Source: Bacteroidales bacterium (GTDB taxonomy: Bacteria > Bacteroidota > Bacteroidia > Bacteroidales > UBA7960). Taken from it: DNA of 33,746 bases. Positions 1-33,746 of this stretch are shown here, piece after piece. The stretch is taken from the NCBI GenBank assembly GCA_003560165.1, contig PWJC01000009.1:1-33746 (forward strand), read 5' to 3'. The notes beneath the pieces were generated by a model. The model was not told the DNA's origin, searched no databases, and worked only from the letters and a program-made list of their open reading frames with translations. A program made the position numbers and the translations under genes. Every line of letters starts with the position of its first letter. The first letter of the stretch is position 1.

Positions 1-2
1 AG

Positions 3-50
3 TTGAAAAGTTGAAAAGTTGAAAAGTTGAAAAGTTGAAAAGTTGAAAAG
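3..50. repeat. 8-bp tandem array (TTGAAAAG)x6
   Basis: Six perfect head-to-tail copies of TTGAAAAG, followed by a partial TTGG. The array touches the left edge of the window, so its full length is unknown. It forms the outer end of the composite repeat described at 51-147. The matching outer end of the second copy (about 3291-3320, read on the minus strand) is a shorter, degenerate version of the same unit. Confidence 0.9.
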
Positions 51-147
51 TTGGATCTTAAACCCATTAAACTTTTAAACCTCTTGGGATTTTCCCGGGT
101 TTTAACTGTCGCGCTGTCTTCAGGCTGAAGCGAATTGACCTTTTGAC
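51..147 (+). repeat. Composite intergenic repeat, copy A
   Basis: This segment recurs in reverse complement at 3187-3290. Bases 81-134 (54 bp) match 3200-3253 without a mismatch when read on the opposite strand; the flanks match apart from one base and one 8-bp unit. The core holds a CCCGGG palindrome and a CTTCAG-G-CTGAAG inverted repeat (119-131). To the left of the core lies a TTTTAAAC unit, present once here and twice in copy B; to the right lies a GACCTTTTGA motif that is the start of another 8-bp array in copy B. No coding potential is evident. It is probably a dispersed non-coding element of this genome, but two copies in one window cannot prove that. Confidence 0.85.
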
Positions 148-177
148 TCTTCTTCCTCACCATAAAAACACAAACAA

Positions 178-597
178 ATGAACACACATATATTGTTTTT
201 CCTGATGGCCTGTGTCCTGATGTTCCCGGCTACCAGGGCTTTTTCGCAGGTGGTTTATCACGAGCACGATACCGTGGAGGACATCCGCATTGAATTCCGA
301 TGGCAGCGCGACAGGATATTTGCCAGCGATCCCCAGGCCGTGCTGAACCTGCAGCTGACCAATTTGGGGGATGATTATCGGGAAGTAACTTTTGTTGCTG
401 CCTTTTACCGCGATGATCAGATCATTTTCGAAAGCGAGGAAACCACCATCTGCCTGGCACCCGGGCAGAGCAAAAGGGGTTTGCGTGCCGGCCTGAGGTT
501 TATGGCCGAAGGCATCACCATGGAAATGATCGGGCAGGATTGGTTTTCGTGGGACATTCCCTTTCTTGATGCGGATTCGGTGCCTGATTGCGACTGA
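178..597 (+). CDS. Small secreted protein of unknown function
   Basis: A 139-residue protein I do not recognise. It begins with a clear signal peptide: a short polar start, a hydrophobic stretch to about residue 20, and a likely cleavage after AFS (residues 22-24). The mature part of about 115 residues is acidic and contains alternating hydrophobic patterns (for example VLNLQLTNLGDDYREVTFV, residues 56-74) that suggest a beta-sandwich similar to small adhesin or CARDB-like folds; this is inference. There are Cys residues near positions 92 and 138. It follows the composite repeat directly and lies 80 bp upstream of the urocanase gene on the same strand, so the two may share a transcript, but no functional link is visible. 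Confidence 0.7.
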   Translation: MNTHILFFLMACVLMFPATRAFSQVVYHEHDTVEDIRIEFRWQRDRIFASDPQAVLNLQLTNLGDDYREVTFVAAFYRDDQIIFESEETTICLAPGQSKRGLRAGLRFMAEGITMEMIGQDWFSWDIPFLDADSVPDCD

Positions 598-677
598 TGT
601 CCCCGCCTGGCAAAAGCCCGGGCAATGGCCGGTTTTGGCCGCAGTGTCACTTCAGATCATTTTTATACCAGCAGACC

Positions 678-2708
678 ATGTCCCTGACATCCTTTCAAAA
701 GAGCATTCTCCGGGGGATTCCGGGTATCCTGCCCCCACCGCAGGCCCATGATCCAAAAATCAATCATGCACCACGGCGCAAAGACATACTCACCGCCAGC
801 CAGAAGCGTCTGGCAGTGAAAAACGCCCTCAGGTATTTCCCTGAGGAGTTTCACAAGGTTCTGGCCCCTGAATTTGCCCATGAACTTAAAACCTATGGAC
901 GGATCTATATGTACCGTTTCCGTCCCGGCTACACTATCCATGCCCGCCAGATTGATGATTACCCGCATCGTTCGCGGCAGGCAGCAGGCATTATGCTGAT
1001 GTTGAGCAACAACCTGGATGTTGCTGTTGCCCAGCATCCTCACGAATTGATCACCTACGGGGGCAATGGGGCGGTTTTTCAGAACTGGGCCCAATACCTG
1101 CTCACCATGCAATACCTGGCCACGATGACTGACCGGCAAACACTGGTTTTGTACAGTGGCCACCCCATGGGTCTCTTCCCCTCACACCCCGATGCACCCC
1201 GGGTTGTGGTTACCAACGGGATAATGATCCCGAATTATTCCTCGCCCGACGACTGGGAAAGGTTCAATGCCCTGGGAGTGACCCAGTACGGTCAGATGAC
1301 AGCAGGGTCTTTCATGTACATTGGCCCACAAGGCATTGTGCACGGGACCACTATCACGGTATTAAATGCCGGGCGTCTGCTCAGGAGCGGCCGGGAAGGC
1401 CTTTCCGGGAAACTCTTTGTTTCGAGCGGGCTGGGTGGCATGTCGGGTGCCCAGCCCAAGGCTGCCACCATTGCCGGGGCCATCGGGGTGGTGGCGGAGG
1501 TCAATCCGAAGGCCGTGCAACTCCGATACCAGCAGGGATGGGTGGATGAGGTGTACCACGATCTGGATAAGTTCCTGCCGCGGATACAGCTTGCCAAAAA
1601 ACGAAGGGAAGCCATTTCCCTTGCCTACCAGGGCAATGTGGTTGATCTGTGGGAAAAGTTGGTGGAAAGCGACATCGATGTGGAACTGGGATCCGACCAA
1701 ACCTCATTGCACAACCCCTATTCGGGAGGCTATTATCCGGTGGGGCTGAGTTTTGAAGAAGCCAATATCATGATGGCCGCCGATCCTGACCAGTTCCGTG
1801 AACGGGTTGCTGCCTCACTGCTGAGGCATGTGGATGCTGTAAATAAACTGGCAGGCCGCGGAATGTATTTCTGGGATTACGGAAACGCCTTTTTGCTGGA
1901 AGCCGGGCGCGCCGGGGCCGATGTGTACCGGGACGATGGCAGTTTCAAATATGCCTCTTATGTGCAGGACATCATGGGCCCCATGTGTTTCGACTATGGT
2001 TTCGGACCGTTCCGCTGGGTTTGTGCTTCTTCCGACCCTGATGACCTGGAGCTTACCGACCGGATCGCTTCCGATGTACTTGCCTCGATGATGACCACCG
2101 CCCCGGCCGAGATCAGGCAGCAACTGGAAGACAACCTGCGCTGGATACGCCAGGCAGGGGAAAATAAGCTGGTGGTGGGCTCACAGGCAAGGATACTCTA
2201 CGCCGACAGCGAGGCGAGGATCCGCATTGCACGAGCCTTTAATGAAGCCATCCGCCAGGGCCGGATTAGTGGACCGGTCATACTCGGGCGCGATCATCAC
2301 GATGTAAGCGGAACCGACAGCCCCTACCGGGAAACCTCCAACATATACGATGGTTCGCAGTACACTGCCGACATGGCTGTTCAGAATGTGATCGGCGACA
2401 GTTTCCGGGGGGCCACCTGGGTATCCCTGCACAATGGTGGAGGCGTTGGCTGGGGTGAGGTGATCAATGGAGGCTTTGGGCTGCTGATCGATGGCAGCCC
2501 CGAATCGGAGCGCCGCCTCGAAAGCATGCTCTTCTGGGACGTGAACAATGGCATCGCCAGGCGAAGCTGGGCCCGGAACCCCGAAGCCATTTTTGCCATC
2601 AAAAGGGCCATGGAAGCCGAGCCCCGGCTGAAGGTCACTCTGCCGAACATGGCAGACGACAACCTCCTGGACAGCCTGTTCCCCGAAGGGGCAGAAACCC
2701 CGGACTGA
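678..2708 (+). CDS. hutU: Urocanate hydratase (long form)
   Basis: Converts urocanate to 4-imidazolone-5-propionate in histidine breakdown; a cytoplasmic NAD-dependent enzyme. The ATG at 678 gives 676 residues and an N-terminus typical of the Bacteroidetes enzyme (MSLTSFQKSILRG...). The reading frame stays open further upstream to 588, but those 30 residues look non-native. Recognisable segments are YGRIYMYRFRP near residue 77, the glycine-rich NAD-site segment GLGGMSGAQPKAA around 250-266, DQTSLHNPYSGGYYPVG, and FDYGFGPFRWVC at 438-449. The length matches the long, eukaryote-like branch rather than the roughly 555-residue enteric/Pseudomonas form. No hutH, hutI or formiminotransferase gene lies in this window, so the rest of the pathway must be elsewhere. 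The family assignment is firm. Confidence 0.95.
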   Translation: MSLTSFQKSILRGIPGILPPPQAHDPKINHAPRRKDILTASQKRLAVKNALRYFPEEFHKVLAPEFAHELKTYGRIYMYRFRPGYTIHARQIDDYPHRSRQAAGIMLMLSNNLDVAVAQHPHELITYGGNGAVFQNWAQYLLTMQYLATMTDRQTLVLYSGHPMGLFPSHPDAPRVVVTNGIMIPNYSSPDDWERFNALGVTQYGQMTAGSFMYIGPQGIVHGTTITVLNAGRLLRSGREGLSGKLFVSSGLGGMSGAQPKAATIAGAIGVVAEVNPKAVQLRYQQGWVDEVYHDLDKFLPRIQLAKKRREAISLAYQGNVVDLWEKLVESDIDVELGSDQTSLHNPYSGGYYPVGLSFEEANIMMAADPDQFRERVAASLLRHVDAVNKLAGRGMYFWDYGNAFLLEAGRAGADVYRDDGSFKYASYVQDIMGPMCFDYGFGPFRWVCASSDPDDLELTDRIASDVLASMMTTAPAEIRQQLEDNLRWIRQAGENKLVVGSQARILYADSEARIRIARAFNEAIRQGRISGPVILGRDHHDVSGTDSPYRETSNIYDGSQYTADMAVQNVIGDSFRGATWVSLHNGGGVGWGEVINGGFGLLIDGSPESERRLESMLFWDVNNGIARRSWARNPEAIFAIKRAMEAEPRLKVTLPNMADDNLLDSLFPEGAETPD

Positions 2709-2723
2709 AATGCCTGATTTTTA

Positions 2724-2756
2724 CCCCGAAGCCTGAATGATGGCCATTATTCGGGG
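2724..2756. terminator. Possible hairpin between convergent genes
   Basis: CCCCGAA at 2724-2730 pairs with TTCGGGG at 2750-2756 around a 19-nt loop, between the stop of the urocanase gene and the convergent stop of the DUF4296 gene (2747). Neither strand has a good U-tract after the stem, so it is at best a weak terminator. Confidence 0.3.
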
Positions 2757-3148
2757 ACTATTCCAGGGAAATCCTCCTCTGACTCAGGGTCGGCCGAAGG
2801 CCGGAAGGCCTCGCTTTCAAGAATGCTCAAGTGGTTGAGCATTTGTTCGTGGATCATGTCCATTTCACCTCTGTCGAGCAGATAACACGACAGGGCTTGT
2901 TCAAAATCTGCCGGGTCGACCTGGTGGCGGTCGAAGATACCCGCATAGTAATAGTTGGCAGAATCCCTGATCCGGCGCTCGAAATAGGCGTATTCGATCA
3001 GATAGGCTTCCAGGATGTAGATATCGGTAAGGATGTCGACCATCTCATCTCTCGACAAAATTTTTTCGCACTCGTGCTTGCCGGGGGCCCGGAAAAAATT
3101 GCATGCGCCCAGAAGCAACATTGCCGCAATGATCACCCATATTTTCAA
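2747..3148 (-). CDS. DUF4296 lipoprotein
   Basis: A 133-residue lipoprotein of the Bacteroidetes DUF4296 type. A short hydrophobic signal ends in the lipobox LLGAC with the lipidated cysteine at residue 16. The body has the family pattern: a short segment with DEMVDILTDIYILEAYL (about 34-50), a YAGIFDRHQVDPADFEQAL segment (about 68-86), then a helical C-terminus. The start appears to be a TTG at 3148; there is no in-frame ATG before residue 10. In many Bacteroidetes this family sits downstream of dihydroorotase and a DPM-like synthase, which is exactly the order here, except that the composite repeat (copy B) is wedged between it and pyrC. Its function is unknown to me. Confidence 0.8.
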   Translation of the reverse strand: MKIWVIIAAMLLLGACNFFRAPGKHECEKILSRDEMVDILTDIYILEAYLIEYAYFERRIRDSANYYYAGIFDRHQVDPADFEQALSCYLLDRGEMDMIHEQMLNHLSILESEAFRPSADPESEEDFPGIVPE

Positions 3149-3179
3149 TTTGCCTTGGGTTTTATGTGTTTATAATTTA

Positions 3180-3350
3180 TCAAAAGGTCAAAAGGTCATT
3201 TCGCTTCAGCCTGAAGACAGCGCGACAGTTAAAACCCGGGAAAATCCCAAGAGGTTTAAAAGTTTAAAAGTTTAATGGGTTTAAGATTCCACTTTTCAAC
3301 TCTTCAGCTTTTCAACTTTTTCGTTCCTTTCGTTCCTTCGTTCCTTCCCC
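3180..3350 (-). repeat. Composite intergenic repeat, copy B (inverted)
   Basis: Reverse-complement counterpart of the repeat at 1-147. From left to right on the plus strand it holds: CAAAAGGT units (3181-3197), the 54-bp core (3200-3253) identical to 81-134, two GTTTAAAA units (one more than copy A), the segment matching 54-70, degenerate CTTTTCAA units (about 3292-3320), and then an additional array of TCGTTCCTT-type units (3320-3347) with no counterpart in the visible part of copy A. It fills most of the 243-bp gap between the pyrC stop and the DUF4296 start, so it would be transcribed if those genes form an operon. Confidence 0.85.
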
Positions 3351-3391
3351 GTTTACTACGTATCAAATACCGTACCTGGTTTCATGATCCC

Positions 3392-4747
3392 TTACCTGGA
3401 AAACCTCAGTGCCTCTCCCCTGATGGTTTCGTCAAAGCTTCCCTGCTTATAAACGAGATTGCCGTTAACAAACGTATATTCAACAGTGGCCGCCAGGGTT
3501 GTCCCTTCGAGGGGCGACCAGCCGCAATGGCAGAGGATGTTGTCGCTTTCCACTACCCAGGGCTTGTCTGGATCGACCACCACCAGGTCGGCAGCATACC
3601 CCTCCCTGATAAATCCGCGTCCGCTGAGGTTAAAACAGATGGCCGGATTGTGGCACATGAGTTGCACGATCTGCTCCAGCGGGATCTTCTCCCGTTTTGC
3701 CAGTGTCATCATGGCGGGCAATGCGTGTTGAACCATGGGCCCTCCCGAAGGGCTTTGGGTGTAGGGCCGAAGCTTTTCTTCCCTTGTATGGGGTGCATGG
3801 TCTGTGGCGACCACGTCCAGGAAGCCTTCCCTGATCCCCCTGATCAGGCCGCGGCGGTCTTCCTCATACTTGACGGCCGGGTTCCACTTGATAAATGCTC
3901 CCTTGCCGGCATAATCATCCATGGAGAACCACAGGTGGTGTACACAGACTTCGGCGGTAATGCGCTTGTTTTTCAAGGGCGTTTCGTTGTCGAGCATTCT
4001 GATCTCATCGAGGGTACTCAGGTGCAGCAGGTGCAGGCGGGTGTCGTACCTTTCAGCCAGTGAAACGGCCAGCCTCGAAGAGGTCAAACAGGCTTCGTGG
4101 TTGCGGATCAGCGGATGGTGGCCGGGGGGAATGTCTTCGCCATACTTCGATTTTGCTGCCCCGAGCCTGGCCCGGATGATGGCCTCGTCTTCGCAATGTA
4201 CGGCCACCGGGAGCCTGGCTTCCCGGAAGATCCCGGAAAGAGAACCAGGATCGTCAACCAGCATATTCCCTGTCGAGGAACCCATGAATACCTTTATGCC
4301 GCATACCAGCTCCGGATTGCTGGCAAGGATGTCGGGAAGGTTGTCGTTGGTCGCCCCGATATAGAATGAAAAATTTGCCAGGCTGTGCTGTTGTCCTAGC
4401 CTGAATTTCTCTTCAAGCCTTGCCTGGGTGGTGGTTTGGGGCAGGGTGTTGGGCATTTCCATATAACTGGTGATGCCCCCGGCTACCGCTGCCCGGGATT
4501 CGGTTTGGATGCTGCCCTTATGGGTCAGTCCCGGTTCCCGGAAATGGACCTGGTCGTCGATCACTCCGGGCAACAGCAGCAGCCCGTCCAGGTCGATCAC
4601 CTCTCTGTCCGACTCTTCCAGCTGCCCGTTGTGTCCGCCCGTGAAAATCTTCCGGATAATCCCCTTGTCGATGAGCAGGTCGCCCGAATAAGAAAGGCCC
4701 TCATTGACAATGCGTGCATTTTTGAGAAAATAGCTTGTTGACGACAT
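3392..4747 (-). CDS. pyrC: Dihydroorotase (class I type)
   Basis: Catalyses ring closure of carbamoyl-aspartate to dihydroorotate, step three of pyrimidine synthesis; cytoplasmic amidohydrolase-fold metalloenzyme. The 451-residue protein shows the family landmarks: DDQVHFREPG (64-73), the segment GIKVFMGSSTG with the lysine that is normally carboxylated (K152), VHCEDE (H184), LHLLHLST (H239/H242), and the ATDHAPHT aspartate (D316). In the first motif the usual HxH metal pair reads QVH: the first histidine is Gln66. As I recall, this Gln is common in Bacteroidetes homologues, so the gene is probably functional. Start ATG at 4747. It lies 46 bp downstream of the DPM-like gene and is probably co-transcribed with it. 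Confidence 0.92.
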   Translation of the reverse strand: MSSTSYFLKNARIVNEGLSYSGDLLIDKGIIRKIFTGGHNGQLEESDREVIDLDGLLLLPGVIDDQVHFREPGLTHKGSIQTESRAAVAGGITSYMEMPNTLPQTTTQARLEEKFRLGQQHSLANFSFYIGATNDNLPDILASNPELVCGIKVFMGSSTGNMLVDDPGSLSGIFREARLPVAVHCEDEAIIRARLGAAKSKYGEDIPPGHHPLIRNHEACLTSSRLAVSLAERYDTRLHLLHLSTLDEIRMLDNETPLKNKRITAEVCVHHLWFSMDDYAGKGAFIKWNPAVKYEEDRRGLIRGIREGFLDVVATDHAPHTREEKLRPYTQSPSGGPMVQHALPAMMTLAKREKIPLEQIVQLMCHNPAICFNLSGRGFIREGYAADLVVVDPDKPWVVESDNILCHCGWSPLEGTTLAATVEYTFVNGNLVYKQGSFDETIRGEALRFSR

Positions 4748-4793
4748 GATCCTGGATTTGTGTGCAAATGCTGTGCCGGAACACCCCTTCTGT

Positions 4794-5540
4794 TCAGGAC
4801 TTCGGTAAGCGGTATTTCGCGGGGTTTACCAGGCTCTTCCATCGGAGTTGGATGACTCCCAGTACGGCTTCCCTGAAGATGCCGGAGCTCATCTTCGACT
4901 CTCCCTGTGTGCGATCGGTAAATACAATGGACACTTCCGTGATACGAAAACCCATTTTCCAGGCCGTGAACTTCATCTCAATCTGGAATGCGTACCCGCT
5001 GAATCTGACCTTATCCAGGTCAATGGCTTCCAATACTTCCCGTTTGTAGCATTTGAATCCGGCTGTTGTATCCCGTATGGGCATCCCGGTGACCACACGC
5101 ACATAAATGGATGCAAAATACGACATCAATCCCCTGCCCATGGGCCAGTTCACCACATTGACCCCGTCAATATACCTCGAACCAATGGCCATGTCGTACC
5201 CGTCTGTGGCACAAGCCTCGTAAAGCCTTAGGAGGTCGTTGGGGTTGTGCGAAAAATCGGCATCCATCTCAAAGATATAGTTGTAATGACGCCTGAGTGC
5301 CCACTTGAATCCGTAAATATAGGCTGTTCCCAGTCCCAGCTTCCCTTTCCTGGTCTCGAGGAAAAGCCTTCCCGGAAATACCGGAATCAGCCCCTTCACC
5401 ACATCGGCTGTGCCATCGGGCGAATTGTCGTCGACTACCAGGATGTGGAAATCCCCCTGGAGAGAGAAGACCCTGCGGGTGATGTTCTCTATGTTCTCCC
5501 TCTCGTTATAGGTTGGAATGATGACCAGACTATCAGCCAC
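4794..5540 (-). CDS. Polyprenol-phosphate mannosyltransferase (DPM1-like)
   Basis: A GT2-family, GT-A-fold glycosyltransferase of the dolichyl-phosphate mannose synthase type, expected to load mannose (or another hexose) from a nucleotide sugar onto a polyprenyl phosphate at the inner membrane face. Landmarks with GTG 5540 as start (248 residues): VIIPTYNERENI at 6-17, VVDDNSPDGT (35-44), and the metal-binding EMDADFSHNP with the DxD at 93-95. No C-terminal membrane domain is present, as in the short bacterial and fungal forms. The frame is open upstream to a TTG at 5615, but that TTG lies inside a -7 promoter box (5613-5620), so transcription would start after it; the GTG also matches where the family normally begins. 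First gene of the DPM-pyrC-DUF4296 order. Confidence 0.87.
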   Translation of the reverse strand: MADSLVIIPTYNERENIENITRRVFSLQGDFHILVVDDNSPDGTADVVKGLIPVFPGRLFLETRKGKLGLGTAYIYGFKWALRRHYNYIFEMDADFSHNPNDLLRLYEACATDGYDMAIGSRYIDGVNVVNWPMGRGLMSYFASIYVRVVTGMPIRDTTAGFKCYKREVLEAIDLDKVRFSGYAFQIEMKFTAWKMGFRITEVSIVFTDRTQGESKMSSGIFREAVLGVIQLRWKSLVNPAKYRLPKS

Positions 5541-5612
5541 GACGGTTAGCAGGTTAGGTTCGATTGATGGGCCCGGCAGGGGATTCTCGCCTCCGGCAGG
5601 GCCCGGGGTGTT

Positions 5613-5620
5613 CAAAAGTA
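5613..5620 (-). promoter_or_regulatory. -7 promoter box for the DPM-pyrC operon
   Basis: On the minus strand this reads TACTTTTG, a full match to the Bacteroidetes -7 consensus TAnnTTTG. No convincing -33 TTTG is seen. It overlaps the upstream TTG that would otherwise be the longest start of the glycosyltransferase gene, and so argues for the internal GTG at 5540. Confidence 0.5.
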
Positions 5621-5686
5621 CATTTTTTCCCCGATAAAATAAAAAATAGTGGCGGGGCCAGCCTGGTTTCCCAACGCCAGATTTCC

Positions 5687-5694
5687 TATTTTTG
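5687..5694 (+). promoter_or_regulatory. -7 promoter box for the cysteine desulfurase gene
   Basis: Reads TATTTTTG, a full match to TAnnTTTG, 22 bp before the ATG at 5717. The intergenic region (5541-5716) thus carries divergent promoters for this gene and the DPM-like gene. Confidence 0.5.
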
Positions 5695-5716
5695 AGGGCT
5701 TAATCCCCCATGAAAA

Positions 5717-6898
5717 ATGTTCGACACACAGGAAAATGATCATATAAAGAAGTCTGGCTTCGCCAAACGCCCCCTGATTTATTTCGACAACGCAGCTTCC
5801 ACACCGGTAGCCACGGAGGTGATGAAAACGGTAACCGACTGTATGCGCAGCACATACGGTAACCCATCTTCTGTCCACGAAGCGGGCCGAAGGGCCCGTG
5901 TCGTGGTCGAGCAGGCCAGGCGCAGTGTGGCCGCTCTGCTGAAAGCCTCCCCCTCAGAAATATTCTTTACTTCGGGGGGCACAGAGGCCAACAACGCCAT
6001 TTTGTGGGGCTGCTGCAGGGATCTGGGCTTCAAACAGATTGTAAGCAGCCCCCTTGAACATCCGGCCGTTGTGCAAACCATCGGGGCGCTGTCCCGGCAG
6101 ATGGGGGTGAAGCAGCATATTGCAGATATCGACAGCAAGGGCCATGTCAATCTCGATCACCTGGCCTTTTTGCTGGAGAACAACAAAGGGACTGTGGTCA
6201 GTTTGATGCATGCCAACAATGAAACAGGCAATCTTTTGCCCATCCGCGAGGTAAGTGAACTCTGCCGTCAGCACCAGGCCCTCTTTCATTCCGATACGGT
6301 ACAGACCATTGGGAAATTTGCTGTGGATCTGGGCAGGCAGCTGATGGACTTTGCGGCGGGCAGTGCCCATAAATTCTACGGTCCGAAAGGGGTGGGTTTT
6401 ATGTATGTACGGGGGGGGCTGCGTCTGGGCAGCCTGATCAGGGGGGGGAAGCAGGAAAGAAATTTGCGGGGCGGGACAGAAAACGTATGCGGCATCGCCG
6501 GAATGGCCCGGGCTCTCGAATTGGCTTACGAGCGCATGGAAGAAGACAGCAGGCATATCAGCCATCTGAGGCAGGCCTGCATCGGAAAGCTCCGGGAGCT
6601 GGCTCCGGCAGTGGTGTTCAACGGAGACGTCGATGGCAGCTCCCTGCAAACCATCCTAAACCTGACCCTGCCCTCAAGCCTCGATGCCGGTATGCTCATG
6701 CCCAGGCTCGATATGGAGGGGCTTTGTGTTTCGGCCGGCAGTGCCTGTGCATCGGGCAGCAACCAGGGTTCCCATGTGCTGGCTGCCATGGGAGTGGACC
6801 CCGGCAAGCCCTCTTTGCGCTTATCCTTCGGCCGGCAGAACACCCTTGCGGAAGTCGAATACCTGGTGGAGGTGCTCAGGGAACTCTGCAGTGAGTGA
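5717..6898 (+). CDS. Cysteine desulfurase (NifS/IscS type)
   Basis: PLP enzyme that takes sulfur from cysteine to a persulfide, for Fe-S clusters, tRNA thiolation or other sulfur transfer; cytoplasmic. The 393 residues align with the class V aminotransferase fold: YFDNAASTP (about 22-30), YGNPSSVHEAG, SGGTEANN, LEHPAV, the cofactor lysine K219 in AHKFYGPKG, and the catalytic cysteine C344 in SAGSACASGSNQGSHVL. The loop around the cysteine is long, as in group I (NifS/IscS) enzymes rather than SufS. There is no iscU, iscA or suf gene next to it, so the acceptor is unknown. A nested ATG at 5710 in another frame opens only nine codons and is probably irrelevant. Confidence 0.92.
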   Translation: MFDTQENDHIKKSGFAKRPLIYFDNAASTPVATEVMKTVTDCMRSTYGNPSSVHEAGRRARVVVEQARRSVAALLKASPSEIFFTSGGTEANNAILWGCCRDLGFKQIVSSPLEHPAVVQTIGALSRQMGVKQHIADIDSKGHVNLDHLAFLLENNKGTVVSLMHANNETGNLLPIREVSELCRQHQALFHSDTVQTIGKFAVDLGRQLMDFAAGSAHKFYGPKGVGFMYVRGGLRLGSLIRGGKQERNLRGGTENVCGIAGMARALELAYERMEEDSRHISHLRQACIGKLRELAPAVVFNGDVDGSSLQTILNLTLPSSLDAGMLMPRLDMEGLCVSAGSACASGSNQGSHVLAAMGVDPGKPSLRLSFGRQNTLAEVEYLVEVLRELCSE

Positions 6899-6901
6899 GG
6901 C

Positions 6902-8170
6902 TTAGTTGTCTTTGTCGTAAAGTCTCACATTATCTATCCTGAATGAACCGTTGGTCCCCTGAGGATGACTGCCTTCGTACCTCCAGGCAATATGCACAAC
7001 TCCCTGGAATCCGCTCAGGTCGATCTCTCCCGAGTCAATCCATGTGTGGAAGCTGTCTTGTTGACCTGCCAGCCTCGCCTCCAGCGGCTCCCATGAGGCC
7101 CGGGCCGGGTCGCCTTCAAAGTCGGATGAAATATACAAACCGACTGCATCATGTGTAAGGAATTCGTGTGCGCTTTGAAATTCGAGTACGGGCGAACTGC
7201 TGGCATTCAGGTCGACCGGGGGGGTGATCAGCCACATGATGTTGTTTGGGTCGGGTGAGTTGAATGCGGTTGCCTGGGCATAATGATTCCCGGCAAAGGT
7301 GCGGCAGATCCACACCCTGCCGCCTTCCTCGGAAATGGTTTGCCAGCCGTTCTGTTCGATGTTCTCGAAATTCTCGTATCCCTGGAAGTCTTCGTTGATC
7401 GAGGTCACCAGATTTTCGTGGATGATGCATCGCTCATCCTCCATATCCAGTTCGTCCGGGTTGCGGATGAGCAATTGCCAGTTGTCGTGAAACTGCGAAA
7501 CAACGGCTACCAGCCTGCCGTTGCCCCGGGGTACTTCCTGGCCGGCAAAATCGGCAAATCCGCTGGTACGGACGATGATGCGGTCGCCATGGCAATCTTC
7601 CAGCACCCTGTTCCCGCTTTGCTGATTTTCTGCATCGGCAAATGTCCTGCCCAGTTCCGTGCTGCTGAATTGCACCTCTTCGAGCCGGACCAACCGGGCC
7701 TGATAGCCCCCGGCGAGGATGTCGGCAATTTCAACCACAACCGGATCGACAGGGATGCCCTCGCCCTGCAGTATCAGGTTGTTCCCGAATTGTACAGAGT
7801 CGAGCTGAAGCATGTTGTTGTAAGAGTTCAGCACCGAGCCCTTCAGGGAGAGCCGCACCGAGTCGCCCACCCGGAGGTCGCCGGCAAAGTCCATGCGCAG
7901 GTGGATCCCTGCAGTGGCATCCTGTACATAGGCCTCGCGGTATATGTTTCCGGACGATCCATCCATGGTCACCGTGGCATAAACCGACATGGGTTCGATG
8001 AAGGACAGGGGGCGACCGTCGTAGAGCCCCCTGAGTTCCGACATGCTCAACACTTCGCCCGGTTCATTCAGGGGGGGATGTTCGGGGTCTTTTTCGCATG
8101 AGGTCAGTACGGGCAACAACAGCAGGGCCGCCACTGCGCAAAAGAACTGCCGGATCTGGGTTGGGTTCAT
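6902..8170 (-). CDS. DUF5689 lipoprotein with choice-of-anchor J-like C-terminus
   Basis: A 422-residue exported lipoprotein (lipobox VLTSC, Cys25). Residues about 40-240 form a DUF5689-type region with an OB-fold-like pattern: SVYATVTMDGSSGNIYREAYVQD, GDSVRLSLKG, NNMLQLDSV, then a second conserved block (FADAENQ...LEDCHGDRIIVRTSGFADFAG...LVAVVSQF...LIRNPDEL). Residues about 260-420 resemble a choice-of-anchor J / cleaved-adhesin beta-sandwich: INEDFQGYENFENIEQNGW, ITPPVDLNASSSPVLEFQS, WEPLEARLAG, HIAWRYEGSHPQGTNGSFRIDNVRLYD. It is the last of three consecutive minus-strand genes (receptor, paralogue, this) with only 16 bp between it and its paralogue. Likely surface-exposed and possibly a ligand-capture subunit for the receptor; the ligand is unknown. 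The stop is 3 bp from the convergent desulfurase gene stop. Confidence 0.82.
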   Translation of the reverse strand: MNPTQIRQFFCAVAALLLLPVLTSCEKDPEHPPLNEPGEVLSMSELRGLYDGRPLSFIEPMSVYATVTMDGSSGNIYREAYVQDATAGIHLRMDFAGDLRVGDSVRLSLKGSVLNSYNNMLQLDSVQFGNNLILQGEGIPVDPVVVEIADILAGGYQARLVRLEEVQFSSTELGRTFADAENQQSGNRVLEDCHGDRIIVRTSGFADFAGQEVPRGNGRLVAVVSQFHDNWQLLIRNPDELDMEDERCIIHENLVTSINEDFQGYENFENIEQNGWQTISEEGGRVWICRTFAGNHYAQATAFNSPDPNNIMWLITPPVDLNASSSPVLEFQSAHEFLTHDAVGLYISSDFEGDPARASWEPLEARLAGQQDSFHTWIDSGEIDLSGFQGVVHIAWRYEGSHPQGTNGSFRIDNVRLYDKDN

Positions 8171-8186
8171 GGTAAACCGTTTTTTG

Positions 8187-9548
8187 TTATTCTATAATAA
8201 TATCGTTCAGGCTTCTGATCATCAGCTGGGGCTCAAAATGATAAGAGGCAATGCCGGTAAGGGTAAGAACGCCGGTGGGTAGCGCATTGCCTGCAAAACT
8301 GGCCCAGTTGTGGGTGTACATGGGCATGCTGCCCGTATTGTCGGTGATGGTCAGTGTGCCCGCAAACGTATTTCCTCCCGATATGATTGCCCCGCTGATG
8401 CGCACCAGGGTAGACTGGTAGGTATCAATGTTGTCCCTGATCTCACGGACGCTCACTTCTCTGGGGGCAGGCAGGTCGGCTGTACCCAGATTGTGGGCCT
8501 GTGCAATGGGTGTATTGTCTATCTGCAGCAAGCCCTGGTAATCGCTTACCCTCAGTCCTGATACGAGTACCCTGATGTGGGTGCCCAGTGGGAAATCGTG
8601 AAAACTACCGAACCTCACCACCATGCCCTGACCCGATTCGTCCATCATAAAGAGGTTCTGTCCGGGATGGTTTGAGTGCTCCCGGTCGGAGATCACCACG
8701 CCTTCGATGCGGGTGTTGTCGGGTATGCGGGCGACTCCTTCCCGGTAGTTTTGCCTCAGTTGGGCCAGGGTGATTAGTTCGTGATCATCGCCCGGAATAG
8801 CACATCGCTCCCCATCTAGTTCCACTTCATCCAGGTGGCGGATATAAAGCTGCATTTGGTTCATATGCTGGGAAACGATGGCCACCAGGTTGCCATTGCC
8901 CCCGGGAACCGGCTGACCGGCAAAGCTTGCATATCCGCTGGTGCGGACAATGATGCTGTTGCCATCGCAGTCTTCCAGCCTCCGGTTCTGGGGCTGGAGG
9001 TTTTCGGCGTCGGCAAAGGGGAGCCCGGTATGGGCATCGGCAAACTGTACCTCTGCAAGCTTCAGTAGTCGTCCCTGGTGTTGGGGGGTAATATCGGAGA
9101 TGCGCATTGGGGAGGCTGCGACGGTTTTTTGCGTGGCCAGTTTGATGATGTTGCGGTCGGCGTTCACGTTGTCGAGCTGCAGCATCTGCTGGTATGAGCC
9201 CAGGGTGGTGCCTTTCAGGTAGATCCTGACCGAATCGCCCTGGTAAATCCCGCCCGGGGCCTGCAGGCACAGGTTGATGGCCGCGGTGCCGTCTTCGACA
9301 AATGCGCTCCGGTAGATATTCCCCTTTTTGTCGTCCATGGTCACCGTGGCATACACCGAATAATCGCTGGTAAATTCATGGGGTCCTGCCTGGTACAACT
9401 CTCTGAGCTGTGCAATGGTGATGACATTGCCCACGGGGATATCATCCGGAAGGGATTCGGCGAAATCATCGTGGATGCAGCCACCCGGCAAAAGGGAAAC
9501 TGCAGGGAGGAGCATCAGCAGGGCTTTTTTCTTCAGGCGGTACATCAT
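8187..9548 (-). CDS. DUF5689 lipoprotein with repeated OB-like domains
   Basis: A 453-residue lipoprotein (lipobox LLPGGC, Cys24). The N-terminal half (about 40-245) is clearly homologous to the downstream gene product: SVYATVTMDDKKGNIYRSAFVED, GDSVRIYLKGTTLGSYQQMLQLDNV, FADAENLQPQNRRLEDCDG, IVRTSGYASFAGQPVPGG, ending in a shared ERC. The second half differs: instead of a beta-sandwich it carries another DUF5689-like unit (ITLAQLRQNYREGVARIPDN, RIEGVVISDREHSNHPGQNLF, QGMVVRF, LVSGLRVSDYQGLLQID, about 255-345) and a third, shorter OB-like stretch (VRISGAIISGGNTFAGTLTI...). Two in-frame ATGs (9548, 9545) are adjacent. It starts 28 bp after the receptor gene stop. The pair arose by duplication; binding of nucleic acid is only a hypothesis from the OB-like fold. 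Confidence 0.82.
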   Translation of the reverse strand: MMYRLKKKALLMLLPAVSLLPGGCIHDDFAESLPDDIPVGNVITIAQLRELYQAGPHEFTSDYSVYATVTMDDKKGNIYRSAFVEDGTAAINLCLQAPGGIYQGDSVRIYLKGTTLGSYQQMLQLDNVNADRNIIKLATQKTVAASPMRISDITPQHQGRLLKLAEVQFADAHTGLPFADAENLQPQNRRLEDCDGNSIIVRTSGYASFAGQPVPGGNGNLVAIVSQHMNQMQLYIRHLDEVELDGERCAIPGDDHELITLAQLRQNYREGVARIPDNTRIEGVVISDREHSNHPGQNLFMMDESGQGMVVRFGSFHDFPLGTHIRVLVSGLRVSDYQGLLQIDNTPIAQAHNLGTADLPAPREVSVREIRDNIDTYQSTLVRISGAIISGGNTFAGTLTITDNTGSMPMYTHNWASFAGNALPTGVLTLTGIASYHFEPQLMIRSLNDIIIE

Positions 9549-9576
9549 ATAACGGGTCTTTAAATGTTATGTGGGC

Positions 9577-12141
9577 TTAAAACCTGAGGGCCAGGTTGGC
9601 AAAATAGGTCCTGCCGTAGAGGTAAAAATACTTGGGTGCGAACTGACCGGGCCTGTGTGAATCATAACGCAGCTGCTCAAACCCGCCGGTGCGAAAATCC
9701 TGTTTGTTCATCAGGTTGCTGACACTGATATTGAAATTGATAAAATACTGCCGTTGGATCCGCCACGATCTTCCAGCAAAGGCATCGAAGGTGAAGGCAT
9801 CGGACAATTTTTCCTGCCTGAGCAGTTCTTCCCACTGGGGGTCTGTGTGCACCAGGTTCCCGAGGGCTTCGGCCGTACGCCGGTCGGGATTGATGTCGAG
9901 GTAAATGTCGTTGAAGTAGTTCGCGTTCACACCCACAAACCAATACCTGGGGCTGTCGTACCGCAGGCCTGCCGATCCGGCAGTATGGGTCATGCCGCCG
10001 ATCCTGTAACCCTTTAAAAATACCTCCCTGCCTTCGGCCACTACCTCAAAGTCATTGTCTCTGGCAATGGTCACTTCGGGACGGGAGTTATAGATGTAAT
10101 CGCCGGTGCCGGCAACAATATAGGACGACAGGGTAGGGCTCAGCGAAAGGTCGATGCCCAGTTCAACGCCCATATGCCGGGTATCCAGGTCTGTCATGAT
10201 GTAATTGACAAAGGTGCGCAACTCGTCGTGGTAAAAACTCCTCGACCAGGTCTGGTCGTGAAACTCTGTATAGAACAGACTCAGACGCGATTTGATGAAA
10301 GGGGTGCGCACAACATAGCTGACATCGCCCGAAAAGATCGTTTCGCTGCCAAGGTCTTCGATCACATGGTCCCTGACCCGTGAAGAGATATAGGCATCGC
10401 GGAAATAGGGTGCCCGGGTCATCATAGCGGCGTTTGCGTCGAGGTATTGGCGGCCGGTGATCTTAAAGGTAGCTCCGCCCTTTAGCCCGTAGTTGGTGAA
10501 GTTTTGTTTTTCGCTGTCTCCATAGGAGTTTTCGGGGAATCGTGCATTTCTCATATGCCCCGTGCGCCAGAATGTGGTGTGGGAAAGCTGGCCTGCCACA
10601 TGGAAATCCCAGCGCGGGAGTATCCACTCACTTTGTGCAAACACCGAATATTCGTTGATATTTCCCGTAAAATCGTAACCAAAGACCTCGCCTTGCTTCA
10701 CAATGCGGTTTGGGTTGTTCAGATCGGGCTGTGCCATCATGGGGTCGTCAAAGTCCCTTTCAGCAAACTGATCGATGTCGAACCACCACTCACCGCCCAG
10801 CAGGTCGTCGACGGTCTTGAACTGATGAGTTTGCGACAAGGAAATGTTGAATCCGCCTGTTAAAACATGTGTCGGGTCGGCAATGTGCTCGATGGTGCTG
10901 TTGAACACCAGTTGGGTGCGGTCGTTGCGCCTTTCTTCAACGATGTATTTCGACCGCATGCCGGTAACGTCAGCGTCCTGGTCATTGGCGTTTTCGACGG
11001 TAAACAGGTTGAGGCGATTGGCGTTGTAAAACCAGGCCCAGTCAATTTGCCGGAAAGCGTCGTCGGTTTGCCAGAGGCTGGTGGTGAGTTCGTACATGGC
11101 CGGATCGTTGCGGTGCCAGCTTGGCAGCCAGCGATAATAATCCGGACGCGGATCTCCGGCCAGATGGTAGTCGGGGTGATCGAAGGATTTGTGGCTGTCG
11201 TACCAGTTCAGTGCCGTTGATCCTCCCCGCCCGAAACCGTAGGCTGCACTGGTTGAGATCTCTGTTTGCCCGCCGGCTGTGTAGTAATGCGAGAGGATGA
11301 TCCATGGGTTATGGTATTGGTTCACCCGCGAATTCCGTTTTTCTCCCTCCTGGTAACCCCAGTTGGGGTTGTAGAAATTGTCTCCCGTTAAATCGTAGGC
11401 TTCCTGAACGGCCACCCCGGGCCTGCCGCTGCGCGAGGGAGCCCCGAATGCGACCAGCCCAAGACTGTGGCGGTTGTTTAGTTCCCTTTCGGCCGAGAGA
11501 AAATATCCCCAGGCATCGTAAAAAGTCCCGGGGGCATACCCCTCGCCGGCCGACCGCCTCGACCCGCTGAGCGTCAAGGCCCAGCCGTTGTCTTGCATGC
11601 CGGTGTTGTGCGTGAACATCATCCGGTGGTTATAGGTGCGGTTTGCACTGGAGTAGGTGGTGCGTGTACCGGCTCCGAACCGTGAGGCCCGGGTGACGAT
11701 ATTAGTTGCCCCGCCGACGCCACCGAACGCCTGCCGGGAGGGGCCAAGGCCGTGTACGGGTTCGGTCATGCGGGTTACATCGTTCAGCCCTCCCCATACC
11801 GAATAAAAGGCCCGGCCTGTTTCCGGATCGTTCACGGGGATGCCGTTGATCATCACCCGGGTGTTTTCGGAGTCATAACCGCGAATCCGGTAACGGGCGG
11901 CCCCAAAGTTAAACCCCGCCGTGTTCACATAAATGTCGCGCGAACCCTGCAGCAGGCTCGAAATATCGTGCGACTCGGCATCGCCCTCCATGTCGGCGAT
12001 GCTCAGGGTGATCACAGGTATCTGCCGGTCGTCAGCCTCCAGGGTGTCGGGCACTTCTGTGGTTTCCGCAGGGGTTTGGGCGAACAAAGTGCCCAGGCAT
12101 GCCGCGATCACCAGAAAGGACAGAAAATAACGCTTCTTCAT
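9577..12141 (-). CDS. TonB-dependent outer-membrane receptor
   Basis: A TonB-dependent receptor: an N-terminal plug followed by a 22-strand-type barrel that imports a substrate across the outer membrane using the proton gradient. The ATG at 12141 gives 854 residues and starts directly with a signal peptide (MKKRYFLSFLVIAACLGTLFAQ); an ATG nine codons upstream gives an unlikely polar leader. Plug motifs: RIRGYDSENTRVMINGIPVND, VHGLGPSRQAFGGVGGATNIV. The end is YLYGRTYFANLALRF, with the terminal aromatic typical of outer-membrane barrels. It lacks the CarboxypepD_reg-like domain that precedes SusC-type receptors, and no SusD is present. It is followed by two DUF5689 lipoproteins and faces a secreted EEP-fold enzyme. 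The substrate is unknown. Confidence 0.93.
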   Translation of the reverse strand: MKKRYFLSFLVIAACLGTLFAQTPAETTEVPDTLEADDRQIPVITLSIADMEGDAESHDISSLLQGSRDIYVNTAGFNFGAARYRIRGYDSENTRVMINGIPVNDPETGRAFYSVWGGLNDVTRMTEPVHGLGPSRQAFGGVGGATNIVTRASRFGAGTRTTYSSANRTYNHRMMFTHNTGMQDNGWALTLSGSRRSAGEGYAPGTFYDAWGYFLSAERELNNRHSLGLVAFGAPSRSGRPGVAVQEAYDLTGDNFYNPNWGYQEGEKRNSRVNQYHNPWIILSHYYTAGGQTEISTSAAYGFGRGGSTALNWYDSHKSFDHPDYHLAGDPRPDYYRWLPSWHRNDPAMYELTTSLWQTDDAFRQIDWAWFYNANRLNLFTVENANDQDADVTGMRSKYIVEERRNDRTQLVFNSTIEHIADPTHVLTGGFNISLSQTHQFKTVDDLLGGEWWFDIDQFAERDFDDPMMAQPDLNNPNRIVKQGEVFGYDFTGNINEYSVFAQSEWILPRWDFHVAGQLSHTTFWRTGHMRNARFPENSYGDSEKQNFTNYGLKGGATFKITGRQYLDANAAMMTRAPYFRDAYISSRVRDHVIEDLGSETIFSGDVSYVVRTPFIKSRLSLFYTEFHDQTWSRSFYHDELRTFVNYIMTDLDTRHMGVELGIDLSLSPTLSSYIVAGTGDYIYNSRPEVTIARDNDFEVVAEGREVFLKGYRIGGMTHTAGSAGLRYDSPRYWFVGVNANYFNDIYLDINPDRRTAEALGNLVHTDPQWEELLRQEKLSDAFTFDAFAGRSWRIQRQYFINFNISVSNLMNKQDFRTGGFEQLRYDSHRPGQFAPKYFYLYGRTYFANLALRF

Positions 12142-12247
12142 GGCTTCTTCATTTACAGATAACATCAAAGCGGGTGCTATGTCAACGCTACTTTAGCCAG
12201 AGCTTTTTTATTCGCAACATCCATAAGTCGAATAAAAAAACTTCATG

Positions 12248-12268
12248 TATCTTTGAATAACAAAAGTA
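12248..12268. promoter_or_regulatory. Divergent -7 boxes, receptor locus and EEP gene
   Basis: The 151-bp gap carries TATCTTTG on the plus strand (12248-12255), 37 bp before the EEP gene ATG, and TACTTTTG on the minus strand (12261-12268), about 120 bp before the receptor ATG. Both match TAnnTTTG fully; clear -33 boxes are not seen. The two boxes nearly abut, so shared regulation of the two transcripts is possible. Confidence 0.4.
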
Positions 12269-12292
12269 AGCATTTCTGAAAAAGGTCTGCTC

Positions 12293-13354
12293 ATGTCTGA
12301 CAAATTGCCTTTTACCTCCCTGGCGCTTGCCCTGACCCTGTTTTTGGTCACCCCCGGGGCATATGCTCAGGATGCCGGCGATAAACGTGAGTTTGTCGGG
12401 GTCTGTATCGGTTTTTACAATGTGGAGAATCTGTTCGATACCATCAACGACCCCGCCATCCGCGACAACGACTTTACGCCCGAAGGCAGCAACCGCTGGA
12501 ATACGGAACGCTATTTTGAAAAATTGGAAAACCTGGCAGAGGTTATTCAGCGGCTCGGCCAGAACCTGACCCCCGACGGGCCGGCGGTGCTCGGACTGGC
12601 GGAAGTGGAGAACAAAACGGTACTCGAAGATCTGGCGCAACAGGAAAAGATCCGCGACCGCAACTATCAGATAGTGCACATTACCAGCCCCGATCCCAGG
12701 GGTATGGACGTGGCCTATCTTTACAATCCAACCTATTTTGAGTACATCAGTTACAAGGCCTATCCGACCATCGTCGAAGGCCGCCCCGATTTCCGGACCC
12801 GGCATCAACTGCTGCTTACCGGTAATCTGTTGGGGGAGCGCATGCACTTTATCGTGGCCCACTGGCCCAGCAGGGTAGGAGGAGAGGCCCGCAGCCGCCC
12901 CCTTCGTATTGTCGCAGCCGACATTGCCCGGCACATCATTGATTCCATCCAGGAGGCAGAACCCGGCGCAAAGGTGTTCCTGATGGGCGACTTCAACGAC
13001 AACCCCAACGATATCAGCATCAGAAAGCATTTGCGATCAAGGGGGGACAAGGAGGGCCTCTCGGAAGAAGAACTTTTCAACCCATTTGAGGATTTCTACC
13101 GCCGGGGTATCGGCACCAATGCCTGGCGGGACGCCTGGAGCCTGTTCGACCAGATATTGCTGACCCCTTCCTTACTGGGCGATGACTTCAGTGAGCTGAC
13201 CTATCTCCGTGCCGAGGTGTTCAACAGGCCGTTTTTGAGGCAGCCCTCGGGCAGATTCCAGGGATACCCATTCCGTTCCTTTGGCGGAGGGGTTTACCTG
13301 GGCGGCTACAGCGACCACTTCCCGGTGGTTGTCTTTTTAATCAGAGAAACCTAA
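12293..13354 (+). CDS. Secreted endonuclease/exonuclease/phosphatase-fold protein
   Basis: A 353-residue member of the endonuclease/exonuclease/phosphatase (EEP, DNase I-like) superfamily with an N-terminal signal peptide cleaved near AYAQ (residue 26). Catalytic landmarks are complete: N43 and E45 in NVENLFD, metal ligand E104 in LAEVEN, H190 in HWPSR, D233 and N235 in GDFNDNPND, and the final D341-H342 in YSDHFPVVV. EEP proteins cleave phosphodiesters or phosphomonoesters in nucleic acids or lipids; the exact substrate cannot be read from these motifs. It is exported, and is divergent from the receptor/DUF5689 genes, which suggests it degrades an extracellular or periplasmic phosphate ester whose products are taken up. 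It is followed 14 bp later by a small gene on the same strand. Confidence 0.88.
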   Translation: MSDKLPFTSLALALTLFLVTPGAYAQDAGDKREFVGVCIGFYNVENLFDTINDPAIRDNDFTPEGSNRWNTERYFEKLENLAEVIQRLGQNLTPDGPAVLGLAEVENKTVLEDLAQQEKIRDRNYQIVHITSPDPRGMDVAYLYNPTYFEYISYKAYPTIVEGRPDFRTRHQLLLTGNLLGERMHFIVAHWPSRVGGEARSRPLRIVAADIARHIIDSIQEAEPGAKVFLMGDFNDNPNDISIRKHLRSRGDKEGLSEEELFNPFEDFYRRGIGTNAWRDAWSLFDQILLTPSLLGDDFSELTYLRAEVFNRPFLRQPSGRFQGYPFRSFGGGVYLGGYSDHFPVVVFLIRET

Positions 13355-13368
13355 AACAACCCCAGCCC

Positions 13369-13641
13369 ATGTCTGAAAACAACACCCGCACACCCCGGGC
13401 AGGATCCCGCAAAAAAAGAAAAGGCATCAGGTACCGGCAGCTGGGGTTCAAGCTCACCGAGGGGCAGAAAAAGGCCCTGGATAATTATTGCAGGTCAAAC
13501 CAGCTGACCCCCATTCGTTTCATCAAATCGCTGGTCAATGAACATGTAGCCCGTTACCGTCCGGATCCTGCACCTCCCAGTTACGCCACCCCGAACCAGC
13601 TGGAACTGTTTGAGGCCGGGAAGTCCAAAGCCGGGAAGTAA
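13369..13641 (+). CDS. Small basic protein with C-terminal QLELF clamp-type motif
   Basis: A 90-residue cytoplasmic protein. Residues 1-22 are very basic (RKKRKGIRYR). Residues about 21-62 resemble a ribbon-helix-helix or related short DNA-binding unit: a strand RYRQLGFKLT, a helix EGQKKALDNYCRS, a turn NQLTP and a helix IRFIKSLVNEHV. Near the end, residues 76-81 read NQLELF; QLELF (77-81) closely matches the bacterial beta-clamp-binding pentapeptide consensus QL(S/D)LF. I recall similar small Bacteroidetes proteins that end in TPNQLDLF, but cannot confirm the family. It is 14 bp downstream of the EEP gene and convergent with mutS2. A role at the replication fork or in repair is inference. 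Confidence 0.7.
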   Translation: MSENNTRTPRAGSRKKRKGIRYRQLGFKLTEGQKKALDNYCRSNQLTPIRFIKSLVNEHVARYRPDPAPPSYATPNQLELFEAGKSKAGK

Positions 13642-13672
13642 TGGGCTGCAGATTGCATCACGCTCCCCCCGC

Positions 13673-16123
13673 CTACATCCTGAAATCCACAATGGTCATC
13701 CCGGCACCGCCCCTGTCGGGGTGTTCGTCGCGGAAGCGGCTGATCCCGGGAAGATCCTTCAGGGTTTCCCTGATGGCCTGCCGCAGGATGCCGTCGCCTT
13801 TGCCGTGCAAAATACGTACCTGATGAATGCCGAGCAGCATGGCATCGTCGATGTACAACTGCAGCTTTTTCAGAGCCTCGTTTGCCTTCTGCCCCCTCAG
13901 GTCAAGTTCGGGATGAAAGGCCGCTGCCTTTTCGTTGATGTCAAACGACAATCGGGAAGCGGGCCTGCCTGCCGGCAAGGGGGCCAGGCTGCTCTTTTTT
14001 AATTTCTCGAGATCATCCAGCTTCATCCTTGCCTGCATATTCCCGAACAATACCAGGGCTTTATTGCCTTCGATACGAATGACTTCTCCAGCGGTTTCAC
14101 CGCCCTTCATCCTGACCGGATCGCCGGGAAAGATGGGGGTGGGATCGGGCTCGGCTTTCGGGACAGGCTTTTTCTTCTTTTTGCCCCTGACCCTTATGGC
14201 AGGTAGCGGGGTGCTGTCGAGGGCCTGGGATTGTGCGCCGGCATAGTCCTCCAGCTTCCGCCTGACCGTTTTGGTTTTTTCCCTGTCGGCCCCCGATTCC
14301 CTGATCTCCCTGATGGTGTTTTCGATGATTTTGTTGGCGCCCGAAAGGATGTCTTTGGCTTCTTTGCGGGCCTGGATGAGGATCTCGTTTTTCCTGTCGC
14401 TCAGTTCTCCACCCAGTCTTTCATATTTTTCGATCATTTCGGCCAGGAAATCGTCTGCCTGGCGGAGCTGTTTTTCCTTGTCTTCCAGCCGGGCCTTTTT
14501 TACCTCCAGGTCCTGCAGCTGGATGTCGAAGTCCAGTTCCTGCTGACCGGTCAGTGAGGCGGCATTCTCCAGCAGGCTTTCGGGCAGCCCGATGGTCCTG
14601 GCGATCTCAAAAGCGAAGCTGCTGCCGGGAGTGCCTGTTTTGAGCCTGAACAGCGGCTTCATCCTTTCGGTGTCGAACAACATGGATCCATTCAATATGC
14701 CAGGGTGGCTGCCGGCCATCAGCTTGAGGTTCGCATAATGGGTAGTCACCACCCCGAAGGCCTTCCGCCTGTTCAACTGCTCCAGAATGGCCTGTGCGAT
14801 GGCCCCGCCAATGCGGGGCTCGGTACCCGACCCGAACTCATCAATAAGGAAGAGGCTGGCTTTGTCCATACGCTCCAGGCAGTATTTCATGTTCAGCAAA
14901 TGGGAGCTGTAGGTGCTCAGGTCGTTGTCAAGCGACTGTTCGTCGCCGATGTCGATGAATAGCTGGCTGAAGATCCCGGCCTCCGAATGGCTTTCCATGG
15001 GTACCGGCAACCCGCATTGCAGCATATACTGGAGCAACCCGAAGGTTTTCAGGCATACGGATTTCCCACCGGCATTGGGCCCTGAAATGACCAGTATCCT
15101 GTTATCCCGGTCAAGGCTTATACTGAGGGGTTCCACATGTTTGTCCTGGGCCTTGTGCGAAAGATACAGCAAAGGGTGCCTGGCGTTGACCCAGCGGATC
15201 AGCGGGGCGGCCGTCAAACGCGGCATGGACGCCCCCAGCTCCAAAGCCAGCCTGGCTTTTGCCCGGAAAGCGTCCATATGCCCCAGCATCACATAGGCTT
15301 TTTCCAGGTTTGGGATCGCCGGGCGAAGCCAATCGGCAAATTCCCTGAGCAGTCTGACAATCTCCCTGCGTTCCTCTGCATCCAGATCGCGCAATCGGTT
15401 ATTGAGTTCGAACACCTCTTCCGGCTCGACATAGGCTGTTTGCCCGGTGGCCGAATGGTCGTGGACAAAACCCCGCAACTTGCGCTTGTAGGCCACGGTT
15501 AACGGGATCAGTTGCCGGCCGTTTCTGAGGGCCAGTTCGGCATCCTGTTGGATCCATCCCTGGGATTTGCCTTCGGAGAGCAATTGCAGGATGCGTTTTT
15601 TGGCCAGGGCAGCCGTATCGGCCTTTTTCTGGCGTATGGCTGCCAGCTCCGGGGAGGCAGTGTCCCGGACCACGGCTTTTTCATCGACCAGGGCATCGAT
15701 GCGGCCCGGGATGGTATTGTCTACTTCCAGATTGACCGTAAGCCTGGCCAGCCAGGGGTACCTGAGTTCTCCCCTGTCGTTGGTGCCCGACAAAAAGGAG
15801 ATGATCCGCAAAATGGTATCCACCGACCGGCCGATGTCGAGCAGCACCCCGGCCTCGGCAAAGGTTTGCTCTATGCGCAGCGTGGAAAACACCCCGGATG
15901 GGTCGTAATAGCCTGAGCCGGGAAAGCTCTCTCCTCTCAGCAGTATCTGACGGAACTCCTCGGTCTGCTGCTGAAGGCATTGTATCCGTTCCAGACCGGT
16001 TTCAAAACGGATCCTGCCGATCTCCCGCTGGCCGAGGATACTGAAGCAATGCGCGCTCAGCATTTCCCGAATGCGGTCAAATCCGGTTTTTTCCTCAAAA
16101 TGTTCAGGGTAAACCGGGGTCAT
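13673..16123 (-). CDS. mutS2: MutS2 ATPase/nuclease
   Basis: MutS2-family protein with MutS-like ATPase core and C-terminal Smr domain, acting on recombination intermediates or collided ribosomes depending on species. From the ATG at 16123 it has 816 residues: an N-terminal region, a coiled core, Walker A GPNAGGKS (348-355), Walker B with D428-E429 in LFLIDEFGSGTEP, a long coiled coil (about 525-640), a linker rich in KKKKPVPK, and the Smr domain with LDLRG (D741) and HGKG (H773). A further ATG ten codons upstream (16153) lies only 4 bp from a perfect -7 box, so transcription would start inside those codons; the MTPVYPEHFEEKTGFDRI start is also the family-typical one. No mutS or mutL lies nearby. 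Confidence 0.93.
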   Translation of the reverse strand: MTPVYPEHFEEKTGFDRIREMLSAHCFSILGQREIGRIRFETGLERIQCLQQQTEEFRQILLRGESFPGSGYYDPSGVFSTLRIEQTFAEAGVLLDIGRSVDTILRIISFLSGTNDRGELRYPWLARLTVNLEVDNTIPGRIDALVDEKAVVRDTASPELAAIRQKKADTAALAKKRILQLLSEGKSQGWIQQDAELALRNGRQLIPLTVAYKRKLRGFVHDHSATGQTAYVEPEEVFELNNRLRDLDAEERREIVRLLREFADWLRPAIPNLEKAYVMLGHMDAFRAKARLALELGASMPRLTAAPLIRWVNARHPLLYLSHKAQDKHVEPLSISLDRDNRILVISGPNAGGKSVCLKTFGLLQYMLQCGLPVPMESHSEAGIFSQLFIDIGDEQSLDNDLSTYSSHLLNMKYCLERMDKASLFLIDEFGSGTEPRIGGAIAQAILEQLNRRKAFGVVTTHYANLKLMAGSHPGILNGSMLFDTERMKPLFRLKTGTPGSSFAFEIARTIGLPESLLENAASLTGQQELDFDIQLQDLEVKKARLEDKEKQLRQADDFLAEMIEKYERLGGELSDRKNEILIQARKEAKDILSGANKIIENTIREIRESGADREKTKTVRRKLEDYAGAQSQALDSTPLPAIRVRGKKKKKPVPKAEPDPTPIFPGDPVRMKGGETAGEVIRIEGNKALVLFGNMQARMKLDDLEKLKKSSLAPLPAGRPASRLSFDINEKAAAFHPELDLRGQKANEALKKLQLYIDDAMLLGIHQVRILHGKGDGILRQAIRETLKDLPGISRFRDEHPDRGGAGMTIVDFRM

Positions 16124-16157
16124 CTGTTTTTTCTGTTTGGACTGCGAACTCATAATA

Positions 16158-16165
16158 CAAAATTA
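16158..16165 (-). promoter_or_regulatory. -7 promoter box for mutS2
   Basis: Reads TAATTTTG on the minus strand, a full match to TAnnTTTG, 34 bp before the ATG at 16123. The -33 region is not convincing. Its closeness to the ATG at 16153 argues against that longer start. Confidence 0.45.
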
Positions 16166-16217
16166 ATAAAGGAAAGGGTTTTGCGCACCGCCGGCCTGCC
16201 ACCCCCCATGAATCGCA

Positions 16218-16249
16218 AAAGCCTGTTTATCGATCGATAAACAGGCTTT
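16218..16249. terminator. Perfect 32-bp palindrome, terminator of tRNA-Met
   Basis: Sixteen bases (AAAGCCTGTTTATCGA) are followed directly by their exact reverse complement, giving a long hairpin. On the minus strand it lies 5 bp after the tRNA 3' end and is followed by a short T-run (TTTT) before the mutS2 promoter, so it is most likely the Rho-independent terminator of the tRNA transcript. The centre contains overlapping ATCGAT/CGATCG sites, so a protein-binding role is also possible. Confidence 0.75.
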
Positions 16250-16254
16250 CCCTG

Positions 16255-16328
16255 TAGCGGGGACGGGAGTTGAACCCGTGACCTTCGGGTTATGAATCCG
16301 ACGCTCTAACCACCTGAGCTACCCCGCC
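16255..16328 (-). tRNA. tRNA-Met (anticodon CAT)
   Basis: The cloverleaf reads on the minus strand: acceptor GGCGGGG with CCCCGCT, D arm GCTCAGGTGGTTAGAGC, anticodon loop TTCATAA, T arm ACGGG-TTCAACT-CCCGT, discriminator A, and no encoded CCA. Anticodon CAT gives methionine (elongator type, with no initiator-like GGG pairs in the anticodon stem) unless modified to tRNA-Ile2. The first acceptor pair is G-U and the last anticodon-stem pair is an A-C mismatch (positions 31 and 39). It has its own promoter and terminator. Confidence 0.95.
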
Positions 16329-16340
16329 GAAATGGAGGAG

Positions 16341-16370
16341 CAAAATTAAGAAAGTATTTTTAATAACAAG
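16341..16370 (-). promoter_or_regulatory. Promoter of tRNA-Met
   Basis: On the minus strand a TTG (16367-16369) is followed after about 18 bp by TAATTTTG (16341-16348), a full -7 match, 12 bp before the tRNA 5' end. This is the best -33/-7 pair in this part of the window. Confidence 0.6.
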
Positions 16371-16379
16371 GGGGTTTTC

Positions 16380-17288
16380 TTATTTTTTTCGGGCCCTGTG
16401 CCACCGGCGGAAGCCGGATGCCTGGGTCATGAACAACCCGGAGATGACGATCAGCATCCCGACAATGCGGGAAAGGTCGATGACCTCCCTGAGTATGATG
16501 AGGGAGGTGATGGCGGTGACCACGGGAATGAGGTTGGCAAAAATGGAGGTGCGGGCAATGCCGATGGCCCTCACGGCTGAGGTATAGAACATAAAGGCCA
16601 GAGTGGAACCGAATATGGCCAGGGCTAGCAGCGAGCCGATGGCCTGGTGCGAAGGTCGTATATGCAACACGTCCGGATAGTCGAGGATCAGGAAAACGGG
16701 AAGAAAAAACAGGGCCCCCAGCAGGTTTTGTGAGCGGATGATGGTAAAGGAGCTGTATCTGGCAGCCAGTTTTTTCAGAAACACGATGTTGACCAGGGCC
16801 GAAAGCACTGCAAAAGAAAGCCAGAGTATTCCACGTGGGGAGGCAGTGAACTGCAGGTTGGTATCGAGCACCATGACCATTACCCCGGTAAAGGACACCA
16901 GAAAACCCAGGATGTTCATCACAGAGAGCCTTTCCCTGAAGGCGACATAACCCAGTATCGGAGCAAAGACAGGAATGGTGGCAATAATGACCGAGGCAAG
17001 GGTGGGTGAAACATGAAATACCCCGAAATTCTCGCCCAGAAAATAACAGAAAGGAGAGAAAAAAGCCAACAGCACGAAGGATTTCCGGTCGCGCGCATGG
17101 ATCTTCTGCCCCAGCCTCATTGTCCGCGAAATGCCGAACATCAGCAGGGAGGAAAGCGAGAGCCTGATGAACATGATGGTTACCGGACCGTAAAAATCCA
17201 GGGCGATCCTGGTCCATACATAGGATATCCCCCAGAAAGTGACCGCAAGGACGGTCAGGATGTAAATGAGGATATTGCTTTTCTGCAC
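16380..17288 (-). CDS. EamA/DMT-family transporter
   Basis: An inner-membrane protein of the drug/metabolite transporter superfamily with two EamA units in tandem, about ten membrane segments, typical of small-molecule exporters. Motifs: TVLAVTFWGISYVWTR at the start, PLTLASVIIATIPVFAPILGY-like segment in the first half (SPTLASVIIATIPVFAPILG), and SIFANLIPVVTAITSLIILRE in the second half, with a short basic tail RRWHRARKK. The GTG at 17288 gives 302 residues. The frame continues to a TTG at 17312, but that codon is the end of a perfect -7 box (TATTTTTG, 17310-17317, minus strand), so the shorter start is preferred. The substrate cannot be predicted. Confidence 0.87.
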   Translation of the reverse strand: MQKSNILIYILTVLAVTFWGISYVWTRIALDFYGPVTIMFIRLSLSSLLMFGISRTMRLGQKIHARDRKSFVLLAFFSPFCYFLGENFGVFHVSPTLASVIIATIPVFAPILGYVAFRERLSVMNILGFLVSFTGVMVMVLDTNLQFTASPRGILWLSFAVLSALVNIVFLKKLAARYSSFTIIRSQNLLGALFFLPVFLILDYPDVLHIRPSHQAIGSLLALAIFGSTLAFMFYTSAVRAIGIARTSIFANLIPVVTAITSLIILREVIDLSRIVGMLIVISGLFMTQASGFRRWHRARKK

Positions 17289-17309
17289 ATTGCGGGGGAT
17301 TGGTGGCAG

Positions 17310-17317
17310 CAAAAATA
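17310..17317 (-). promoter_or_regulatory. -7 promoter box for the EamA transporter gene
   Basis: Reads TATTTTTG on the minus strand, a full match to TAnnTTTG, 21 bp before the GTG at 17288. It rules against the TTG at 17312 as start. Confidence 0.45.
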
Positions 17318-17343
17318 ATCATTCCGCCCAAAGCCGGAAAAAA

Positions 17344-17372
17344 TTGGAGCGCTTATATTTTTCGTATCTTGC
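17344..17372 (+). promoter_or_regulatory. Possible promoter of the START-like gene
   Basis: TTG at 17344-17346, then about 18 bp, then TATCTTGC starting at 17365, a partial match to TAnnTTTG, about 18 bp before the ATG at 17390. Confidence 0.3.
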
Positions 17373-17389
17373 ATCTAGCAGATCAAAAA

Positions 17390-17782
17390 ATGACAACCAT
17401 GAACGCTCTTGAGAAGTTTACCAGGGAGTACGATTTCACTATTTCCCCCAGGATATTGTATGCGGCCATTTCCACACCCGAAGGCCTGTCCCGATGGTTT
17501 GCCGACCTGGTTTTGCTCGATGGCGACGTTTTCAGTTTCAAATGGGAAGGATCGGAGCAGAAGGCCCGGCTGGTCCATTCAAAAGACAACGAATTCGTTC
17601 GGTTTTTGTGGCTGGACGATTTTCATCAGGGTCATCACCTGGAAATGCAGATCGTAAGCGAACCGATGTACAGAAGCGTTGCCCTGGTGGTTACCGATTA
17701 TGCCGAAGCGTCCGAACTGGACCTGAGCCAGCGGATCTGGGATGCACAGATCAAAAAGCTGCAACGCCTATTTAATGCCTAG
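17390..17782 (+). CDS. Small START-like (SRPBCC) domain protein
   Basis: A 131-residue cytoplasmic protein of the START/AHSA1-like helix-grip fold as found in Bacteroidetes. Landmarks: an N-terminal strand FTREYDFTISPRILYAAIS, STPEGLSRWFAD, GDVFSFKWEGSEQKARLV, EFVRFLWLDD, and the C-terminal long helix LSQRIWDAQIKKLQRLF. Two ATGs (17390 and 17399) are possible; the frame is open further upstream but that stretch lacks family similarity. The function is unknown; such proteins bind hydrophobic ligands or act as chaperone regulators. Its 3' end overlaps the convergent aminotransferase gene by 15 bp. Confidence 0.8.
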   Translation: MTTMNALEKFTREYDFTISPRILYAAISTPEGLSRWFADLVLLDGDVFSFKWEGSEQKARLVHSKDNEFVRFLWLDDFHQGHHLEMQIVSEPMYRSVALVVTDYAEASELDLSQRIWDAQIKKLQRLFNA

Positions 17783-19279
17783 CCACGGAGGTATCTGCTT
17801 TTTGGGGGTGGGCAGAAAAAACCAGCGCCTGATCGTCTCTTTGTGGTCGGTAGGGGTATTTTTGTGCATGAATTCGTTCTTCCTGGACAGGTAAACATAA
17901 TCCTTCTCCCATTCCTTATGGTGGGCCCTGATCAGCTGCAGGGCTTCCACAACTTGCCGGATTTCCCTGTCGGTCATGGTAGGATGAAGGGATATGCGCA
18001 CCCAGCCAGGCTTTTGAGACAGGTTGCCGCTGTTGATCTGGCTGGTTATCTGGTGAGAGGTCTCGTAATCCACATTCAGCAGGAAATGTCCGTAAGTACC
18101 TGCGCAGGCACATCCGCCCCTTACCTGTATGCCGAATCTGTCACTGAGCAATTTGACCACCAGATTGTAATGGATGTCTTCGAAATAGAAGGAGACCACG
18201 CCCAGCCGTTTGTCCAGCTTGCCGGCCAGAATTTGGGCCCCCGGGATTTTTCTGATGCCTTCAAAGAGAATGTCCAGCATTTCGTCCTCGCGTTTGCGAA
18301 TGTTTTCGGTCCTCATCTGGTTTTTCAGGTCGATGCACAGGGCGGTGCGGATGGCCTGCAGGAATCCGGGTGTGCCTCCGTCTTCGCGCAATTCGATATC
18401 GTCGATGTATTTGTACTCTCCCCAGGGGTTGGTCCAGTCGACGGTGCCCCCTCCCGGATTATCGGGCACCTTGCTGTTATAAAACGAAGAGTCGAATACC
18501 AGAACCCCCGATGTTCCCGGCCCTCCCAGGAACTTATGCGGGGAGAACAGCACGGCATCAAGTTTTTCCAGGGGATCGCCCGGATGCATATTGATGTCCA
18601 CATAAGGGGCAGAGGCCGCATAATCGGCAATGCAGGCGCCCCCGTTCTCGTGCATAATCCGGGCCAGTTCATGAATGGGCGTTTCGATGCCGGTAACATT
18701 GCTGCAAGCCGTAAACGAACCGATCTTCAGTTTGCGGTCTTTGTATTTGTCCAGTTGCTCGCGAAGATCGTTTTGGTCGATCAGCAGATTGGCATCGGGT
18801 TTCAGTTGCACCACATCGGCAATGGTCTCAAACCAGGAGGTGTGGTTGCTGTGGTGTTCCATATGGGTGAGAAATACCACCGGCCGATCCTGCTCTCTGA
18901 GCCGTTGTTTCTGTCCGTATTCGCCCATGAAACGAAGGCCCAGCATCCGCTGGAACTTATTGATCATGGTGGTCATCCCGCTGCCTGCGGTGATGATCAC
19001 ATCGCCTTTGCCCGCATTCACATGTTGTTTGATCAGGGCCTGGGCGTGGTGGTAGGCATGGGTCATCAGGGTGGCCGTTTCATTCGATTCGGTATGGGTG
19101 TTGGCCACAAAGGGTCCGAAGCGTTCTGTCATGACCCGCTCTATGGGTGCATACAAACGTCCGCTGGCAATCCAATCGGCATAAAGGATCTTTTGCCTGC
19201 CATATGGGCTGAGGTATCGCTGGTCGATGCCTATGATGTGTTTGCGAAAATTGCCAAAGTATTTTTCCAGTGTCGACAT
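17768..19279 (-). CDS. Class V aminotransferase, divergent cysteine desulfurase-like
   Basis: A PLP-dependent enzyme of the class V (SufS/NifS-like) fold, 503 residues from the ATG at 19279; an upstream ATG (19348) adds a T-rich, poorly conserved leader. Landmarks: YADWIASGRLYAPIE, HTESNETATLMTHAYHHA, ITAGSGMTTMINK, HMEHHSNHTSW, ADYAASAPYVDI, the probable cofactor lysine K249 in FSPHKFLGGPGTSG, and RGGCACAGTYGHFLL with C390 and C392 where SufS has its active cysteine. It is about 100 residues longer than SufS, with an extended C-terminus. The CxC around the active-site position and the extra length mark it as a separate subfamily; whether it is a desulfurase, a lyase or acts on another substrate is open. 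No suf genes are nearby. Confidence 0.85.
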   Translation of the reverse strand: MSTLEKYFGNFRKHIIGIDQRYLSPYGRQKILYADWIASGRLYAPIERVMTERFGPFVANTHTESNETATLMTHAYHHAQALIKQHVNAGKGDVIITAGSGMTTMINKFQRMLGLRFMGEYGQKQRLREQDRPVVFLTHMEHHSNHTSWFETIADVVQLKPDANLLIDQNDLREQLDKYKDRKLKIGSFTACSNVTGIETPIHELARIMHENGGACIADYAASAPYVDINMHPGDPLEKLDAVLFSPHKFLGGPGTSGVLVFDSSFYNSKVPDNPGGGTVDWTNPWGEYKYIDDIELREDGGTPGFLQAIRTALCIDLKNQMRTENIRKREDEMLDILFEGIRKIPGAQILAGKLDKRLGVVSFYFEDIHYNLVVKLLSDRFGIQVRGGCACAGTYGHFLLNVDYETSHQITSQINSGNLSQKPGWVRISLHPTMTDREIRQVVEALQLIRAHHKEWEKDYVYLSRKNEFMHKNTPTDHKETIRRWFFLPTPKKQIPPWLGIK

Positions 19280-19657
19280 TGGGGGGGGATTTGTTGCAAA
19301 ATTGCTAAAAAAAATTAAAAAACGAGTTGTTTTTTTTGTGTAAGACATTTTATTTGAAAGGGTTACAAATGGACTTGCTGGACGGTTTGCCGCATTATCC
19401 TTTCATAAGCAGGCTGTTGCAGGCCGTCACAGTCATTGCCGGCAAGTCCGGACACGACCCGGGGCTATGGAAAGCTCTGCTCATAAATGCGTACTTTTAA
19501 TCATGATTTTATGATCACAACTTTTTACTTTTTTTGTTGTTTATTTAACAGAAGCTATTTGGAATGATTTTTGACAAAAAAAAGAGGGCCATCAGCAACA
19601 GGCGTCAGGCTCCTCTTATTCGAATTGAAAAACACGATACATAAAAAAGACAGACAG
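19280..19657. other. Intergenic region with nested inverted repeats
   Basis: A 378-bp gap between divergent genes with no convincing ORF. GGACTTGC (19371-19378) has its exact reverse complement at 19442-19449, and inside it GACGG (19381-19385) pairs with CCGTC (19424-19428), so a nested hairpin of about 80 nt is possible. A TTTG at 19533-19536, 19 bp, and TATTTGG at 19556-19562 may be a promoter for the large downstream gene, whose ATG is at 19658. An AT-rich imperfect palindrome around TCATGAT/ATGATCA lies at 19501-19517. Confidence 0.4.
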
Positions 19658-22600
19658 ATGTATTCGAAAAATATAAGCGATACCCTGAAGGCCTTTCTGC
19701 TGTTGTCCGTGGTCTTTTTGCTGGGGACAAACCAGGTCTTTTCGCAGTACTTTGGCCGCAATAAGCCAAGTTACCGCAGTTTCGACTACAGGGTTTTTGA
19801 GACCCCGCATTTTGAGATATACCACTATTTCGAGGACGATTCGATCCCGGAATTCCTTGCCAATTCATATGAGAAGTGGTATTTGCGCCACCAGCAGATC
19901 TTCCGGGATACCATTAAGGAACCCAACCCCATTCTGATCTATGCGAACCACCCCGACTTTCAGCAGACCACTGCGGTCGGGGGCTCCATTGGCATCGGTA
20001 CCATGGGCGTAACCGAATCATTGAAAAACAGGGTCGTTATGCCCATTCTGGAAACCAATGCACAAACCGACCATGTGATCGGGCACGAGTTGGTCCACGT
20101 ATTCCAGTTCCGGGCCATGTTCCAGGACGATTCTCTTTCGATGAATTCCATGCGCAACCTTCCCTTGTGGTTGGTGGAGGGCATGGCCGAATACCTGTCG
20201 ATTGGAAGTGTCGACCCCCACACCGCCATGATCATGCGCGATGCCATCCACCGCGACGACTTCCCGACGCTCAGGGATATGACGCGCAGCTATCAATACA
20301 ACCCGTATCGCTTCGGACATGCTTTTGTCGCCTTTTTCGGCCGCACATGGGGAGATTCGCTGATTGCCCCGCTATTTTCAGAAACAGCCAAATTCGGATA
20401 CGAAAGGGCCCTTGAACGGGTAATAGGCTTATCTGCCAGCACAGTGTCCAATTTGTGGAAAACTTCGTACGAGAGTCATTACGAAGCCTTTCTGACCGAT
20501 TCTGCCAGGCATGTGCCGGTGGGAAGCAAACTCTTATCGGCCGATAATGCGGGCACCATCAATATCAGCCCGGCTGTGAGCCCCGACGGGCAGAGCATCG
20601 CCTTTTTTTCGGAGCGCGACCTGATCTCTATCGACCTGTTTCTGGCAGATGCCAAAACCGGAAATATCAGGCGCAAACTTTCCAGTGCCTCCCGTACAGG
20701 AGATATTGACGGCTATAATTTCTTCGAGTCGAGGGGCACCTGGTCGCCCGATGGAAAACAATTTATCCATGTGGCCGTAAAACAGGGAGTCAATCAGCTG
20801 GTGATCGTGGATGTAGACCGTCCGCGTCGCAGCCGTGAAATGAGGGTGCCCGGTGTGCCCAGCTTCAATAATCCGGCATGGTCGCCCAACGGACAATATA
20901 TTGTATTTAATGGTCTGGTAGACGGGCGCTCCAACCTCTATCGCATGGATCTGGAATCAAGGGAGGTAACGGCACTGACCAACGACAGGTATTCCTATGC
21001 CCATACATCTTTTTCTCCCGATGGCCGTTACCTGGTATTTGTCACCGACCGGCCGCAGACCACCCAGCAGGGAGAGAGGCTGAACCTGCGCAAGAATATC
21101 GGGATCATGGACCTGAGAGACGAGTCGCGCAGCATTGCCGTATTCGATGTTTTTCCGGGTGCCGACAATGTGAATCCGCTGTTTACCACCGGGCAGGACG
21201 GCATCTATTTTCTGACCAATGCCGATGGCTACCGCAACCTCCACCTGCTTGAGCTGGAAAGTGGTGATGTATACCGGCTTACCGATCTTTATACCGGTAT
21301 CAGCGGGATCACCCATATGACACCGTCAATCAGCCTGGCCTGGGAGAGCGGCGAAGTGTTCTACAGCCACTTCCAGGACGGGCAGTATTCGATTTTCCGT
21401 GCCGGCCCGGACGAATTCGACAGGGTAAAGGTCAACCCCCTGATCGTTGATCAGACTCCCGCCACCCTGCCTCCTTTCGATCGGCCCACCAGAGCCATTG
21501 TGGATGCCAATCTGGAAAATGAGCCGGTAGCAGGCATATTGCCTGTTGATTCTTTCAGGGAAATACCCTTTGACCCACGTTTCGGACTGACTTTTATCGG
21601 CAGCACCGGAGGCGTTGGGATGGCTACCAACCGCTTTGGAACCGGGGTTGCAGGAGGTATCAGCATGCTTTTCAGCGACATTACCGGAGAAAATCAACTA
21701 TTTACCGCCCTGTCGGTCAATGGGGAGATATACGATTTTGGCGGCATGGTGGGCTACCTTAACCAGGAAAGCAGGATCAACTGGGGCGGGACTGTTTCGC
21801 ACATACCTTATTCTTTCGCCCGGCTGCGTCTGGTCCCCGACACTCTGGGTACCCCCGATGGTACAGTGATGGTAGACAACCTGCAGTTGCTCATGCAACG
21901 TACCTTCGAGGAACAGATCAGTGCCAATGCCTATTTCCCCATCTCGGTCACCCGCCGCCTGGAAGCCGGTGCCAGCCTGGCCTACTATCATTTCCGCCTC
22001 GATGCCATCAATAACTATTACTATCAGGGCTTCAAGGTGGGCGAAAGCCGTGAGCGCCTGGATGCCCCCGACGGATTCAGCCTGCAACGACTCAATGTTG
22101 CCTATGTAGGCGATAATTCCTATTTCGGGATGGCTTCGCCCATGGCCGGGTTCCGTTACCGTCTCGGGGCCGAGCGCATGTTTGGGCGGATAAATATGTA
22201 CAATATTGTCGGCGATTACCGCCACTATATCCAGGCCAGGCCGTTTACCTTTGCCATCAGGGGAATCCATTATGGTCGCTATGGGAAAGACGCGGACAAT
22301 GATCTTTTTTATCCCCTTTACCTCGGATACCCTGGCTTTGTGAGGGGGTACGATTACAGCACCCTCGGGCAGATACAAAACACCTTCGACGATGCCTTTG
22401 CCTTTGAGCAATTGCTGGGAACCCGTGTTCTTTTGGGAGGGGTCGAAGTCCGCATTCCCTTTACCGGACCTGAACGGCTGGCATTGATCTCAAGCGGGTT
22501 TTTCTTTACGGAACTGGCATGGTTCCTGGATGCCGGTGTGGCATGGAACAGCAACAACCGGATCACCCTTGACCGTTCGCAGGCCAACCAGCCCGGGAAG

Positions 22601-22744
22601 CGCTATCCCCTGTTCAGCACCGGCCCCTCGTTACGGGTCAACCTCTTTGGCGCCCTCATCCTGGAACCCTATCTTGCGTTCCCCTTCCACACAAAGGGTA
22701 TACAGGAGGGTGTCTGGGGCATGAATTTCCTCCCGGGCTGGTAG
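19658..22744 (+). CDS. Exported metalloprotease-propeller-barrel fusion protein
   Basis: A 1028-residue envelope protein with three apparent modules. A signal peptide ends near QVFSQ (residues 25-29). First, a peptidase-MA/gluzincin-like domain (about 30-285) with HELVH at 143-147 and a downstream LVEGMAEY (E174, probable third zinc ligand). Second, a TolB/PD40-like propeller (about 290-600) with repeated SPDGQ/SPDGK/SPNGQ/SPDGR turns. Third, a C-terminal region (about 640-1028) like Omp85 surface antigens: VRGY at 895-898, LGGVEVRIPF, and a terminal aromatic (LPGW) typical of barrel signals. Start ATG at 19658; a TTG-based extension upstream is poor. I recall similar Bacteroidetes proteins annotated as TolB-like. 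Likely inserted in the outer membrane with the protease and propeller in the periplasm; the substrate is unknown. Confidence 0.85.
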   Translation: MYSKNISDTLKAFLLLSVVFLLGTNQVFSQYFGRNKPSYRSFDYRVFETPHFEIYHYFEDDSIPEFLANSYEKWYLRHQQIFRDTIKEPNPILIYANHPDFQQTTAVGGSIGIGTMGVTESLKNRVVMPILETNAQTDHVIGHELVHVFQFRAMFQDDSLSMNSMRNLPLWLVEGMAEYLSIGSVDPHTAMIMRDAIHRDDFPTLRDMTRSYQYNPYRFGHAFVAFFGRTWGDSLIAPLFSETAKFGYERALERVIGLSASTVSNLWKTSYESHYEAFLTDSARHVPVGSKLLSADNAGTINISPAVSPDGQSIAFFSERDLISIDLFLADAKTGNIRRKLSSASRTGDIDGYNFFESRGTWSPDGKQFIHVAVKQGVNQLVIVDVDRPRRSREMRVPGVPSFNNPAWSPNGQYIVFNGLVDGRSNLYRMDLESREVTALTNDRYSYAHTSFSPDGRYLVFVTDRPQTTQQGERLNLRKNIGIMDLRDESRSIAVFDVFPGADNVNPLFTTGQDGIYFLTNADGYRNLHLLELESGDVYRLTDLYTGISGITHMTPSISLAWESGEVFYSHFQDGQYSIFRAGPDEFDRVKVNPLIVDQTPATLPPFDRPTRAIVDANLENEPVAGILPVDSFREIPFDPRFGLTFIGSTGGVGMATNRFGTGVAGGISMLFSDITGENQLFTALSVNGEIYDFGGMVGYLNQESRINWGGTVSHIPYSFARLRLVPDTLGTPDGTVMVDNLQLLMQRTFEEQISANAYFPISVTRRLEAGASLAYYHFRLDAINNYYYQGFKVGESRERLDAPDGFSLQRLNVAYVGDNSYFGMASPMAGFRYRLGAERMFGRINMYNIVGDYRHYIQARPFTFAIRGIHYGRYGKDADNDLFYPLYLGYPGFVRGYDYSTLGQIQNTFDDAFAFEQLLGTRVLLGGVEVRIPFTGPERLALISSGFFFTELAWFLDAGVAWNSNNRITLDRSQANQPGKRYPLFSTGPSLRVNLFGALILEPYLAFPFHTKGIQEGVWGMNFLPGW

Positions 22745-22757
22745 TCTGACCGTGTTG

Positions 22758-24278
22758 TCAGGCATCTGGCTCCTCGCCCTTTACTTCTTCCATGGCCTTG
22801 GCCAGAGAAGTTTCCTTGGTATAGAAACGCCCCCATTTGGTTTCCGGGTCGGGCTTTGTGGACAGTGAAACAATGATCAGTGCGAGAATGGAAGCAGTGG
22901 CGGCCGGCAAAATGATGTATTGTTCGTTCAGCAGCTGGGTGCCATACAAGGCATTCATCACAGAGTTGGCGATGGTAATCAGCAGGGTGACCCCCATGCC
23001 GGTGGCGATCGAAGCCACTCCGCCCGAAACGGTCACCCGCTTCCAGAGAAAGGCAGCCAGCAGGGCCGGTGTGAGCCCTGCACCTACCATGGTATAGGCC
23101 GTCAGCGCCATGGCAAGTATGGTCTGGAACTGTGTGAGTATCAGGTAGGCCAACAAGCCCAGCAAGACCACCATGATGCGCTGGAAGATCACAATTCGGG
23201 CCGGGTCTGCCGCCTTATTGATAAAGCGTTGATACACATCGCGGGTGAGATTGGTTGACGGGGTGAGCAGGAAACTGTTGCCTGTAGACGTGATGATGGC
23301 CACCGAGGCAGCGATGAGCAACAGCCCCCCCCATAAAGGCAGGCCCACCTCGGTGCTGTAGCGAGCCGTATGCAGGATGATGCGCTCGGCATTTTCGATA
23401 GGCAGAAACATCTCACTGGCCCGGTCCAGCAAATTGAAATGACTGAATGCAAAAATGGCTAGTGAGGCAAGGGCTGTTTCCACTACGATGGTGCCTGATA
23501 CCCACCACAGTACAGCCGATTTGGCCGATTTTTCATTTTTGGCCGAAAAGAACTTCTGGTACATATTTGATTCTCCGAGCAGCAGGAAAAAGGTGGGCAG
23601 AAAAATCCCCATGGCCCAGAAGAAGTTCTTGTCACCAAAAACTTTGAAATGGGATGGATCGAGGGTGGCTACGAGGTGCTCAGATCCTCCGATATGAAAG
23701 AAGACCAGGGGGGCAGCTATGAGCATGGCCACGGTGATCACGGCTCCGTTGATGATATCGACCGAAACGATCGACATCATCCCTGCAAAAGCGGTGAAGG
23801 TGATGATAAAGCCTGCGGTGAGCAATACCCCCTGCCATTCGGGTATGCCGGCAACCAGGTCGAGCACAAAGCCCCCGGCCCGGAACTGGTAGCCCACAAT
23901 GGTGGTATAGGCGATCACAATGACGATGGTGCCCAGGATGCGGGCCCATTTGTTGTACCGCAGTTCCAGGATGTCGGGAACGGTGAATTCTGCTATTCGC
24001 CTGACCCTTGCCGCCAAAAAGAAGACAATGATGATGCCGATCCAGGCTCCTGCAGCCATCCATAGCTCCGAAAACCCCACATTGACTGCCAGGCCGGCAC
24101 CTGCCAGCAGGCTGCCCGATCCCATCCAGGTACACAGCAGGGTGCCAACCAACCGGGGTGTTGACACCGAACGCCCGGCCACCATAAAATCCTCCTGGGT
24201 TTTTACCATGAAGCTTTTATAAATGGAGATCGACATCAGGATAAAAAGGTAACCGAGAACAACCCACAGAAAGATCAT
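22758..24278 (-). CDS. Sodium:solute symporter family transporter
   Basis: A 506-residue inner-membrane protein of the SSS (LeuT-fold) family with about 13 membrane segments. Landmarks: AGRSVSTPRLVGTLLCTWMGSGSLLAGAGLAV near the start, ARVRRIAEFTVPDILELRYN, the GYQFRAGG segment, LGESNMYQKFFSAKNEKSAKSAVLWW, and SVAIITSTGNSFLLTPSTNLTRDVYQRF, where the Ser/Thr residues fit the sodium site region. The C-terminus is acidic and cytoplasmic. SSS members carry sugars, amino acids, vitamins or organic acids; the substrate here is not readable from sequence. It ends 13 bp from the convergent fusion-protein gene and has its own promoter. Confidence 0.93.
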   Translation of the reverse strand: MIFLWVVLGYLFILMSISIYKSFMVKTQEDFMVAGRSVSTPRLVGTLLCTWMGSGSLLAGAGLAVNVGFSELWMAAGAWIGIIIVFFLAARVRRIAEFTVPDILELRYNKWARILGTIVIVIAYTTIVGYQFRAGGFVLDLVAGIPEWQGVLLTAGFIITFTAFAGMMSIVSVDIINGAVITVAMLIAAPLVFFHIGGSEHLVATLDPSHFKVFGDKNFFWAMGIFLPTFFLLLGESNMYQKFFSAKNEKSAKSAVLWWVSGTIVVETALASLAIFAFSHFNLLDRASEMFLPIENAERIILHTARYSTEVGLPLWGGLLLIAASVAIITSTGNSFLLTPSTNLTRDVYQRFINKAADPARIVIFQRIMVVLLGLLAYLILTQFQTILAMALTAYTMVGAGLTPALLAAFLWKRVTVSGGVASIATGMGVTLLITIANSVMNALYGTQLLNEQYIILPAATASILALIIVSLSTKPDPETKWGRFYTKETSLAKAMEEVKGEEPDA

Positions 24279-24314
24279 ATCGCTTGGTTTTTAAGTTTTT
24301 TTATGAGATGCGGG

Positions 24315-24349
24315 CAAAGGTAAAAAAAAATACGCCCTCGACCATCAAA
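24315..24349 (-). promoter_or_regulatory. Promoter of the SSS transporter gene
   Basis: On the minus strand TTTG (24346-24349) is followed after 23 bp by TACCTTTG (24315-24322), a full -7 match, about 36 bp before the ATG at 24278. The -33 overlaps the last codons of the upstream gene. Confidence 0.55.
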
Positions 24350-26519
24350 ATCGAAATCTGAGCTGAAGTTTGAGTTCGGTCCTGAGGTTGCCTTCCACCC
24401 TGTCGAGCCCGCTTCCGGAGTGATCGCGGTTGCGGTAGGCTGTTTGGGCGATCCTGGCGTAGAGGTCGAGGTTGTAACGTAGCCGGTAGCGTACAAGCAG
24501 GTAGGCCCTGGTTCCGGCATCGGAATAGAACGGGAAGGAAAAGGCGTACAGCACATCGTGTTCGTGGGCATAGATCCTGCTATTATGTCCGCCGGTATCG
24601 AACATGGCATACCTCAGGGTGGCAGACAGGGGATTTGAGCTGTTTCGGTAAAGGATGTCGTGGTAGATCAGAAAGCCTTTTTCCCTGTTGGCCCCGTGTG
24701 CGTATCGGACCATTTCTGCGCGTGTCCTCATCGAAACTCCCGGAAGTACGGGATAGGCCCCGTGTATCCTCAGCTGACCGGTTTGCGCAGGTTCAGGATA
24801 ATGAACGCAGCCTGGCACGGCAGAATTCAGCGGCCGGCTGCGTTTGCGGTAGCGCAGGCTTATTTCCGTGTCCCGTCCGGGTGCCCAGGACAGGTGTATG
24901 AGGTAGTCGCTGGCTTCAGAAGGCATGTATGAGCGGTACCTCATCCACGGAAAGCCAATATGGTCGGCAAAGGCAGACAGTGTGATTTGTTGTGTAACCC
25001 GGACTTCCATGCCGGCATACATTCCCATTTCATTGCCTGCCCCTGGATTTTCACCAAAGGCAGAGGCCAGGGGCGACTGGTGTTTTTTGTGGTAATTGCG
25101 GTAGAGCAGGGCCAGTGAAAGCCCTGGGTCGAGGCTGATGATCACTCCTTTGAGCAGGGCAGGATGCCGGGAAGCATCTGCGGTGACTTCCCCGAAGAAA
25201 ACCATATTCTCCGCACCGTAACTGTAATGCATCCCCACAGCATGATGGCTTTGGTTGCCGAAAGCAAATTGGTTGTGAAAAGAAAGATTCCGGCCGAACG
25301 GTTTGCTGAAAGCCAGATGATAGGCCGTGGCGCCCAGCTTGAATCCGCCCCGGCGGTAATGCAGCATCCCGCCTGCAACGGTTTGCCTCACACTGTTTTT
25401 ACCCGCCAGCTCAGACGGGGTTCGGTGCAGGCCCGATTGCTGCAGGCTGGTGATCACCCCTTGCCCAGGCTTTCGGGTATCTGTTTCCCGCAAAGCAGCA
25501 TCCCTCCGTTTTGATGAGAAAAATACAGTGACTTCCATAGATCCCATACCGGCCGTGGCGGCAATGCCCCTGAAGAAATTGTTTTCGTCGACCGCGGTGT
25601 GTGGCCTGATGCCAGTTCCGTTTTTTTTTACGTTCAGGGCCTGGCTGGTTTTCCCGAACCCCATGCCAGTCCACAGGGTCAGGCCCTGACCAGACTGTAG
25701 CTGGAAATCACCGGCCGTCAGGTTCCTGAGTATGCCCTGGCCCTTCAGTTGCAGATGACCCGAGTAGAAGTCAAAGCCCCGGGGCTGGCTGCCCCTGAAG
25801 AATTCTTCGCCGGGATCTTTTTCGGCAGTGATGCCCAGGCTGAATCGGTCGTAACGGGTATACCGGTATCTTGCATAAAGCCTGTACGGACTGCCCAGAT
25901 ACCTGGCATTGGGATTTGACTCCAGCTCGAAAGGGCAAAGGGGCCTAAACCCTTTTTGTTCTTCGAGCAAACGCTGATATCGCAACAGCATCAACTGATT
26001 GCCACCCATTGGCCCTGCCCTGGGGATGCTTTCCCCTGCCAGGTTGCCATGGCCCAGGCTGACATAGGGCAGGATGCTTTCAATGAGCGGAAGGTCGAAT
26101 CCATCAATTGCCTGCAGTTCGGGGAGGCTGATCAGCCGGCCATGCTCCCTGATATGGGTCAGCAAATTGACAATCTGCAGATCGTTCAGCAGAAAGAGCT
26201 CCTGAAGTTGTCCGGGGGTGGCTGTATTCAGATTGAGCGGCCGCTGACGGAAATGCTCGAGTCTGTCCAGCAGGTTTTCTGCATCCGGGGCTTGACCACC
26301 CGCTTCCAGGAGACCTTCCAGGTAGAGCAGTGCCCTCTCGCTATGCGGGGCAGGGGGGCGGGCAGGCGAAAGGGAATCGGGTTCCATGACAGGGCAGGCA
26401 AGGGTTTGCAGCACGACTGTGGCCACGTGGGCTGTAAAGGCCAGCAGCAGCCGGAAGGCTCCGGTCAGCAAGACAGTGGCGGCAGGTGCGGATACTGTTG
26501 GTGTTGGGCAGCAGTTCAT
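24345..26519 (-). CDS. Helix-hairpin-helix plus outer-membrane barrel protein
   Basis: A 724-residue protein. A hydrophobic segment at about 14-41 is a signal peptide or anchor. Residues about 94-153 hold tandem helix-hairpin-helix units of the ComEA type (PLNLNTATPGQLQELFLLND, REHGRLISLPELQAIDGFD), normally a non-specific DNA-binding fold. The remaining 560 residues are rich in aromatic, alternating strands (RYRYTRYDRFSLGITAEKDPG and similar) and end in LKLQLRFRF, a good barrel-insertion signal. In Bacteroidetes such HHH-barrel proteins are widespread but, to my knowledge, uncharacterised. The gene follows the PorV/PorQ-like gene by 14 bp in the same direction. DNA binding or passage is a hypothesis. 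Confidence 0.82.
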   Translation of the reverse strand: MNCCPTPTVSAPAATVLLTGAFRLLLAFTAHVATVVLQTLACPVMEPDSLSPARPPAPHSERALLYLEGLLEAGGQAPDAENLLDRLEHFRQRPLNLNTATPGQLQELFLLNDLQIVNLLTHIREHGRLISLPELQAIDGFDLPLIESILPYVSLGHGNLAGESIPRAGPMGGNQLMLLRYQRLLEEQKGFRPLCPFELESNPNARYLGSPYRLYARYRYTRYDRFSLGITAEKDPGEEFFRGSQPRGFDFYSGHLQLKGQGILRNLTAGDFQLQSGQGLTLWTGMGFGKTSQALNVKKNGTGIRPHTAVDENNFFRGIAATAGMGSMEVTVFFSSKRRDAALRETDTRKPGQGVITSLQQSGLHRTPSELAGKNSVRQTVAGGMLHYRRGGFKLGATAYHLAFSKPFGRNLSFHNQFAFGNQSHHAVGMHYSYGAENMVFFGEVTADASRHPALLKGVIISLDPGLSLALLYRNYHKKHQSPLASAFGENPGAGNEMGMYAGMEVRVTQQITLSAFADHIGFPWMRYRSYMPSEASDYLIHLSWAPGRDTEISLRYRKRSRPLNSAVPGCVHYPEPAQTGQLRIHGAYPVLPGVSMRTRAEMVRYAHGANREKGFLIYHDILYRNSSNPLSATLRYAMFDTGGHNSRIYAHEHDVLYAFSFPFYSDAGTRAYLLVRYRLRYNLDLYARIAQTAYRNRDHSGSGLDRVEGNLRTELKLQLRFRF

Positions 26520-26533
26520 GGGACAGGGGATGC

Positions 26534-27367
26534 TCAGGGAAAGGAGAGGCTGAGGCCTGCCTGGGTGGAATAGCCCAGCACATGGTGCAGGGAAACGGAA
26601 AGGTCGAGCTGGTACCTGTCCTGCTTTATCCCGAAACCAAAGGCATTCAGCATCGGTCTGCTGCCCATGCCGGCGCGCACCGCGATGCGCTCGCCAGGGT
26701 GATATTCAGCTCCCAGGCGCAGTGCCGGCCTGTGTCCCGTTTCTTTTTCCAGCTCCACCGACAGCAGGACCTCATCGGAGAAGGCATAGGCACATCCGGT
26801 GCGGAAGAGGGTGGGAATGCTGGCCCTGAGGTCGAATTCGTCGTAGGGCAGCTTCTTTGCCCGGCCGGGATTGTATACATGGTGGCCCACATACAGCCCG
26901 GGGATGGGTTCAAGGATGATGCCGGCTGCAGCGGCCAGTGTGGAGGCACTGCCGTATTCTCCCGTAATGGCCCTGTGCAGGTAATTGATCTGAAGCCCGG
27001 CAGAAAGCCTTTCGCCGAAAAACCTGGAAAAGGCAAGTCCCAGCTTGCCTTCCCGGTAGACGCGGTTGCCAAAGCTGCCCAGGCTGAGTCCGAGGGTGCC
27101 GCTGCGGATGGGCAGCAGGATGGCTGCTGCGGCCAGGTTCATGTCGTGCAGCAGGTAGCGGTTTTCTGCAGCCACAGCGGCGGCGGGTGATCCCTGGCCT
27201 GACATCCCCGCCGGATTGTGGTTGATGGCCCAGATGTCGTATACGGCAACCCCGGAATGGGCCATCCCCGCTGTGCGGGCACCCGGAAACGCCTGACCCA
27301 TGGCGGTTGTCTTACCCAATACAAGGGAAAGGCTCAGCAGGGCATAAATCAAACCAGCGTGCTTCAT
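26534..27367 (-). CDS. PorV/PorQ-like outer-membrane protein
   Basis: A 277-residue exported protein with a signal peptide (cleavage near AMGQ, residue 25). The mature start FPGARTAGMAHSGVAVYDIWAINHNPAGM is the hallmark of the PorV/PorQ family, FadL-related barrels of Bacteroidetes: the substrate for type IX secretion shuttling in PorV, surface attachment in PorQ. The rest shows barrel strands and ends LSLSFP. Only the family is supported; no T9SS core gene lies in the window. It is transcribed with the HHH-barrel gene (14-bp gap), so the two probably form an outer-membrane unit. Confidence 0.8.
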   Translation of the reverse strand: MKHAGLIYALLSLSLVLGKTTAMGQAFPGARTAGMAHSGVAVYDIWAINHNPAGMSGQGSPAAAVAAENRYLLHDMNLAAAAILLPIRSGTLGLSLGSFGNRVYREGKLGLAFSRFFGERLSAGLQINYLHRAITGEYGSASTLAAAAGIILEPIPGLYVGHHVYNPGRAKKLPYDEFDLRASIPTLFRTGCAYAFSDEVLLSVELEKETGHRPALRLGAEYHPGERIAVRAGMGSRPMLNAFGFGIKQDRYQLDLSVSLHHVLGYSTQAGLSLSFP

Positions 27368-27404
27368 GGCGCATGATACTATTGCACCAAGTTACAAACC
27401 GGAT

Positions 27405-27412
27405 CAAAGATA
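27405..27412 (-). promoter_or_regulatory. -7 promoter box for the PorV-like/HHH-barrel operon
   Basis: Reads TATCTTTG on the minus strand, a full -7 match, 37 bp before the ATG at 27367. No clear -33 box. Confidence 0.45.
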
Positions 27413-27459
27413 CACCATGAAACCGGGCTGTTGGTTTGCTGAGCGGTCGCAGAAGGAGT

Positions 27460-27972
27460 TTAAAAAACCCGGAACCGGAAATGAACTTCCTTCAGATCGT
27501 CGTTTGCCTTGATGACCTTCTTTTTTAAATCGTTTTTGAACTGCACCAGCTTCTGCTGAATGTTCTCGTCGGTATGGGCCAGGATCTGGGCAGCCAGGAT
27601 GGCCGCATTCCGCGCCCCGTCGAGTGCTACTGTGGCCACGGGAATACCTGCGGGCATCTGCAGTATGGATAGGATGCTGTCCCATCCATCGATAGAGAGC
27701 GAAGAACGAACAGGCACACCGATGACCGGAAGGGTGGTCCCGGCAGCAACAACACCGGGAAGGTGTGCGGCACCGCCGGCACCGGCAATGATCACCTTTA
27801 CTCCTTTTTTGTGTGCATTTTCAGAAAACTCCATCACCCTTTCGGGTGTGCGGTGTGCTGACAGGGCATTGATCTCGAAAGGGATCTCCATTTCGTCGAG
27901 AAAGCGGGCCGCCTGTTCCATGACGGGCATGTCGGAGGTGCTTCCCATAATGATACTCACCAAAGCTTGCAT
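27460..27972 (-). CDS. purE: N5-CAIR mutase (class I PurE)
   Basis: Converts N5-carboxyaminoimidazole ribonucleotide to 4-carboxy-AIR in purine synthesis; cytoplasmic octamer in the family. The 170-residue length fits class I PurE. Landmarks: IIMGSTSDMPVM (7-18), SAHRTPERV with the catalytic histidine H40, AGAGGAAHLPGVVAAGT (63-79), and SIDGWDSILSILQMPAGIPVATVALDG. purK or other pur genes are not adjacent. It is divergent from the S9 peptidase gene. Confidence 0.96.
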   Translation of the reverse strand: MQALVSIIMGSTSDMPVMEQAARFLDEMEIPFEINALSAHRTPERVMEFSENAHKKGVKVIIAGAGGAAHLPGVVAAGTTLPVIGVPVRSSLSIDGWDSILSILQMPAGIPVATVALDGARNAAILAAQILAHTDENIQQKLVQFKNDLKKKVIKANDDLKEVHFRFRVF

Positions 27973-27997
27973 ACGGTATGGTTTTTTTTGTACGCTG

Positions 27998-28005
27998 CAA
28001 AATTA
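27998..28005 (-). promoter_or_regulatory. -7 promoter box for purE
   Basis: Reads TAATTTTG on the minus strand, a full -7 match, 25 bp before the ATG at 27972. No clear -33 box or riboswitch fold was seen in this short leader. Confidence 0.45.
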
Positions 28006-28048
28006 CAATCTTTGGGTGAGTCTCAGCCGAAAAATGATCACCTGGCTT

Positions 28049-28078
28049 TTTGCCGAACTTTAATTATCGCTATCTTTA
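28049..28078 (+). promoter_or_regulatory. Promoter of the S9 peptidase gene
   Basis: TTTG (28049-28052), 18 bp, then TATCTTTA (28071-28078), a near-complete -33/-7 pair, with a leader of about 75 nt before the ATG at 28158. It also excludes upstream TTG-based starts of the frame as the first codon near 28095 would be in an unlikely leader. Confidence 0.5.
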
Positions 28079-28157
28079 GGCCCCGCTCTGGCAGTTGAAA
28101 GGCCCACAGTCCGGAGGGAGTTCACCAGAATCATTCACCAACACAACCAATTTTTCC

Positions 28158-30998
28158 ATGTTATTTAAAACAAGTTTAAAGAGTCTGGTCCTTTCGGCCA
28201 TTTTTCTGGCTGTTTATCTGCCCCTGCATGGCAGCAATGCCCTTCCGCCCATCAGCTGGTCCGATGTGGCCGGATGGAAGCACATCCCTCCCGCATCTGC
28301 CAGTTTCCCGGATAACGGGCAATGGTTTGCCTACTGGTATTCGCCCAATAAAGGTGACTCAGAATTGATCCTTCGGCAAACAACGGCCGGTTCGCAGCTT
28401 GCCAAAACCTGGGAAATTGGTGAAACTGCCGGCAATGCGCGTACCTCCATTGTGTTTAATGCCGATGCTTCGTTTTTGGGATTTGTGAAATTTCCTGCCG
28501 GAAAAGCAAAAGAAAAAGCCTCCCGCGACAACCGTCCGCAAAACAAACTGGTGCTGGTTGACCTGGACGACCTCGAAGAAAAGACTTTTGACAACCTGAA
28601 GGGGTTCTCCTTTTCAAAAAAACATCCTGCCTGGGTAGCCATTCACCTCACCACTCCACGTCAGGGGCAGGGAAATGATGCCGCCCGGGGTGCCGACCTG
28701 CTGCTTTATCATACAACCCGCAAAACCACCTTTAACATTGGTAATGTATCCGATTATGCCTTCAATGTCAGCGGCGACTGGCTTGCATACCTTATTGATG
28801 CCACCGGCATGGCCGGAAATGGGATATTTCTGCGCAACATGAATACAGGAGAAATCCTTTCAATGGAAACCGGCAAGGCGAGATATACCAATTTACGCTG
28901 GACGGAGGAAGGCGATGCCCTCGTTGCACTAAAAGCCCTGAAAGACGACGATTATGAAGACGATCTCCATCATGTGGTTGCCCTTCGCAAGCAGCGTCGG
29001 GGCGGATTTGAAAAAATTGTGGTGGATCCTTCCGGCCTGGATGGATTTCCCGAAGGGATGACCATTAGTCCCAACCGACCCCCTTCCTGGACAAAAGATC
29101 TTACCCGCATTGACTTTGGCATTCATCAGGCAGCCATGAAGCAAGGAAAGCAGCCGAAAGATACTTCCGGAACCGATGAGGCTGCGCCATCCGGCAAACC
29201 CGGGGAAAAACCCGATCTGGTGATCTGGCATTGGGAAGACCCCCGTTTGCAATCGGTGCAGCAAGTGAGGCGCCGCTCGGATGAAAATCAGAATTATTTG
29301 TCTGTGTTTCACGTTGACAACAAGAGGTTTGTCCGATTGGCCGATGAAGCTGTTTCTGTTGTAATTGCTCCGGAGAAGGGCCGTTTTGCCATAGGCTATG
29401 ACAACAAGCCTTACGAATTGCTTGGGAGCCTGAGTGGTGTTAATTACAGGGATATTTACAAAATTGATCTGCAAACCGCTGAAAAATCCATGATCCTGGA
29501 GCAGCACCGGATTGCTGCCGGCAATCCCGTTTCGCCCGATGGTAACTACATGGTGTATTTCGAGGAAGGCCATTATTTTGTTTACCATCTCGAAACTGAC
29601 GAAATCATCAATGTTACCGAAAACATCCCCACTTCTTTTGTCAATAAAAGAAACGATGTGAATGTGGAATATCCCCCCACGGCTTCGTGGGGATGGACCA
29701 GCGACTCCCGCTCGCTTATCCTGACTGACAACTACGATGTCTGGAGGGTGGATTACAACGGAAGGAATGCGGTCAATCTCACAGTAAATGGTGAACAAAA
29801 TGCCTGGATTTACCAATCACGAATCCGGATCGAAGACCGGGAGGACGGAATAGACCTGAGCAAACCCATGTTTATCCGCATGATGGACGACAATACCAAA
29901 CAAACCGGCATTGCACGCATCGACCGGGGCCGTCCGGGGGCCAAAATACTTTTGATGGAAGATGCCATTTTTTCTGGATTGTCCAAAATAGCCGAAACCG
30001 ACCTGTACAGCTTTGTGCGTCAAACCCCGCAGGAGGCCCCCAATTACTACCTGGCCAGAGGGGTTGAGCTGGAAAATATTCAAAAATTAACCGATGTGTA
30101 TCCGGAACAAAATGAGCTTGCATGGTCTCCGGGGCAAAGACTACTTGAATTTGTAAGCGACAAGGGAGATACCTTGCAGGCTGCGCTGTATTTGCCGGCA
30201 GGATATGAGGAAGGAAAGAGTTATCCCACCGTAGTCTACATTTACGAAAGGCTCACCCAAAACCTGAACAGCTATGCGCGGCCATCTTTCCCGGGCGGAG
30301 GGTTTAACCGCTCCATTTACACCAGCAATGGCTATGCGGTACTCATGCCCGATATTGTTTACAAACTGAATGATCCCGGAATGTCTGCCGTGTGGTGTGT
30401 CCTGCCGGCCCTGGATGCTGCCATTGAAACCGGCATTGCTGATGCTGACAATGTAGCCATACACGGGCATTCATGGGGAGGATACCAGACTTCGCATTTG
30501 ATCACACAGACCAACAGGTTTAAGGCTGCGGTTGCCGGTGCCCCCCTGACCAATATGATCAGCATGTACAGTCTTATATACTGGAACACAGGGGGTGCCA
30601 ACCAGGCCATCTTCGAGAGCAGCCAGGGCCGCTTTACTTCGGGTTATTGGGACAACTGGGAAGCCTACAAAAGAAATTCGCCCGTATTTTATGCGGCCAA
30701 TGTACAGACCCCGCTCTTGCTGATGCACAACGACAAGGATGGTGCCGTCGACTTTACCCAGGGCATCGAGTACTACAATACCCTGCGCCGGCTGAAAAAA
30801 CCGGTGATTATGCTGCAATATGAGGGAGAGAACCATGGTTTGCGCAAACTGCCCAACCAGGCCGATTACGCCATGCGGATGATGGAGTTTCTGGATCATT
30901 ACCTAAAAGGAGCCGAAGCTCCGGCCTGGCTGCTGGATGGAGTGCCCCTGCTGGAGATGGAAAAACACCTGGAGGACCGTCCCCGGGTGTTCGAGTGA
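28158..30998 (+). CDS. Exported prolyl-oligopeptidase-family (S9) peptidase
   Basis: A 946-residue serine peptidase of family S9, probably periplasmic. A signal peptide covers about residues 1-27 (KTSLKSLVLSAIFLAVYLPL). The N-terminal two-thirds form a beta-propeller with many WD/PD40-like repeats, including a Lys-rich charged stretch (KAKEKASRDNRPQNK) and a Gly/Pro-rich linker near 340-355. The C-terminal alpha/beta-hydrolase domain holds the triad S772 in GHSWGGYQ, D861 in MHNDKDGAVDF, and H893 in GENHGLR. At 946 residues it is longer than typical S9A or S9C enzymes. S9 enzymes trim peptides, often dipeptides; the specificity is unclear. Its stop overlaps an open upstream extension of the BCCT gene. 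Confidence 0.93.
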   Translation: MLFKTSLKSLVLSAIFLAVYLPLHGSNALPPISWSDVAGWKHIPPASASFPDNGQWFAYWYSPNKGDSELILRQTTAGSQLAKTWEIGETAGNARTSIVFNADASFLGFVKFPAGKAKEKASRDNRPQNKLVLVDLDDLEEKTFDNLKGFSFSKKHPAWVAIHLTTPRQGQGNDAARGADLLLYHTTRKTTFNIGNVSDYAFNVSGDWLAYLIDATGMAGNGIFLRNMNTGEILSMETGKARYTNLRWTEEGDALVALKALKDDDYEDDLHHVVALRKQRRGGFEKIVVDPSGLDGFPEGMTISPNRPPSWTKDLTRIDFGIHQAAMKQGKQPKDTSGTDEAAPSGKPGEKPDLVIWHWEDPRLQSVQQVRRRSDENQNYLSVFHVDNKRFVRLADEAVSVVIAPEKGRFAIGYDNKPYELLGSLSGVNYRDIYKIDLQTAEKSMILEQHRIAAGNPVSPDGNYMVYFEEGHYFVYHLETDEIINVTENIPTSFVNKRNDVNVEYPPTASWGWTSDSRSLILTDNYDVWRVDYNGRNAVNLTVNGEQNAWIYQSRIRIEDREDGIDLSKPMFIRMMDDNTKQTGIARIDRGRPGAKILLMEDAIFSGLSKIAETDLYSFVRQTPQEAPNYYLARGVELENIQKLTDVYPEQNELAWSPGQRLLEFVSDKGDTLQAALYLPAGYEEGKSYPTVVYIYERLTQNLNSYARPSFPGGGFNRSIYTSNGYAVLMPDIVYKLNDPGMSAVWCVLPALDAAIETGIADADNVAIHGHSWGGYQTSHLITQTNRFKAAVAGAPLTNMISMYSLIYWNTGGANQAIFESSQGRFTSGYWDNWEAYKRNSPVFYAANVQTPLLLMHNDKDGAVDFTQGIEYYNTLRRLKKPVIMLQYEGENHGLRKLPNQADYAMRMMEFLDHYLKGAEAPAWLLDGVPLLEMEKHLEDRPRVFE

Positions 30999-31022
30999 CC
31001 GGCGGGATTTTAAGGGCTGCAA

Positions 31023-31054
31023 TTGGGTTTTTAGCTTCATCCTTTTTATCTTTA
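31023..31054 (+). promoter_or_regulatory. Promoter of the BCCT gene
   Basis: TTG (31023-31025), 21 bp, then TATCTTTA (31047-31054), followed after 18 bp by the ATG at 31073. This promoter lies inside the region that a GTG start at 30995 would translate, and so supports the ATG. Confidence 0.5.
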
Positions 31055-31072
31055 CGGAAAGATCCTGTTCCC

Positions 31073-32728
31073 ATGAAGCAGAAACAGACCCTGCCTGCCG
31101 ACCCCGAAGACCATCTGATCAGCAAGAAAAAGTACTTTGATGTAGACCACCGGGTATTCTGGCCCTCGGCTGCACTGATCGTGCTCTTCATTGCCATTAC
31201 CCTGATCATCGGTGAGCCGATGAACGATATTTTTGCCGCCATACAGGAGGGTATTTCCCACAACGGAGGCTGGTTCTTTGTACTTGCGGTAAATTTCTTC
31301 CTGATCTTTGTGCTGGCGATTGCCATGAGCAAATTTGGCAATATACGCCTGGGCGGACGTTTGGCCAGGCCCGAGTTCAGCACCGGGGCCTGGTTCTCCA
31401 TGCTGTTCAGTGCGGGGATGGGTATCGGTATTTTGTTCTGGAGTGTCGGCGAGCCCATTCTGCATTACATAACCCCGCCCTATGGCAGCGGCGGCACGGT
31501 CGAATCGGCACGTCTGGCCATGCAGACCACCTTCCTTCACTGGGGCCTGCATGCCTGGGGCATTTACGCCCTGGTGGGCATGTCGCTGGCTTTCTTTACC
31601 TTCAACAGAAAACTGCCACTGACCATCAGTTCGGTATTCTACCCCCTGATCGGAGAGCGGATCTATGGCGGGGCCGGTAAGGCAATCAATGTGCTTGCGG
31701 TGGTGGCCACCCTTTTTGGGCTTGCCACCTCCCTGGGCCTCGGGGTGCAGCAGGTGAGTGCCGGCCTGAACCATTTGCTCGGGGTTTCCGATACGGTGTC
31801 CAACCAGGTACTCCTTATCGGGATCATTACCCTGGCAGCCACCGCATCGGTTGTCGCCGGGCTGAACCATGGGGTCAAAAGGCTCAGCCAGATGAACATC
31901 GTCATCGGTACCTTCTTTTTGCTGTTCATGCTGGTGGTAGGCCCGAGCCTTTTTATTTTCGGCTCCTTTGTGCAAAATATCGGCGGATACCTCGACAATT
32001 TCTTTGCCCTGAGCTTCTGGACCGAAACCTACCAGCAATCGGACTGGCAGAGCGGGTGGACGGTGTTTTACTGGGCCTGGTGGATCAGCTGGTCGCCCTT
32101 TGTCGGCATGTTCATTGCGCGTATTTCGCGGGGGAGGACCATCAGGGAGTTTGCCATGGGGGTGCTTATTGTCCCCACCCTGATTACCTTCTTGTGGCTG
32201 TCTGCCTTTGGCGGGTCGGCCATTTACCTTGAACTGAACGCCCTGGCCGATATTTCGGGGGCTGTCCAGGAGAACGTGGCCACCTCGCTTTATCGCTTGC
32301 TCGAGCAATTCCCCCTGGGGACGGTCACATCCATTGTGGGGGTGGTGCTGGTGACCAGCTTTTTTATCACTTCCTCCGACTCCGGCTCCCTGGTGATCGA
32401 CAGCCTGACAGCGGGCGGAAAACTGGATGCTCCGGTAGCCCAGCGTGTATTCTGGGCACTTACCGAAGGCGGTGTGGCGGCCGTGCTCCTGATCGGCGGC
32501 GGGCTCGGGGCGCTGCAAACCGCTGCGATTGTTTCAGGATTGCCATTTGCCCTGGTGCTCATCGTTATGGCCTACAGCCTTTACAGAGGGCTGAAGGAAG
32601 AGCAGTTCAGGCTGATGCGCCTTGAAATTGAAAAAGAACGCAAGTCGTATCAGGAGATCATCCAGGATCTGATCAGGAAAAGAGAAAAAAAAGATAAAAA
32701 AGAGAAAAAAGAAAAAAAAGAAAAATAA
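31073..32728 (+). CDS. BCCT-family transporter
   Basis: An inner-membrane secondary transporter of the betaine/carnitine/choline (BCCT) family, 551 residues, about 12 membrane segments. Landmarks: the glycine-rich TM3 motif GMGIGILFWSVGEP (115-128) and the aromatic TM8 box YWAWWISWSPFVGMFIARISRGR (333-355, continuing GRTIREF). Members take up glycine betaine, carnitine or choline with Na+ or H+, often in osmotic stress. The C-terminal tail is a run of Lys/Glu/Asp (KREKKDKKEKKEKKEK), which fits the charged osmosensing tails of some BCCT proteins only loosely. The ATG at 31073 is preferred over an overlapping GTG at 30995 because of the promoter just upstream. A universal stress gene follows after 7 bp. 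Confidence 0.93.
   Translation: MKQKQTLPADPEDHLISKKKYFDVDHRVFWPSAALIVLFIAITLIIGEPMNDIFAAIQEGISHNGGWFFVLAVNFFLIFVLAIAMSKFGNIRLGGRLARPEFSTGAWFSMLFSAGMGIGILFWSVGEPILHYITPPYGSGGTVESARLAMQTTFLHWGLHAWGIYALVGMSLAFFTFNRKLPLTISSVFYPLIGERIYGGAGKAINVLAVVATLFGLATSLGLGVQQVSAGLNHLLGVSDTVSNQVLLIGIITLAATASVVAGLNHGVKRLSQMNIVIGTFFLLFMLVVGPSLFIFGSFVQNIGGYLDNFFALSFWTETYQQSDWQSGWTVFYWAWWISWSPFVGMFIARISRGRTIREFAMGVLIVPTLITFLWLSAFGGSAIYLELNALADISGAVQENVATSLYRLLEQFPLGTVTSIVGVVLVTSFFITSSDSGSLVIDSLTAGGKLDAPVAQRVFWALTEGGVAAVLLIGGGLGALQTAAIVSGLPFALVLIVMAYSLYRGLKEEQFRLMRLEIEKERKSYQEIIQDLIRKREKKDKKEKKEKKEK
32676..32726 (+). repeat. Purine-rich A/G tract at the end of the BCCT gene
   Basis: Fifty bases that are almost entirely A and G, with A runs of up to eight, encode the Lys/Glu tail. 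Such runs are prone to slippage, and a one-base change would alter the tail and the distance to the next gene. No evidence for use as a phase switch is visible. Confidence 0.6.
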
Positions 32729-32735
32729 ACCCGAT

Positions 32736-33653
32736 ATGCAAACATTCGACAGGATACTGGTTTGTCTCGATCTGACAGAAATGGACGACACCCTCATCCG
32801 TTATGCCGGTTTTTTGGCTTCTGTGTTCCGGCCTCAAAGCATCACATTTATGCATGTGATGCAAACTGTCGATATTCCGGAAGAGATCGCTGAGGCCTTC
32901 CCCGGCCTGGACGCCCCCCTCGAACAGATCATCAGGGACGAAATAACGGAAAAGGTGGAGGAAGGATTCGGGTTTGCAGACGGGGTGGCCCATGAAGTGG
33001 TGGTGCACACCGGGAACACTACCGAAAAGATTGTGCAATATGCCCGGAAGCACGGTACCGGCCTGGCCCTGATGGGGAAAAAAATCGGGTACGCGGGCGA
33101 GGGTGGAGTTTCCCGGAAAATCGTTGGCCTGATCCCGGCCTCCGTTCTTTTTATCACCGAGACATCACCACGGCAGATCAACCGCATTCTGGTACGCATG
33201 GACTTCACTTCCGTATCGGCCCTGGCGGTAAAAACAGCCGATTATGTGGCATCTGCCACCGGGGCAGACCTGGAGTGCCACCATGTGTACAAGCTTCCGA
33301 TCAACTACCTTGCCAGGGAATCACCCGCCCAGGTGAACAGGGTCAGGAAACAGCTCGAAGGACATGTGGACAGGGAGTACAAAAAGTTTACCCAAAAGCA
33401 CGGGGTAAAAGAAGGGATCTCCTGCGGCTTTTCAATGGACCTGCACGGCGATGAGGCCCGCATCCTTTACAACCAGGCCATTCGCAACGGTGCAGACATG
33501 ATCGTGGTCGGAAGCATGATGAAATCGCAACTGGCCAATGTCATGCTCGACGCCACCACCGAAAAGCTGGCAGGCACCGACATGAACATTCCGCTGATGG
33601 TGGTCAGGGACCGCAAAAGATCCAAAAGTTTCCTCGAAGCACTGTTTGATTAA
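32736..33653 (+). CDS. Tandem universal stress protein (UspA domains)
   Basis: A 305-residue cytoplasmic protein with two Usp domains (about 1-145 and 150-290). The first strand FDRILVCLDLTEMDD and the second INRILVRMDFTSVSA mark the two repeats. The usual ATP-binding Gly motif (G-2x-G-9x-G-S/T) is not intact: the C-terminal equivalent reads GSMMKSQLANVML, so ATP binding is uncertain. The gene starts 7 bp after the BCCT stop, and the BCCT plus Usp pairing is frequent in bacteria, suggesting that the Usp regulates or responds with the transporter. Confidence 0.9.
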   Translation: MQTFDRILVCLDLTEMDDTLIRYAGFLASVFRPQSITFMHVMQTVDIPEEIAEAFPGLDAPLEQIIRDEITEKVEEGFGFADGVAHEVVVHTGNTTEKIVQYARKHGTGLALMGKKIGYAGEGGVSRKIVGLIPASVLFITETSPRQINRILVRMDFTSVSALAVKTADYVASATGADLECHHVYKLPINYLARESPAQVNRVRKQLEGHVDREYKKFTQKHGVKEGISCGFSMDLHGDEARILYNQAIRNGADMIVVGSMMKSQLANVMLDATTEKLAGTDMNIPLMVVRDRKRSKSFLEALFD

Positions 33654-33669
33654 TAAAACAACGAATCAG

Positions 33670-33746
33670 ATGAAGAATCCTGTATTTTTGCTGTTTTTCG
33701 CATCCCTCATCCTATTTGCCTGCGATCCGGCTCCCAGGGAAACGGA
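33670..33746 (+). CDS. Lipoprotein, N-terminal fragment (cut by window edge)
   Basis: ATG at 33670 opens 25 codons to the end of the window. The translation is a typical lipoprotein signal: MKNPVFLLFFASLILFAC with the lipidated cysteine at residue 18, followed by DPAPRET. It starts 16 bp after the Usp gene stop on the same strand, so it may be the third gene of the BCCT operon. The family cannot be named. Confidence 0.7.
   Translation, partial: MKNPVFLLFFASLILFACDPAPRET

Follow-up and report, generated by a model that had tools for sequence, protein, structure and literature searches.

A small predicted ribbon-helix-helix protein family of Bacteroidales with a conserved tail motif of the sliding-clamp-binding type

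Two known kinds of protein come closest to the one described here: the DNA-binding proteins of the ribbon-helix-helix (RHH; CopG/Arc/MetJ) superfamily and the clients of the sliding clamp DnaN, such as Pol IV, Pol II, MutS, Hda, and the alpha subunit of Pol III. YabA is a dedicated accessory protein with a clamp-binding function. The control of replication and repair has been thinly studied in Bacteroidota, and what is known of sliding-clamp clients comes mainly from E. coli and B. subtilis. In the available part of a review (PMC11139829), every clamp client is an enzyme, a part of the clamp loader, or an AAA+ protein. The same part gives QL(S/D)LF as the consensus of the bacterial clamp motif, in which Gln is critical, Leu is preferred at position 2, and Phe is preferred at the end. 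The motif lies at the C-terminal end of Pol II and Pol IV, and the Hda motif, QLSLPL, has a KD of 0.38 uM (PMC11139829, in the part available).

The window analyzed in this study is the whole stretch of 33,746 nucleotides from a Bacteroidales bacterium (contig PWJC01000009.1). An ORF on its forward strand, with the ATG at 13369 and the stop codon at 13639-13641, encodes a 90-residue protein (P0001), MSENNTRTPRAGSRKKRKGIRYRQLGFKLTEGQKKALDNYCRSNQLTPIRFIKSLVNEHVARYRPDPAPPSYATPNQLELFEAGKSKAGK. The ORF and its translation confirmed that QLELF occupies residues 77-81, where the original prediction from the DNA sequence had placed it. The gene, the parts of its product, and the two flanking genes are as follows.

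12293-13354, forward strand: Exo_endo_phos_3 gene (Pfam), 14 bp upstream of the ATG, whose product has an apparent signal peptide; local to the genus context of the window
13369-13641, forward strand: gene of the small predicted RHH protein (ORF, 90 aa); 91 of the 295 sampled genomes of the order encode a homologue
13369-13428, forward strand: basic N-terminal arm (residues 1-20, with RKKRKG), rich in Lys and Arg in nearly all homologues and variable in length
13429-13557, forward strand: predicted RHH domain (residues 21-63; strand 21-29, helices 31-44 and 48-63), from AlphaFold2, Foldseek, and VIA
13558-13596, forward strand: variable linker (residues 64-76) with small indels, in which most columns carry only 0.4-2 bits of information
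13597-13611, forward strand: QLELF (residues 77-81), a canonical pentapeptide of the bacterial clamp-binding type, judged by its conservation and its match to the QL(S/D)LF consensus (PMC11139829, in the part available)
13673-16153, reverse strand: mutS2 (Pfam MutS_V and Smr), convergent; most of the family has recR here instead

Is the tail motif conserved among the homologues, as the original prediction demanded? In an alignment of 59 homologues (A2; 20-65% identity to P0001), from which one motif-less and one long-tailed row had been left out, every column varies except Q77 and F81. Because of the omitted motif-less row, a count over all complete proteins is the fair measure of conservation, and the pattern Q[LIM].[LIM]F is present in 87 of the 91 complete homologues (60/61 in one set and 27/30 in a second, whose 31st protein is cut by a contig end and was not counted). 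In the 61-protein alignment used for column information, Q77 carries 4.5 bits and F81 4.4 bits, and their conservation exceeds that of the RHH domain. When tails of 45 residues were shuffled, the same pattern appeared in 0.3% of them (0.1% for P0001), which excludes a chance origin for a motif found in 87 of 91 proteins. The motif was lost in only one genus, of which two homologues (L247 of G013 and L103 of G130) have KQIDLEEL and keep the RHH domain. About ten members have a second copy, such as L109 (QLELF...QLELF), L114 (QLSLF...QLSIF), and L260 and L277 (both QLELF...QMNIF).

The tolerated residues are L, I, or M at positions 2 and 4, any residue at position 3, and F at position 5, rarely replaced by W (QLDLW in G148) or Y (QLQLY in G095). 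This is the substitution pattern of bacterial clamp-binding motifs (PMC11139829). The gap from the last helix to the motif varies, and the tail after the motif is 0 to 56 residues long, as is expected of a short linear motif and not of a folded element. The family thus resembles the DnaN clients in having a canonical pentapeptide with a conserved substitution pattern on a flexible tail. It differs from them in consisting of proteins of 70-105 residues of a DNA-binding type, in which a catalytic domain is absent.

The clamp of the same genome was compared with E. coli DnaN at the positions generally taken to make up the peptide-binding pocket of the latter. The cognate DnaN (G000:C92) keeps R152, T172, H175, L177, P242, V247, N320, V361, M362, P363, and L366, and it is changed at positions 155 (L to M), 174 (G to A), 176 (R to K), 246 (R to A), 323 (Y to F), 346 (S to A), 360 (V to L), 364 (M to V), and 365 (R to M). 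Clamp-type motifs are also found in DnaE (QMDLF), DinB (QLNMF; L213, G000:C124), and MutS (QLSFF; L214, G000:C42) of this genome, near the C-terminus in the latter two. The retained core of the pocket and the motifs of these three proteins suggest that the pocket reads the same kind of peptide. Taken with the location of the motif in an exposed segment and its conservation among orthologues, it is likely that P0001 binds DnaN.

The original prediction had also described a basic N-terminus and a possible RHH-like middle, and both were borne out. The median net charge is +9 across the family over the 22 residues preceding the core. In the AlphaFold2 model (made with A2), the mean pLDDT is 82.9, and the blocks over residues 21-60 reach 94-97. 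An extended segment (21-29) is followed by the two helices listed above and by a less certain helix at 77-88. QLELF lies outside the RHH core, where it starts this lower-confidence helix and is not extended. The predicted strand and two helices span about 43 residues, and 40-50 are expected of an RHH domain. Foldseek gave no match below E 0.001, as can be expected of such a small domain; the great majority of its ranked matches are RHH proteins (CopG, Arc, PutA, TacA, and CopASO). VIA-align gave Z 4-5 to the same RHH set as well as NikR and MatP, with an rmsd of 1.2-2.5 A over 44-48 residues for the best-fitting chains; over both comparisons, the best RHH matches cover 40-48 residues within this rmsd range. 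P0001 itself matches no RHH profile, and its homologues have weak matches to RHH_1, RHH_7 (best E 1.8e-7), RHH_9, RepB-RCR_reg, and RelB antitoxin profiles. From these models and matches, the fold of P0001 is predicted to be ribbon-helix-helix. The protein differs from the described superfamily in falling below every curated cut-off and in having a basic arm and an invariant clamp-type motif at the C-terminal side, with no toxin neighbour.

In the predicted strand, positions 25, 27, and 29 are hydrophobic and position 28 is almost always Lys, while the outward positions 24 and 26 vary. This pattern would fit a backbone or low-specificity contact with DNA combined with lineage-specific readout, and DNA binding by the protein is likely. 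RHH nucleoid proteins exist, and CdbA and MatP share the RHH DNA-binding fold and are among the structural matches, although their sequence identity to P0001 is about 10%. The variable positions 24 and 26 and the conserved K28 would also be compatible with the low-specificity binding of a nucleoid protein. Could P0001 be a transcription factor or, in the manner of MatP and CdbA, a nucleoid protein whose QLxLF segment contacts a partner other than the clamp? I consider this very unlikely, since the substitution pattern of the motif matches the clamp pocket and I know of no other partner that reads QLxLF. Nor do I know of a clamp motif in CdbA or MatP.

Homologues were found in 83 of 295 Bacteroidales genomes by a single-sequence search and in 91 by a 14-row profile, almost always as one copy per genome. 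As an exception, G269 has two copies (L082 and L271) on separate contigs, both with QLDLF, which are either paralogues or contamination. The named records with a homologue are Bacteroidales, including Lentimicrobiaceae, and come from many environmental and rumen or gut metagenomes. A class-wide draw of 395 genomes gave only two matches, both within the same order, and a draw across the phylum gave weak partial matches alone outside the order. Five of these, whose ORFs were read (L201-L204 and L207), were rejected as members; they are short proteins, several of them antitoxin-like RHH proteins, and the absence of the motif means that they support the fold and not family membership. No motif-bearing homologue was found outside the order in the class and phylum draws, phages, or plasmids. 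Phages, plasmids, and IMG/VR contigs yielded no homologue at all; an origin from mobile elements is therefore not supported. A divergent, overlooked copy beside recR was not found in 30 non-hit genomes of the order, each of which has recR, when that site was inspected. One of them (G034) belongs to the same genus as the gene-bearing G148. Many other families of the order do not have the gene, and thus it is not universally needed. On these search outcomes, the family looks vertically inherited and restricted to the order, with gaps. No curated family in Pfam, NCBIfam, or PHROG names P0001 above its cut-off; a Pfam match to phi29 GP16.7 (E 0.14) was dismissed as noise. A described family joining an RHH domain with a clamp motif was not found in the profile libraries or in the literature searched, which was mainly open.

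The neighborhood was analyzed at 61 loci, with the names of glmM, recR, and mutS2 checked with Pfam and those of the other neighbors assigned by eye. The convergent mutS2 of the original prediction is real in the window, where its stop codon lies 31 bp past that of the RHH gene, but across the order this arrangement is limited to the genus of the window. The usual downstream neighbor is recR, which is within four genes in 32 of the 61 loci, convergent and mostly under 150 bp away. On the other side, glmM is within four genes in 38 loci, usually directly upstream on the same strand and mostly under 200 bp away. Both are near the gene in 22 loci, in the usual order glmM, gene, and convergent recR. 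TPR, aroE, and MORN-type protein genes are found farther away. A convergent recR does not mean co-transcription, and the neighbor on the same strand is usually glmM, which encodes a cell-wall enzyme. The adjacency to recR is suggestive at most and is no evidence of a shared pathway. At two loci, L074 (G083:C162) and L276 (G276:C87), the stop codon of glmM is missing and glmM is fused in frame to the RHH-QLNLF protein in a frame of 544 codons; there is no ATG, GTG, or TTG at the junction. Elsewhere in the window, two adjoining reverse-strand genes at 6902-9548 encode similar proteins with a common SVYATVTMD..GNIYR segment. They are apparently lipoproteins from a tandem duplication and lie beside a gene resembling those of TonB-dependent receptors (9577-12168).

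These neighborhoods bear on two further explanations. The nearest solved folds include RHH antitoxins, whose C-terminal tails bind toxins; P0001 might then be an ordinary antitoxin or repressor whose tail binds a toxin or another partner, with only an incidental likeness to clamp motifs. This is very unlikely, because no toxin gene recurs in the 61 loci (glmM, recR, TPR, and aroE do), conservation in the tail is confined to a five-residue motif that matches the clamp consensus, and no plasmid or phage copies were found. The other explanation is a regulator of replication initiation, a Bacteroidales counterpart of Hda and YabA that would use the clamp as a sensor of ongoing replication while its RHH domain binds origin DNA or DnaA. 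The hallmark of Hda is a clamp motif borne by a small, dedicated protein (PMC11139829, in the part available), and an architecture of DNA binding plus clamp binding would suit such a regulator. However, the neighborhoods show no link to dnaA, dnaN, or oriC, the gene is patchy in the order, the AAA+ domain is absent, and such a factor was not found in the mainly open literature searched, so that initiation control seems unlikely. P0001 resembles Hda in being a dedicated accessory protein with a clamp-binding motif, and is set apart from it by fold (AAA+ versus the predicted RHH), not by a sequence comparison. The domains of YabA also differ from the RHH domain predicted here.

Since a DNA-binding domain is joined to a near-invariant tail motif of the clamp type, the family is probably an unrecognized accessory factor of replication or repair. 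I favor a dimeric RHH DNA-binding protein that is tethered to the clamp and serves as an accessory of DNA maintenance; the probability of this reading, in which DnaN binding, DNA binding, dimerization, and the pathway are all inferred, is about 0.72. Weighing against it are the genus that lost the motif, the many families of the order that do not have the gene, the placement of the motif in a helix by AlphaFold2, and glmM as the usual same-strand partner. With recR instead of mutS2 as the usual neighbor, the original interpretation as a factor that binds both DNA and the clamp is supported in this corrected form. The RHH dimer would bind DNA via its paired beta-strands and basic N-terminal arms, and the QLELF of each subunit, carried on a flexible tail some 13 residues long, would dock in the peptide pocket of DnaN. 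Because dimer and clamp share two-fold symmetry, a single RHH dimer could fill the two clefts of a clamp and at the same time hold the duplex next to it. In a large part of Bacteroidales, the protein would most likely mark or stabilize clamps that remain on newly replicated or gapped DNA, or regulate access to them, on the side of RecFOR or mismatch repair. A function in post-replicative maintenance or clamp access is favored over initiation control, although the two are poorly resolved from each other.

The two tails of a dimer might instead cap both clefts and limit the access of polymerases and repair proteins, as a brake and not a recruiter. One canonical motif of a high-affinity type per subunit, doubled in about ten members, and the lack of a catalytic domain are consistent with such a competitor. 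Sequence does not separate a brake from a tether, and simple capping would not need a conserved basic arm and an RHH domain; a mere brake is unlikely. This explanation and initiation control are variants within the clamp-client reading, and the confidence in each therefore overlaps with that in the clamp-tethered accessory. A bolder reading is a dedicated, symmetric clamp-occupancy factor, in which two tails (four if the motif is duplicated) would occupy the clefts of a single DnaN ring, with the RHH domain gripping the duplex beside it. I regard this as rather unlikely. If true, Bacteroidales would have a clamp-based control of replication or gap repair without counterpart in E. coli or B. 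subtilis. By its sequence features, the family appears to be a new, non-enzymatic family of clamp clients joining the two known kinds, clamp client and RHH DNA binder. A conserved, widespread, and non-enzymatic protein that combines a DNA-binding domain with a clamp motif would represent a new class of clamp client.
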